NCBI GenBank assembly: GCA_009693575.1
Contig: SHWZ01000012.1
Coordinates: forward strand, 1 to 54,575
Direction: 5' to 3'
Source: Flavobacteriaceae bacterium
GTDB taxonomy: Bacteria > Bacteroidota > Bacteroidia > UKL13-3
DNA length: 54,575 bases
Part shown: positions 1 through 54,575 of the stretch, piece after piece
Layout: every line of letters starts with the position of its first letter
Position numbering within the stretch: position 1 is the stretch's first letter
Program-made: the position numbers and the translations under genes
The notes under the pieces: generated by a model
Told to the model about the DNA's origin: nothing
The model's input: the letters and a program-made list of their open reading frames with translations, nothing else
Database searches by the model: none

Positions 1-1368
1 CTCAATTTCGATTTTATGCTGCGTGAGCATGTGTATGTGAGTGCTGTTGTAATCCAAAGCATCAAGCCCAAAAATACTGCAGGCTTCCGCACCAGCTCTC
101 TCTTTTGCATTACCCCACGTGTAGAATGGAAATGGATAGAGGCCGCCATCCCATTTGTGGTAGCACAGAATTACTCTAAATTCAACATTGGTGCCTATGT
201 TCGTTTGGGTCCTATCTATTTGGGTTCGGACAATTTGGGTGGCTTCTTCGGCATCACCACTATCAGTGGATTTGACTTTTACTTTGGAGCGAATATTCCT
301 ATTTTTAGAACCAAAACCAAAGACCGCGATAAAGACGGGGTGAGCGACCGCAAAGACCGTTGTGTGCGTGTGCCTGGAACTTGGGAATTGCGTGGATGTC
401 CTGACCTTGACGGCGATGGCATAGGAGACGATAAGGACAAATGCCCGAATGCGAAGGGCGAGGCCAAGAATGGAGGATGTCCTGACAAGGACGGTGATGG
501 TATTATTGACGAATTGGATATATGCCCTGAAAATGCTGGTCCAGTGGCCAACAAAGGCTGCCCCGACCGAGATAACGATGGTGTGTTTGACCAAAAGGAC
601 AAATGCCCAGACCAAAGTGGACGTCCTGACCTTGACGGTTGCCCTGACACCGACAATGATGGCATCATTGATACGGAAGATGATTGTCCAATGACAGCTG
701 GACCAACAAGCACTAAAGGATGCCCAGACACAGATGGCGATGGAATACTCGACAAAGAAGACCGTTGTCCCGAAAAGATTGGCACAGCATCTAATAAAGG
801 ATGCCCTGATACAGATGGCGATGGCCTGACAGATATTGACGACAAATGCCCCAACCAAGCCGGTAGCCAGAAACTGGGTGGATGCCCAGACCGCGACCTC
901 GACAATGTGCCCGACAACGAAGACAAATGCCCTGACACCTATGGCGACCCGCTGAACGATGGCTGCCCGATAGTGGAAGTGAAAGAAACGGTGAAGAACG
1001 CTGAGCTGAACGCCGAAGAACAGGATATATTGAGAGAAGCATTCGATAACCTAGAATTTGCAACTAACAAGTCAGCAATCAATCTAGACTCGAAAGTGAA
1101 GCTAGATAAGCTGGCCGACATGCTGAAGAAGCACCCTACCTACAAGCTGATAGTGAGCGGACACACCGACAACGTGGGCAAGCCCTCCGCCAACTTAAAT
1201 CTAAGTTCAGACCGTGCTGCAGAGGTTCGCAAGTACATTGTCAGCAAAGGTGTGCCTGCCGCCAGAATCAAGAGTGTAGGGTATGGCGATACCCGACCAG
1301 TGGCTGAAAATGACACAGAGGAAGGCCGTCAGAAAAACCGCCGTGTTGAATTGAAGATAACCAAATAA
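1..1368 (+). CDS. OmpA family outer-membrane protein with thrombospondin type-3 repeats (5' truncated)
   Basis: The frame is open to the first base of the window, so the real start is probably upstream; the ATG at 16 looks internal. The visible N-terminal ~95 residues resemble the end of an outer-membrane barrel (aromatic, alternating strands, ending near FYFGANIPIF). Then come about eight calcium-binding thrombospondin type-3 repeats of the form DxDxDGxxDxxDxC (roughly residues 100-325), each with a Cys-Pro step. The C-terminal ~115 residues are an OmpA peptidoglycan-binding domain (SGHTDNVG, then NLSSDRAAEVRKY and GYGDTRPVAEN, ending QKNRRVEL). This architecture is common in Bacteroidota surface proteins and should tie the outer membrane to peptidoglycan. 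A terminator-like hairpin follows the stop. Family call is firm; the specific role is unknown. Confidence 0.9.
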   Translation, partial: LNFDFMLREHVYVSAVVIQSIKPKNTAGFRTSSLFCITPRVEWKWIEAAIPFVVAQNYSKFNIGAYVRLGPIYLGSDNLGGFFGITTISGFDFYFGANIPIFRTKTKDRDKDGVSDRKDRCVRVPGTWELRGCPDLDGDGIGDDKDKCPNAKGEAKNGGCPDKDGDGIIDELDICPENAGPVANKGCPDRDNDGVFDQKDKCPDQSGRPDLDGCPDTDNDGIIDTEDDCPMTAGPTSTKGCPDTDGDGILDKEDRCPEKIGTASNKGCPDTDGDGLTDIDDKCPNQAGSQKLGGCPDRDLDNVPDNEDKCPDTYGDPLNDGCPIVEVKETVKNAELNAEEQDILREAFDNLEFATNKSAINLDSKVKLDKLADMLKKHPTYKLIVSGHTDNVGKPSANLNLSSDRAAEVRKYIVSKGVPAARIKSVGYGDTRPVAENDTEEGRQKNRRVELKITK

Positions 1369-1420
1369 AGACGTTTATTGAGATGCATTGAACTGCGTCT
1401 TGATTCGTCATAGCACAAAG

Positions 1421-1455
1421 AAGCCCTCGCCAAAAAGCGGGGGCTTCCTATTTTC
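1421..1455 (+). terminator. Rho-independent terminator after the OmpA-family gene
   Basis: A 10-bp stem, AAGCCCTCGC pairing with GCGGGGGCTT (one G-U wobble), closes a CAAAAA loop and is followed by CCTATTTTC. It lies 50 nt after the stop codon and 18 nt before birA. Confidence 0.8.
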
Positions 1456-1472
1456 ATAGTTAACATTGCGAC

Positions 1473-2231
1473 ATGTTCCCTACTAATACACGCATAGTTG
1501 GCCATCAGGTGGTTTACCTGGACGAAACAGACAGCACCAACCTGAAACTGGCTCAGCTGCTTCGCAGCACTGCTATCAAAGAAGGATTTGTGTTGCGGGC
1601 AGGCTTTCAGCAGGCAGGCAAGGGACAAGCAGGCAATGTGTGGAACGGCAGCCCCGAAAGTAATCTGCTATTCTCGGTGCTTTTGAAGCCAAATTTTCTC
1701 CATCCCTCTGAGCAGTTCAGCCTGAGCATGGCAATTTCATTGGCCGTGTACGATTTTGTGGATGTCTTCTTTCCAGGCAGAGTGAAAATTAAATGGAGCA
1801 ACGACCTATTACTCGATGGCAAGAAAGTGTGTGGCATACTCATCGAAAACACCTTGGTTGGCAACAACTTCAAGCAAAGTATAGTAGGCATAGGACTCAA
1901 CGTGAACCAAGATAGCTTCACGCCCCAAGTTCAAAAGGCTACCTCATTCATGCTTCAAGCTAACCAATTTTTTCAGACAGAAGAACTGTTTCCACTTCTA
2001 GTAGAAAAAATTGAAGCCCGCTACCAAGCCCTGAAAGACGGATGGACAAGCAAGCAACGGGAAGAATACCTCAGCAAGCTCTTCAGGAAAGACGAAGAAG
2101 CCCTTTACATCATAGACCACAAGGAAACCTCCGCCACCATCCGTACCGTTGACGAAAGCGGGCAACTGGGGATGGAAATAGACGGACAACTAAGGTTTTT
2201 TGCCAAAAAGGAGATAGCATTTGTTTATTAG
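1473..2231 (+). CDS. birA: Biotin--[acetyl-CoA-carboxylase] ligase (monofunctional BirA)
   Basis: This cytoplasmic enzyme makes biotinyl-AMP and transfers biotin to the carrier lysine of acetyl-CoA carboxylase and similar enzymes. At 252 aa it has the catalytic and C-terminal domains but no N-terminal DNA-binding domain, so it should not act as a repressor. Visible motifs: YLDETDSTN near residue 17, the adenylate-binding loop as QAGKGQAGNVWNG (~50-60; the family usually has GRGR), and KIKWSNDLLLDGKKVCGILIE (~108-128), which carries the catalytic lysine region. The ATG at 1473 follows the upstream terminator closely. Identification is secure from the motif order and length. Confidence 0.93.
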   Translation: MFPTNTRIVGHQVVYLDETDSTNLKLAQLLRSTAIKEGFVLRAGFQQAGKGQAGNVWNGSPESNLLFSVLLKPNFLHPSEQFSLSMAISLAVYDFVDVFFPGRVKIKWSNDLLLDGKKVCGILIENTLVGNNFKQSIVGIGLNVNQDSFTPQVQKATSFMLQANQFFQTEELFPLLVEKIEARYQALKDGWTSKQREEYLSKLFRKDEEALYIIDHKETSATIRTVDESGQLGMEIDGQLRFFAKKEIAFVY

Positions 2232-2235
2232 CCCG

Positions 2236-2257
2236 TGGTTGGCGTCCCCGTCAACCA
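2236..2257. repeat. Intergenic inverted repeat (possible dispersed element)
   Basis: TGGTTG and CAACCA flank GCGTCCCCGT just after the birA stop, giving a 6-bp hairpin. Sequences of the type GTTGGCGTCCCCG recur between genes in Bacteroidota in my recollection. It has no T-run and is a weak terminator candidate. Confidence 0.35.
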
Positions 2258-2318
2258 TAGGTAAAAACCTACCCATCAAGCCTTTCAGCCTTTGCTTGGC
2301 CGTTTAGCCTTAATCGTG

Positions 2319-2326
2319 TATTTTTG
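2319..2326 (+). promoter_or_regulatory. TAnnTTTG -7 element upstream of pdhA
   Basis: TATTTTTG lies 17 nt before the pdhA ATG, with TTG (part of a -33 box) 20 nt further upstream at 2296-2298. This matches the Bacteroidota sigma-ABfr promoter pattern. Confidence 0.6.
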
Positions 2327-2343
2327 CCCCTCATTTTCCAAAA

Positions 2344-3348
2344 ATGGGCAAAGACAAATCTACCTATCCAAAAGAGACCTACCTGAAGTGGTATGAGGAC
2401 ATGCTGCTGATGCGTCGGTTTGAGGAAAAGGCTGCCCAACTCTATGGCCAGCAGAAGATAAAAGGATTTTGCCACCTGTACATTGGGCAAGAGGCTGTAG
2501 TAGCAGGAACTATGAGTGCCCTCAATGCCGACGACCGCCTGATAACCGCCTACCGCGACCATGCCCATGCCATTGCTTGTGGCATTCCTGCCAAGGAGGT
2601 GATGGCCGAATTGTATGGCAAAGCAACCGGATGCAGCAAGGGAAAGGGTGGCAGTATGCACATGTTCAGCAAGGAACACAACTTTTTTGGCGGCCACGGC
2701 ATCGTGGGTGGACAGATACCCTTGGGTGCAGGTATTGCCTTTGCCGACCAATACCGTGGAGGTAAGCAGGTGACAGTGTGCTACATGGGCGATGGGGCGG
2801 TGAGGCAGGGGGCTTTGCACGAAACGTTCAACATGGCTATGCTATGGAAATTGCCAGTGATATTTGTGTGCGAAAACAATGGATACGCCATGGGTACTTC
2901 GGTGGAACGCACCACCAACATGACTGATATATACAAGATTGGATTGGGTTATGATATGCCTTCAAAGGCTGTGGATGGCATGAAATGCGAAACGGTGCAT
3001 GAAGCCATCGCAGAAGCTGCTGAACGTGCAAGGACTGGCAATGGGCCTACCTTTTTGGAGATACGCACCTACCGTTACCGTGGCCACAGCATGAGCGACC
3101 CGGCCAAATATCGTAGTAAGGAAGAAGTGGAAGATTACAAGACCAACAAAGACCCACTGGAGCAATGCAAGGCCGTAATTGCAAAGAATAAATGGATGAA
3201 CGAAGCTGATTTTGAAACCCTTGAAAACAAAATAGAAGCCCATGTGGCCGAGGCAGTGGAATTCGCTGAGAACTCACCTTGGCCTACCCCCGACGAACTT
3301 TACAAAGATGTGTATGTGGAAGAGGATTATCCTTTCATCATGGACTGA
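2344..3348 (+). CDS. pdhA: Pyruvate dehydrogenase E1 component, alpha subunit
   Basis: This is the alpha subunit of the thiamine-diphosphate decarboxylase that starts conversion of pyruvate to acetyl-CoA; it works with an E1 beta subunit, E2 and E3 in the cytoplasm. The 334-aa length is typical of a separate alpha chain. The thiamine diphosphate/Mg motif starts with GDGAVRQG near residue 149 and ends in CENN about 30 residues later. The conserved loop YRYRGHSMSDPAKYR lies near 243-258. The N-terminal stretch (MLLMRRFEEKAAQLYGQQKI, FCHLYIGQEAV) is also typical. No E1 beta gene follows; the next gene is a TPR protein, so the partner must be elsewhere. A branched-chain 2-oxoacid E1 alpha is less likely. 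Confidence 0.93.
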   Translation: MGKDKSTYPKETYLKWYEDMLLMRRFEEKAAQLYGQQKIKGFCHLYIGQEAVVAGTMSALNADDRLITAYRDHAHAIACGIPAKEVMAELYGKATGCSKGKGGSMHMFSKEHNFFGGHGIVGGQIPLGAGIAFADQYRGGKQVTVCYMGDGAVRQGALHETFNMAMLWKLPVIFVCENNGYAMGTSVERTTNMTDIYKIGLGYDMPSKAVDGMKCETVHEAIAEAAERARTGNGPTFLEIRTYRYRGHSMSDPAKYRSKEEVEDYKTNKDPLEQCKAVIAKNKWMNEADFETLENKIEAHVAEAVEFAENSPWPTPDELYKDVYVEEDYPFIMD

Positions 3349-3393
3349 ACCTTTTCCTAAACTTAAAACAAAGACCCTAAACTAAAAACTAAA

Positions 3394-4113
3394 ATGGCAC
3401 AAAACGACAACATAGAAAACGAAGACGTGAACGTAGAAACTGTGGAGCAAATTCCTCGCAGGCGTTCTACTGACAGTATCAACGGCTTCATGCAAGACAA
3501 CCGCAGGATGCTGGTATACGGCGGTGGTGGTCTGCTGGCCATAGTGGCACTCATTTTTGGCTACAAATATTTTATCTCAGCCCCCATGGAATTGGAAGCT
3601 GAAGCTAAGGTACATCAAGCCGAAGCATACTATGGTATGGATAGCGTAAACCTTGCACTGAAAGGCGATGGCATGCACCCCGGTCTGAAAGAAGTAGCCG
3701 ATGACTATGCCGGAACGAAAGCTGGAAAGCGTGCAGCCTACTATTTGGGTATGAACCTGCTCAATACTGGCAAATTCGATGAAGCCATTGAATATTTGGA
3801 GAACTACGACCTTGGCGATAAGATTGTACAGCCACTGGCCATTGGTGCAATCGGCGATTGTTATTCAGAAAAGAACGAGTTGGAGAAAGCTGCTAGCTAC
3901 TACCTGAAAGCCGCCGAAAGCAGCAAGCTCGATTTTCCTGCTCCACGCTTCTACAAAAAAGCAGGCGTAGTATATGAGCAACTAAAGGACTATGATAAAG
4001 CCCTGAGCGTGTACGAAACTATCCAAAAGGAACACCCAAAGAGCCAAGAGGCTTATGAAATGGATAAGTATATTGCCCGTGCCAAGACCATGCTCGGCAA
4101 AGAGGAGGAATAG
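3394..4113 (+). CDS. Membrane-anchored tetratricopeptide repeat protein
   Basis: The 239-aa protein has an acidic, then arginine-rich N-terminus (RRRSTD near residue 22), one transmembrane segment (LVYGGGGLLAIVALIFGYKY, ~36-56) and a C-terminal domain of about three TPR-like helical pairs, for example YYLGMNLLNTGKFDEAIEYL, GAIGDCYSEKNELEKAASYY and FYKKAGVVYEQLKDYDKALS. The layout (single N-terminal anchor, periplasmic TPRs) resembles YfgM-type proteins, which help folding or stress signalling at the envelope, but that role is inferred by architecture only. It sits 45 nt after pdhA on the same strand. No SD is visible; the leader is A-rich. Confidence 0.85.
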   Translation: MAQNDNIENEDVNVETVEQIPRRRSTDSINGFMQDNRRMLVYGGGGLLAIVALIFGYKYFISAPMELEAEAKVHQAEAYYGMDSVNLALKGDGMHPGLKEVADDYAGTKAGKRAAYYLGMNLLNTGKFDEAIEYLENYDLGDKIVQPLAIGAIGDCYSEKNELEKAASYYLKAAESSKLDFPAPRFYKKAGVVYEQLKDYDKALSVYETIQKEHPKSQEAYEMDKYIARAKTMLGKEEE

Positions 4114-4206
4114 TCACTACTAAAAAATATTGCAGAAGTCCCTCCATGCCAGAATTCTAAGGCTGGGTCTTTTTGTTTGCCAATGGTTAGATTTCTTTAC
4201 CAAGCA

Positions 4207-4593
4207 TTAATCCACGAAAAATTCCGTTATTGGCTTGAAGTAATGCTCAATCCAGCCTTTCTTATAGTGACTGTTTTTATCTGTCAAGTTGCTGTGTTTC
4301 AAAGTGAGTTTTGTCCGGTTAGGCTCTAGTTCCTCCAAACTGATTTCAACAATAGAATCTGGCCGCGTCTCTGGGAAATCGGTTGTTCTCCAATGCTGTA
4401 GTATTTTGGAGTTAGGTTCAAGAAAAATATTCCTGCCAGTGATATATTCATCCCAGGCCGAAAAGTCGTCGCCAACTACATTGGTAATGTCGGCCTCGCC
4501 ACCCGTCATGGCTTCGTGTTGCAAGCTGTCGAGCCAGTCGGTGTAAAGCTTTTGGGGGGTGGTGTTAAATTCATGTGTCAGTTCATATTCCAT
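4207..4593 (-). CDS. SRPBCC / AHSA1-like domain protein
   Basis: This 128-aa protein has the START-like SRPBCC fold signature of the AHSA1 group: an N-terminal ELTHEFNTTPQKLYTDWLDS, a central GGEADITNVVGDDFSAWDEY and ITGRNIFLEPNSKILQHWRTTDFP, and C-terminal strands ending with a helix (WIEHYFKPITEFF). Such proteins bind small hydrophobic ligands or act as Hsp90 co-factors; the ligand here cannot be told. It is convergent with the TPR gene, and a small unknown gene lies 56 nt upstream on the same strand. Family confidence is high, function unknown. Confidence 0.85.
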   Translation of the reverse strand: MEYELTHEFNTTPQKLYTDWLDSLQHEAMTGGEADITNVVGDDFSAWDEYITGRNIFLEPNSKILQHWRTTDFPETRPDSIVEISLEELEPNRTKLTLKHSNLTDKNSHYKKGWIEHYFKPITEFFVD

Positions 4594-4649
4594 GATTTCG
4601 TTTATTGTGGTGGTGTCTGGAGTGATGTCAGGTGGAAAAACCTGACAAT

Positions 4650-4907
4650 TTACTTCGTCCGCATTTTGTTGCCCTTAGCTTCATGGGTTACTTCGGCTAG
4701 TCCAAGAGTTTCCATTAGTGGGGGTATATACATTCCGAACCTTCCTCGAAGACCTTTCTTCAAACCGTACCAACCGCCAACTGGATTGTTGGTTGCCCGC
4801 CCCCATGCTTCTACAGTTCCATCTTTTGCTGGCTTTTGTTCATCGGCACTCCCCAATTCCATCCAGTCACCGTTTTTTTCAGCATGGCGTGTAAGTCTGT
4901 CAGGCAT
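4650..4907 (-). CDS. Hypothetical small basic protein (85 aa)
   Basis: I do not recognise this ORF. It encodes a soluble, Gly/Lys/Arg-rich 85-aa polypeptide without signal peptide or membrane segment. The central part (GRATNNPVGGWYGLKKGLRG) and the charged end (THEAKGNKMRTK) read like a real protein. It is on the same strand as, and 56 nt upstream of, the SRPBCC gene, so a shared transcript is possible. Against it: shortness and no good promoter close to the start. It could also be the remnant of a longer gene, since 335 gene-free bases lie upstream. Confidence 0.4.
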   Translation of the reverse strand: MPDRLTRHAEKNGDWMELGSADEQKPAKDGTVEAWGRATNNPVGGWYGLKKGLRGRFGMYIPPLMETLGLAEVTHEAKGNKMRTK

Positions 4908-5242
4908 TGATAGTCGTAGTGTAACACCGTTTTACCTACTGTGCATACTAGTCCTTCACATCCCTGTGCATGGTGTATTCAGATGAAAGTGGTGGGGTTT
5001 TTAATACCCATGGGTTTTCTTTTGTCCCGTGTTCCATTGTTTTTTTTTCTGCGAATGTACTGTGAATTTGTGATTTGATGATCAATCTAAGTGTTCACTT
5101 ACTTGTAAATACCTTTGTCTAGCATTTACCTGATGCGTTTAACCAATGGCTCAGCTTTCATGAATAGAAAATTGGTGACAATCAAAAATAAAATAGCAAT
5201 TCTGTCGTCTAGCTATGGCAACTAGAAGTAGAACAAAATTCA
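4908..5242. other. Gene-free stretch of 335 bp
   Basis: AT-rich sequence between the 85-aa ORF and the 3' end of the EamA gene. I see no convincing ORF or RNA. A CAAAAATA at 5183-5190 (TATTTTTG on the minus strand) could be a promoter, but it is ~275 nt from the nearest start. Confidence 0.4.
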
Positions 5243-6166
5243 TCAAGCACCATCTCGCCACAAGAGTATTATCACTCCAGCCAGAGAGATGGCAGTGTAC
5301 ACCCACAGCACAGGTCGTATTCTTTCTTTTGAAAAAAAGTAAGAGAACAATAGAACAGTGATTGGCAGAAGGGCAAAAATAGTTTGAGCAACTGAAACTT
5401 TGATAAGCCCAATGGCCGCTATACTGAATGATACCCCAAGCACCGGGCCGAAAATGGTACCCATCAGTACAAATCGAGAATCTTTAAGTCTATGCAAAAA
5501 CGGTCGGATAAATACGGTGTTTTTTTGCCTAAAAATATCCATAAGGAAGATGGCCAAGAATGCTACCAACATGCGGATGAAGGTGATTTGAATTGGATGG
5601 ATTTTCGGGTAAATACTATCCATTCCTATTTTGGAGAAAACCAAACCAACGCCCTGAGATAAGGCAGCCATAGCTGCAGCAAAAAGCCCGAATGCATAGT
5701 TTTTACTTTCACGCTGTTGGAGCTTACCTTGGCTTGCTTTGTTGCTTATCAACAAATAGATACCAGCAAGACTGATTGTCATCCCAATTATACCAATGGC
5801 ATTGAGGTCTTCGCCAAGCAAGGGCATACCTAATAGAAAAGCGGCAACAGGGGCTAGCACAGTGAACATACTTGTGCGGCCAGGGCCAATGAGTGCAAAG
5901 GCAGTAAACCCAAAAAAATCGCCAATTGCCAAGCCAACCACACCCGAAAGTCCCAACCATAGCCATTGCTTGGGATGGATATTCAGTAGGTTACTTAGCT
6001 GAACGTGGCCAATAGTTAAAGCCAAAATACCTAAGAAAATAACTGCAAGTAGTAGCCTAAACTTGTTTACCAGAGCTGGAGAGAATAATTCACTGGCTTT
6101 GGAGAAACTATGAACACCAAGTGTCCAACATAGTAGCGTTAGCAAGGCATACGCTTCGCCAGTCAT
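5243..6166 (-). CDS. EamA/DMT-superfamily transporter
   Basis: The 307-aa protein is almost wholly hydrophobic and has two EamA-type halves, as expected for ten-helix drug/metabolite transporters in the inner membrane. The first half contains GLSGVVGLAIGDFFGFTAF (~95-115) and the second the related PVLGVSFSIAAIGLIKVSVA (~240-260), the typical internal duplication. The start overlaps nothing but sits 1 nt after the DUF4293 stop, so the two are probably translated from one mRNA. The substrate (amino acid, nucleotide or other metabolite efflux) cannot be predicted. Confidence 0.88.
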   Translation of the reverse strand: MTGEAYALLTLLCWTLGVHSFSKASELFSPALVNKFRLLLAVIFLGILALTIGHVQLSNLLNIHPKQWLWLGLSGVVGLAIGDFFGFTAFALIGPGRTSMFTVLAPVAAFLLGMPLLGEDLNAIGIIGMTISLAGIYLLISNKASQGKLQQRESKNYAFGLFAAAMAALSQGVGLVFSKIGMDSIYPKIHPIQITFIRMLVAFLAIFLMDIFRQKNTVFIRPFLHRLKDSRFVLMGTIFGPVLGVSFSIAAIGLIKVSVAQTIFALLPITVLLFSYFFSKERIRPVLWVYTAISLAGVIILLWRDGA

Positions 6167-6167
6167 A

Positions 6168-6653
6168 TCAGCGTATACGGTCGGCTGAGCGGATCAGTTC
6201 TTCATCTTTGCGAAGAGCCCGCATCGCAAGATGGTTAAAAATTAAGAGGCTAGCAAGCATCATCAGTTTGCCAATACTTCCCATCGTAATGCTATCTATT
6301 GAAATTTCATCGCTCAGTTGCTTGAACCATTCATTGGTGATGCTTGCAATTAGAATCACAATTAACACATAATTGAGGAGACAAAAAGCATTTTGAAGGT
6401 TGCGGTTGCGAAACAAAAATATGTTCAAAAAGGACAAGCAAGAAAGTAGGCCAAGTAGAATGGCAATGTAGGTAAAATCCTCAATCGTAATAATCCCTCC
6501 CGATTCAATCTGATGGAAAAAACCTATAGCTGTTAATTTATAGGTTCTTTGTTCCTGCATCAGTATGTGGCCAGCTATGATAGGGGTATAAAGGAACCAT
6601 AAACATATGGTTGCCATGATTAACATATAAAGATGTTGTATTCGTTGTATCAT
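6168..6653 (-). CDS. DUF4293 family membrane protein
   Basis: This is a 161-aa, four-helix integral membrane protein. It starts with MIQRIQHLYMLIMATICLW, the hallmark of the Bacteroidota-specific DUF4293 family, and has further hydrophobic segments around residues 55-80, 85-110 and 125-145. The short charged tail (RALRKDEELIRSADRIR) should be cytoplasmic. The function of the family is unknown. The gene lies between the pseudouridine synthase gene and the EamA transporter (gaps of 51 and 1 nt), all on the minus strand, suggesting an operon. Confidence 0.88.
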   Translation of the reverse strand: MIQRIQHLYMLIMATICLWFLYTPIIAGHILMQEQRTYKLTAIGFFHQIESGGIITIEDFTYIAILLGLLSCLSFLNIFLFRNRNLQNAFCLLNYVLIVILIASITNEWFKQLSDEISIDSITMGSIGKLMMLASLLIFNHLAMRALRKDEELIRSADRIR

Positions 6654-6704
6654 TTTTGGAAAATATTGCCGCGAATATGCGGTATTTTTATTAAAAAATA
6701 ATAA

Positions 6705-8645
6705 TTAGCCCCTACGAAGGAGGTTAACTTCTTTATCACTTAACATCCTGCACTCACCTCGTTTCAAACCAGTCTTTGTGAGACCTGCATAGACAGTCCT
6801 ATCCAATTTATCCAGTTTGTAACCGAGGCTTTCGAACATACGGTGCACAATATGGTTTTTGCCGCTGTGTATTTCTACAAATAGAGTCTGCTTGTCATTT
6901 GGATTTTTGTATTCAAGGGCATCAGGCTTTACAAATCCGTCTTCCAATTCTACGCCATCAGAAAGTTGCCTAAAATCAGCTCCTGTCAACGGTTTGTCGG
7001 TAGTGGCTATGTACACTTTTTTAACTTCGTATCTAGGGTGCATGAGCCGCTCGGCCAAGTCGCCATCATTGGTGAGCAATATCAGTCCAGTGGTGTTGCG
7101 GTCAAGTCGGCCTACAGGTGTCACCCTTTCGCTGCATACTCCTTTTATCAAGTCCATCACTGTCTTACGTTCAAATTCATCTTCCATGGTAGTGATATAA
7201 TCCTTGGGCTTGTTCAGCAATATGTATGCTTTGGATTCTTGGGTAATTCCTTTGCCATTGTATGTCACCACATCACCAGGCATTACTCGGCTTCCAAGCA
7301 CGGTTATCACTACATCGTTTATTTTTACCAATCCGGCCTCTATGAGCTTGTCGGCATCTCTGCGGGCTGCTATTCCAGCATTGCTTAGGTACTTATTCAG
7401 ACGAACCCCTTTGCTATCATCGGGCGGAGCGAGCGGGGCTATTATTCTTTTTCGAGGCTCTTTGCGTTCAAAGTTATCACGTTTGGCATAGCTACTGCGG
7501 CCACGCTCAAATGGAGGTTTGCTATCAAAGTCTCTGTGTCTTACTTGTCTGCCATAACCACCTCCTTGTCCATAACGAGATTTTGGAGCATCACCCTCAG
7601 CTGGCTTTTCGCCAGCCTTCACAAATCCACCATTTGTCCTTGGTGTGTAACTACGGACTTCATCGTTGCCACCATCATCACGCCTTGTAGGAGCATAGCT
7701 TTTATCATTGTCTCTTTCTCTGCTAGGAAAACGTTTCTCTGTGAATGGACGTTCCGGACGGTCACCGTATCGTGGTGCGGCATCTCCTCGGTAGCTTGGA
7801 CGGTCATTCGATTCTTGTTTGTTGTATGGACGCTTAGTGCTATATTCTCTTTCGCCACCTCTGAAAGATGGACGTGAGGTACGGCCATTATCTCCGTGCT
7901 TACCTTCATCCTTTTGAATTCGGTAGGCTGGTTTTAATCCTCTATCAGGAGAATCGCTTCGGTAAGGTGGGCGAGAGTTTCTGTTGTCTCCGCCTTCGTC
8001 CCTTCGGAATGGTGGACGTGAGCCTCTATCAGGAGAATCGCTTCGGTAAGGTGGGCGTGAGTTTCTGTTGTCTCCACTTTCTTCTCTTCGGCCTCTGAAT
8101 GGTGGCCGTGAATCGCCGCCTTCTTCCCTTCGAAACGGTGGACGTGAGCCTCTATCTGGAGAATCGCTGCGGTAAGGCGGGCGTGAGTTTCTGTTGTCTC
8201 CTCCTTCTTCTCTTCGGCCTCTGTATGGTGGCCGTGAATCGCCGCCTTCTTCTCTTCGAAACGGTGGACGTGAGCCTCTATCTGGAGAATCGCTGCGGTA
8301 AGGCGGGCGTGAGTTTCTGTTGTCTCCTCCTTCTTCTCTTCGGCCTCTGTATGGTGGCCGTGAATCACCACCTTCTTCTCTTCGAAACGGTTGACGTGAG
8401 CCTCTATCTGGAGAATCGCTGCGGTAAGGCGGGCGTGAGTTTCTGTTGTCTCCACTTTCTTCTCTTCGGCCTCTGAATGGTGGCCGTGAATCGCCACCTT
8501 CTTCCCTCTTGCGATAAGTTGGCCGTTCACTTCTATCTACTCTCTCCCCGCTCTCCACCTTATTGTACGAGCGTTTTTCACCTTCACCCTTTGGTCCTCT
8601 TCCTGCTTTTCTGTCCCCGTTCACTTTTGAAAATTTGTTTGGCAT
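6705..8645 (-). CDS. RluB/RsuA-family rRNA pseudouridine synthase with a long Arg-rich repeat N-terminus
   Basis: The C-terminal ~240 residues are a standard pseudouridine synthase: an S4 RNA-binding domain (GVRLNKYLSNAGIAARRDAD, ~415-435) and the catalytic motif PVGRLDRNTTGLILLTNDG with the nucleophilic Asp (~505-520). It should convert uridine to pseudouridine in 23S or 16S rRNA. The N-terminal ~410 residues are disordered and rich in Arg, Gly, Asp, Ser and Pro; about four near-identical 42-residue units contain SRPPFRREEGGDSRPPYRGR, and single shorter units follow. Many Bacteroidota homologues carry such a tail, probably an RNA-binding extension. In family members the end motif is GKNRQVRRM; here it is GKNHIVHRMFESLG. 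A TAnnTTTG element lies 19 nt upstream of the start. Confidence 0.9.
   Translation of the reverse strand: MPNKFSKVNGDRKAGRGPKGEGEKRSYNKVESGERVDRSERPTYRKREEGGDSRPPFRGRREESGDNRNSRPPYRSDSPDRGSRQPFRREEGGDSRPPYRGRREEGGDNRNSRPPYRSDSPDRGSRPPFRREEGGDSRPPYRGRREEGGDNRNSRPPYRSDSPDRGSRPPFRREEGGDSRPPFRGRREESGDNRNSRPPYRSDSPDRGSRPPFRRDEGGDNRNSRPPYRSDSPDRGLKPAYRIQKDEGKHGDNGRTSRPSFRGGEREYSTKRPYNKQESNDRPSYRGDAAPRYGDRPERPFTEKRFPSRERDNDKSYAPTRRDDGGNDEVRSYTPRTNGGFVKAGEKPAEGDAPKSRYGQGGGYGRQVRHRDFDSKPPFERGRSSYAKRDNFERKEPRKRIIAPLAPPDDSKGVRLNKYLSNAGIAARRDADKLIEAGLVKINDVVITVLGSRVMPGDVVTYNGKGITQESKAYILLNKPKDYITTMEDEFERKTVMDLIKGVCSERVTPVGRLDRNTTGLILLTNDGDLAERLMHPRYEVKKVYIATTDKPLTGADFRQLSDGVELEDGFVKPDALEYKNPNDKQTLFVEIHSGKNHIVHRMFESLGYKLDKLDRTVYAGLTKTGLKRGECRMLSDKEVNLLRRG
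7925..8515. repeat. Tandem ~126-bp repeats inside the pseudouridine synthase gene
   Basis: About four imperfect in-frame units of ~126 bp (42 codons) encode RGG/RPPYR-type sequence; the last unit is internally shortened. The unit length is a multiple of three and the units lack stop codons in other frames, so long shadow ORFs appear (7934-8530 minus and 8099-8476 plus). Such an array can vary in copy number by slippage or recombination. Confidence 0.85.
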
Positions 8646-8664
8646 CTGTAATAAAAATAGCCTG

Positions 8665-8672
8665 CAAAGGTA
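8665..8672 (-). promoter_or_regulatory. TAnnTTTG element upstream of the pseudouridine synthase gene
   Basis: The minus strand reads TACCTTTG, 19 nt before the ATG at 8645, in the short gap after the flippase gene. The gene may thus have its own promoter as well as read-through. Confidence 0.5.
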
Positions 8673-8678
8673 CTGATA

Positions 8679-10124
8679 TTAAGGCAAATCGGGCTTATTA
8701 AAAAAATATTTTATTTCTTTACGTGAAACTATGCTTAGTATGAACACCAAAAAAACGGTGATTGGCACTGACACATAAAATGATGTTGCCAAGGAAAATT
8801 TATCAGTTTTAAGTTTGAATAGAAGGGCTGACAGCAATGTTAATACTAAGCAAATTCGTAGCAACAATTTTCCGTTCACTCGTATTATTTTTTTTGCTAA
8901 ACAAACAATAATATTCAGCAGTGATACGAAACCAAATGTGCACATTGCTGAGAATGCCGCACCTATTGTTTTATACTCTGGAATTAAAAACAATTTAAGG
9001 CCAATGTTGAGCACCACGGCGGCCGCCGAAATGCGGATAAGTATAGATATGTTTCCATTGGCAGTGAGTAAGGTGCTGAAGATGTAGTTGCAACACATAG
9101 CCACAAAAGCAAACATGAGCAATCGAAAAACAATTACAGATTCTAATGTAAAACTAACATAAATAAGATCTATAATTTCGTAAGCATAAAAAAAGCTAAA
9201 CAAGGCAAGACACATTGCCGGAAAAATGAGCATAATGCTGCTAGTCCTTACTAGCTTATCCACACCAGTTTTTTGATGCAGCATACGGGCAAACATTGGC
9301 AACAGAAGTGAAGCAGCCAACACGGCCACCATATTCAGTGCGTCGAATAATCTGTAGGCTTGTGCATACATCCCGCTTTGAAGTTTTCCATCAGGTAATA
9401 GTCGCTCCAGCATCAACATATCGCTCCAAGTGTATATGGCCATAAGGAGCGTGAGCAGAGCATAAGGGAAAGAGCTTTTGAGCGAATTGAGCAGACTGCT
9501 TAAGTCTATTTTGAAAGAAAACCTACCAACTTTTCTTCTTGCTAAAATATACGAGAGTAGTAGTGTAAGCACATAGGCTAAGGTCTGGGCATAAACGAAC
9601 CACTCTATTCGCATAGCAGGGAATGACCCACTATAAAGTATGGTGCCGCAAAAAAACACCATGAGCAGCTTGTCAGTGATTGAGAGTAGCGTATCGGTAC
9701 GGAAATGATGAAGACCTGACAAGGTGCTACGGAGATAGACCACTAGGCCGGCTAGCACTTGATTAGCGGCCAGCAACAATAGAAGTATAGAAGAGTAGGC
9801 TGCATCTCCTATAAGCCATCCGCTGCCGATCACTACGAACATGTATAGTATGCCTAAAATTAATTTAGCTGGCAAAAGAGTAGCAACTAGTCGACTAGCT
9901 TTTTGTGGTTCTCGTGCTATGCTGGTAACATTCAATTGATTGATACCCAAATCTAACAACATGGTAGGGAGAAGTGTAAAATTGAACAGTGCAGCATACA
10001 TACCATAGGTTTCGATGCCTACTTGATTTTGTACTTGCAAGTCGATGCCAAATACCCAAAATGGTTTTACGAGTAAGTTGGCCACTATTAGCAGCGTGAG
10101 ATTGCCTATAAAGGTGCGTAACAT
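8679..10124 (-). CDS. Wzx-like polysaccharide flippase (MATE/MOP superfamily)
   Basis: A very hydrophobic protein of ~480 aa with 12-14 predicted membrane helices. Near the N-terminus it has KPFWVFGIDLQVQNQVG and YGMYAALFNFTLLPTMLLDL, typical of MOP-superfamily oligosaccharide flippases, which move lipid-linked sugar units across the inner membrane. The frame opens with TTG at 10133, but ATG at 10124 (MLRTFIGNLTLL) fits better. No glycosyltransferase cluster surrounds it, so its substrate is unknown. It is the first gene of the minus-strand group that includes the pseudouridine synthase. Confidence 0.85.
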   Translation of the reverse strand: MLRTFIGNLTLLIVANLLVKPFWVFGIDLQVQNQVGIETYGMYAALFNFTLLPTMLLDLGINQLNVTSIAREPQKASRLVATLLPAKLILGILYMFVVIGSGWLIGDAAYSSILLLLLAANQVLAGLVVYLRSTLSGLHHFRTDTLLSITDKLLMVFFCGTILYSGSFPAMRIEWFVYAQTLAYVLTLLLSYILARRKVGRFSFKIDLSSLLNSLKSSFPYALLTLLMAIYTWSDMLMLERLLPDGKLQSGMYAQAYRLFDALNMVAVLAASLLLPMFARMLHQKTGVDKLVRTSSIMLIFPAMCLALFSFFYAYEIIDLIYVSFTLESVIVFRLLMFAFVAMCCNYIFSTLLTANGNISILIRISAAAVVLNIGLKLFLIPEYKTIGAAFSAMCTFGFVSLLNIIVCLAKKIIRVNGKLLLRICLVLTLLSALLFKLKTDKFSLATSFYVSVPITVFLVFILSIVSRKEIKYFFNKPDLP

Positions 10125-10325
10125 CTGCCGCAAAGAACGGCATTATGATTCTGCTTTTGGTTGATAGAAAGTGAACATAGAATGGGGAATTTTACAAATT
10201 CTCAAAAAAAAACACCCAACCGTGCAACCATTTAGTGCATATTTGTGTCTTCAATTCCAATAGCCAGTAATTTTATTCAAATACTTCTACTCACCGGGCG
10301 TTTTAACCCAAACAGTCAAAACCCT

Positions 10326-10333
10326 TATTTTTG
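10326..10333 (+). promoter_or_regulatory. TAnnTTTG element upstream of ruvA-sprA
   Basis: TATTTTTG ends 48 nt before the ruvA ATG. Between it and the start is a small palindrome (GGGCTAAAGCCC, 10360-10371). No clear -33 box was seen. Confidence 0.5.
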
Positions 10334-10359
10334 CTATCTTCTCCTAAATAAGGAAGATG

Positions 10360-10371
10360 GGGCTAAAGCCC
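10360..10371. repeat. GGGCTAAAGCCC palindrome in the ruvA leader
   Basis: A 5-bp hairpin with a 2-nt loop lies 10 nt upstream of the ruvA ATG. The same 12-mer occurs again near 11348 within sprA. It may be part of a dispersed intergenic repeat or affect translation start. Confidence 0.4.
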
Positions 10372-10381
10372 GGATTAAATT

Positions 10382-10972
10382 ATGATTTGGCACGTAGAAG
10401 GAACTATCTCTGAACTAACTCCAACTTTTATCGTGGTTGATTGCCACGGGGTTGGTTACGGTATTTTTATCTCCCTCCAAACCTTTGAAAAGGTGAAGGG
10501 CAAGACAGTTGTGAAGCTGTTAACCCACTTGCATGTAAGCGAAGATCGGCAAGACCTTTATGGATTTGCCGAAGAGCAAGAACGGCGGATGTTCAGGCTG
10601 CTCACCTCTGTGAACGGTGTAGGAAACAGTACGGCCTTGCTCATTCTTTCGGCACTAAACACCTCAGAAATTTACAATACAATCGTTCATGAAAATATAA
10701 GTGTACTCAAATCTATCAAAGGCATTGGTGAAAAAACCGCCTTGCGAATCGTGTTGGAGCTGAAAGACAAGCTGCTGAAGGATGGCCACAATACCGGTGG
10801 CCCAGCAATGGCAAGCCTTGTATCAGCCCCCCACCGCGAAGCTCAAGACGCACTGCTTGCACTCGGTTTCAACAGGGTGGCTGTGGAGAAAGCTCTAAGC
10901 AGAGTAAGCTCGGATGCTCCACAAAATGTGACCGTAGAAGACCTGATCAAACAAACACTTAAAATACTGTAA
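10382..10972 (+). CDS. ruvA: Holliday junction branch migration protein RuvA
   Basis: The 196-aa protein matches RuvA length and layout: an OB-fold domain (VEGTISELTPTFIVVDCHGVGYGIF), the HhH region (LLTSVNGVGNSTALLILSAL near residues 78-97 and SIKGIGEKTALRIVLELKDKL near 115-135), and a C-terminal three-helix domain (DALLALGFNRVAVEKALSRV) that contacts RuvB. RuvA tetramers bind four-way DNA junctions and load the RuvB motor during recombination and repair. sprA follows only 5 nt later; I recall the same pairing in other Bacteroidota, though the two products share no obvious function. Confidence 0.95.
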   Translation: MIWHVEGTISELTPTFIVVDCHGVGYGIFISLQTFEKVKGKTVVKLLTHLHVSEDRQDLYGFAEEQERRMFRLLTSVNGVGNSTALLILSALNTSEIYNTIVHENISVLKSIKGIGEKTALRIVLELKDKLLKDGHNTGGPAMASLVSAPHREAQDALLALGFNRVAVEKALSRVSSDAPQNVTVEDLIKQTLKIL

Positions 10973-10977
10973 CACAA

Positions 10978-13900
10978 TTGAACGTTAGGAATACAACAAA
11001 ACTATGGTGGGCAGCGGCTGGCGTGGCAGTAGCAAGCTTTATGTGGGCAAGCCCAGGAGCACGATTTTACTCTTTGAATAAAAAGGACTTAGCACCAGCC
11101 AAAGTGGATACTGATACCCCTGTAACCAAAGTAGTTGTGCCTTGGAAAACTGGGAAGAGCAGAAGCCCTTTTATTTTGAAAACGCCTCAGACCATTGGGC
11201 CAACTTACGAGTTGGATAGTTCGGGCAAGTTTTATGTGAAACGTGACAAGGTTGGCAATACCACGCTGGGCAGTCCGGAGGAAGTTGGACTTAAAGATTA
11301 CCAAAAACAGAAAGGCAAGGAGCAGGACAAAGAATATTTTCAGAAGCGGGCTAAAGCCCAAAATTTTGTGCAAGGCGGAGGCATCATCCCAAGCCTGAAA
11401 CTGCCCGACAACGACTTAGTGAAAAGTTTGGTGGGCAACGGCAAGGTTGAAATTAAACCTACGGGCTCGGCCGAATTGACCTTTGGCGGCAACTACAATG
11501 TGATTCGTAATCCTAGCTTTTCGGCAAGGCAGCAGCGGAACTTTCAACCTGTGTTTAACCAGACGATTCGACTTAACGTGACAGGTAGCATTGGCGACAA
11601 GTTTAAGATTGGAACCAACTATAACACAGATGCGGTTTTTGATTTTGAAAACCAACTGAAACTGGATTGGAGTGGAAAGGATGACGATATAGTGAAAAAA
11701 GTGGAAGTTGGCAACGTGAGCTTGCCACTGAATGGTACATTGATTCAAGGTAGTCAGGCTTTGTTTGGTGCTAAAGTGAAGTTGCAGTTCGGCAGGCTAA
11801 CAGCCACGGTGATAGGTAGCCAGCAGAAAGGAAAAGCCCAAGAAGTAGAGCTGCAAGGGGGTGCACAGGTCACTCCGTTCGATATACAATGTGATAAGTA
11901 TGAAGAGAACCGACACTATTTTTTAGGTCAATATTTTAGGGACAACTACGAGCAGTGGCTTGCTACACCTGGAATTCCAGGTTCGCCTATCCAAATAAAG
12001 AATATTGAGGTTTGGGTGACTAACCGCACAGGAGCTTTCAACGATGCCCGGGATGTAATCGGATTTATGGACTTGGGCGAATCGAGCAAGTATATCTGGA
12101 ATAAATCAATTAGTGGTGTCCCAAGCATTTTTTATCCCAATAATGCTGCGAACAGTTTATACAGCACTTTGGAAAGAGGGCCTTATCGTTCTTCGTTTCA
12201 GGTGATACAAAACCTGGAGCAACTGCAGCCGCAGATGAAACAGATCGAAGACTACCAATTGGCCAACTTTGCCCGGATGCTGAACAAAGGGAGTGAATAC
12301 ACCCTGAACGAAAGGCTTGGATATATATCGCTGAATCAAAAGCTGAACAGCGACGAAGTGCTGATGGTGGCCTACGAATACACTTGGAATGGAATACCGC
12401 AACAGGTGGGCGAATTCAGTGTGAACAAGCCGACCAATGCTCAAAATCCGAATGTGCTTTTCTTGAAAATGTTGAAGCCAGTTTCCATCAGGCCCGACCT
12501 GCCAAGTTGGAAGTTGATGATGAAGAATATTTATTCGATGGAGGGGTATTCAATTAGCCCCAAAGACTTTAAGCTTCAAGTAATATATGCCGATGACCCG
12601 TCTGGTGCCGACTTACCATACTTGCCGGCCAAAGACGAACCTATATATGGAAAAAATTTGTTGCAAGTAATGAAGCTCGACAGAATGAACATTCAGAATG
12701 AGCCAACTCCCGATGGTCAGTTTGATTGGATAGAAGGCCTTAGTGTTCAGGCTCAACAAGGCCGAATAATATTCCCTATGCTTGAACCATTTGGCAAGTT
12801 TATCCGGAGCAAATTCAATGATCCCAGCGGCCTCACTGCCGACTATTATGCTTTTGATGCCCTATATGATTCGACTCGTTGGGCTGCTCAGCAACAAGCA
12901 TTGAAAAACAAATATTTTCTGAGAGGCAGTTTCCAAGGTTCGGCCACCAACGAGATTTCGCTGAATGCACTCAATATTCCTAAAGGTTCAGTGAAGGTGA
13001 CCTACAACGGATCCCCATTGCAGGAAGGGTCTGATTACACGGTGGATTACACTCAAGGCAAGGTGCGGATAACAAACCCGGGCATGTTGAATTCGGGGGG
13101 TAGCATCAAAGCCACTTTTGAGAGCAGTACTACTTTCAGCATTCAACAAAAAACATTGTATGGTACCCGCCTCGACTATAAGATTAGCGACGATTTCTTA
13201 CTAGGTGGAACGGCTTTGCATTTGAAAGAAAGACCATTAACCCCCAAAGTGAATCTGGGTGACGAACCGCTGAGCAATTCTATCATTGGTTTTGATGGCA
13301 CCTACAAAAAAGATAGCCGAGCCCTTACCAAACTAATTGACCGGCTGCCATTCATAAGTACCAAGGAAATGAGCAATATCCTGATTACGGGAGAGTTTGC
13401 CAAAATAATTCCAGGGGTAGCACCAGCAATCAGGAAAATTCTAGATAAGAAAGGAGTGAGCTACCTGGACGACTTCGAAGCTGCCGAAACACCTTACGAC
13501 CTGCGGATAGGGGGCAACTATTGGCAACTGGCAAGCACGCCACAAGGTCAGCCTGATATTTTTCCAGATGGAACCGATAGAAATACACTTGGTTTTCGTC
13601 ACCACAATGCACGTCTTGCTTGGTATATGCTCGACCCGCTCTTTTTTAGGAATGATAACCTGACCCCCGCACATATCAAAGCCGATGTTCTCCAACAGAG
13701 CAACCACTATGTGCGTGAGGTGCGAAGCATGGAAGTTTTTCCGAACAAACAGGTTCAACAGGGATATCCACAAACCTTGCAAACATTTGACCTGGCCTAT
13801 TTTCCAAACCAGCGAGGGTTCTACAATTTTCGGACGGATAAGTTAAACACCAATGGCACTTTCCAAGATCCAACAAATAGCTGGGCTGGCGTGATGCGAA

Positions 13901-16900
13901 AGATTGAAACCAACGATTTTGAACAAGCCAATATTGACTATGTCGAGCTTTGGTTGATGGATCCGTTCGTGAAAGGCCATAACCCAAACCCAAACAATAG
14001 TGGACAAGTGTATCTTCACTTGGGCAATGTGAGCGAAGATGTGCTTCGAGATTCGCGGAAGGCATTTGAGAATGGATTGCCCAAAAGCAGGGCGGCCAAC
14101 ACGAGCTTGATCGATACTACAATATGGAGCCAGGTGCCAGGCATACCTGCAATCAACAATGCCTTCGACAACGATCCTAACTCACGCAATTTGCAAGACG
14201 TGGGGTATGATGGATTTGACGATCAATCAGAGCGGGTATTTAATAAGAATTACCTGGCGGATTTGAAAACCCTTTACGGTGCCAATAGTGAAGTTTACTT
14301 GGAAGCGGAGGCCGACCCTTCATCAGATAATTACCATTACTACCGAGGCTCAGATTATGATGGTCAAAAACGTTCAATCATATACCGCCAAAAGCGATTG
14401 AATGGCTCTGATGGAAATTCACCATCGCCTAATGCAGCACCACAACACCAACCCAAAGAGGCTTACCCAGTAGGAATTACCAATGTGCCCAACGATGAAG
14501 ACATCAACAAAGATTTTACCTTGAATGAAATAGAAGAATACTATCAATACCGAATAGACTTAAGCCGTGATCGCCTCCGTGTAGGCCAAAATTATGTGAC
14601 TGATAGTAACCGAACTGTGGTGGCCTTGCGAGATGGGAGTAATGATACAGTGACTTGGTACCAGTTCAAAATCCCAATTCGCAGCTACGAACGCAGGATA
14701 GGCCAGATTCCTGATTTCAAATCCATTCGTTTCATGCGGGTAATTGCTTCAGGCTTTACGGATAGTTTGGTGATGCGTTTTGGAGCTATGCAACTTGTGC
14801 GAGCTGATTGGCGTAAATACCTCTTTTCACTACTAGCTCCAGGTGATGTGACCCCAGTTGACCCTACCGATGAAACCCGGTTCATCGTATCAACTGTAAA
14901 TATTGAGAAAAATGGCAAACGCAGGCCAATCCCATATGTGCTGCCTCCCGGCATTATCCGAACTATTGATGCCTCGCAGCCAAACCCAATACAAAACAAC
15001 GAACAATCACTGTCGTTGCAGGTGTGTGGGCTTAAGGATGGAGATGCGAGAGCTGCTTTCAAAAACACCAAATTCGACATCCGAAATTTTAAGAATCTCA
15101 AGATGTTTGTCCACTGCGAAGCTGCAGTTGACGATTCGTTGAAAGACGGTGAACTTTCGGCATTTTTGCGACTCGGAACTGATTTTACCAATAACTATTA
15201 CGAAATTGAAATACCTCTGCATGTGACTCGCAAGGATGACATTTCAGACTATGGGATATGGCCAACAGTGAATGAACTAGATGTGGCACTTGATGATTTT
15301 TACAACCTGAAACTGGATAGGTTCAGACAAAATCTTGGGGCTACCGCCTACTACGAGAAAATAGTAAATGGTAAGCGGCTTTCGGTAAGTGGTATTCCAG
15401 ACATGAGCAACCTAAGGGTATTTTTGTTGGGGGTGCGAAATCCGAAAAAAACAGATGCCACGCCTGATGATGATGGGATGAGCAAATGTGGCGAAGTATG
15501 GTTCAACGAATTGAGGGCACAAGATTTTGACAACCCAGGAGGCTGGGCGGCTACAGGTAGGCTGGTAGTGAAATTGGCTGATATTGGAATGTTCAATATG
15601 AGTGGGAATATTACTACCGTTGGTTATGGGGGGTGTGATAAAAAATTAAACGAACGTGCACGAAGCCTCACTACCAATTTTGATGTGAACACAAGTTTGG
15701 AACTTGGTAAATTGTTCCCTGCAAAATCAGGCATCAGCATTCCTTTCTTTTGGGGATATACGCAAGCCATTGTGAGGCCCCAGTTCTACCCACTGAACCC
15801 CGACCTTAAGATGGACTCCGTTTTAAAGGTTGTTACACTAGAAGAAGGCCAGATTGCCAAGTTTAATGCAGATGATTTTACTAGCCGCCGTAGTTGGAAC
15901 CTAAGCAACGTTCGTAAAGCTCCTGGCAAGAAAAAACCTAGGCCTTGGAGCATAAGCAACTTCAATCTCACCTACTCAGTGAATGAATTGAAGAAGCGAA
16001 ATCAGACAGTTCAGTACAACATGGAGAAAAACTATCAGTTGCTGCTCAACTATACTTATCAGTTTCCAAACATGAAACCGATTGAGCCATTGAAAAAGAT
16101 TGGCAAAAGCAAATACCTTCAATTGATTCGTGATTTCAATTTTTATCCGCTACCTCAATCGATTGCTATAAACACACAGACTGATCGCCGCTATGGCGAA
16201 ATGGTCTTTAGACAAAACGATAATCTAACTAGCCTGCTGCCTGTAATTGATACACTTTTTAACAAAAATTTCACCAATCGACGTACTTACGACCTGAAGT
16301 GGGACCTTGCCAAATCGTTGAAAGCAAGCTTTAATGCAATAGCCCAAACCCGAATTGAAGAGCCAGCTGGAAGCATATATACTTACAATGGTGAAGGCCA
16401 CGACTCCATCTTGAAAAACATAAAAACTGGGGGGCGAATGACCGACTACAACCAGATTACTAACTTAAGCTACAGCCTGCCCTTCAGCAAATTCCCGCTT
16501 ACTAATTGGATCACGGCTTCAACCACTTATCAAGTAACTTACAACTGGAAAAACCCGCTCCCATCAATGGGTGACACGGTGGGCAATACCATCAGCAACT
16601 CACGCAATATGGGCCTCAATGGGCAATTAAATTTTATACAGCTTTATAGCAAAGTGAAGTTCTTAGACAAGATAAACAAAGGCACTTTTGCAAAGCCAGA
16701 AAAGAAAGGCAAGAAGCCAACAACTCCCAAGAGCAAAACTGAAGAAAAAGTGAGCAAGGATGGCAAGGAAGCAGGTGTGGAAAAACCGGATGAGGATGAA
16801 CCTAAAGAGGAAGAGCCCAAAGTGAACAAAGGCAAGCTGGCAATACAGGTATTCGGCAAGTTTTTGTTAATGACAAAAAATGCCACATTCAGCTATACCC

Positions 16901-18225
16901 AAAATGATGGAACAACCCTGCCAGGTTTTCAGCCAAAGCCAAAGTACTTGGGCCAGAATCTTGAATATGATGCTCCCGGTTTTGCATACATTTTTGGCAG
17001 TCAAGACGACAGTATAAAATGGAAAGCTGCCCAAAGTGGTTGGCTTACCAAAGACCCACGCCTGCAAACTAACTTTTTGCAAAGCACATCGCAAACTATG
17101 CAGGGATCGGCAACACTAGAACCATTCACCGACTTTAGAATAAACCTGACTGCGAACAGAACGTATCAAAATTCCTTTCAAAGTTTGTTTGTATACGACA
17201 CAACAGCTGGCATTACTGATTATGTTGACCGCGGGGGCAACGAAAGTGGAAACCTGAGCATGAGCTACAACTTCCTTAAAACAGCTTTCAAGTTTAGTGA
17301 TACTGCTGGTTCTGTTGTTTTTGATGCGATGAAGGCAAACCGCCATGTTATCTCCTCGCGATTGCAGGAAATAGATGGCCGCAGCATAGGTATGGACTTG
17401 GATACCCCATACTCAACCCAGCAATATGCCACAGGGCTTGGTTCCTTGCAGCATGATGTGCTGCTCTATTCTTTTTTGGCAGCCTATACTGGCACTGATG
17501 CCAGCAAATTCAATCTCAATGCCTTCCCTCGCATACCGCTGCCCAACTGGCGTATTACCTACAATGGGCTTTCTAAATTCAAGGCGGTGCAGAAATACTT
17601 CAACAGTGTTACGCTTTCGCACAATTTTACTTCCAAATATACAATTGGTGGCTTTGCCTCCAGCATTAGTTATAATGCTGACAGTATGTCCAAAGCAGGC
17701 AGCTATCTTGAGCCAAAACTTCGTATGCAATCAGTGAGCATCACCGAGCAATTCAACCCACTAATAGGTATAGATGTAAGTATGAAAAGTAACTTAACAG
17801 CTAAGTTGGAAGTGAACCGCAGCCGAAACGTGGTAATGAACTTGCAAAATCCACAACTCATCGAACAGCAAAGCAACGAATGGGTATTTGGATTGGGTTA
17901 TATCAAAAAAGGTGGCATGACTATTCCATTTATTAAGGTGCAAAATGGAAGAAAATTGGTGCTCGAAAATGATGTCAGTTTCAGGGTCGACATCTCGGTG
18001 AGAGACAATTGGACAGCAGTGCGTAAATTGGTCGATCTTGGGTTTAACCAGCCAACAAACGGCTCTAAAATCATCAGCATTAAGCCTGAAATTAATTATA
18101 AGCTTAGCGACCAAATGAACCTTCGAGTATTCTACGATCGCAAGGTCACCAAGCCTTACACTTCCAACACTTTCCCAACATCTATCACTCAGTTTGGGGC
18201 CACAGTTAGGTATATGTTGCAATAG
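10978..18225 (+). CDS. sprA: Cell-surface protein SprA, type IX secretion translocon
   Basis: At 2415 aa this has the expected size of SprA (Sov in Porphyromonas), the 36-strand outer-membrane barrel through which type IX cargo crosses. Family features visible: an N-terminal repeat region (GGNYNVIRNPSFSARQQRNF, then LNVTGSIGDKFKIGTNYNTD), the KVTYNGSPLQEGSDYTVDY strand pair (~669), the FISTKEMSNILITGEFAKI stretch, and an aromatic C-terminal barrel end (TQFGATVRYMLQ). The start is TTG at 10978: an in-frame stop lies at 10960-10962, and the first ATG (11041) would remove the signal peptide (KLWWAAAGVAVASFMWASPGA). A Lys/Glu/Pro-rich insert lies near residues 1901-1952. It partners with PorV and needs the GldKLMN complex, not seen here. 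Confidence 0.95.
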   Translation: MNVRNTTKLWWAAAGVAVASFMWASPGARFYSLNKKDLAPAKVDTDTPVTKVVVPWKTGKSRSPFILKTPQTIGPTYELDSSGKFYVKRDKVGNTTLGSPEEVGLKDYQKQKGKEQDKEYFQKRAKAQNFVQGGGIIPSLKLPDNDLVKSLVGNGKVEIKPTGSAELTFGGNYNVIRNPSFSARQQRNFQPVFNQTIRLNVTGSIGDKFKIGTNYNTDAVFDFENQLKLDWSGKDDDIVKKVEVGNVSLPLNGTLIQGSQALFGAKVKLQFGRLTATVIGSQQKGKAQEVELQGGAQVTPFDIQCDKYEENRHYFLGQYFRDNYEQWLATPGIPGSPIQIKNIEVWVTNRTGAFNDARDVIGFMDLGESSKYIWNKSISGVPSIFYPNNAANSLYSTLERGPYRSSFQVIQNLEQLQPQMKQIEDYQLANFARMLNKGSEYTLNERLGYISLNQKLNSDEVLMVAYEYTWNGIPQQVGEFSVNKPTNAQNPNVLFLKMLKPVSIRPDLPSWKLMMKNIYSMEGYSISPKDFKLQVIYADDPSGADLPYLPAKDEPIYGKNLLQVMKLDRMNIQNEPTPDGQFDWIEGLSVQAQQGRIIFPMLEPFGKFIRSKFNDPSGLTADYYAFDALYDSTRWAAQQQALKNKYFLRGSFQGSATNEISLNALNIPKGSVKVTYNGSPLQEGSDYTVDYTQGKVRITNPGMLNSGGSIKATFESSTTFSIQQKTLYGTRLDYKISDDFLLGGTALHLKERPLTPKVNLGDEPLSNSIIGFDGTYKKDSRALTKLIDRLPFISTKEMSNILITGEFAKIIPGVAPAIRKILDKKGVSYLDDFEAAETPYDLRIGGNYWQLASTPQGQPDIFPDGTDRNTLGFRHHNARLAWYMLDPLFFRNDNLTPAHIKADVLQQSNHYVREVRSMEVFPNKQVQQGYPQTLQTFDLAYFPNQRGFYNFRTDKLNTNGTFQDPTNSWAGVMRKIETNDFEQANIDYVELWLMDPFVKGHNPNPNNSGQVYLHLGNVSEDVLRDSRKAFENGLPKSRAANTSLIDTTIWSQVPGIPAINNAFDNDPNSRNLQDVGYDGFDDQSERVFNKNYLADLKTLYGANSEVYLEAEADPSSDNYHYYRGSDYDGQKRSIIYRQKRLNGSDGNSPSPNAAPQHQPKEAYPVGITNVPNDEDINKDFTLNEIEEYYQYRIDLSRDRLRVGQNYVTDSNRTVVALRDGSNDTVTWYQFKIPIRSYERRIGQIPDFKSIRFMRVIASGFTDSLVMRFGAMQLVRADWRKYLFSLLAPGDVTPVDPTDETRFIVSTVNIEKNGKRRPIPYVLPPGIIRTIDASQPNPIQNNEQSLSLQVCGLKDGDARAAFKNTKFDIRNFKNLKMFVHCEAAVDDSLKDGELSAFLRLGTDFTNNYYEIEIPLHVTRKDDISDYGIWPTVNELDVALDDFYNLKLDRFRQNLGATAYYEKIVNGKRLSVSGIPDMSNLRVFLLGVRNPKKTDATPDDDGMSKCGEVWFNELRAQDFDNPGGWAATGRLVVKLADIGMFNMSGNITTVGYGGCDKKLNERARSLTTNFDVNTSLELGKLFPAKSGISIPFFWGYTQAIVRPQFYPLNPDLKMDSVLKVVTLEEGQIAKFNADDFTSRRSWNLSNVRKAPGKKKPRPWSISNFNLTYSVNELKKRNQTVQYNMEKNYQLLLNYTYQFPNMKPIEPLKKIGKSKYLQLIRDFNFYPLPQSIAINTQTDRRYGEMVFRQNDNLTSLLPVIDTLFNKNFTNRRTYDLKWDLAKSLKASFNAIAQTRIEEPAGSIYTYNGEGHDSILKNIKTGGRMTDYNQITNLSYSLPFSKFPLTNWITASTTYQVTYNWKNPLPSMGDTVGNTISNSRNMGLNGQLNFIQLYSKVKFLDKINKGTFAKPEKKGKKPTTPKSKTEEKVSKDGKEAGVEKPDEDEPKEEEPKVNKGKLAIQVFGKFLLMTKNATFSYTQNDGTTLPGFQPKPKYLGQNLEYDAPGFAYIFGSQDDSIKWKAAQSGWLTKDPRLQTNFLQSTSQTMQGSATLEPFTDFRINLTANRTYQNSFQSLFVYDTTAGITDYVDRGGNESGNLSMSYNFLKTAFKFSDTAGSVVFDAMKANRHVISSRLQEIDGRSIGMDLDTPYSTQQYATGLGSLQHDVLLYSFLAAYTGTDASKFNLNAFPRIPLPNWRITYNGLSKFKAVQKYFNSVTLSHNFTSKYTIGGFASSISYNADSMSKAGSYLEPKLRMQSVSITEQFNPLIGIDVSMKSNLTAKLEVNRSRNVVMNLQNPQLIEQQSNEWVFGLGYIKKGGMTIPFIKVQNGRKLVLENDVSFRVDISVRDNWTAVRKLVDLGFNQPTNGSKIISIKPEINYKLSDQMNLRVFYDRKVTKPYTSNTFPTSITQFGATVRYMLQ

Positions 18226-18353
18226 GGTGTGCTATTCTAAATTTCTGAATTGGCTCATTCCATCTTTGGATGATTTTGTTGATGAAAGCTTTAACCAAAA
18301 CAGTGGACTATTCAACCTTGTCTTCGATGCTACACGCACAAACTGATAAGTCT

Positions 18354-18905
18354 ATGTCGATCCTGCTCTACTTGGGCTCGTTCAATCCAATCCACAATGG
18401 GCATCTGCAAATTGCAGAAACAGCCCTTCATATGTCAGGAAATGACGAAGTATGGTTTGTGGTTTCACCACAAAATCCATTCAAGCAAAATGAAGACCTA
18501 CTACCAGAAAAGCTGAGGTTGCAAATGGTTTCTGAATCAATCGGTATCATCGAAAATTTTCAATGTTGTGACATCGAGTTTAACCTGCCTCGGCCTTCTT
18601 TCACTATTGACACTTTGCGAGCCTTGTTTGAGAAATATCCGCAGCATAAATTCTCACTGCTGTTGGGTAGCGACAACCTTTTAGGCTTTGCGAGATGGAA
18701 GGAAACTACGGAGATACAAAGACATTGCAAAATATACATTTACCCGCGTATCGGATATGAAAATAGGGGAGAGGAGGGGGGTAATTTTGAGATATTGGAA
18801 ACGACGTTGCTTGATATTTCAGCCACACAAATACGTGAATTGAAAAAAGCAGGAATGCCCTTTGGACACATGGTGCCTGAGCCCGTGCTGAGGCTTTGGT
18901 GCTGA
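18354..18905 (+). CDS. nadD: Nicotinate-nucleotide adenylyltransferase
   Basis: This cytoplasmic enzyme joins nicotinate mononucleotide and ATP to form deamido-NAD. Motifs: GSFNPIHNGHLQIAE (nucleotidyltransferase HxGH, ~7-21), VSPQNPFKQNEDL, LLGSDNLLGFARWKE, and the ISATQIREL signature near the C-terminus. I chose the ATG at 18354 because it places MSILLYLGSFNP at the usual N-terminus and gives 183 aa; the frame is open back to ATG 18270, which would add 28 residues of no recognisable domain. It follows sprA in the same direction. Confidence 0.92.
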   Translation: MSILLYLGSFNPIHNGHLQIAETALHMSGNDEVWFVVSPQNPFKQNEDLLPEKLRLQMVSESIGIIENFQCCDIEFNLPRPSFTIDTLRALFEKYPQHKFSLLLGSDNLLGFARWKETTEIQRHCKIYIYPRIGYENRGEEGGNFEILETTLLDISATQIRELKKAGMPFGHMVPEPVLRLWC

Positions 18906-18919
18906 GCATAGTCGGAGCA

Positions 18920-18927
18920 TATCTTTG
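18920..18927 (+). promoter_or_regulatory. TAnnTTTG promoter of the Xaa-Pro aminopeptidase gene
   Basis: TATCTTTG lies 17 nt before the ATG at 18945, with TTTG at 18895-18898 (21-nt spacer), a good match to the two-box Bacteroidota promoter. Confidence 0.6.
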
Positions 18928-18944
18928 CCCAAAATAACACAGAA

Positions 18945-20252
18945 ATGAAATACATAACCTTATCCAAAGAACTGTATATCGAGAATCGCAGAAAATTTTG
19001 TGCCAAGATGCAGCCTGGCAGTATAGCTATTATTGTTAGCAATGATGAGTTGAACAAAAATGGAGATGGCCTCCACGATTACAAGCAAAGTAGCGACATG
19101 CTTTGGCTCACCGGCATGGACCAAGAAGATACTTGGCTCATGCTTTTTCCGGATTGCCCTAATCCTGATTTTAGGGAAGTTTTATACATTAAGGAAACCA
19201 GCGAAACCATTGCAATTTGGCATGGCCATAAACACAGCAAAGAGGAGGCAACCGCACTTTCAGGAATTGTGAATGTGGAACTGAACAGCAAATTTGAAGC
19301 GGCTCTTCATCCCGCCATGATTCTGGCACAACATTGTTATCTAAATCTGAATGAAAACGACCGTGCAACAATAGTTAGTGAAAATGCTGACTTACGTTTT
19401 GTCCGTAGGTTGATGACTAAATTTCCCTTACATACCTACCATCGTTCCGCACCGATTTTGCAACGGCTGCGTGCAATAAAACATCCGGAAGAAATGAAGG
19501 CTATCCGCAAGGCGATAGAAATTGTGGGTATGTCCTTTGAGCGAGTAATGAAATTCATAAAACCGGGAGTAATGGAATATGAAGTAGAAGCCGAAACTAT
19601 TCATGAATTTATCAGAAATGGAGCTACCGGAAATTCATTCCAGCCTATAGTTGCTTCAGGTGCCAGTGCCTGTGTGCTGCATTATGTAGAAAATAACCGC
19701 CCACTAAAAGATGGCGACTTGTTGCTGCTCGACCACGGCTGCGAATACGCCAACTATTGCAGTGACCTCACTCGTGTGATGCCCGTGAATGGTAAGTTCA
19801 CAGCTCGGCAAAAAGAAGTTTATGATGCAGTACTTCGTCTGCAACGACAAGCCATGTCCATGTTGAAACCAAATGTCATCATTATGGATTACCATCAGGA
19901 AATGGGTAAGTATATCACCGAAGAATGTATAGCCTTGGGACTCCTGACCAAAGAAGAAGTTCGAGACGAAAACCCCAAATGGCCGGCCTATAAAAAATAC
20001 TGTGTGCATGGCATTTCTCACTTTCTAGGGCTCGATGTACACGATGTAGGTATGCGTTGGGAACCCCTGCAAGCTGGTATGGTGCTAACTTGCGAACCTG
20101 GCATATACATTCAGGAAGAAGGCATTGGCATACGCATAGAAAATGATGTATTAATTACAGCCTCTGGATGTGAAGACCTCATGCAAAACTTTGCCATTGA
20201 AACCGGGCAAATAGAGGAAGTGATGGGGAAAGCGAATTTGGTAGCTAGTTAA
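18945..20252 (+). CDS. pepP: Aminopeptidase P family protein (Xaa-Pro aminopeptidase)
   Basis: This M24 metallopeptidase removes N-terminal residues that precede proline. Length (435 aa) and order fit: an N-terminal creatinase-like domain (~1-170, with YKQSSDMLWLTGMDQEDTWL) and the pita-bread domain. Metal ligands are visible: LLLDHGCEYANYCSDLTR (two Asp, ~262-275), GISHFLGLDVHDVG (His, ~357), TCEPGIYI (Glu, ~383) and RIENDVLI (Glu, ~397). It has no signal peptide and should be cytoplasmic. It has its own promoter. Confidence 0.93.
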   Translation: MKYITLSKELYIENRRKFCAKMQPGSIAIIVSNDELNKNGDGLHDYKQSSDMLWLTGMDQEDTWLMLFPDCPNPDFREVLYIKETSETIAIWHGHKHSKEEATALSGIVNVELNSKFEAALHPAMILAQHCYLNLNENDRATIVSENADLRFVRRLMTKFPLHTYHRSAPILQRLRAIKHPEEMKAIRKAIEIVGMSFERVMKFIKPGVMEYEVEAETIHEFIRNGATGNSFQPIVASGASACVLHYVENNRPLKDGDLLLLDHGCEYANYCSDLTRVMPVNGKFTARQKEVYDAVLRLQRQAMSMLKPNVIIMDYHQEMGKYITEECIALGLLTKEEVRDENPKWPAYKKYCVHGISHFLGLDVHDVGMRWEPLQAGMVLTCEPGIYIQEEGIGIRIENDVLITASGCEDLMQNFAIETGQIEEVMGKANLVAS

Positions 20253-20268
20253 TCCCACGATTGCGGGA
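20253..20268. repeat. Intergenic imperfect inverted repeat after pepP
   Basis: TCCC and GGGA flank ACGATTGC right after the pepP stop. It resembles CCCGCAATCGTGGGA-like intergenic sequences I recall from Bacteroidota genomes, and could act as a weak terminator or be a dispersed-repeat relic. Confidence 0.3.
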
Positions 20269-20414
20269 CAGGTTGTGGCAAAATACATGTCTATTGTGTT
20301 TGTGTTAGATAAATGATTTAAGCCAAGTCACATAGGTTGATTGGCATGTAAAGCATTTTGAAGCTATTAACTTGTAGTATCTTGCACACTAGTCTGTCAA
20401 TTTCAACTTCTCTC

Positions 20415-20422
20415 TATATTTG
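20415..20422 (+). promoter_or_regulatory. TAnnTTTG element 5 nt before the ACMSD-like start
   Basis: TATATTTG ends only 5 nt before ATG 20428, so the predicted mRNA would have almost no leader. Confidence 0.55.
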
Positions 20423-20427
20423 CCAAG

Positions 20428-21450
20428 ATGAAGATAGACATTCACGCACATATATTGCCTAAAACTTGGCCAGATCTGAAACAGAAATACGGCTACAGTG
20501 GTTTCATTCACCTCCACCATCACAAGCCTGGCTCAGCAAGGATGATGGCCGACACTGGGCAGTTTTTCAGAGAGATACAACAAAACTGCTGGGACCCTAA
20601 AAGTATATTGGTGGATATGGATGCACACCGAGTGGACAAAATGGTGCTGTGTACCGTGCCGGTATTGTTCAACTACTGGGCTAAGCCTACTGACACATTA
20701 GACTGGAGCCGTTTTCTGAACGACCATTTGATAGAAGTACAGAACGGATATGACAACCGCTTCATCGGGCTGGGGACATTGCCAATGCAGGATGTGGATC
20801 TGGCAATTCAGGAACTAAGACGCTGCCATGAAATAGGTTTGCCAGGGGTAGAAATAGGATCTCATGTGGAAGACAAAAATCTAGATGACTCTACTTTTTT
20901 CCCTTTGTGGGAGGCTGCTCAGGACTTGGACATGTGTATCTTCGTTCACCCTTGGGATATGATGGGTCAAGCCAAAATGCCGAACTATTTCTTGCCTTGG
21001 TTGGTTGGTATGCCTGCCGAAACCTCCCTCGCCATCTGCTCTATGATTTTTGGCGGAGTGTTTGACAAATTTCCGAAACTGAAAGTGATGTTTGCCCACG
21101 GTGGTGGGTCTTTCCCCTTTACGGTTGGGCGGGTGAGCCATGGTTGGCATTGCCGCCCTGACCTCTGTAATGTCAACGACATCCGAGATCCGCGTGATTA
21201 TATTGGCAAGTTTTGGATAGATGGCATCACCCATGATGAGGAAGCTTTGAAGTACCTGATAAACATGTTTGGGGCGGATAAAATCGCATTCGGCACTGAC
21301 TACCCATTTCCACTAGGCGATTTAGAGCATGGTAAATTTATTGAGCAGATGCCTGACTTGTCAATAGAAACCAAAGAACAGCTGCTTAGCAAAACAGCCG
21401 TAGATTTTTTAGGCTTGAACATAAAATCTGAGATAGCAAAATCGAGATAA
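20428..21450 (+). CDS. Amidohydrolase family protein, ACMSD-type decarboxylase
   Basis: The 340-aa protein closely matches aminocarboxymuconate-semialdehyde decarboxylase, which diverts the kynurenine or 2-nitrobenzoate pathway away from quinolinate. Zinc ligands are visible: DIHAHILP (His6, His8), FVHPWDMMG (His ~174), and FGTDYPFPLG (Asp ~291); FAHGGGSFPFTVGR is also typical. The N-terminal insertion with RMMADTGQFFREIQQNCWDP is characteristic of ACMSD rather than of other amidohydrolases. No other kynurenine-pathway gene is in the window. Fairly sure of subfamily, less of the in vivo substrate. Confidence 0.87.
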   Translation: MKIDIHAHILPKTWPDLKQKYGYSGFIHLHHHKPGSARMMADTGQFFREIQQNCWDPKSILVDMDAHRVDKMVLCTVPVLFNYWAKPTDTLDWSRFLNDHLIEVQNGYDNRFIGLGTLPMQDVDLAIQELRRCHEIGLPGVEIGSHVEDKNLDDSTFFPLWEAAQDLDMCIFVHPWDMMGQAKMPNYFLPWLVGMPAETSLAICSMIFGGVFDKFPKLKVMFAHGGGSFPFTVGRVSHGWHCRPDLCNVNDIRDPRDYIGKFWIDGITHDEEALKYLINMFGADKIAFGTDYPFPLGDLEHGKFIEQMPDLSIETKEQLLSKTAVDFLGLNIKSEIAKSR

Positions 21451-21751
21451 GCTTAGCTAAAGTATTGCCAACAGGAGCCAAATCCATTCGTATTTCCTCC
21501 GAACAAAAATACACACGGCAATGAAAAGGCAGCAATAGTCGATGGAAGATGAGAATGGCAACAGTGTTGCTTACTCAAGATGCTTCTAGTCGAAGAAGGC
21601 ATTCAGTAATGATTATTTCCAAGAGGTGAAAGTAATGGCAACTTGTGGATGCCAAATTTGCCAAATCTGTGAGTAAATCCAAGCCAATTAAATTCAGATC
21701 GTTAATCGTTGGCAGGCCTTTCTCCCTTAGATTTGTACTGACGACCTGACT
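21451..21751. other. Gene-free stretch of 301 bp
   Basis: Sequence between the ACMSD-like gene and the GNAT gene. Apart from the GNAT promoter at its end I see no ORF, strong hairpin or RNA. Confidence 0.4.
21728..21735 (+). promoter_or_regulatory. TAnnTTTG element upstream of the GNAT gene
   Basis: TAGATTTG lies 16 nt before ATG 21752; a TTG at 21709-21711 has a short 16-nt spacer. Confidence 0.5.
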
Positions 21752-22192
21752 ATGAACTTCTACCTGAAAACTTATGAAGAGCTAACTAAGGCTGAACTTT
21801 ACATCATTCTTCGCTTACGTGCCGAAGTATTTGTTGTTGAGCAACATTGCCCTTTCAACGACCTTGACGGACTTGACGAGTACAGCTACCACATTCAGGC
21901 ATTTGAAGGTGCGAAACTGGTGGGCTACTCACGCATCATTTCTCCAGGAAAATTGTACGAACAGCCCAGCATTGGTAGGGTAGTTGTCGATTTTGAACAT
22001 AGACACACTGGGCATGGCAAGCAGGTGATGCAAGAAGCTGTGAGGCAATGTCAATCCCTTTACCCAAGCTTAGAAATCAAAATAATGGCACAACAATACC
22101 TACAGGGCTTTTATGAGAGTTTTGGTTTCAAGGAAAATGGTGAGCCTTTTCTGGAAGACAATATCTGGCACATTGATATGCTGTTATCGTGA
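21752..22192 (+). CDS. GNAT family N-acetyltransferase, ElaA-like
   Basis: A 146-aa single-domain acetyltransferase. It carries the ElaA signature LRAEVFVVEQHCPFNDLDGLDEYSYH in two parts (~27-52), the acetyl-CoA-binding strand and loop IGRVVVDFEHRHTGHGKQVM (~75-95), and the end motif YLQGFYESFGFKENGEPFLEDNIWH. ElaA-type enzymes transfer acetyl from acetyl-CoA to small amines or peptides; the acceptor is unknown. It stands alone, with its own promoter element. Confidence 0.9.
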   Translation: MNFYLKTYEELTKAELYIILRLRAEVFVVEQHCPFNDLDGLDEYSYHIQAFEGAKLVGYSRIISPGKLYEQPSIGRVVVDFEHRHTGHGKQVMQEAVRQCQSLYPSLEIKIMAQQYLQGFYESFGFKENGEPFLEDNIWHIDMLLS

Positions 22193-22266
22193 AATGTTAA
22201 ATAGCTGTTATTAAAATAGCTATCAATAATCAACGATCAGTATTGAAAGATGCAAATAATCAACGC

Positions 22267-22725
22267 TTACTTCAACACCTCAAAGCTAATGAGGTATCCA
22301 TCTTTCCGCTTTGGAATAGTAATCCAATTGTAAGAACCTGTTGAGTCTGTACAATTCCCACAGTTTGTAACATGTACCTTGTAAATATATTTTTTCTTCA
22401 CCACGCTTTCTATTACCTCACGCGTAAATCCGCTTCTGCAAGTGCCAAATGCTTTCAGACCCAGAACCGTGAACTTATCAAAGTCAACAGTAGGCACTTT
22501 TGTACATGTGCCAGTTATGGTGTCGGTAAACAAGCTATCAAACTGTCCCTGTCGATCTATAATCATGCCTTTGATTGTTGGGCTCACTAACGTGCAAGTG
22601 ACATCACCCAAGGCTTTGTCTACGATGCCCTTATTGTGGTTTTTATCATCGCAGGGGGTTACACACGAGAAAGTGAACGTGGCTGAAAAGCCTATGATAG
22701 TAAAGAAAATTTTGTTGAGTTGCAT
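22267..22725 (-). CDS. Hypothetical lipoprotein, cysteine-rich
   Basis: From ATG 22725 the 152-aa protein has a lipoprotein signal (MQLNKIFFTIIGFSATFTFSC) with the lipid-modified Cys about 20 residues in. The frame is open 13 codons further up, but that extension spoils the signal peptide. The mature part has six more cysteines (TPC, VTC, GTC twice, and NCGNC), which could form three disulfides, and ends in strands (YNWITIPKRKDGYLISFEV). I do not recognise the family. It is probably anchored in the outer membrane or periplasm. A TAnnTTTG element sits 15 nt upstream. Confidence 0.7.
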   Translation of the reverse strand: MQLNKIFFTIIGFSATFTFSCVTPCDDKNHNKGIVDKALGDVTCTLVSPTIKGMIIDRQGQFDSLFTDTITGTCTKVPTVDFDKFTVLGLKAFGTCRSGFTREVIESVVKKKYIYKVHVTNCGNCTDSTGSYNWITIPKRKDGYLISFEVLK

Positions 22726-22740
22726 TGCTAAAAAGGGCTT

Positions 22741-22748
22741 CAAAAATA
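22741..22748 (-). promoter_or_regulatory. TAnnTTTG element upstream of the Cys-rich lipoprotein
   Basis: The minus strand reads TATTTTTG, 15 nt before ATG 22725; this supports the shorter start. Confidence 0.5.
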
Positions 22749-22869
22749 GTAGCAGAAGAGGCAATTTTGGTTGAGGATTTTTGGGAAATGCTGATAGGAG
22801 TGAAATTGGAAGCCGTTGGTGGGAAGTATTGAATTGCCATGTGCTTTAGCTAACGGACTTGAAAATGTA

Positions 22870-22905
22870 GCAAAGAAAAGGCCCGAACGTAAAGTCCAGG
22901 CCCTT
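22870..22905 (-). terminator. Terminator after rplY
   Basis: On the minus strand AAGGGCC and GGCCTT pair (one bulge) around a loop of about a dozen bases, followed by TTTTCTTTG, about 25 nt after the rplY stop. Confidence 0.55.
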
Positions 22906-22928
22906 CCTATCCACCATGAAAAACTTGC

Positions 22929-23525
22929 TTATTTAGAGGCCGCCGCAGGAGCTCCTGCGGCTGTATCTGCCTGTTTCACCGCACGGGTGCTTACTACAGA
23001 CAGAATGGCGTTCACCGGGCTGTCCATAAAGGTCAGGTTTGCAGCACTCAGTTCGCCTACTTTTATTGATTTGGCCATTTCCAACGAATCAATATTCACT
23101 TCAATGAAGTCGGGCATGTCTTTGATAAATCCACGAACCTTCAATTTCTTTATTTTCTTTTCCAATTTGCCACCAGCACGCACACCAGGGCTGTTTCCTA
23201 CCACCTTCACTGGTATTTCCAACACCACAGGCTTGTCTTCGCTAAGGGTCATAAAATCAGCATGAAGGATGCTATCATTCACTGGGTGAAACTGAAGGTC
23301 TTTCAACATAGCCCTGCACACTTGGCCATCAATGCTAAGCTTGGCCGTGTAGGTGTTCGGGGTGTAAACGATGTCTTTGAAATCGGCTGAATAAATGAAG
23401 AAGTGCACTGGCTTAGCTTTGTTGCCATAAAGTACACAAGGTACCTTGCCCTCGGTGCGAAGGAGTTTAGTCGACACCTTTCCAGTCTCGCTACGTTTTT
23501 CTCCGAACATGGCTAATGATTTCAT
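22929..23525 (-). CDS. rplY: 50S ribosomal protein L25 (Ctc/TL5 long form)
   Basis: The 198-aa protein has an N-terminal 5S rRNA-binding L25 domain (GKVSTKLLRTEGKVPCVLYG, then DLQFHPVNDSILHADF near residues 75-90) and a C-terminal TL5/Ctc beta domain (IPVKVVGNSPGVRAGGKLE, ~105-123). It ends in an Ala-rich tail (AAGAPAAASK) common in Bacteroidota. It binds 5S rRNA in the large subunit. A two-box promoter and a terminator-like hairpin bracket the gene, so it is probably monocistronic. No pth gene is adjacent, although that pairing is frequent elsewhere. Confidence 0.95.
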   Translation of the reverse strand: MKSLAMFGEKRSETGKVSTKLLRTEGKVPCVLYGNKAKPVHFFIYSADFKDIVYTPNTYTAKLSIDGQVCRAMLKDLQFHPVNDSILHADFMTLSEDKPVVLEIPVKVVGNSPGVRAGGKLEKKIKKLKVRGFIKDMPDFIEVNIDSLEMAKSIKVGELSAANLTFMDSPVNAILSVVSTRAVKQADTAAGAPAAASK

Positions 23526-23551
23526 TTGAGTATTCCCTATTTTTGGGGGTG

Positions 23552-23559
23552 CAAAAGTA
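23552..23559 (-). promoter_or_regulatory. Two-box promoter of rplY
   Basis: The minus strand has TACTTTTG at 23559-23552, 26 nt before the start, and TTTG at 23581-23578 with an 18-nt spacer. Confidence 0.6.
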
Positions 23560-23711
23560 AGTGCGGGACTTCATTTTCAAAATATTTTTTCAAAAGTTCT
23601 GGAATTAAACGTCAAGCAATGGGTTAAAAATAATGAACCGAAAAACGATAAGGCCAGTTAGCATGTGAAATAGCTGGTCTAAGTAATGCCAACCCATGCT
23701 CGAATTAGGCT

Positions 23712-24923
23712 TTACTGTAAGTCGGTGCTCAACTTGTAGCGGCAAATGCGGTTATTATTCCTGTCAGCTACAAACACCGTCTTGCGGAAATAACATACCC
23801 CCGAAGGTGCATCAAACTCAAACGGCCCGCTGCCTTTGCCGCCGAAGGAAACTAGCTGCTGTTTTTTCTCTGAGGAGTTGGCGGCAGGGTTCACACCTTC
23901 AAAACCTTTTTGGGTGAATTGGTAAAGTTTGTTGCTGTCTGCATCTACAATGAATAGGTAGCCACTGCCATCGGGAGCGGCATAAATATCGGTGGGGTTG
24001 GCAAAACAATAGGGACGATATAGAAAGTTGCTGGCCTTGGTAGTGTCAAAGTTCAGTATCTGCGAATTTTCGCTGTGATAGTTGCCGTTGTCAGGGTCTA
24101 AGATAAACTTTATCCAAAGGGTACGAAACTCAATATCCTTTCTTGGGTCGGCCTGTGTAATCAAAAAATCTTGTGACTCACTCATGCCAAACACCCGCTG
24201 AGGCGGAGCGGCAAAAGTGGCAATGCTACTCAGCCCCAAAACACTTTTCAAGCTGGGGCTGTTCGGATTCAGTCCATTTCCGTACCCAAGGTTTTTACCG
24301 TTCGGGTCAAATTTTAGTACCGTATTGTCGGGGTTGGCAGTTGGGTCTGTATTCTTCGGACCTGTGCGTGCCACCAGCAAAGTATTATCGGCTGTGCAGG
24401 CCAATCCAGTAAATTTCACCTGCTCATCATCAGCCCTGAAGCCTGTTCCTGTGCGGCTTTCATCACAAAACGGATGGATAAGGGTATCTATAATCTGATA
24501 AGAACCAATAGCCGTATTTATTAAGTGAAAAACAGCAGCAACATTTTTACTTTGCCCACCTACTGTTATATCAACCCGGGCAGCTACAAAAGTGTGCAGG
24601 CGTCGGTCTTGTGTCACATCGGTAGCCCCACTAAAAGTGATGGTTTGCTTAATCGCACCAGTCTGGTCAAGGATATTGAGGCCACGGTCGTCAACCACAT
24701 AAATCAGCTCATCGTACCCTGCTAACACATCCACAGGGTGTAGCAGTCCTTTGAAAAAAGGGAGGACTGGTACATAACCAACGCCAGCAGGCACCAGCTT
24801 AGGGTCTATCTTTCCTTGCTTGAAAATGTCGTCAATAGTTGCATCTTTCTTGCTGCCAATGCACGATGGTAGCAGAGCAATGGCCAATGCCAACAGTAAA
24901 AACGTATTTCTTTTGCAAGTCAT
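23712..24923 (-). CDS. NHL/6-bladed beta-propeller lipoprotein
   Basis: Starting at ATG 24923 (a further in-frame ATG lies at 24944), the protein has a lipoprotein signal (RNTFLLLALAIALLPSC) with the lipid-modified Cys near residue 21. The mature ~380 residues look like a six-bladed propeller of the NHL kind: LHPVDVLAGYDELIYVVDDRG near the N-terminus, NPTDIYAAPDGSGYLFIVDA and GPFEFDAPSGVCYFRKTVFV near the C-terminus, ending VADRNNNRICRY. Propellers of this type usually bind proteins, sugars or peptidoglycan; a specific role cannot be given. A TACCTTCG, one base off the promoter consensus, lies just upstream. Confidence 0.8.
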   Translation of the reverse strand: MTCKRNTFLLLALAIALLPSCIGSKKDATIDDIFKQGKIDPKLVPAGVGYVPVLPFFKGLLHPVDVLAGYDELIYVVDDRGLNILDQTGAIKQTITFSGATDVTQDRRLHTFVAARVDITVGGQSKNVAAVFHLINTAIGSYQIIDTLIHPFCDESRTGTGFRADDEQVKFTGLACTADNTLLVARTGPKNTDPTANPDNTVLKFDPNGKNLGYGNGLNPNSPSLKSVLGLSSIATFAAPPQRVFGMSESQDFLITQADPRKDIEFRTLWIKFILDPDNGNYHSENSQILNFDTTKASNFLYRPYCFANPTDIYAAPDGSGYLFIVDADSNKLYQFTQKGFEGVNPAANSSEKKQQLVSFGGKGSGPFEFDAPSGVCYFRKTVFVADRNNNRICRYKLSTDLQ

Positions 24924-25336
24924 AAAACGGGGCGAAGGTAACAAGGATAGATAATTGAAATGTTAAGAAACGATACGCACAATTCGTCCAACTCAATATC
25001 CATGTAACACCTCCTAACCACCTGCTACCTATTTACACTTTGTGCATTTTTAGTTTCTATATATGGCTGGGCTGTTATGTATAGGGGAACGCCATTTCCT
25101 ATACATAAGCCCCTCCTTATGTATCAAATTTTGCATTTTCTATTCATTAGCTTTATTGACTGTAATAATTGGCTCTGCCCTTTGTTTAACGGCTTTGCTA
25201 TCCTTAAGAAGCTGGTATAGGGGTTTATTGTAGAAAAAATTACTAATCCCTATTTTCTCCTTTTCCAAAAAACCTTCATTAACCAATAAATTCAAATACT
25301 TAACCTGCGTTCCCTATTTTGCACCCTCTTTCTGAA
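24924..25336. other. Intergenic region between divergent genes, 413 bp
   Basis: No gene seen. It separates the NHL lipoprotein and lamin-tail protein genes and should hold both promoters. The most visible structure is the inverted repeat at 25069-25112. TATTTTG just before the downstream gene is a near match to the -7 consensus. Confidence 0.5.
25069..25112. repeat. Long inverted repeat with 11-bp perfect core
   Basis: TTATGTATAGG (25075-25085) and CCTATACATAA (25098-25108) are perfectly complementary with a 12-nt loop, extended by GGGC/GCCC across a 2-nt bulge. TTATGTAT occurs a third time at 25117. It could be an operator or transcript-end hairpin. Confidence 0.55.
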
Positions 25337-28300
25337 ATGAAGAAATTTCTATTTATTATTGTTGCTGCACTGTCCCTGAGTGGACAAGCTCAGGTGACTG
25401 AGTCGTTTACCGATGGGAATTTTACATCCAATCCTGTTTGGACTGGCGATGATTCTTTGTTTGTGGTGAATGGAGCAAATCAATTGCAAACAAACGGCAC
25501 GGGTTCAAATATCGCCATACTTTCTTCAGGCCAAAGCTTGCTGATGAACACCGTCTGGGAAGTCTGGGTAAGGTTCAATTTTAGCCCCAGCACCCAGAAT
25601 TTTTGCAGGTTTTATCTTTCCAATGATTCTAGCAAACTGAATGGCAATGGTTACTATGTACAATTGGGCGGAAGCATTGGCAACTCAGATAGCATTTCGC
25701 TTTACAAACAAATTGGAAGCCAGCGGGCAAGAGTAATTGGTGGCCGGCCAAGCACGGTATATCTTTCAAATAGCCTTGTGCGAATAAAAGTAACGAGGGA
25801 TGCAGCCGGTTTATGGCAACTATACAGCGATACAAGCGGAGGAACCAACTATACCTTGGAGGGCAGCGGCAACGACAAGGATTTTACATCGTCTACCTAT
25901 TGTGGAGCCTACTGTAAATATACTAGTAGCAATGCCAAGAATTTCTATTTTGACGATATAGATATTCGTTCAGGCATTGACACCACCAAGCCAAAGCTGA
26001 TTACAGTAGCGGTTATCAGCAACACCCAGCTAGAGCTTGATTTCAGTGAACCAGTGGACACAACCACTGCTGAAAATAGCAATAGTTACTTGGTGAACAA
26101 TGGCATTGGGAAACCTTCTGCTGCCACATTGGCTGCGGGCAATGCCCCAAAAGTGGTACTTGATTTTTCTAACGTTTTCACCTCAGGTGGAGGGTATCAA
26201 CTTTCGGTTTCTGGTGTGCAGGATTTGGCTGCAAATACCATCGTCACAGTCATCCGAAGTTTTACCAATAACTTTGGACTAATCACTCCAATCCTAATTA
26301 ATGAAATAATGGCTGATCCTTCGCCCAAGGTGGGCTTGCCCGATTTTGAATTTGTTGAACTATATAATCCAGGATCAAAACCTGTTGACATTAGTAACTG
26401 GACATTTGGCGATGGAAGTAGCACGGCGACAATTACTAATGGCTTCGGAAATCCCATCATTCCACCCGATAGTTTTATTATACTTTGCAGCCCCACTGCC
26501 CTCAGCCAGTTTTCGGCTTATGGAAATGTTGCGGTGTTGAGTGGTTTCCCCAGCCTGAACAATAGCGGCGATAACTTGACTTTGAAAGACAACTTTGGGC
26601 AGGTGGTGAATACGTTAAACTATAGCGACCAATGGTATAGCAGCAGTACCAAAGTGCAAGGCGGTTGGAGTCTGGAGATGATAAATCCGGGAAGTAACTG
26701 TGGTGGCAAAGCTAACTGGAAAGCATCAATCGATGCTGACGGGGGCACCCCAGGCACCCGCAACTCAGTATATACCCAAATCGGTGACGTGACTGCTCCA
26801 AAAATTCTTTCGTTTTGGTATGAAGATTCAATCACTATTAAATTGGTGACTGATGAACCGCTGAAGGTTAGCAGCCTCAACATTTCAAATGTATCAATAA
26901 ACAATAGTGCTGTAGTTTCAGGCATCATCTGCAATGCAGATTTGGACAGTTTCACCATCACCCTTTCTCAGAGCATGAAGCAGGGCAATGGTTATGGGAT
27001 TAAATTTGCAAACGCAGCAGATTGCGAAGGCAACAAAGACACACTAAGATTTTACATAAATTACCTAGAACTGAAACAGGCAGGACATCTGGATGTTGTG
27101 TTTTCGGAAGTATATTCAATCCCGCAGCCTAATACTCCGTTGCCCAATGTTGAATGGGTGGAGCTGCACAATTTGCTTGCCGATCCTGTGAAGATTGTTG
27201 GTTGGAATTATGCGGATGCAAGCTCTTCTGCAAGCATTCCGCCCACCGTCATTCCGCCCAATGGCTTTGTGATTCTGTGCCATAAAACCTTTGCACCGCA
27301 GATGCAGCCTTACGGACAAGTGGTAGGGCTTCCGTCTTTCCCTTCGCTCAACAACGATGTCGATCAACTTTATATCTTCAACGAAAAGGGGCAAGCTATT
27401 CATTCCTTGAGATATAGTGTAGATTGGTATGCTAGTTCTTTCAAAAAGAACGGCGGCTGGAGCTTGGAACTAATAGATGCAGGAAACCCCTGCAGCGGAA
27501 CTGGAAACTGGAAAGCATGTGTGGATAGCAAAGGCGGAACACCCGGAATGAAAAATTCTATTCAAGCGGCCAACCCTGATCGCAGTCGTCCGGAAGCATT
27601 GCGAGCATATCCAATCGACAACAAATCAATTAAGGTATATTTTTCAGAGGAGGTAGACAGTATTGAGGCTATCAACTCGGCCAATTATAGCCTCACCCAA
27701 CCAAGTGTATCTCCTATTTCGGCTCATTCTGATGGTGGCGATTTATCGGTGTTTGTTCTGGGGTTTGCTGATTCTTTTCAGATAGGTAAAATATATGAAT
27801 TGAATATATTCAACTTGTTTGATTGCAGTGGAAACCCACTAACAAAACTTCCAATTCAATTTGGACTACCTCAGCCGGTAGATACACACGACATTGCCAT
27901 CAATGAACTACTGTTCAACCCTGTGACAGACGGTATTGACTTTATGGAAATCTACAATCGAAGCAGCAAAGTGCTCGACCTTGCTGTAATCCGAATTGCT
28001 AATGTAGATGACCATGGCCAACTGAATAATGTAGTGCCTTTGTCATCATACCTGTTGCTCCCATCTACTTACCTGTGTCTTAGCTCCAACCAAAGAATTG
28101 TGAAAGGTTTTTATACTGCCAAAGACCCTAAAGCATTTCTGGATGTGGAATCATTCCCTTCGTATAATGACGACGAAGGTGCAGCCGTGATTATTGGGCC
28201 TGGTGCTTTTGAAATAGAACGGTTCGCTTTCAGCCAAAACATGCACTATGCCTTGCTCGACAACAAAGATGGCGTTAGTTTGGAAAGGGTTGATTTTAAC

Positions 28301-28720
28301 CGCAGCATTTTGGAAAGTACCAACTGGCAAAGTGCTGCATCGGGTGTGGGCTACGGAACGCCGGGCTACCAAAATTCACAATATATTGGTGCAGCCAATG
28401 GCAACGATGCCTTAAGTCTAAGCCCAGAAAGTTTTAGCCCCGATGGAGATGGGTACAACGATGTGATGAATATAAACTATGCCATGCCCGAGGCTGGCTA
28501 CGAAGGGGCACTCACTATCTTCGACGGCAATGGAAACATCATACGCAAGCTTACAGGCCGGCAGCTGCTTGGCCTCAATGGAGCTTATACGTGGAACGGC
28601 CTCACGGAGGAAGGCAACCTTGCCACCGCCGGAGTATATATCGTGTGGTTCGAATATTTTAACCTGAAAGGAACAGTGAAACATGCCCGCAAGACTTGTG
28701 TGGTGGCTGTGAAACAGTAG
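25337..28720 (+). CDS. Secreted lamin-tail-domain protein with gliding-type C-terminal domain
   Basis: From ATG 25337 (MKKFLFIIVAALSLSGQAQ, signal peptide) the protein is 1127 aa. An N-terminal ~200-residue beta domain resembles a lectin/jellyroll (FYLSNDSSKLNGNGYYVQLG). Three lamin-tail domains begin near residues 315 (INEIMADPSPKVGLPDFEFV), 583 (FSEVYSIPQPN) and 850 (INELLFNPVTDGIDFMEIYN), each ending with a GTPGxxNS motif. SbsA-like Ig domains (LDFSEPVD, VYFSEEVD) sit between them. From ~1027 follows FSPDGDGYNDV, a FlgD-like/gliding-associated end typical of type IX cargo. It is probably exported by SprA and exposed on the surface; the function is unknown. A TTG/ATG 18 nt upstream is a weaker start. 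Confidence 0.88.
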   Translation: MKKFLFIIVAALSLSGQAQVTESFTDGNFTSNPVWTGDDSLFVVNGANQLQTNGTGSNIAILSSGQSLLMNTVWEVWVRFNFSPSTQNFCRFYLSNDSSKLNGNGYYVQLGGSIGNSDSISLYKQIGSQRARVIGGRPSTVYLSNSLVRIKVTRDAAGLWQLYSDTSGGTNYTLEGSGNDKDFTSSTYCGAYCKYTSSNAKNFYFDDIDIRSGIDTTKPKLITVAVISNTQLELDFSEPVDTTTAENSNSYLVNNGIGKPSAATLAAGNAPKVVLDFSNVFTSGGGYQLSVSGVQDLAANTIVTVIRSFTNNFGLITPILINEIMADPSPKVGLPDFEFVELYNPGSKPVDISNWTFGDGSSTATITNGFGNPIIPPDSFIILCSPTALSQFSAYGNVAVLSGFPSLNNSGDNLTLKDNFGQVVNTLNYSDQWYSSSTKVQGGWSLEMINPGSNCGGKANWKASIDADGGTPGTRNSVYTQIGDVTAPKILSFWYEDSITIKLVTDEPLKVSSLNISNVSINNSAVVSGIICNADLDSFTITLSQSMKQGNGYGIKFANAADCEGNKDTLRFYINYLELKQAGHLDVVFSEVYSIPQPNTPLPNVEWVELHNLLADPVKIVGWNYADASSSASIPPTVIPPNGFVILCHKTFAPQMQPYGQVVGLPSFPSLNNDVDQLYIFNEKGQAIHSLRYSVDWYASSFKKNGGWSLELIDAGNPCSGTGNWKACVDSKGGTPGMKNSIQAANPDRSRPEALRAYPIDNKSIKVYFSEEVDSIEAINSANYSLTQPSVSPISAHSDGGDLSVFVLGFADSFQIGKIYELNIFNLFDCSGNPLTKLPIQFGLPQPVDTHDIAINELLFNPVTDGIDFMEIYNRSSKVLDLAVIRIANVDDHGQLNNVVPLSSYLLLPSTYLCLSSNQRIVKGFYTAKDPKAFLDVESFPSYNDDEGAAVIIGPGAFEIERFAFSQNMHYALLDNKDGVSLERVDFNRSILESTNWQSAASGVGYGTPGYQNSQYIGAANGNDALSLSPESFSPDGDGYNDVMNINYAMPEAGYEGALTIFDGNGNIIRKLTGRQLLGLNGAYTWNGLTEEGNLATAGVYIVWFEYFNLKGTVKHARKTCVVAVKQ

Positions 28721-28825
28721 AAAAGTGTACACTATATGACTGGAATAACCTGACTGGAATTTTAACCTCACCCGAAGTAGAGACAGGTGGCACTGTGACA
28801 ATTTTACACGAATGCAAACAGCCTC

Positions 28826-29059
28826 ATGACGACAAAAATAAAACCAACAATAGAAGAATATGAGAATTGGCACAATGATCCAAACAATTGGAAATGGAAA
28901 ATTTTTTATTTTAACAAAAACGATAAAAGAGTTTTTCCACCAAAGAGAATTAAGTATTTAGGCTGGACAGTTAATTTTGCAAATCCCATTTCTATCATTT
29001 CGCTAATTGCCTTAGTTATTGCAATTGGTGTAATCTCAAAATATGTAAAGTCACTTTAG
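28826..29059 (+). CDS. DUF5808 domain small membrane protein
   Basis: A 77-aa protein. The first ~55 residues match the DUF5808 pattern: DPNNWKWKIFYFNKNDKRVFPPKR and LGWTVNFANP. A single transmembrane helix follows (SIISLIALVIAIGVI, ~55-70). DUF5808 segments occur alone or fused to membrane proteins, and their role is unknown. It lies 31 nt before the DUF1801 gene on the same strand, so the two may be co-transcribed. Confidence 0.8.
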   Translation: MTTKIKPTIEEYENWHNDPNNWKWKIFYFNKNDKRVFPPKRIKYLGWTVNFANPISIISLIALVIAIGVISKYVKSL

Positions 29060-29090
29060 CGTGAGGAAGTAGAATTAAAACAACCCAAAA

Positions 29091-29531
29091 ATGGCTGAAA
29101 AAATATCAAAACTGGCTGTAATCAAAACAAAGCCAAATGCAGCTAGTGTCGAGGATTTTATCAATACTGTGTCGGATGAACAAAAACGCAAAGACAGTTT
29201 TGTGCTTTTGGAAATGATGAAAAAAGCAAGTGGCCAAGAACCAAAAATGTGGGGCAGCTCAATCATCGGTTTTGGTAACAAAAGGTACAAAAGCCCTGCT
29301 ACTGGTAGGGAAGTGGATTGGCTTGTGATAGGTTTCTCACCTCGCAAAGCGAATCTATCGTTGTACATCAGTGTTGGTATTAAGGAACATGCAGACGCAC
29401 TTGCAAAACTTGGCAAGCACAAAACAGGTGTTGGCTGTCTCTACATAAATAGATTGGAGGATGTCGACTTAAACGTGCTGAAAGGAATGATAGAAGAGTC
29501 GTTAAAAAAAGTAACATATGTTGCAAGCTGA
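29091..29531 (+). CDS. DUF1801 domain protein
   Basis: The 146-aa protein shows the DUF1801 core: DSFVLLEMMKKASGQEPKMW (~42-61), SSIIGFGNKRYKSPATGREV and DWLVIGFSPRKANLSLYI, then GIKEHADALAKLGKHKTGVG. The fold is YdhG-like; some relatives are linked to iron or small-molecule handling but no reaction is established. No signal peptide or membrane segment. It follows the DUF5808 gene closely. Confidence 0.88.
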   Translation: MAEKISKLAVIKTKPNAASVEDFINTVSDEQKRKDSFVLLEMMKKASGQEPKMWGSSIIGFGNKRYKSPATGREVDWLVIGFSPRKANLSLYISVGIKEHADALAKLGKHKTGVGCLYINRLEDVDLNVLKGMIEESLKKVTYVAS

Positions 29532-29579
29532 GGTTAGCTGATCCACAGGGTTTGGATGAGGCCACTTACAACACCATGC

Positions 29580-29801
29580 TTACAAATCCCACACCCTATT
29601 TTTCTTGCGAGTAATGTATGCTGTCGTGTTTTTCCAAAAATCAATCATCATGGCCACTAAAACCACGGGTGAGCCGATGGCAGCAAAGCTAGTATAGATG
29701 AAAAACAGGCGGATGCGGCGGCTGGAAACGCCCATGCGGTCGCCTAGAAAACTGAACCAGTCGAAGGCCCATTTTTCTACAAGGTATTTGAGGAATTCCA
29801 T
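29580..29801 (-). CDS. PspC-like small membrane protein
   Basis: This 73-aa protein has the Bacteroidota PspC-like pattern: an amphipathic N-terminus, FLGDRMGVSSRRIRLFFIYTSF (~19-40) and a following hydrophobic segment (GSPVVLVAMMIDFW). PspC proteins act in envelope-stress (phage shock) responses in Proteobacteria; in Bacteroidota the small form is of unknown role. It is divergent from the Asp-box protein gene, 99 nt apart, and convergent with DUF1801. Confidence 0.75.
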   Translation of the reverse strand: MEFLKYLVEKWAFDWFSFLGDRMGVSSRRIRLFFIYTSFAAIGSPVVLVAMMIDFWKNTTAYITRKKNRVWDL

Positions 29802-29900
29802 GTTTATTTTGAGAATTGAACATCAAAAATGGGGGATCTGTCAAAAAAAAACAAGTAAAATTATCGGAGGCTTTCTCAAAGGTAGTTTATTTGCATCCTG

Positions 29901-31478
29901 ATGAGGAAAAGAATCTGTTTTCTGGCAATCATTTTTTGCGGCTTAGTTGGTGCACAACCTGCTATAGTGAAAGTGAACACCCGCAACAATAGCCCTAACG
30001 AGGTCAGCATTGCCATTGACCCCAAGAATCCTCAGCATATGGTGGCGGCAGCTAATCTTACCAATGTGTATCATAGCAAAGATGGTGGGCTCACTTGGAC
30101 AGAGAAGAATTTTAAGTCTAGCTACGGGGCTTATGGTGACCCGGTGGTGATTGCAGACGGCTTTGGCAATTTCTATTTGGCACACTTGGCATTGAGCCGA
30201 ACTGTGGAAAAAGGCAAGGGGTTTTATGCTGCCTTGGACAGGATAGTTATCCAAAAATCAATTGACGGGGGCGAAACATGGAGCGATGGAAGTGCTTGCG
30301 GATACAACCCCGGAAAGATGCAAGACAAGCCTTGGCTGAGTGCCGACAAGCAAGGCAATATACATGTCACTTGGACGGAGTTTGACCAATACGAAAGCAA
30401 GAACCCCAAGGACCGCAGCCGTATTAGGTTCAGTAAAAGCACCGATGGGGGATTGACTTTTAGCGAAGCCATCACCATCAGCGACACCACTGGAGACTGC
30501 CTCGACGATGACAATACATTAGAAGGAGCTACAACAGCCATTGGAGCAAACGGTGAAATATATGCAGCCTGGGCAGGCTTTGGACTTATTTATTTGGACA
30601 TATCAATTGATGGGGGCAAAACCTGGGGGCGTGATAGTATTGTAGCATTTCAGCAAGGCGGTTGGTCTCACCAAATTCCAGGCTTTTTTCGCAGCAATGG
30701 TATGCCTTTTATTAAGACAGATAAGGCTGGGCGACTTTACCTGCTATTTGGCGAGCAGAGGCATGCCTCTGCTCTTTATGATCAAATGATTGGAATTACT
30801 TTCCAACTACGGATGGCTGAGGGAAATGGGCAATGGAAATTATTGCTGATTCTTCCAGGGGTAATGCCCAACTTTTGCGTCGACCAAATCACTGACAAGT
30901 GGTATGTGCACTACTACATGCCCCATACAGAGGTTTGTCACGGCAAAGCAGGCTCTTCTCATTTTTTCACTACCGCTGTAGTTTCTCCGGCCTTCAATAA
31001 GATTGACCGGCAGCAGATTTCGGGGGTTTTTGCTCTACCACCAAGTCGTGTTTTTTTTGGAGATTACATAGATATAGCTGCTTACAACAACCGAGTCAGA
31101 CCAATATGGATGCAGCCAGATACCAACCAGATGGCCTGCTTCACTTCCATGACTATTCCTAATTACCCCATATCGGAGTATACTCCTCCACACATCACCT
31201 CTTGGGGAATTATTTGCACAAGTGTAAAAGGGCATGTTGTGCTGCTTAACTTCGAAAAGGGAGTTGCAAATAGCAATACCCAGTTTGAAATAATAGACCC
31301 TGAGGGTCATATTGTTAAAACCCGAAAACCCATCCTTCGAAAACACGGCAACATGTATAATTCCTATAATTCGGTCACGCTGAAAGTAAAAGGCTTAAAG
31401 AATGGAGTAGTATATCATCTTCGGGTTTCCAATCCTGAAATCAAATTGCCTAATCTGCCTTTCAGGGTGTGGGAGTGA
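29901..31478 (+). CDS. Secreted Asp-box (sialidase-fold) protein
   Basis: A 525-aa protein with a signal peptide (RKRICFLAIIFCGLVGAQ). Four Asp-box motifs of the SxDGGxTW type are visible: SKDGGLTW (~53), SIDGGETW (~120), STDGGLTF (~181) and SIDGGKTW (~237), as in sialidases and other BNR-repeat beta-propellers. The last ~110 residues resemble an Ig-like or fibronectin-type domain (FEIIDPEGHIVKTRKPI, GLKNGVVYHLRVSNPEI). I could not identify the sialidase Arg triad, so enzymatic activity is open. No type IX sorting domain was seen at the very end. A copy of the next gene's 3' end begins 7 nt after its stop. Confidence 0.82.
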   Translation: MRKRICFLAIIFCGLVGAQPAIVKVNTRNNSPNEVSIAIDPKNPQHMVAAANLTNVYHSKDGGLTWTEKNFKSSYGAYGDPVVIADGFGNFYLAHLALSRTVEKGKGFYAALDRIVIQKSIDGGETWSDGSACGYNPGKMQDKPWLSADKQGNIHVTWTEFDQYESKNPKDRSRIRFSKSTDGGLTFSEAITISDTTGDCLDDDNTLEGATTAIGANGEIYAAWAGFGLIYLDISIDGGKTWGRDSIVAFQQGGWSHQIPGFFRSNGMPFIKTDKAGRLYLLFGEQRHASALYDQMIGITFQLRMAEGNGQWKLLLILPGVMPNFCVDQITDKWYVHYYMPHTEVCHGKAGSSHFFTTAVVSPAFNKIDRQQISGVFALPPSRVFFGDYIDIAAYNNRVRPIWMQPDTNQMACFTSMTIPNYPISEYTPPHITSWGIICTSVKGHVVLLNFEKGVANSNTQFEIIDPEGHIVKTRKPILRKHGNMYNSYNSVTLKVKGLKNGVVYHLRVSNPEIKLPNLPFRVWE

Positions 31479-31484
31479 AATTAT

Positions 31485-31539
31485 ACATACAACAAACTAC
31501 ATCCCCCGCATATCCGAAAAATCGAGGCGACCAAGTATT
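31485..31539. repeat. Direct repeat, outer copy of the acyl transferase gene end
   Basis: This segment, beginning ACATACAACAAACTACATCC, repeats 31891-31944 with one C inserted in a C-run. The second copy is the coding 3' end of the acyl transferase gene; this one is a non-coding copy in the same orientation about 406 bp away. Confidence 0.9.
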
Positions 31540-31788
31540 GCAAAAGTGCTTGTTTAAGAACACTTACAGATATTTCCGAATTTTATCTTTTTTGACAGGC
31601 ATGATTAATTTTTGCCAGAAAATCAAGGTGAACATTTTTGCGGTGGCATGCGTGAGCAGGCGGGTTTTTGCAACCAAACCCAAAAATTAATGCCACTTAA
31701 ATAAGGTTGCAAAACACCTTCGGCTGCGGGTAAAAAATGTTTACTGTAGATTTTCAAGAAAAATAATACCGCCTTGAATTTTTCTTTG

Positions 31789-31824
31789 GTTACTTTCTTT
31801 TGGCTTGAACCAAAAGAAAGTAAC
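31789..31824. repeat. Perfect 15-bp inverted repeat
   Basis: GTTACTTTCTTTTGG and CCAAAAGAAAGTAAC flank the loop CTTGAA. There is no T-run on either side. Almost the same palindrome occurs in intergenic regions of many Bacteroidota in my recollection, so it is likely a dispersed element or a bidirectional transcript end. Confidence 0.8.
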
Positions 31825-31886
31825 AATGTCATATTTGACTAGCTGACATCATTAAATTGTAAGTAAAAATTAGCCGTCTACTAGCC

Positions 31887-32861
31887 TCACACATACAACA
31901 AACTACATCCCCGCATATCCGAAAAATCGAGGCGACCAAGTATTTCAAAGCTTCCATTTTCGTGGAGTAAGGCAGCATCATCCGTAGCTATAAAACTGCA
32001 ACTGTATTGGTTGGCAAGGTCTATCACGTTTAATGCCCCACGACCTGTTGTAGCTATATTCAAAGGGTCGTTCATGTCCCGCACAAATACACGCATCCAA
32101 GCTGGAGTTTCGTAGATACCACTGCCCCGGGAGTAAGCTTGACTCAGCAGTTCTGTCATGCCATATTCCGAATGGATTTGTGCAACACCAAAACCTTTGC
32201 AAAGTTGTTCATGCAACCCGGCTTTTGAAAGTTCCTCTCTATGACCTTTCATTCCTCCCGTTTCCATCACGGTAGTATTTTTCAATTGCTGAGGAAACTG
32301 TTCGGCAAAATCGAGCAGGGCATAAGAAACCCCAAGCAACAACGTTTTTTGTTTGGAGGTTTCCAATTTAGAAATTGTGTCGTTTAGCTTATTAATATCA
32401 TTCAAGAAGAAACCTGAATGTGGATGCCTTGAATCCGTAATAAGTTTGTCAGCCATATACACCAACGATGAACCTTTCCGCTCAAGATAATTGGGAAGCA
32501 AGGCAAGTATGCACCATTCTTTCAGTGAACCATAAAACTGTTCGAAGCACTTGTGGAAGCTTTCTTCATACAAAGAAATATCAGCTACTGGGTGTCGACT
32601 TTCGCCATTGCCGCTCGTGCTGCTGCTGGTAAATACTTTTTGGGGCATTAGGTTTTTACAAACCACTACATGCGATTTGAAAAACCGAATGGGAAGAAAA
32701 GGAATGTCGGAAATTGATGAAACAGTTGTAGGATTCACACCCATCAATTGGATATATTCAGCATATACTTTACAATGTACTGCCTGATACTGAAACGTAT
32801 CAAGGGCATCCTTTTCAAAGGAGGCTTGGGTGATTTTGGTCGGCGAAAACCGGGTTTGCAT
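31887..32861 (-). CDS. LuxE/PaaK-like acyl transferase (acyl-protein synthetase-like)
   Basis: The 324-aa protein belongs to the adenylate-forming LuxE/PaaK group: an N-terminal helical part with ISDIPFLPIRFFKSH (~48-62), the ATP-binding stretch FTSSSTSGNGESRH (~77-90), LLGVSYALLDFAEQFPQ, and HSEYGMTELLSQAYSRGS near residue 235. The Cys acyl-accepting site of LuxE could not be placed with confidence. Its acyl substrate is unknown; no acyl-carrier or fatty-acid gene is nearby. The last ~54 bases, coding the final residues (DFSDMRGCSLLYV), are duplicated downstream. It lies 22 nt after the small acidic gene on the same strand. Confidence 0.85.
   Translation of the reverse strand: MQTRFSPTKITQASFEKDALDTFQYQAVHCKVYAEYIQLMGVNPTTVSSISDIPFLPIRFFKSHVVVCKNLMPQKVFTSSSTSGNGESRHPVADISLYEESFHKCFEQFYGSLKEWCILALLPNYLERKGSSLVYMADKLITDSRHPHSGFFLNDINKLNDTISKLETSKQKTLLLGVSYALLDFAEQFPQQLKNTTVMETGGMKGHREELSKAGLHEQLCKGFGVAQIHSEYGMTELLSQAYSRGSGIYETPAWMRVFVRDMNDPLNIATTGRGALNVIDLANQYSCSFIATDDAALLHENGSFEILGRLDFSDMRGCSLLYV
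31891..31944. repeat. Direct repeat, inner copy within the acyl transferase gene end
   Basis: This is the partner of 31485-31539: 54 bases with a single C deletion relative to the other copy. It covers the stop-proximal codons of the acyl transferase gene. Confidence 0.9.
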
Positions 32862-32883
32862 GGCTCAACGAATGAGCCGCAAA

Positions 32884-33171
32884 TTACAGGTCAAAGTCGT
32901 CGTCGTCCTCGTCAAGCTCTTCTTCATAGTGAACGTGCGAGTCAAACTTTTGGTCTGTCTCATCATCGTCAACACTGTCGAAGTCGCCATCTACGATAGG
33001 TGGCACATCTTGGCTGTCGTCAGGTATTGGTGGCAGTTCATCATCCACGAAGTCATCGTCTTTGTCCATGCTACGGCCAATGCCATGGCCTTGGAAAGCT
33101 TTGTTGGAGCGTGATTGCATAGGTTCCCTTTCGGAAATGCCATCCATGTTAACGTGTTGAGATTTTTTCAT
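32884..33171 (-). CDS. Very acidic small hypothetical protein
   Basis: A 95-aa protein with a basic N-terminus (MKKSQHVNMDG, MQSRSNKAF) and an extremely acidic remainder (DKDDDFVDDELPPIPDD, EEELDEDDDDFDL at the end). No signal peptide or membrane helix. It is probably disordered. I think similar acidic proteins exist in Chitinophagales but cannot name a family. It precedes the acyl transferase gene by 22 nt and may share its mRNA. Confidence 0.65.
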   Translation of the reverse strand: MKKSQHVNMDGISEREPMQSRSNKAFQGHGIGRSMDKDDDFVDDELPPIPDDSQDVPPIVDGDFDSVDDDETDQKFDSHVHYEEELDEDDDDFDL

Positions 33172-33443
33172 GATTCAGTTTTCGTGGTTTTAGGTTTTGC
33201 TACTTCTCAGCAGCGGATTACAAATTTCATATTTCAAAAGTAGAATGAAGTTTTGCAATTACGCAATACCCTATTTTCAAAGTAACCATCAAGATGTTGA
33301 TAAATAGGCAACTAATTTTTTTTACTTGTAAGTTTTTTCTACAATATGCCTTGAGTAATAGGACTTTCAGTGGCTTTTTGCCACGTCCAAAATAAAAGGC
33401 AGGAGACAAATAGGCTTCCAAAAGGGCATGGGCTTGCACCTAT

Positions 33444-33451
33444 TACTTTTG
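33444..33451 (+). promoter_or_regulatory. TAnnTTTG element before the B12-binding protein gene
   Basis: TACTTTTG ends 10 nt before ATG 33462, implying a very short leader. It would drive the three-gene cluster that follows. Confidence 0.55.
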
Positions 33452-33461
33452 CGGCTACGAT

Positions 33462-33878
33462 ATGGATGCGAAAAACAAACGACCTGTGCGGGTGCTGGTG
33501 GCCAAGGTGGGGCTTGATGGCCACGACCGTGGGGCAAGAGTAATAGCCACTTCGCTGCGTGATGCAGGCATGGAGGTGATATATACCGGCCTACGCCAAA
33601 CCCCTGAAATGGTGGTGAAAGCAGCTATGCAGGAAGACGTGGACGTGATTGGTATCAGCATACTTTCGGGGGCACACAATACGGCCTTTCCCCGCATACT
33701 TGACCTAATGAAAAAGGAAGGCTTGGACAATGTGTTGCTCACTGGCGGCGGCATCATACCCGATGAAGATGCAAAGCAACTAAACGAACTGGGTGTAGGC
33801 AGGATTTTTCCGCCGGGAACGCCCACTACCGAAATTTCTACTTACATAAATGAGTGGGTAGCCACACACCGCAACTGA
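33462..33878 (+). CDS. Cobalamin B12-binding domain protein (methylmalonyl-CoA mutase C-terminal type)
   Basis: At 138 aa this is a stand-alone B12-binding domain like the small chain of split acyl-CoA mutases. The axial histidine motif is clear: [15 protein letters not shown] (DxHxxG, ~15-29), followed by [17 protein letters not shown], the ISILSGAH strand-loop and [12 protein letters not shown] near residue 88. It would carry the corrinoid for a catalytic large subunit performing a carbon-skeleton rearrangement. That large subunit is not in the window. The ATL gene starts 1 nt after its stop. Confidence 0.9.
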
Positions 33879-33879
33879 C

Positions 33880-34215
33880 TTGAAAGCCCACAGTTCATTT
33901 TTCAATGATGTATATGAAGTGGTGAGGCTCATTCCCCAAGGACGAGTGACTTCGTATGGTGCCATTGCAAAATACCTTGGCACGGCCAAATCAGCACGCA
34001 TGGTGGGCTGGGCCATGAACGGCAGCCATGCAGAAACGAAACCAGTACCTGCACACAGGGTGGTGAACAGCCAAGGATTGCTAACAGGCAAAGCACATTT
34101 CGCCACTCCCGACCGGATGCAACAGTTATTGGAAAAGGAAGGAATCACCGTGCAAGACGAAAGTGTGACTGAATATACAAAACATTTCTGGGACCCAACA
34201 ACTGAACTTGGATAG
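33880..34215 (+). CDS. MGMT-family alkyltransferase-like (ATL) protein
   Basis: The 111-aa protein has the O6-alkylguanine transferase DNA-binding fold (FNDVYEVVRLIPQGRVTSYG, KYLGTAKSARMVGWAMNG) but the active-site PCHR is PAHR (in PVPAHRVVNSQG, ~62). With Ala instead of the acceptor Cys it cannot take the alkyl group; such ATL proteins flag O6-alkylguanine for nucleotide excision repair. The start is TTG at 33880: a stop lies upstream at 33859-33861 and no in-frame ATG comes before ~34000. It is packed 1 nt after the B12 gene and 3 nt before the GH3 fusion. Confidence 0.88.
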   Translation: MKAHSSFFNDVYEVVRLIPQGRVTSYGAIAKYLGTAKSARMVGWAMNGSHAETKPVPAHRVVNSQGLLTGKAHFATPDRMQQLLEKEGITVQDESVTEYTKHFWDPTTELG

Positions 34216-34218
34216 GGC

Positions 34219-37122
34219 ATGAAAAAAAATTTGATTATAGTATCATTTGCGTTTTGCTTTTCAGTAAAAACAAATGCCCAAAAAATTGCAGGGCTTGAGA
34301 TTGGAATAGAAGGAATGAAATGGGTAGATTCTGTTTTTCGAACGATGAGCCCCGAACGCAGGCTTGGGCAATTGTTCATGGTAGCAGATTACAGCGACCC
34401 CAAACAATGCCTCATTGACGAAACTGAATGCCTTATAAAAGAGTACGGGATTGGTGGTATATGTATGTTCAAAGGCACTCCAATGCGTCAGGCAACACTG
34501 GTGAACTATTATCAGAGTATCAGCAAAGTGCCGATAATGATCAGCATGGATGCTGAATGGGGCTTGGCCATGCGGTTGGATAGTACGGTGAGCTACCCTA
34601 GGCAGATGGCGATGGGCTGTGTGCAAAACGATTCATTAATATACCATTTCGGAGCTGATGTGGCGAGGCAATGTCGTAGGTTGGGCGTTCATTTTAGCTT
34701 TAGTCCGGTGGTGGATGTGAACAACAACCCACGTAATCCTGTAATAATTGATCGCAGCTTTGGCGAAGACCGTGAACTAGTAGCCCGTAAAGCTATTATG
34801 TATATGCGAGGATTGCAGGATAACAAGGTGCTGGCCTGTGCGAAACATTTTCCTGGGCATGGCAATGTTGAAACGGATTCGCACTTGGATTTGCCTGTGA
34901 TTAACTGTAGCAAAACCGAACTGGATAACACTGAATTATATCCCTTCAAAAAGCTGTTCGATGCAGGAATTGGTTCGGTGATGGTGGCTCACTTGAGTGT
35001 TCCGGTTTTAGACAGCAGTTTGCATACAGCAACATCACTTAGCAAGAATGTTGTAACTAAATTATTGAAACAAGAAATGCAGTTTGAAGGATTGGCAGTG
35101 ACTGATGGATTGGAAATGAAAGGCGTAACCAAATACTTTTTTCCTGATAGCTTGAACCTGCGGTCGCTGATGGCGGGCAATGATGTGCTGCTTTGTGCCA
35201 ACGATGTGCCGGGCTCAGTAAAATATATTCTGGATGCCGCATGGAAAGGATGGATAAGTATGGACCAATTGGATCAAAAGGTGAAGCGATTTTTAGGGGC
35301 TAAATACTGGCTCGGACTAAATAACTATCAACCTTGCGACACTACAAATCTTATTGAAGACTTGAACCTACCGAGCAGTTACGCCCTCAGAAACGATATT
35401 GCAAAAAATGCAATTATTCTGCTGAAAAATGAACACCACTTGCTTCCTATTCCTGCAAACAAAAAATTGCTGCTGCTGAATGTGGGCTACTCAGAGCAGA
35501 CCAAGTTCGAGGAAGCTGTTTCGCTTTTCAATAAGGCAACTGTCATCAACATTGATAAATACAAATCAGATTTTTATTTTGATTCCATAGCCGATTTGGT
35601 GCATGATTTTGATGTGGTGGTAGCTGCTATTCACAGTACTAGCCGCTTTCTCAGCAAAGGGTATGCGTTCACACCGCAGGCCGTTCGGTTTCTAAATAGC
35701 TTGCCAAAAAAAAGGACGTTATATGTTCACTTTGGGAGTCTGTATTCCTTGGATTCTTTTTCTGGATTTCATACAATCATAGCTGCCCATGAGGATTGGG
35801 AATATTATCAAACGGCTGCAGCAAGGTTAGTGTGTGGCAGTGTTTCGGGCAAAGCAAAACTGAGTGTGACACCCACCGAGGAATATACCTTTGGCATGGG
35901 TGAATCATTTCCAGCCATTAACAGTTTGGATATACGCTTGCCACAAGAAGTGGGCCTGGATAGCCGCATACTAAAAGGCATAGACAGCGTTTGTCAAATG
36001 GCGATAGATAGTGGAGCAACTCCTGGCTGCCAAGTGTTTGTGTCGAGAAATGGAAAAATAATTTACAATAAAAGCTTTGGCATACATTCCTATACAGATA
36101 CTACTAGGGTGAAAATTTCAGACCTGTATGATATTGCTTCTGTTACTAAAATACTTTCTACTACTTTGGCGGTAATGAAATTGTATGAAGCTGGAAAACT
36201 TAAGCTCGATGACAAGTTGAGTAAGTATATGAAGGAGCTTCGCAAGACAAACAAAAAAGATATTACGCTCAGGCAGGTGTTAACGCATACAGCAGGTTTG
36301 CAAGAGTGGATTCCATTTTACAAAAACACACTACGCAGCTATGGCCCCGACAGCAATATCTACAAAAAACAGCGGCACGACGGTTTTCAAGTGCAGCTGA
36401 CCGATAGCATGTGGATGCATCGTAGCTATCAAGACAGCATCTGGAATAACATACGAAAATCACCGGTGAAGAAACCCGGCCAATATGCTTACAGCGATAT
36501 AGGTTTTATCCTATTAAAAAGGACTATTGAGAAAATTTCGGGCGAACCCTTTGATAAATATACCGAAGAGCATTTTTACAAACCGTTGGGGCTTGCCAAA
36601 CTTTGTTGGAAACCGTTATACCATAATCCTGTGAGCTCGATTATTCCTTCCGAGGTGGATACTGAATGGAGGAAAACAGAAGTGCTTGGCTATGTGCATG
36701 ACCCAGCAGCGGCTATGCTTGGGGGAGTGAGCGGCCATGCCGGCCTTTTTTCCAATGCCTTTGATGTGGGAGTGTTGATGCAAATGCTTATCAACAAAGG
36801 CTCGTATAAAAATATATCACTTCTGAAGCCTGCCACCGTTGACACATTTTTAAGCAAGCAATATGGCCTCCGCCGTGGGTTAGGGTTTGATAAGGCAGAG
36901 ACCGTTGGAGGAAAGCCTTCACCATGTAGCATCTCTGCGTCTGGAGAAACTTTTGGCCACCAAGGTTTCACAGGTACCTGCACTTGGGCCGATCCACGAA
37001 CGGGCTTGGTATATGTGTTCCTAAGCAATCGGGTGAATCCATCAGCGGGCAATAAAAAACTGCTCAATATGAATGTCCGCACGGGAGTTCAAGATGTGAT
37101 TTATCGCTCAATAATTAAGTAA
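34219..37122 (+). CDS. GH3 (NagZ-like) glycosidase fused to a serine beta-lactamase-like domain
   Basis: This is a 967-aa, two-enzyme protein with a signal peptide (MKKNLIIVSFAFCFSVKTNA). Residues ~30-370 are GH3: the NagZ loop KHFPGHGNVETDSHLDLP (~212-230) and the nucleophile region VTDGLEMKG (~294). A linker/GH3 C-terminal part follows. From ~580 to the end is a class C beta-lactamase/esterase-like domain: SVTK (SxxK, ~637), YAYSDIGF (YxN position reads YSD, ~754), HTAGL and GHQGFTG (~913). NagZ-like enzymes remove N-acetylglucosamine from muropeptides; the second domain may hydrolyse a peptide or ester. Such fusions are known in Bacteroidota. Periplasmic, acting on cell-wall material, is the best inference. 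Confidence 0.9.
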   Translation: MKKNLIIVSFAFCFSVKTNAQKIAGLEIGIEGMKWVDSVFRTMSPERRLGQLFMVADYSDPKQCLIDETECLIKEYGIGGICMFKGTPMRQATLVNYYQSISKVPIMISMDAEWGLAMRLDSTVSYPRQMAMGCVQNDSLIYHFGADVARQCRRLGVHFSFSPVVDVNNNPRNPVIIDRSFGEDRELVARKAIMYMRGLQDNKVLACAKHFPGHGNVETDSHLDLPVINCSKTELDNTELYPFKKLFDAGIGSVMVAHLSVPVLDSSLHTATSLSKNVVTKLLKQEMQFEGLAVTDGLEMKGVTKYFFPDSLNLRSLMAGNDVLLCANDVPGSVKYILDAAWKGWISMDQLDQKVKRFLGAKYWLGLNNYQPCDTTNLIEDLNLPSSYALRNDIAKNAIILLKNEHHLLPIPANKKLLLLNVGYSEQTKFEEAVSLFNKATVINIDKYKSDFYFDSIADLVHDFDVVVAAIHSTSRFLSKGYAFTPQAVRFLNSLPKKRTLYVHFGSLYSLDSFSGFHTIIAAHEDWEYYQTAAARLVCGSVSGKAKLSVTPTEEYTFGMGESFPAINSLDIRLPQEVGLDSRILKGIDSVCQMAIDSGATPGCQVFVSRNGKIIYNKSFGIHSYTDTTRVKISDLYDIASVTKILSTTLAVMKLYEAGKLKLDDKLSKYMKELRKTNKKDITLRQVLTHTAGLQEWIPFYKNTLRSYGPDSNIYKKQRHDGFQVQLTDSMWMHRSYQDSIWNNIRKSPVKKPGQYAYSDIGFILLKRTIEKISGEPFDKYTEEHFYKPLGLAKLCWKPLYHNPVSSIIPSEVDTEWRKTEVLGYVHDPAAAMLGGVSGHAGLFSNAFDVGVLMQMLINKGSYKNISLLKPATVDTFLSKQYGLRRGLGFDKAETVGGKPSPCSISASGETFGHQGFTGTCTWADPRTGLVYVFLSNRVNPSAGNKKLLNMNVRTGVQDVIYRSIIK

Positions 37123-37190
37123 GAATACAAGCCAGTATTGGGTTTTGCCTAATGGTGATAACTCTCCTTTTTCTCCAACAAGGTTGAACA

Positions 37191-37198
37191 TATTTTTG
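37191..37198 (+). promoter_or_regulatory. TAnnTTTG element with long leader before guaA
   Basis: TATTTTTG lies 103 nt before the guaA ATG, the longest leader predicted in the window; it includes the inverted repeat 37229-37278. Confidence 0.45.
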
Positions 37199-37228
37199 CA
37201 GCGTAGACAAGGCATATTAATACATAGG

Positions 37229-37278
37229 CTTCGCTCCGCCTGACAGCATAGCATCTGTCACCCTGAGGGTAGTTGAAG
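37229..37278. repeat. Palindromic element in the guaA leader
   Basis: CTTC..TGACAG and CTGTCA..GAAG (with CCCTGAGGGT inside the right arm) form a long imperfect stem. The right half, GTCACCCTGAGGGTAGTTGA, looks like a dispersed GTCACCCTGAG-type repeat I recall from many Bacteroidota intergenic regions. Confidence 0.5.
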
Positions 37279-37301
37279 AGCCACCTGCTAAATCTAGTAT
37301 C

Positions 37302-38855
37302 ATGCACCAAACCATCCTCATCCTCGACTTCGGTTCACAATATACCCAACTCATTGCCCGCCGACTGCGTGAGCTCAGTATTTACTCTGAGATTCATCCC
37401 TTCAACCATATCCCTGATACGGTTGAAAATTTGCAAGGAGTAATTCTAAGTGGCAGCCCCTGCAGCGTGAACGAGGAGGGTGCACCGAACCCTGATTTGA
37501 GCCGTTTCAAAGGTAATGTGCCTTTGCTTGGTGTATGCTATGGTGCTCAATTATTGACCAAGCAAAATGGTGGCGAAGTAGGTAAGAGTAGCACTAGGGA
37601 GTTTGGGAGGGCACAGTTAGCGTTTTTAGCTTCGAGTTCCGAGTTCATAGTTGATGATTACAACAACAGACTTTTCAATGAAGTTGAAAGCTCCCAAGTA
37701 TGGATGAGCCATAGCGATACCATCAAACAAGTGCCGGATAGTTTTGAGGTACTAGCCAGTAGCGATAATATACCTGTGGCAGCTTTTCATATAAAAGGAG
37801 AAGAAACTTATGGCATACAATTTCACCCCGAAGTGACCCATAGCACTGATGGCATGAAGATTCTCGAAAATTTTGCGGTCGGTATTTGTGGTTGCACCCA
37901 AGACTGGACTCCAGCTCATTTTATAGATGAAACTGTGGCTAACCTGAAAGACAAATTAGGTAGTGAAAAAGTGGTGATTGGATTGAGCGGTGGGGTAGAT
38001 AGTTCAGTGGCGGCAGTGTTGTTGGATAAGTCTATTGGCCAAAATCTGTACTGTGTATTTATTGATAATGGTTTGCTTCGCAAAAATGAATATACCCAGG
38101 TGTTAGACTCTTACAAAAATATGGGTTTGAATGTGATTGGGGTGGATGCTTCGCAGCGTTTTCTTTCGCAGCTGAAGGGCATCTCCGATCCTGAAACTAA
38201 ACGCAAAACCATTGGCCGGGTGTTCATCGAAGTGTTTGAAGAAGAAGCCAAAAAAATATCCGAAGTGAAATGGCTAGCCCAAGGAACGATATATCCCGAT
38301 GTGATTGAAAGTGTGAGCATGGGCGGCCCTTCACAAACCATCAAAAGCCATCACAACGTCGGAGGATTGCCAGAGAAAATGAGCCTCAAAATAGTAGAGC
38401 CGCTTAGGATGTTGTTTAAAGACGAGGTACGACGGGTTGGCAAAGCCTTGGGCATGAATGCCAGTTTGCTTGGCCGTCATCCATTTCCTGGACCCGGATT
38501 GAGTATACGTTTGCTGGGGGAAATATCGGAAGAAAAAATACGTATTCTGCAAGATGCGGATGATATCTTCATCAAGGCCCTGAAAGAGGACGAATTATAT
38601 GACAAAGTTTGGCAAGCCGGAGCAATTTTTCTGCCAGTGCAAAGTGTAGGTGTGATGGGTGACGAACGCACTTACCAACACGTGATATGCCTGCGTGCCG
38701 TGAGTAGTGTGGATGGCATGACCGCTGACTGGAGCCACCTGCCTCACGAGTTCTTGGCCAAGGTGAGCAACCGCATCATCAACCAAGTACCTGGCATCAA
38801 CCGGGTAGTATATGATATTAGCAGCAAGCCTCCAGCCACCATTGAGTGGGAGTAG
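37302..38855 (+). CDS. guaA: GMP synthase (glutamine-hydrolysing)
   Basis: The 517-aa cytoplasmic enzyme converts XMP to GMP using glutamine and ATP. The amidotransferase half shows [16 protein letters not shown], the catalytic Cys in [10 protein letters not shown] (~75-84) and the His-Glu pair in FHPEVTHS (~174). The ATP pyrophosphatase half has the P-loop [15 protein letters not shown] (~226). The dimerisation domain ends [17 protein letters not shown], as in other GuaA. Full length, no defects seen. Confidence 0.97.
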
Positions 38856-38873
38856 GGGCAAGTTGTGAGCTAG

Positions 38874-39050
38874 ATGTTGGAAGTAGTTAAGTCACGAACG
38901 TTTGGGCAATACGATTTTATAAGTAAGTTGTACGAAAAAATCGGACAACTGAAAATGGAGTTAGCGGATGGCAAACTGTATCTTACCGATGTAGCCGAAA
39001 TCGAACAATTGGTGAGACTTATACAATCCATACCATCGCCTAAGGCCTAG
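38874..39050 (+). CDS. Small hypothetical protein (58 aa)
   Basis: A short ORF from ATG 38874 to TAG 39050, with a stop codon immediately before the start. It encodes an apparently helical, charged 58-aa peptide (FGQYDFISKLYEKIGQLKME, DVAEIEQLVRLIQSIPSPKA). It lies 18 nt after guaA and 22 nt before cinA, on the same strand. I do not recognise it; coding potential is suggested only by composition and neat spacing. Confidence 0.45.
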   Translation: MLEVVKSRTFGQYDFISKLYEKIGQLKMELADGKLYLTDVAEIEQLVRLIQSIPSPKA

Positions 39051-39072
39051 CCTCCCCTTACTTTGCAGCCAA

Positions 39073-40320
39073 ATGCAGGCAGAAATAATAACCATTGGCG
39101 ACGAGCTACTCATCGGGCAAGTAGTCGACACTAACTCAGCTTGGCTGGGGCAGCAGCTCAGTTTACTGGGTATCCCTGTGAAGCAAATTACTTCGTGTAG
39201 CGACTCAGAAGAACATATAGTACAAAGCCTGCAACAGGCTAGTCAGCGAGCGGGATTGATTATCATCACCGGCGGACTTGGCCCTACGAAAGACGATATT
39301 ACCAAACATACGCTTGCCAAGTACTTCGGAGTGGGTATGAAGCTGGATGAAGCGACACTCAATCGGGTGGAATATATTTTCAGGATGCGGAAAATGCCGA
39401 TGCTGGAGAGCAACCGCCTGCAAGCCATGGTGCCCGCCAATTGTGAAGTACTCGACAATCGCAGTGGCACGGCTCCGGGCATGTGGTTCAAGTTAGAGGG
39501 GCATGTGTATGTGAGCCTGCCCGGAGTGCCTTACGAAATGAAAACCATTTTTGAGGAGGAGGTAATTCCGCTAATCAAGGAGCATTTCGAATTGCCAAAC
39601 ATTGTGCATAAAACATTGCTCACAGCAGGCATCGGCGAATCCTATTTGGCTGAAAAAATAAAGACTGTAGAAGATGCATTGCCCCAGCATATAAAACTGG
39701 CTTACTTGCCTGCCACTGCTCAAGTGCGGCTACGGCTTACTGGGAATGGAATGGACAAAGCAGAGCTTACCCGCGAAATTGACCATATTGCTGAACATAT
39801 TATTTCTAAAGTTCCAGAATACTTTTTTGGAGAGGGAGAAGACACTTTAGAGCAACTTGCAAACCGCCTGCTCACCGAAAGGAAGGAAACATTGAGCGTA
39901 GCTGAAAGCTTTACAGGTGGTTACTTGGCACACCTTATCACGGCTGTGCCTGGCAGTTCAGTATATTTTATGGGGTCAATAGTGGCTTATGCCAATAGTG
40001 TGAAGGTGTCTGATATTGGTGTCACAGGTGAAACCCTTCATAGTTATGGGTCAGTAAGCGAACAATGTGTAAAGGAAATGGCGGAGGGCTGTCGTAAGAA
40101 ATTTGGCACCACTTGGGCCATGGCAAGCACGGGTGTGGCGGGCCCTGGAGGTGGAACAATAGGGAAGCCAGTTGGCACTTGCTACATAGCTATTTCAGGC
40201 CCGAATGGTACAGTTGCCAAACGCTACGACTTCGGCGACGACCGTGGCCGCACCATCCAACGGGGCAGCATCATGGGCTTGGATATGCTGAGGCGGGAGT
40301 TATTGGGAATTGGCCATTGA
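39073..40320 (+). CDS. cinA: CinA: competence/damage-inducible protein with nicotinamide-nucleotide amidase domain
   Basis: The 415-aa protein has the N-terminal MoCF-like pyrophosphatase domain (EIITIGDELLIGQVVDTNSAW, ITGGLGPTKDDITK, LPGVPYEM) and the C-terminal PncC deamidase domain (LSVAESFTGGYLAHLITAVP near 275-295, MASTGVAGPGGGTIGKPVGT near 355-375). It hydrolyses nicotinamide mononucleotide to nicotinate mononucleotide in NAD recycling, and cleaves ADP-ribose-type compounds. It converges with rlmN, 18 nt apart. TTACTTTG before the start is a near-consensus -7 element. Confidence 0.95.
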   Translation: MQAEIITIGDELLIGQVVDTNSAWLGQQLSLLGIPVKQITSCSDSEEHIVQSLQQASQRAGLIIITGGLGPTKDDITKHTLAKYFGVGMKLDEATLNRVEYIFRMRKMPMLESNRLQAMVPANCEVLDNRSGTAPGMWFKLEGHVYVSLPGVPYEMKTIFEEEVIPLIKEHFELPNIVHKTLLTAGIGESYLAEKIKTVEDALPQHIKLAYLPATAQVRLRLTGNGMDKAELTREIDHIAEHIISKVPEYFFGEGEDTLEQLANRLLTERKETLSVAESFTGGYLAHLITAVPGSSVYFMGSIVAYANSVKVSDIGVTGETLHSYGSVSEQCVKEMAEGCRKKFGTTWAMASTGVAGPGGGTIGKPVGTCYIAISGPNGTVAKRYDFGDDRGRTIQRGSIMGLDMLRRELLGIGH

Positions 40321-40338
40321 ATAACCAATCATAAATCT

Positions 40339-41367
40339 TCAACCCTTATTGGCCAACTGTCCACAGGCGGCATCAATGTCTTTGCCACGGCTGCGGCGTA
40401 TGTTCACAATGAGGTTGCGGCTTTCCAGAAAATCACGGAAGTCTTCGATGCGATCTGCCTTGGCGTTTTGGAACAACCCATCGCCAATTGGGTTATATTC
40501 TATCAGGTTTATTTTTACGGGTACGTTGCGAGCAAAACGGGCTAGATCCGCGGCATCATCCAAGCTATCATTAAAGCCATCGAATACGATATATTCAAAC
40601 GTGATACGAGTACCAGTCTTTTCATGAAAATAACGGAGGGCTTCGGCTAACACAGTTAGATTGTTGGTTTCGTTGATGCCCATGATTTCATTTCGCTTGG
40701 CATCGCTGGCGGCATGGAGGGATAAGGCAAGATTGAATTTCACTTCATCGTCCCCCAACTTCTTTATCATTTTGGCTATGCCGGCTGTGCTCACTGTTAT
40801 GCGTTGAGGCGACATCCCGAGCCCATCAGGGCTCGATATCATCTGTGTACTCTTGAGCATGTTGGTATAGTTCAGCAGCGGTTCGCCCATGCCCATATAC
40901 ACGATATTACTTAAGGGAATTCCATAGTTATCCTCGGCTTGTTTTTTTATCAATGCCACTTGATCATATATCTCCCAATGGTCAAGATTGCGGAGTCTAT
41001 CCATTTTGCCAGTAGCACAAAATTTACAAGCCAAACTGCAACCTACCTGACTGCTGATGCAAGCCGTCATGCGGGTATCTGTTGGGATAAGTACTCCTTC
41101 AATCAAATGGTCATCATGCAGGCGAAAAGCCGTCTTGATGGTGCGATCGCGGCTGGTTTGGCTGTGGTCTATTTTTACTTTATCAATAGTATATTCTTGC
41201 GACAGCTTTTCCCTGAAACCAGCAGGCAGGTTGCTCATATCGTCAAACTCACTTGCCCCATTTTTCCATAGCCACTCATACAACTGCTTTGCCCGAAAAG
41301 GTTTCTCACCAATGCTTGCAACTAGCTGGGTAAGTTCTTCGGGGCTGAGGGAGCGGAGGTTGGGCAT
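40339..41367 (-). CDS. rlmN: 23S rRNA (adenine-2503-C2)-methyltransferase (dual-specificity RlmN)
   Basis: This 342-aa radical-SAM enzyme methylates C2 of A2503 in 23S rRNA (and A37 in some tRNAs). The 4Fe-4S motif CSLACKFC (CxxxCxxC, ~117-124) is intact, as are the SAM-binding GMGEPLLNY (~163) and the methyl-relay Cys near the end (ACGQL). Start ATG 41367 gives MPNLRSLSPEELTQLV. It converges with cinA and lies downstream of prfB on the same strand, separated by 156 bp that include a small hairpin. Confidence 0.96.
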   Translation of the reverse strand: MPNLRSLSPEELTQLVASIGEKPFRAKQLYEWLWKNGASEFDDMSNLPAGFREKLSQEYTIDKVKIDHSQTSRDRTIKTAFRLHDDHLIEGVLIPTDTRMTACISSQVGCSLACKFCATGKMDRLRNLDHWEIYDQVALIKKQAEDNYGIPLSNIVYMGMGEPLLNYTNMLKSTQMISSPDGLGMSPQRITVSTAGIAKMIKKLGDDEVKFNLALSLHAASDAKRNEIMGINETNNLTVLAEALRYFHEKTGTRITFEYIVFDGFNDSLDDAADLARFARNVPVKINLIEYNPIGDGLFQNAKADRIEDFRDFLESRNLIVNIRRSRGKDIDAACGQLANKG

Positions 41368-41419
41368 TGCCGTTTTTAGTTTTTTGTTTTTAGTTCTGAA
41401 GGGAGTTGAAATTTACGTC

Positions 41420-41440
41420 ATTCTGAACTGGTTTCAGAAT
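41420..41440. repeat. Hairpin between prfB and rlmN (TCTGAAACCAGTTCAGA type)
   Basis: ATTCTGAA (41420-41427) pairs perfectly with TTCAGAAT (41433-41440) across CTGGT. GTCATTCTGAACTGGTTTCA resembles a common dispersed repeat of Bacteroidota intergenic DNA, from memory. Confidence 0.5.
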
Positions 41441-41523
41441 CTGCTAATACTCGTAGTTGACTGTAATTGTATATCCAAAGATATAGAAATTCGTACATCG
41501 TAACTCATATTTCGTAAATGCCT

Positions 41524-42595
41524 TCACCCCGAATATTCCAACAAAAATGCTTTAATAAAATCCTCCAAGTCACCGTCCATCACGGCTTGGATATTTGATG
41601 TTTCGATACCTGTGCGGAGGTCTTTCACCAGCTTGTAGGGATGGAACACATAGTTACGAATCTGTGAGCCCCATTCTATCTTCTTCTTGCCTGCTTCCAC
41701 CGTTGCTTTTGCTTCATTTTGCTTGCGAAGCTCTATTTCATACAGTTGTGATTTCAGCATAATCATAGCTCGTTCCCTATTGCCAATCTGCGACCTGTCT
41801 ACCTGACAAACCACCACTATACCAGTAGGCTTGTGGGTCAGTTGCACCTTGGTTTCTACCTTGTTCACGTTTTGGCCGCCAGCCCCTCCCGATCGGGAAG
41901 TATGCATCTCAATATCACCTTCGTTTATTTCGATGTTTATATTGTCGTCCACCTCGGGATAAACATATACTGAAGCAAAGGAAGTATGGCGGCGGGCATT
42001 GCTATCAAACGGGCTGATGCGAACCATCCGGTGCACACCATTTTCACCTTTCAGGTAGCCATAGGCAAAAGGCCCGGCTATTTCCAATGTACATGATTTG
42101 ATACCTGCACCATCGCCGTCTTGTCGGTCTATTTCCACTACTTTGTAGCCATTTTTCTGCCCCCACATCACATACATGCGGCTCAGCATCTCAGCCCAGT
42201 CTTGGCTTTCTGTGCCACCTGCCCCTGAGTTTATATTGACAATGGCGGTGAGGTTGTTTTCCTCGCCACCCAGCATTTTTTTGAACTCCAATGTTTCCAG
42301 CTCTTTTTCCACGGCTGCGGCCATCTTGTCCAACTCCTCATCGGATTCGCCAAGTTCCATGGTCACTTCTAGGTCCTCGAGCAGCGATTGCAGGACATTG
42401 AAAGATTCCACCCAAAGTTTTTGGGTCTTGATGGATTTAAGCAGTTTTTCGGCAGCGGCTGGGTCGTCCCAAAAAGTTGGGCCATGCGAAGTTTCTTCTA
42501 CCGCTTTTATTTCGGAAAGTTTGGTATCGACATCAAAGATATCTCCTCAAAGCCTCGACACGGCCCCTCAAATCTTTAAATTGATCAGTATTCAT
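41524..42595 (-). CDS. prfB: Peptide chain release factor 2, with programmed +1 frameshift
   Basis: RF2 ends translation at UGA and UAA. The first 20 codons run from ATG 42595 ([20 protein letters not shown]) to an in-frame TGA at 42535-42533; the +1 frame continues at GAT (42534) for 336 residues, total 356 aa. The site AGG AGA TAT CTT TGA mirrors the known E. coli slip site. Domain marks: SPF in [12 protein letters not shown] (stop-codon recognition, ~194) and GGQ in [11 protein letters not shown] (peptide release, ~236). A simple ORF caller would start at an internal GTG (42411) and miss the N-terminus. When RF2 is scarce, shifting makes more of it (autoregulation). Confidence 0.95.
42533..42547 (-). 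promoter_or_regulatory. Programmed +1 frameshift site in prfB
   Basis: On the minus strand AGG AGA TAT CTT TGA: an SD-like AGGAG, the slippery CTT codon and the in-frame TGA, with the same spacing as the E. coli AGGGGG UAU CUU UGA. The ribosome slips +1 on CTTT at this point. Confidence 0.93.
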
Positions 42596-42603
42596 ATCGG
42601 GGG

Positions 42604-42611
42604 CAAAGATA
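42604..42611 (-). promoter_or_regulatory. TAnnTTTG element before prfB
   Basis: The minus strand reads TATCTTTG, 8 nt before the prfB ATG (42595), so the leader would be only a few bases. No -33 box was evident. Confidence 0.5.
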
Positions 42612-42711
42612 GGGAGTCAGTGTTTTTAGTTTGGGTCTTCGACAAGCTTGATGAGACAGAAACTTATAGTTAACGAACAGCGTACAACCCACTGAGATAA
42701 TTCCCCATGCT

Positions 42712-43863
42712 TCACTCCGGCTCATCATACAAAAAATTGATAGCACCACACTTGCCCATTGTTGATTGCAGCCGCAACCGTATTTCCCGCAACCCGTCCT
42801 TGTAGCTTATGAGGGTTGAGTTGGGAGGTACCTTTCCCATGTTCAATGCATACAAAACAAGGTAGTTGTTTTCTCCTGGCTTTAGCTGCACTCGTATCAT
42901 ATTTTTTTCCTTGCTTAGTGGGTAATCTTTCAGTATCCATTCGCCGTTTATGCACAGTGAAATGGAGTCGCCATCTTGTGTGCCGCCGTCCCAAATATAT
43001 AGATCTACATACGCTCGATTCACTTTCACGTTGCCCTGCTTTTGCACCTTGCGTCCATGTACAGTTTCTGGTATATTGTTGCGGTTGATGGCCATACCAG
43101 CCAAGTGTTGCAGGGTGTCTTTGCTCCGCTTTATTTTCTTTAGTTCAAAAATATTTTGCGTGACCCGCAAATAAAAAGCGAACCCGCTGCTGCCCATCGA
43201 ATAGCCGTTTGTATTGGTAAGTTTTTGCGTTTGCTGGTCGGTGTAGGTGTATGTACCTGTGAGCATTTTGCCAATGCCCAAACGATAAGAAACCCCGGTC
43301 TCTATTCGTGTCTGTTCTCCGGCAGAATAACTAAGTCCCCACTCAGGTTTTAGGTAAAAGTTTTGCTTGCTCACGAGTGGAAATGCCTCGTAACGGATGT
43401 CGTCCACTATCACGTTCACAGCCCCGTTAGTGCTGTCTTTTCGTATGTTTCTATTCCAACCAAAACCAAGCAATGCATAGCTGTCAAAATCCTGATTTAG
43501 CTGAAAATATTTTTTGCCCTGCAAAGTAAAGGTACGGCATACGAGCCTTTCGCTGAACTGCACTTGCTGGATTTTGGAAAGCGTTTGAATGTCGGTAAAA
43601 GCAGTATTGTAGGTCACATTGTGGTAGCCAAGGTCAATGCTCAATCCAACTTCTTTGTGGTATCCCGCCAGCAGGCCAATCCCAGTGCCGGGCAGGGGAT
43701 ACTGGGGTATAATGGCAAGCATATTGTTGCCCGCAGTCGTTGTGTGCGACTTACTCAGCCCAGCATGAGCCTCTACCCCAAAGCTCAACCAATGCTGAGC
43801 TAGCAGGCCATTTGCCAAAAATAAAAAGGAAAGTAGTATAATTAGTTTATTTGGCAGACTCAT
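42712..43863 (-). CDS. Outer-membrane barrel-like protein with C-terminal Bacteroidota beta domain
   Basis: From ATG 43863 (MSLPNKLIILLSFLFLANGLLAQ, signal peptide) the protein is 383 aa; an ATG 9 nt upstream is an alternative. Residues ~25-230 look like an outer-membrane beta-barrel (GIGLLAGYHKEVGLSIDLGY, ALLGFGWNRNIRK, FYLKPEWGLSYSAG). The last ~110 residues are a beta domain (VDLYIWDGGTQDGDSISLCI, NYLVLYALNMGKVPPNSTLI) that I have seen in other Bacteroidota secreted proteins, without a named function. It is upstream of prfB on the same strand but separated by a promoter. Confidence 0.75.
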   Translation of the reverse strand: MSLPNKLIILLSFLFLANGLLAQHWLSFGVEAHAGLSKSHTTTAGNNMLAIIPQYPLPGTGIGLLAGYHKEVGLSIDLGYHNVTYNTAFTDIQTLSKIQQVQFSERLVCRTFTLQGKKYFQLNQDFDSYALLGFGWNRNIRKDSTNGAVNVIVDDIRYEAFPLVSKQNFYLKPEWGLSYSAGEQTRIETGVSYRLGIGKMLTGTYTYTDQQTQKLTNTNGYSMGSSGFAFYLRVTQNIFELKKIKRSKDTLQHLAGMAINRNNIPETVHGRKVQKQGNVKVNRAYVDLYIWDGGTQDGDSISLCINGEWILKDYPLSKEKNMIRVQLKPGENNYLVLYALNMGKVPPNSTLISYKDGLREIRLRLQSTMGKCGAINFLYDEPE

Positions 43864-43933
43864 CGCACACAATAAGGCAAATAACGGGCGTATGGTTGCA
43901 TTGGTATCCTACTCAAAGGATAGTTTCAAAACC

Positions 43934-44560
43934 CTATACAGGCTTTCCCAACCAATCCCTGAAATGCCCTGCCAGCACTTGAAGGCTTTGGTCTATATGG
44001 GTATTGTTCATCACAATGATGTCCGATGCTTCGCGAAAGGGCAGCAGAAATTGATCGTAGGCGGGCTTCACATGATGTTGCCATTGGTACTCGATGGTTT
44101 CGTGAGGAATTCCCCGCTCGTCGCGGTCACGCAGCATGCGGCGTTGCCACTTGATGTCTTCTGACGCATCGACAAACACCTTCAATTGCAGTTGCCTAAA
44201 TATCTTCTCGAAGTAATAGATAAACAAACCCTCAATCACAATGATGGGTGCCGGCTTCACCACAATTGTTTCCGGGGCTTTGCCGGGGTTGTTAAACACA
44301 TACTCTGTCTTAGTGATGGACTGCCCGCTTTTCAGTTTTTCCAAATCCGACAGGAAATACCCAAGGTCAATGCAGGAAGGCAGGTCGTAGTTCACCACCC
44401 CGTTTTCATCGGCCACCTGCTGGGCCAAGGGTTTATAGTAATTGTCCTGCGACACAATGCAGAGTTCATGCTCCGCAAACAGCCCCCGCAGCGATTGCAG
44501 CAAATGGGTCTTGCCCGAAGCACTGCCGCCCGTGATGCCTACTAAATATGGATTTTGCAC
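43934..44560 (-). CDS. udk: Uridine kinase
   Basis: This 208-aa cytoplasmic kinase phosphorylates uridine and cytidine for nucleotide salvage. The Walker A motif GGSASGKT lies near residues 11-18, the magnesium/substrate region SQDNYYKPLAQ near 39, NYDLPSCIDLGYF near 58 and IVIEGLFIYYFEKI near 105. The start codon is GTG at 44560, inferred from the usual N-terminus (MQNPYLVGITGGS) and a promoter element only 4 nt upstream. Length is normal. Confidence 0.94.
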   Translation of the reverse strand: MQNPYLVGITGGSASGKTHLLQSLRGLFAEHELCIVSQDNYYKPLAQQVADENGVVNYDLPSCIDLGYFLSDLEKLKSGQSITKTEYVFNNPGKAPETIVVKPAPIIVIEGLFIYYFEKIFRQLQLKVFVDASEDIKWQRRMLRDRDERGIPHETIEYQWQHHVKPAYDQFLLPFREASDIIVMNNTHIDQSLQVLAGHFRDWLGKPV

Positions 44561-44564
44561 GGGG

Positions 44565-44572
44565 CAAAGGTA
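44565..44572 (-). promoter_or_regulatory. TAnnTTTG element 4 nt before the udk start
   Basis: The minus strand reads TACCTTTG ending 4 nt before GTG 44560; transcription from it would give a leaderless or nearly leaderless mRNA. Confidence 0.55.
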
Positions 44573-44610
44573 TTGGGCTTTTTAGTTTGGGTTAGTTGCC
44601 TTAATTTTGA

Positions 44611-44703
44611 AATATAGAAACCATCAAAAACCTCATTACCATAGATAATGAAATACTGGGCGGACAACCCGTATTTAAGGGAACACGTCTGCCTATCGAA
44701 TCC
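44611..44703 (+). other. Upstream extension of the DUF433 domain without a normal start codon
   Basis: Reading back from 44704 in frame to the stop at 44608-44610, the codons give typical DUF433 N-terminal sequence (NLITIDNEILGGQPVFKGTR). No ATG, GTG or TTG lies in this part; ATA at 44614 sits where MET would be expected (ATA GAA ACC). Either a start codon was lost, an unusual one is used, or a sequencing difference is present. Confidence 0.65.
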
Positions 44704-45462
44704 TTGTTCATGCACTTAGAAAAAGGAATAAGCCTTGACGAATTTTTGGAAGATTTTCCAAGTGTCAGTAAGGAGGTGGCAGTGGCAGTGCTGGCTGTGG
44801 AAGAAAAAATAATGACTTCAAAAGACGCTGACCCCGAAAGCGGCGAACACTACACATGGGCTAATGGAGATAAATTAGACTACGCGAACAGTATTGAAGT
44901 AGAATTTGCAATAGGATTGGTTACCCCGCAACAAGCAGAGGCAATACGAAAAGCCAAAGAAGCCTACGACAAAAGGAAACAAAAAACACCCCCGCAAGAG
45001 GCCGATACCAAGGCCAAACTGAAAGAGGTATTCAAGACACTTTTTGGGCTGAATGAAGAACAAGCTGATGCCAATGCCGATGTATATTTTGGCGTGTTCA
45101 ACGTAATGGCCAAACGTGCGGGAATAACGCTGGAAGAAGCCCTGCAACGCGTAAAATATGCCATGGAAGATCCCAACCTAAAGGGGGGTGAATTTCATGC
45201 AGAATATGAAGGGGCAAAGCAATGGGGCGAAGATGGGAGCCAAGATCCTGCCGATGTATTGAACGAGATAGTAAAGGAGTTAATGCTAGCCACAAGAGGG
45301 GATAAAAAAAAGATAATACAGGCTTTTGAAACGTATGGGCTTGAAGCCGATATGTTAGCGGGGATAAAAGAGAACATTGATGCCTTGATGGAGAGTGCAG
45401 CTAATTCATTCACAGAAAGCGAAGCCGCTAAGTATGCCTCCAAAAAGGAAAAGACGCCTTAG
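44704..45462 (+). CDS. DUF433 domain joined to a polyvalent-protein-like segment (possible gene remnant)
   Basis: The first recognised part (domain from ~44614 to ~44815) is DUF433: KGTRLPIESLFMHLEKGISL and DEFLEDFPSVSKEVAVAVL, a helix-turn-helix antitoxin-like family. Then comes a different ~215-residue sequence: SGEHYTWANGDKLDYANSIE, a Lys-rich stretch and LNEEQADANADVYFGVFNVM with AKRAGITLEEALQRV. The last motif resembles segments of large polyvalent proteins of phages and conjugative elements, from memory. No PIN-type toxin is adjacent. The conventional start at 44704 (TTG) would cut DUF433; ATG 44710 cuts one codon more. Beyond the TAG stop the frame continues LSEEEKRVKA before TGA. A decaying chimeric gene is plausible. 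Confidence 0.6.
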   Translation: MFMHLEKGISLDEFLEDFPSVSKEVAVAVLAVEEKIMTSKDADPESGEHYTWANGDKLDYANSIEVEFAIGLVTPQQAEAIRKAKEAYDKRKQKTPPQEADTKAKLKEVFKTLFGLNEEQADANADVYFGVFNVMAKRAGITLEEALQRVKYAMEDPNLKGGEFHAEYEGAKQWGEDGSQDPADVLNEIVKELMLATRGDKKKIIQAFETYGLEADMLAGIKENIDALMESAANSFTESEAAKYASKKEKTP

Positions 45463-45530
45463 CTGTCGGAAGAGGAAAAGCGGGTAAAGGCTTGATTACT
45501 CTCTCTAATTTTCTTTTCTTTTCAATGCCC

Positions 45531-45538
45531 TACTTTTG
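45531..45538 (+). promoter_or_regulatory. TAnnTTTG element upstream of pepT
   Basis: TACTTTTG ends 42 nt before ATG 45581. The upstream TTG 45536 is part of this element and so is unlikely to be the start codon. Confidence 0.5.
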
Positions 45539-45580
45539 ACCAATGAATCGTCAACTAATTCCTCATTCCTAATTAAAAAT

Positions 45581-46828
45581 ATGTTCCAAAACTACCCCTA
45601 CACCGTGGCCGAAAGGTTTCTTCGCTATGTGCAGATTGACACCCAAAGCGATCCACAAAGCAGCAGCTTTCCATCCACTGAAAAGCAAAAAGACCTGCTT
45701 GGCCTGCTGGCTGAGGAACTAAGGCAAATAGGCCTGGCTGATGCCCACATGGATGAGTGGGGATATGTATATGCAACCCTGCCAAGCAATACGTACAAAC
45801 AAGTACCTGTCATTTGCTATTGTTCCCATGCGGATACTGCTCCTGATTGCAGCGGCACGAATGTGAAACCGCAAGTTCACACGAATTACCAAGGCGGAGA
45901 AATTCGCTATGCAGCAAATGCTGATTTGGTATTAAACCCCGAAGAAAGCGAACACCTGAAAGCCAAAATAGGCCACGACATTATCACCTCCGATGGCAGC
46001 ACTTTGCTGGGCAGTGATGACAAAAGCGGTGTGGCCGTCATCATGGATACTATCCATTTTCTCCTAAACAACCCGCAGGTAAAACATGGAACCATCAAAG
46101 TATTGTTCACCCCTGACGAAGAGGTTGGCCGTGGCGTAGAGCATGTGGATGTAAAGAAGCTTGGGGCTGAGTTTGGCTATACACTCGACAGTGGCGATGC
46201 AGGATGGTTTGAAGACGAAACCTTCAGTGCCGATGGGGTGAAAGTGACGGTGCATGGTATCATCACCCACCCGGGCTATGCCAAAGGAAAAATGGTGAAC
46301 GCCATGCGGGTGGCAGGGCATCTCATTTCCCGCTTGCCGCTGAACCGCCTCTCGCCTGAAAGCACGGAGAACAAGGAAGGCTTCGTACACTTGGTACGTA
46401 TGGGCGGTGTGGCCGAAAAAGCCGAACTTGATTTCATCATCCGCGACTTTGAAGATGGCCTTTTATTGAAGCATGAAGAAGAACTGAAAAGCATCTGCGA
46501 AGAAGTCATCAACGAGTTTCCCGGAAGCCGATTTGAATATACAGTAACCGAACAATACCGCAACATGAAAAAGGTGCTCGACCTACACCCGCAAGTGGCA
46601 CAATATGCCCGCGAAGCCATTGAACGCACAGGACTAACGGTAACGCAAAAGCCTATCCGTGGCGGCACCGATGGCAGCCGACTTTCCTTCATGGGTCTGC
46701 CTTGCCCCAACATATTTGCGGGGGAGCAGGAAATACATTCATTGAAAGAATGGGTGAGCATTCAAGATATGCAACTGGCCGTGCAGACCTTGGTGCATCT
46801 GAGTTGTATTTGGGAGGAGCGGGGTTAA
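45581..46828 (+). CDS. pepT: Peptidase T (tripeptide aminopeptidase)
   Basis: This M20 metallopeptidase removes the N-terminal residue from tripeptides in the cytoplasm. From ATG 45581 (MFQNYPYTVAERFLRYVQID) the length is 415 aa, typical of PepT. Zinc ligands and catalytic residues: CSHADTAPD (His, Asp), GSDDKSGVAV (bridging Asp), FTPDEEVGRGVEH (catalytic and ligand Glu), TLDSGDAGWFEDETFS and the C-terminal His in QEIHSLKEW; the substrate-binding RGGTDGSRLSFMGLPCPN is intact. A longer TTG-started frame at 45536 adds 15 residues and is less likely. Confidence 0.95.
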   Translation: MFQNYPYTVAERFLRYVQIDTQSDPQSSSFPSTEKQKDLLGLLAEELRQIGLADAHMDEWGYVYATLPSNTYKQVPVICYCSHADTAPDCSGTNVKPQVHTNYQGGEIRYAANADLVLNPEESEHLKAKIGHDIITSDGSTLLGSDDKSGVAVIMDTIHFLLNNPQVKHGTIKVLFTPDEEVGRGVEHVDVKKLGAEFGYTLDSGDAGWFEDETFSADGVKVTVHGIITHPGYAKGKMVNAMRVAGHLISRLPLNRLSPESTENKEGFVHLVRMGGVAEKAELDFIIRDFEDGLLLKHEEELKSICEEVINEFPGSRFEYTVTEQYRNMKKVLDLHPQVAQYAREAIERTGLTVTQKPIRGGTDGSRLSFMGLPCPNIFAGEQEIHSLKEWVSIQDMQLAVQTLVHLSCIWEERG

Positions 46829-46846
46829 GAATAGTTTTAGTCTTGT

Positions 46847-46854
46847 TACTTTTG
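46847..46854 (+). promoter_or_regulatory. TAnnTTTG element 4 nt before the glycosyltransferase start
   Basis: TACTTTTG ends 4 nt before ATG 46859, in the 30-nt gap after pepT; another predicted near-leaderless transcript. Confidence 0.55.
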
Positions 46855-46858
46855 CTGC

Positions 46859-47986
46859 ATGCAAGTGCTACAGCTTTTCCACCGCTACCTCGATGAATCG
46901 AGCCATTGGGTGCACGACCTGTTGAAGCCGCTGGAGGATGTAGAATTGACGGTAGCTGCTCCCGTCTGGCTCAATCCCCATTTTGAGATAGCGGGGATGA
47001 AAAAAGTGCCGATACCTCACACCATTGATATACAAAAAAAGCAAGGTTTCTGGTTCAGGCAAAAGATAAAACGCAACTACAGGCATATCAAAAGCTGGAT
47101 GATGGAACATGCCAAAGACTTTGATTTGGCACATGCCCATTTCTCGTTTGTTGGCTGGGAGTACGCGAAATTGTGCCACACGATTGGCAAGCCACTCTTG
47201 GTATCATTTTATGGATACGACTATGAGCATTTGCCACATACGCTACCCATTTGGAGAGACCGCTACCGGGAACTTTTTCTGTTGGCCGATGCCTTTATTG
47301 CCGAAGGGGGACATGGTGCCGAAACACTTGCCCGCATTGGTTGCCCTGAACATAAAATCAGGATTGTGAAGCTGGGAGTGGAAGCTAAAAACATATTGAC
47401 ACCACGAACAAAAGCCAGCCATAGCCTACAGTTAATTCAGGTGGCCAATATGAAAGAAAAGAAAGGCCATGCGTATACACTTCAGGCATTTGCCAAGGCA
47501 TTGGCTACTTGCCCCAATATGCACCTCACCTTAGTTGGAAGTGGAGAAGGGGAGAACGAAGTACGAAGTACGATTTACGATTTACAATTGGACAAGCATG
47601 TTTCGATTATTCCGCGAATTGATTATCGGGAACTACCCGATTTTCTTTCGAGGTTCGACGTGCTTATTCAACCCAGCTTGCTCACTGCCGACAAAGACAC
47701 GGAAGGCGGAGCCCCAATTATATTGCTTGATGCACAGGCCGCCGGGCTACCCATTATTGCTACCAAACATGCCGACATACCCAATGTGGTGAGCGAAGGT
47801 GCAACGGCACTGCTGAGTTCGGAACGCGATATTGATTCATTGGCGGCTCATATCAGCACCTACTATCACAGCACTCCTCAAAAGTATACGGAAATGAGTG
47901 TTGCTTCTATCAATTGGCTGCAGCAGCATTTCTTAGCCCATAACTGTGCAAAAAATTTGCAGGAATGTTATCGTGAATTTGCGTAG
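46859..47986 (+). CDS. Family 4 glycosyltransferase
   Basis: The 375-aa protein has the GT-B fold. N-terminal half: LQLFHRYLDESSHWVHDLLK and LAHAHFSFVGWEYAKLCHTI; hinge: GYDYEHLP and IAEGGHGAETLARIGCP. C-terminal GT4 nucleotide-sugar region: LIQVANMKEKKGHAYTLQAF (~195-215), LVGSGEGENEV, and EGGAPIILLDAQAAGLPIIA (~287-306), where the first Glu normally binds the sugar nucleotide ribose. It would transfer a sugar to a lipid or polysaccharide; donor and acceptor are unknown. It stands alone, ending at a bidirectional terminator before the large minus-strand gene. Confidence 0.88.
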   Translation: MQVLQLFHRYLDESSHWVHDLLKPLEDVELTVAAPVWLNPHFEIAGMKKVPIPHTIDIQKKQGFWFRQKIKRNYRHIKSWMMEHAKDFDLAHAHFSFVGWEYAKLCHTIGKPLLVSFYGYDYEHLPHTLPIWRDRYRELFLLADAFIAEGGHGAETLARIGCPEHKIRIVKLGVEAKNILTPRTKASHSLQLIQVANMKEKKGHAYTLQAFAKALATCPNMHLTLVGSGEGENEVRSTIYDLQLDKHVSIIPRIDYRELPDFLSRFDVLIQPSLLTADKDTEGGAPIILLDAQAAGLPIIATKHADIPNVVSEGATALLSSERDIDSLAAHISTYYHSTPQKYTEMSVASINWLQQHFLAHNCAKNLQECYREFA

Positions 47987-48003
47987 GATTTCGGCTCTAT
48001 TCT

Positions 48004-48059
48004 CCAAAAAATAAACCCGACCAAATTAAATTGGCCGGGTTTATTCGGTTGGTTTTTTA
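48004..48059. terminator. Bidirectional terminator
   Basis: ATAAACCCGACCAA and TTGGCCGGGTTTAT form a 14-bp stem around ATTAAA (one A-C mismatch on plus, G-U on minus). T-rich tails occur on both sides (GGTTTTTT on plus; ATTTTTTGG on minus), between two convergent genes. Confidence 0.85.
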
Positions 48060-48073
48060 GCTTACTTAAGCGT

Positions 48074-51000
48074 TTATTCTTTCACAAGCTTATGGTTGCT
48101 TAGCTGCCCGCCGCTGATGATAGTGAGCAGGTAAACACCCGCCGCCTTATCGCTGATGTCGAACGATGATGTGCCGTTGGTGCATTGGCTGCTGCTAATT
48201 AAGCGTCCAGCCATGTCATATAGGGTTATGGTAGCCACTTCAGTAAGACCATTGGCTTGCATGGAGAATATACCCGAGCTAGGGTTTGGAATGATACTGA
48301 TGTTCCAATCAATGGATACGCCTGCCAAGCCAACATTAAGCCCTATGGCCAACGATGTGTTTTTGCAACCATTCGCATCTGTTATTTGAACGGTGTAGCT
48401 GCCGTGGGCTGTAGCAGTGTAGCTCTGCAGTGTAGCACTCGGGATAATTATACCACCTTTCAACCACTGATAAGAACTACCTACAGTTGAGGTAAGCACA
48501 TTGCCCACTTTGCTTATAATTGGGGCAGTTGGTATTGGATTCATGGTAACTGCTTTAGCGGCAGAGGTAGCTGAGCATGGATTACTATTGGTCACCATTA
48601 CTGTGTAGCTTCCTGAAGCTTTTGTATATATCACAGAAGCGGTAGCCCCTGCAATGTTGTTGCCAGCCAGCATCCATTGGTAGCTGAGGCCTGCACCGCT
48701 TCCAGCATCAAGTTTGGCACTGTCGCCAGCACAGAAGCTTGTGTTAGTTCCTGCAATAGTGGCTGTAGGCAATGGGTTAGCTGTTACTACAGTAGCTGCA
48801 GAAGTTACCGCACATGAATTGCTTCCGGTAACTTTTACAGTGTAACTGCCACTTGCATTAGCTGTATATGATTCAGCTGTAGCCCCGCTTATTGTACTAC
48901 CGTTCAATTGCCACTCATAGGAGGTCAATCCAGTGGTTGCATCAAGTACCACACTGCCACCTTGACAGAAAGTGGTGCTACTTGCAGGTGTAACAGTGAC
49001 AGTTGGAAGGCTATTCACCGAAACAGACACTGCTGATGAAGTGGCTGAACAATTGTTGCTGTTGGTCACCATTACAGTATATGTTCCAGCGGCGTTGGCA
49101 TAGTAAGTAGCAGAAGTAGCACCCGAGATGTTGTTACCATTCATCATCCATTGGTAAGAGCTCATGCCTGCTGTGGCATCAATCTTCAGGCTGTCGCCTT
49201 GGCAAATCGTTGTACTTCCAGTGGCATTGGCAGTGGCGTTAGGCAGGCTGTTCACGGTGATAGTGGTTGCCGACGAGGTAGTCATACATCCGTTTGAATT
49301 AGAAACCTGCACGGCATAGTCGCCCGAGGCATTTGCATAATACATATCGGAAGTGGCACCATTGATGGCATTACTGCCCATCCACCATTGGTAGGTGAGT
49401 CCGTTTCCAATGTTGGCCATTAGCATGGTGCTGTCACCTTGGCAAATAGAGGTTTTGTTGGCTTGAATGCTGGCAGTTGGCACTGGGTAAAGTGTCACAG
49501 CCATGGCAGTAGCCGAAGTGGAAACGCAGTTATTGGCATTAGTCACCATCACGGTATATGAACCGCTGTCTTTGGCTATGTACATACTATCAGTAGCATT
49601 GGCTATAGAGTTTCCGTTCAAATACCATTGATACGAAGTAGCACCAGTCACCATCAAGGTCACACTATCACTGGGACAGAAAGCCGTATTCCCCGATGCA
49701 GTGATTGTAGAAGAAGGCAAGGGGCTGGCTGTAACAGTTACTTTAGTGGCTTTTACAGGGCAGCTTGTACTATCGGTGATAGCCACGGTGTAGTCACCAG
49801 AGTTCATGGCGGTGTAATCTATGTTGGTTGCTCCGTTTATGGCTGAGCCATTCATCCACCATTGGTACGTATAATTGTTTCCGCTATTTCCACTCAACAC
49901 AATGCTATCGCCTTGGCAAAAAGTAATGCTACCAGTATAGCTAATAGTAGCGTTCACTCCAGTTTTTACTAGTACTGAAATAGTGTTTGAAAGTGAATCG
50001 CAGCCACCTGGGTTAGTTACTTCAACAGTGTAGTCGCCGGCAGATTTTGCTGCATACATTGAGTCGGTTGCCCCATTGATAGCTACACCGCCCAAATACC
50101 ATTGATAGGTATAAGCTGCATTTGTACCTGCCATCAACATAACGCTATCGCTTGAACAGATAGTAGTAGCTCCACCTGCCGAAATAGAGGCACTAGGAAC
50201 TGAATAAACGCCCATTATTATGGTGTCACTTACTGTTTGTGGAGTTGCACAACCCACGGTGCTCTTCATGTAGCACACAATAATATCACCGTGGCTCAAG
50301 GTGTTATCAGTATAGGTTGAGTCGTTACCACCCACGGTGGTTCCGTTCTTTTTCCAAGTAAATGTAGGTGTGCCACCGTTGATAGTAGCCGCATTAAAAG
50401 TAACGGAAGTGCCAGTACAGATATTGCTGGCAGTAGGGGTAATAGTAACACTTGGGATATATGCAGGGTTGATAGTTTCCGTATTTGAAGCTGAAGCACA
50501 GCCATAAGTTGTAGTCATCACTGCGGTGTAGTTTCCAGCCGAATCAGGCACATAGTCATTCATGGTAAATTCCTGATACCACTTTTGCACACGATTGTTG
50601 TTTTGGTCGCTCACATACACATCTCCTGTATGGTCTAATACCAGGCCAAAAGGCTTATCTAGCTTGCTCGAATCGGAGCCAGCAGTGCCAGCCTTTGATC
50701 CAGCAACAGTTTGCCCCCAGTTGTTGCCAACAAAATATTTCTGCACTCGGTTGTTGCCTTGATCCACTACGTGTATGGTTCCTGTTTTTTCAATCACAAA
50801 ATCAGTAGGGTAGTTCAGGTGAACAGAGTCGGTGCCGCTTGCACCATTGGCCATGCCCACCACAGTAGTTCCGTAACTTGAATCCTTCATCCATTTCTGG
50901 ATGCGGTTGTTTTTGCTGTCGGATACATATACATTACCTGCATCATCCACCCACACCGAAGTCGGTGCGTTGAGCTTGCTGCTATCGCTACCGCTTGTTC

Positions 51001-53152
51001 CTGCGGCACTTCCGGCCACAGTCACGCCATATGTCATTCCTCTATCCCAACGTTGCACACGATTGTTGTTGTGGTCGGCGATGTAAATTGTTTCATCAAA
51101 TTTTACACAAATTCCGGTAGGGCCTGAAAGTTTGCTGCTGTCAGTTCCGCTTGTACCCGCAGCACTTCCAGCCAATGTTACACCGTAGGTTTTTCCAGCA
51201 TCCCAACGAACAACTTTATTAGCTCCTGAGTCGGCTACATAAATATTGTTCCATCCGTCCACATATATGCCTACAGGCACATTCAGTTGATTGCTATCAT
51301 TGCCTTTGCTGCCATTTTTATCGCCAGCCTTGGTTTCGCCCCAAGGGTAGCCTGGCATCCACATCATTACCTTGGCATTGTTGCGGTCAGCTATGTATGT
51401 ATTACCCCAAATATCTATCGCTATACCACGAGGGCTGCTCAAGTAAGCACTATCAGTACCTGCTCTTCCAAAGGTATCACCAGCTATTTTGTATCCGAAT
51501 CCTATGGATTGACGGTAGTAAGTAGCAACTATGCTGCTTCCTCGCAGCCAGTCGAGCTTGGCTGTGGCTGAGTATCCAGTCATGTTTAGCGTTCCAAGCT
51601 GGCAAGTAGTGCCAGCTATATATGGAGAGTAAGGATAATCTACACGCACAACTATACCATTTGACCGTGGGTTGTTTGGATAATTACAAGCCACAGTATT
51701 GCTCATGATAACATATACTGTATCGTTATTGTATATGTTAGAAAGCTTAGCCGTACTATCTCCACTAGACACGGTGGTGCCACTGGCTTGCCAGGCTAAA
51801 CTATAGTTGCCGTTTGGTCCGCCATACTTCGCCGTTGATTGAAATTTAACCGTGTCGCCTAAGCAATAACTAGTGAATAAAGTACCCACCTTCAATTCTG
51901 GACATGGAGTCTCGGACTCATAAGCACCAATGTCGCTACGTCCATTCAGTATGCGAGGCTTACCGTCGAGTGCATCAGCCTGATAGCTGAAAAGGTAGCT
52001 GTCAACTCCATTGCCAAGCATTGGGGCTGCCATTTTAGATTTCAAGCCGTCATCATCAGTAGCCCATAGGCCATCGGTGCCAGTGTAGTTGGCCGAGTCC
52101 ACAAAAAACGGATTTGAGTTGATGATATTTATGGCATTTCCGCTTCCAGAATACCCACCTTCATAAACCATGTTCCTCAAAAAGAGAGTCGCACTATTAT
52201 CCCTAGATACATCGGTTCCAGGGTTATTTGCTGATATACTGTTTCTTAAGTAAATAGTTCCACTTCTAGCATACAATGTTGAGCCTGCATTACCTCCCGA
52301 GCTGGTAGGAGAAGTGTTCAAGGTGCTTGTGATATTGTTTACATAAATAGCTCCCTTCACACCGCGGAGGTACATGCCTCCACCCCTTGATGAAGCATTA
52401 TTCCCCACAAACACACAATTACTTATTTCCCCTCTAGCAATTCCATTGTTGCTACCCGCATCAGCCCTCATACATATTCCGCCACCACTAGCCGATGAGT
52501 TGTTTTGGAATACACAATTAGAAATGATGGATGAAACTTGTCCATCGCTAGTTCCCAAGTCACAGAATCCTCCTCCATTGGTCGAAGCATAATTGTCTTT
52601 AAATATGCAATGCCATACCTGTATAGAGCTCACATTACCACTACCAACTCCATTGTTCAACACCCCACCGCCATTATCGCGGTTGCTACCACTGCCGTTC
52701 GCATACCCATACTGGATATAGAGCCCGTCAATCAAGGTCGATGTGTCAAGCGAAGCGGCATATATCACATGATAGTTATTGTCTGAACTACTTCCGGCAC
52801 TACCTATGTCACCGCTGAAAATGGTGGCATTTTTCTGCCATTTGCGGCTAGCCCATGTTGTGTCACTGCTGCTAAATCCGCCGAAAAGCTTAATCCCATT
52901 AGTAAGTCTGAATGAGGAGTCTCTATCACCATCAGGAAGGTAGGTACCTTCGGCTATCCAGAAGGTGTCACCTGTTGTTGCATTTCGCACATCAATTCTA
53001 AATGCACTGTCATTCATGGCGTTGGCCCAGCTCGTGCCGGTCTTGTTGCCGGCCCCCGTCACGGTTACACGTTTGATTGATTGTGCATTCAGGCTGAGTG
53101 CCAGTAAGAAAAGCACAGCAAGGCTGGCTACTCGTTTTTGTAAAACTATCAT
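48074..53152 (-). CDS. Giant type IX-secreted protein: beta-helix, six NHL repeats, Ig-like array, sorting domain
   Basis: This is a 1692-aa surface or secreted protein with signal peptide MIVLQKRVASLAVLFLLALS. Residues ~25-415 form a Pmp-like right-handed beta-helix (CVFQNNSSASGGGICMRAD, NCVFVGNNASSRGGGMYLRG). An Ig-like linker follows, then six NHL repeats (~557-864), each with a PxGIxVD/NNRVQKW-type blade, such as KLDKPFGLVLDHTGDVYVSD. Then about eight to nine Ig-like repeats of ~79 residues (CxGDS...YQWxxxGxxIxGAT...SGxYTVxVTNSNxC). The end is a type A type IX sorting domain (SIIPNPSSGIFSM, then LYDMAGRL and YLLTIISGGQLSNHKLVKE). It should be exported via SprA and retained or processed at the surface. 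Probable adhesin; no enzyme site seen. Confidence 0.92.
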   Translation of the reverse strand: MIVLQKRVASLAVLFLLALSLNAQSIKRVTVTGAGNKTGTSWANAMNDSAFRIDVRNATTGDTFWIAEGTYLPDGDRDSSFRLTNGIKLFGGFSSSDTTWASRKWQKNATIFSGDIGSAGSSSDNNYHVIYAASLDTSTLIDGLYIQYGYANGSGSNRDNGGGVLNNGVGSGNVSSIQVWHCIFKDNYASTNGGGFCDLGTSDGQVSSIISNCVFQNNSSASGGGICMRADAGSNNGIARGEISNCVFVGNNASSRGGGMYLRGVKGAIYVNNITSTLNTSPTSSGGNAGSTLYARSGTIYLRNSISANNPGTDVSRDNSATLFLRNMVYEGGYSGSGNAINIINSNPFFVDSANYTGTDGLWATDDDGLKSKMAAPMLGNGVDSYLFSYQADALDGKPRILNGRSDIGAYESETPCPELKVGTLFTSYCLGDTVKFQSTAKYGGPNGNYSLAWQASGTTVSSGDSTAKLSNIYNNDTVYVIMSNTVACNYPNNPRSNGIVVRVDYPYSPYIAGTTCQLGTLNMTGYSATAKLDWLRGSSIVATYYRQSIGFGYKIAGDTFGRAGTDSAYLSSPRGIAIDIWGNTYIADRNNAKVMMWMPGYPWGETKAGDKNGSKGNDSNQLNVPVGIYVDGWNNIYVADSGANKVVRWDAGKTYGVTLAGSAAGTSGTDSSKLSGPTGICVKFDETIYIADHNNNRVQRWDRGMTYGVTVAGSAAGTSGSDSSKLNAPTSVWVDDAGNVYVSDSKNNRIQKWMKDSSYGTTVVGMANGASGTDSVHLNYPTDFVIEKTGTIHVVDQGNNRVQKYFVGNNWGQTVAGSKAGTAGSDSSKLDKPFGLVLDHTGDVYVSDQNNNRVQKWYQEFTMNDYVPDSAGNYTAVMTTTYGCASASNTETINPAYIPSVTITPTASNICTGTSVTFNAATINGGTPTFTWKKNGTTVGGNDSTYTDNTLSHGDIIVCYMKSTVGCATPQTVSDTIIMGVYSVPSASISAGGATTICSSDSVMLMAGTNAAYTYQWYLGGVAINGATDSMYAAKSAGDYTVEVTNPGGCDSLSNTISVLVKTGVNATISYTGSITFCQGDSIVLSGNSGNNYTYQWWMNGSAINGATNIDYTAMNSGDYTVAITDSTSCPVKATKVTVTASPLPSSTITASGNTAFCPSDSVTLMVTGATSYQWYLNGNSIANATDSMYIAKDSGSYTVMVTNANNCVSTSATAMAVTLYPVPTASIQANKTSICQGDSTMLMANIGNGLTYQWWMGSNAINGATSDMYYANASGDYAVQVSNSNGCMTTSSATTITVNSLPNATANATGSTTICQGDSLKIDATAGMSSYQWMMNGNNISGATSATYYANAAGTYTVMVTNSNNCSATSSAVSVSVNSLPTVTVTPASSTTFCQGGSVVLDATTGLTSYEWQLNGSTISGATAESYTANASGSYTVKVTGSNSCAVTSAATVVTANPLPTATIAGTNTSFCAGDSAKLDAGSGAGLSYQWMLAGNNIAGATASVIYTKASGSYTVMVTNSNPCSATSAAKAVTMNPIPTAPIISKVGNVLTSTVGSSYQWLKGGIIIPSATLQSYTATAHGSYTVQITDANGCKNTSLAIGLNVGLAGVSIDWNISIIPNPSSGIFSMQANGLTEVATITLYDMAGRLISSSQCTNGTSSFDISDKAAGVYLLTIISGGQLSNHKLVKE
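48540..50430. repeat. ~237-bp in-gene repeats coding Ig-like domains
   Basis: Seven to nine degenerate repeats of about 79 codons, with conserved CxGDS, YQW and SGxYTVxVTNSN segments. Divergent enough at DNA level to suggest ancient duplication. Confidence 0.7.
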
Positions 53153-53193
53153 TGGTACTATTTGTTAGTTATTTGGTTTTGTAAAAAAGTTTT

Positions 53194-53201
53194 CAAAGCT
53201 A
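53194..53201 (-). promoter_or_regulatory. TAnnTTTG element upstream of the giant exoprotein
   Basis: The minus strand reads TAGCTTTG, 41 nt before ATG 53152. The perfect palindrome GGCAATATTGCC at 53203-53214 lies just upstream, where a regulator could bind. Confidence 0.5.
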
Positions 53202-53329
53202 AGGCAATATTGCCCAATGGGAAAATGAAAAGATTTAGATAGACGAAGAAAATGCACATGGTTGCACCGTTAATTAAATTGGCTTTTTTGCAACTTTGTC
53301 TGTTTACATTTCTGCAAACCTTCAAGGGC

Positions 53330-53337
53330 TACCTTTG
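53330..53337 (+). promoter_or_regulatory. TAnnTTTG element upstream of rnr
   Basis: TACCTTTG lies 66 nt before the TTG start at 53404. No convincing -33 box. Confidence 0.45.
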
Positions 53338-53403
53338 CCTTCAAGTGACGGTTATTCTGGTAGCTTTCATTAAAAAACACACACATAACTCAAAATAAAT
53401 AAA

Positions 53404-54575
53404 TTGTCGAAACAACTCAAAAAATTTGTGGCCGCCTTGCAAGATAGCATTAGGCAAATGGCCAATAGCCCTTTCAACGCAAAACAGGTAGCATCCAAGA
53501 TCGGCGTGAAAGGCAAGGATGCCGAAATGATTCCTTTCCTGCTGGAACAGATGATGCATAGCGGTGAACTGAAAGAAGTGGATAAAGGCCGCTACCAAGC
53601 TGTGGCCGTGTCTCAAACCGTGCAAGGCCGCATGGACATCAATCTGAAAGGCAACGGCTACCTGATACCCGAAGACGGAACACCAGATGTGTTTATCTCA
53701 GCCGCTTTTCTGAACACTGCTCTCAACCGCGATACTGTGAAAGTACAATTGTTTGCAAGCCGGAATGCCGCCAAACCCGAAGGTGAAGTGACAGAGATAG
53801 TGGAACGCAACCGAATGAAATTTGTGGGCAGGCTGGATGTGGGTAAGCAGTTTGCATTCCTCATTCCTGACGACCGAAAAATGTACAAGGACATATTTGT
53901 TCCACTTGACAAACTAGGAGGTGCCAAGACTGGAGATAAGGTGTTGGCATTGATTACCGAATGGCCCGATGCTAAGAAAAGTCCTATGGGAGAAGTGCTG
54001 GAAGTGATGGGCCGGCCGGGCTTACACGAAACAGAGATGAACGCAATCGTGGCCGAGTTTGGGTTCGACTCCAAGTTTGCCCCCGAGATAGAAAAGGAAG
54101 CAGAAAAGATTTCATTTGAAATACCAAAAGAAGATATAAAAGGTAGAAGGGACTTTCGAGATATTCTCACCTTCACCATCGACCCCGAAGATGCTAAAGA
54201 CTTTGATGATGCCATTTCATACAATCCATTGCCCAACGGACATTTGGAAGTGGGGGTACACATTGCCGATGTATCGCATTATGTACGCGAAAACAGCCCG
54301 CTCGACAAAGAAGCATACCGCCGGGCTACGTCTGTTTATTTGGTGGATCGCACTATACCCATGCTACCCGAAAAACTGAGTAATGGGGTTTGCAGCCTTC
54401 GGCCAAATGAAGACAAGCTCACATTCTCAGCCGTATTTGAATTAGATGAGAATGGAAAAATTTACAGTGAGTGGTTTGGCAAAACGGTTATCCATAGCAA
54501 GAGGAGGTTCACCTACGAAGATGCACAGGAGCGGCTGGATAGCGGCGAAGGGGATTTGGCCAAGGAACTGAAAAC
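53404..54575 (+). CDS. rnr: Ribonuclease R (3' end beyond the window)
   Basis: The frame runs open from TTG 53404 to the last base of the window, ~390 codons of a protein usually ~700-800 aa. An in-frame stop at 53386-53388 bars a longer product, and TTG gives MSKQLKKFVAALQDSIRQM; ATG 53458 is the only early alternative. After a helix-turn-helix part and cold-shock domains (QGRMDINLKGNGYLIPEDG, RMKFVGRLDVGKQFAFLIPD) the RNB catalytic domain begins, with DPEDAKDFDDA near 260 holding the metal-binding Asp residues, then VHIADVSHYV. It degrades RNA 3' to 5', including structured RNA. The S1 domain would lie outside. Confidence 0.94.
   Translation, partial: MSKQLKKFVAALQDSIRQMANSPFNAKQVASKIGVKGKDAEMIPFLLEQMMHSGELKEVDKGRYQAVAVSQTVQGRMDINLKGNGYLIPEDGTPDVFISAAFLNTALNRDTVKVQLFASRNAAKPEGEVTEIVERNRMKFVGRLDVGKQFAFLIPDDRKMYKDIFVPLDKLGGAKTGDKVLALITEWPDAKKSPMGEVLEVMGRPGLHETEMNAIVAEFGFDSKFAPEIEKEAEKISFEIPKEDIKGRRDFRDILTFTIDPEDAKDFDDAISYNPLPNGHLEVGVHIADVSHYVRENSPLDKEAYRRATSVYLVDRTIPMLPEKLSNGVCSLRPNEDKLTFSAVFELDENGKIYSEWFGKTVIHSKRRFTYEDAQERLDSGEGDLAKELK

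Follow-up and report, generated by a model that had tools for sequence, protein, structure and literature searches.

A toxin-less DUF433 antitoxin gene with ATA at the start-codon position and an in-frame fusion to unique sequence in a Flavobacteriaceae bacterium: probably a recently crippled gene

Genes encoding DUF433 proteins together with PIN-domain proteins have been proposed to be toxin-antitoxin pairs, and stand-alone DUF433 proteins were described as 70-80 amino acids long (PMC2701414). VapBC10 of Synechocystis was shown to be a toxin-antitoxin pair, the antitoxin of which neutralises the toxin and binds its own promoter (PMC3834315). In Bacteroidota, DUF433 genes are found in DUF433-DUF5615 pairs (L001, L002, L012, and others), in which the antitoxin of about 80 amino acids ends in an overlap with the DUF5615 gene. 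Our search of a limited literature collection found no paper treating DUF433 together with DUF5615.

The window, that is, the whole stretch of 54,575 nucleotides of a Flavobacteriaceae draft genome analysed here, carries on the + strand an open frame of 283 codons, from AAT 44611 to TAG 45460-45462, which opens AAT ATA GAA ACC ATC and has 282 residues when ATA is counted as residue 1. The frame cannot begin 5' of AAT-ATA because an in-frame TGA occupies 44608-44610. It is flanked by housekeeping genes of the uridine kinase family and the M20 peptidases. The features of the locus are as follows:

44602..44609, + strand, -7 promoter box TAATTTTG (consensus TAnnTTTG; located by script), ending 4 nt before ATA; predicted transcription start 44614
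44614..44616, + strand, ATA in the start-codon place, ATG or GTG in relatives (from the sequence and the alignment of relatives)
44614..44826, + strand, antitoxin domain of the DUF433 family (COG2442), in which homology to relatives ends near residue 71 (SKD); from Pfam PF04255 (2.2e-16) and alignment
44704..44712, + strand, first conventional in-frame starts, TTG 44704 and ATG 44710; initiation there would remove 30 or 32 residues of DUF433
44812..44814, + strand, in-frame ATG, A at both -3 and -6, just 5' of the junction; a possible internal start for the extension alone
44827..45459, + strand, C-terminal extension of about 211 residues, predicted helical, with no detectable relative (searched as 44824-45459, 212 residues)
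45460..45462, + strand, TAG stop, followed by 10 open codons and then TGA 45493-45495

We favour, with a probability of roughly 0.55, the reading that this gene is an orphan DUF433 antitoxin that has lost its toxin, has been fused in frame to unique sequence, and has recently lost its start codon. The locus probably represents a gene that was crippled not long ago, and not a new system.

The antitoxin identity is shared with the described family (DUF433/COG2442 of the VapB10 type; PDB 2ga1, Rv2018) by both sequence and fold. Pfam places DUF433 (PF04255, COG2442) at residues 8-61 with 59.8 bits against a cut-off of 23.6, and the top four fold matches were 2ga1 and 5af3 (Rv2018), with weak E values (0.019-2.1) and probabilities of 0.87-1.00. 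The window gene differs from these antitoxins in having no adjacent toxin, no family-typical C-terminal end, 212 extra residues, and ATA at its start. Its closest relatives are the DUF433-DUF5615 pairs of Bacteroidota, with identities of 62-81% over about 70 residues to 10 loci in one scan of genome contigs. DUF433 matches were present in 19 of 64 family genomes, its own included, and every match except that of the window itself covers residues only up to about 75. The antitoxins of the closest relatives have 80-81 codons, unlike the window gene, in which homology ends at SKD and the family's last nine or so codons are missing. Among the 150 matches listed in a phylum-wide survey, DUF433 open frames had a median of 84 codons, four exceeded 150, and the largest, of 417, was extended upstream and not downstream; the 283-codon frame is thus far longer than a stand-alone DUF433 antitoxin. 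A DUF433 protein with extra sequence is also encoded by the Pseudomonas aeruginosa plasmid pF061_1 (L106 1087-2206, WP_329046018.1), but there the first 414 nt of the gene precede the domain match, which puts the extra sequence at the N-terminus, and a DUF5615 partner adjoins, unlike in the window gene. No second DUF433 was found in the genome, a draft of 86 contigs that is 92% complete.

An open frame overlaps the end of the antitoxin in 12 of the 14 relatives examined, its likely start lying 17-20 nt short of where the antitoxin's stop codon ends. All 10 of the partner genes tested match DUF5615 (PIN-like) at E < 0.001, seven of them over Pfam's curated cut-off. In contrast to these partners, no DUF5615 match was found at the DUF433 locus of the window, which bears out the suggestion, made earlier from the sequence, that no toxin is adjacent. 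Since no toxin gene was found beside the antitoxin, no antitoxin would be needed. We looked for a toxin remnant at the locus and found none. The only DUF5615 match of the genome is on another contig (L085, C77:12822-12944, - strand, in a 55-codon open frame), and this is possibly a toxin remnant.

For the start codon, 31 relatives were scored after L003 and L006, which repeat others, and L011 and L035, which are the window's own, had been dropped; in each, the ATG closest to the aligned position counted as the start, with GTG or TTG as the fallback. By this rule 29 start with ATG and two with GTG, and none has ATA or the fusion. The relatives align from residue 1, and 12 of the 31 start exactly at the place of ATA (11 ATG, e.g., L001, L002, L005, L007, L012, and L013, and one GTG), while 18 start within three codons of it and one starts 15 codons upstream. 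It was noted earlier that ATA GAA ACC stands where ATG GAA ACC would be expected and that DUF433 is complete only if translation begins upstream of any ATG, GTG, or TTG. Both points hold, as no relative was scored with ATA and TTG 44704 is the first such codon.

The promoter box has been kept at the spacing seen in relatives. The gap between box and start is exactly 4 nt in 15 of the 31 relatives, 3 nt in two, and 7 nt in two, so that 19 have a box at 3-7 nt, and the background of TAnnTTTG is 61 matches on 109 kb of strand, approximately 0.0006 per position. The -33 element of such promoters is a TTG expected 17-21 nt upstream of the -7 box, and none was seen there upstream of the window's box when the sequence was read. 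In Flavobacterium psychrophilum, the -7 box spans positions -12 to -5 relative to the transcription start, and 5.5% of the mRNAs are leaderless (PMC9723704). By analogy, transcription is predicted to start on the very first base of the start codon, 44614, which would give a leaderless mRNA. Toxin-antitoxin transcripts of Mycobacterium tuberculosis are reported to be predominantly leaderless (PMC8485053).

We propose that the ancestor was a DUF433-DUF5615 toxin-antitoxin operon as in Bacteroidota relatives, in which transcription would begin, probably without a leader, at the ATG of the antitoxin gene, whose last codons the toxin gene would overlap. A rearrangement may then have removed the toxin together with about nine codons of the antitoxin, and the same rearrangement would have joined the antitoxin in frame to the 212-codon stretch. 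The promoter box would have been kept at its exact spacing while the start codon became ATA. An AUA at the 5' end presumably initiates poorly, so that little or no protein would be made from there; the most likely effect of ATA is the loss or near-loss of the protein. As the frame is still open, the loss of the start would be recent.

Several observations count against the loss of the start. A box at 3-7 nt is absent in 12 of the 31 relatives and in all of the 30 best-scoring, more distant DUF433 genes of the phylum-wide survey, which apparently belong to other subfamilies and mostly to other families or classes, so that taxonomy confounds this contrast. Invariant sites of DUF433 are broken no more often in the window gene (two) than in nine close relatives (0-5 by the same count), and decay by this route was therefore not seen; dN/dS told us nothing, since most pairs are saturated at synonymous sites. 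The uridine-kinase family gene (udk, - strand) has no ATG upstream of its GTG at 44560, which lies 4 nt after TACCTTTG (GTG and box together at 44560-44572). This gene, divergent from the DUF433 promoter, may be transcribed without a leader and start at GTG. If so, non-AUG starts at the 5' end may be tolerated.

The frame also has no internal stop and a normal coding score, which leaves only a recent loss or none at all. At the base composition of the window, the chance of a 283-codon open frame is about 1e-7. With a codon model built from the 27 genes of the window, four consecutive pieces of the frame scored 0.342, 0.344, 0.443, and 0.260 bits per codon, gene-like throughout; the 27 genes themselves average 0.242 (leave-one-out), and the highest score among 1240 wrong-frame stretches of 212 codons was 0.218. 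The synonymous codon choice of the extension alone is weak (0.023, with 2 of the 27 genes below that). Under neutral drift, the probability of no stop would be 0.51, 0.19, and 0.035 at 0.02, 0.05, and 0.1 substitutions per site, frameshifts not being counted. The ten plausible codons that were pointed out after the TAG are indeed present, but they do not stand above chance, as 4870 of 8250 wrong-frame stretches of 10 codons are open and 899 of these 4870 score as high. We rejected readthrough past the TAG, the ten following codons being ordinary.

The extension follows the truncated DUF433 directly and in the same reading frame. Searches with its 212 residues stayed at chance level in Pfam, PHROGs, and NCBIfam and, with the threshold relaxed to E 10, found nothing in phage or plasmid records; the only match in 395 phylum genomes was the extension itself, as also when its own genome was searched at E 10. 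Three sets of patterns gave no match in viral contigs, and no homologue of the whole fusion was found among the genome contigs, 64 family genomes, and 395 phylum genomes scanned, where the contig scans used short exact peptide patterns that would miss distant relatives. The extension is predicted to be helical with low to middling confidence (single-sequence pLDDT 54.8), and a model with DUF433 relatives aligned only over the domain reached a whole-model pLDDT of 72.3 and a pTM of 0.36. Fold searches returned nothing credible for it. Around the M20 peptidase, six regions with homologues (L067-L072, of which L069 and L070 have little flank) contained no udk or extension match, so that this comparison of gene order showed no empty site in relatives.

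Taken with the kept domain, the intact frame is compatible with a recent loss, with the use of AUA or an internal start, or with a wrong base. We consider it unlikely that translation starts inside the frame, whether at TTG 44704, ATG 44710, ATG 44812, or a GTG within 44776-44797, and yields chiefly the extension, with the DUF433 part left over as a leader. ATG 44812 is well placed for this, just 5' of the junction and with A at -3 and -6, which were described as positive determinants in Flavobacterium johnsoniae (PMC6847099); against it, the methionine at 44812 belongs to ordinary DUF433 sequence in relatives, and the DUF433 part is as well kept as theirs. A perfect Shine-Dalgarno-like 9-mer, AAGGAGGTG, lies at 44770-44778, followed by in-frame GTG codons. 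It was rejected as a signal for an internal start, for the 9-mer occurs three times on the two strands of the window and is unlikely to matter because the phylum is described as naturally lacking Shine-Dalgarno sequences (PMC6847099).

It is likewise improbable that base 44616 is an assembly or sequencing error and that the gene is an ordinary ATG gene. The draft state of the genome and the ATG of the relatives speak for an error, but a single consensus error exactly at a start codon would be rare a priori, and nothing else in the frame looks wrong.

Quite unlikely, in our judgment, is a working fusion gene whose leaderless mRNA is translated from AUA, so that a DNA-binding DUF433 protein extended by a new helical tail is made at a low level. 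The exactly kept promoter spacing, the long open frame with its coding signal, and the kept domain residues would all agree with such a gene, and rare AUA starts are mentioned in general terms (PMC9094748). However, every relative scored has ATG or GTG, and no homologue of the fusion was found that would show conservation. In E. coli, moreover, non-AUG starts on leaderless mRNA are described as much less efficient (PMC9031893, naming GUG, UUG, and CUG and not AUA), although GUG works well in some species (PMC9031893). The further step, that a toxin-free DUF433 antitoxin has become a lone regulator carrying an entirely new helical domain, its low level set by translation from AUA at the extreme 5' end of a leaderless mRNA, appears very unlikely.

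The sequence-only reading had likened the extension to the large polyvalent proteins of mobile elements, a family described in PMC5512222, and had raised the possibility of a decaying mobile-element remnant. That the extension is a piece of such a protein from a phage or conjugative element is highly improbable, and we rejected a polyvalent or mobile-element origin: the all-helical prediction and the earlier impression of the sequence agree with it, but the searches described above gave no match, the one fold match named polyvalent had E 2.5 and probability 0.02, and the neighbours are housekeeping genes. The polyvalent-like label is thus unsupported and the decaying remnant unproved, the latter also in view of a frame without internal stop.

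The window gene alone is one broken or odd gene, and the more general point is the fixed spacing of box and start in its relatives. In this DUF433 subfamily a gap of exactly 4 nt between box and start codon is frequent, from which leaderless antitoxin mRNAs would be predicted in Bacteroidota. The window would then be a natural test of a 5'-terminal AUG that now reads AUA, and activity of this AUA, if true, would widen the rules for leaderless initiation. Among 29 gene starts considered in the window, three have the box at 4-5 nt, namely those at 20428, at udk 44560, and at 46859. The gene at 20428 has it at 5 nt, and that at 46859, with TACTTTTG 4 nt before its ATG (46847-46861), is a candidate for a leaderless transcript.
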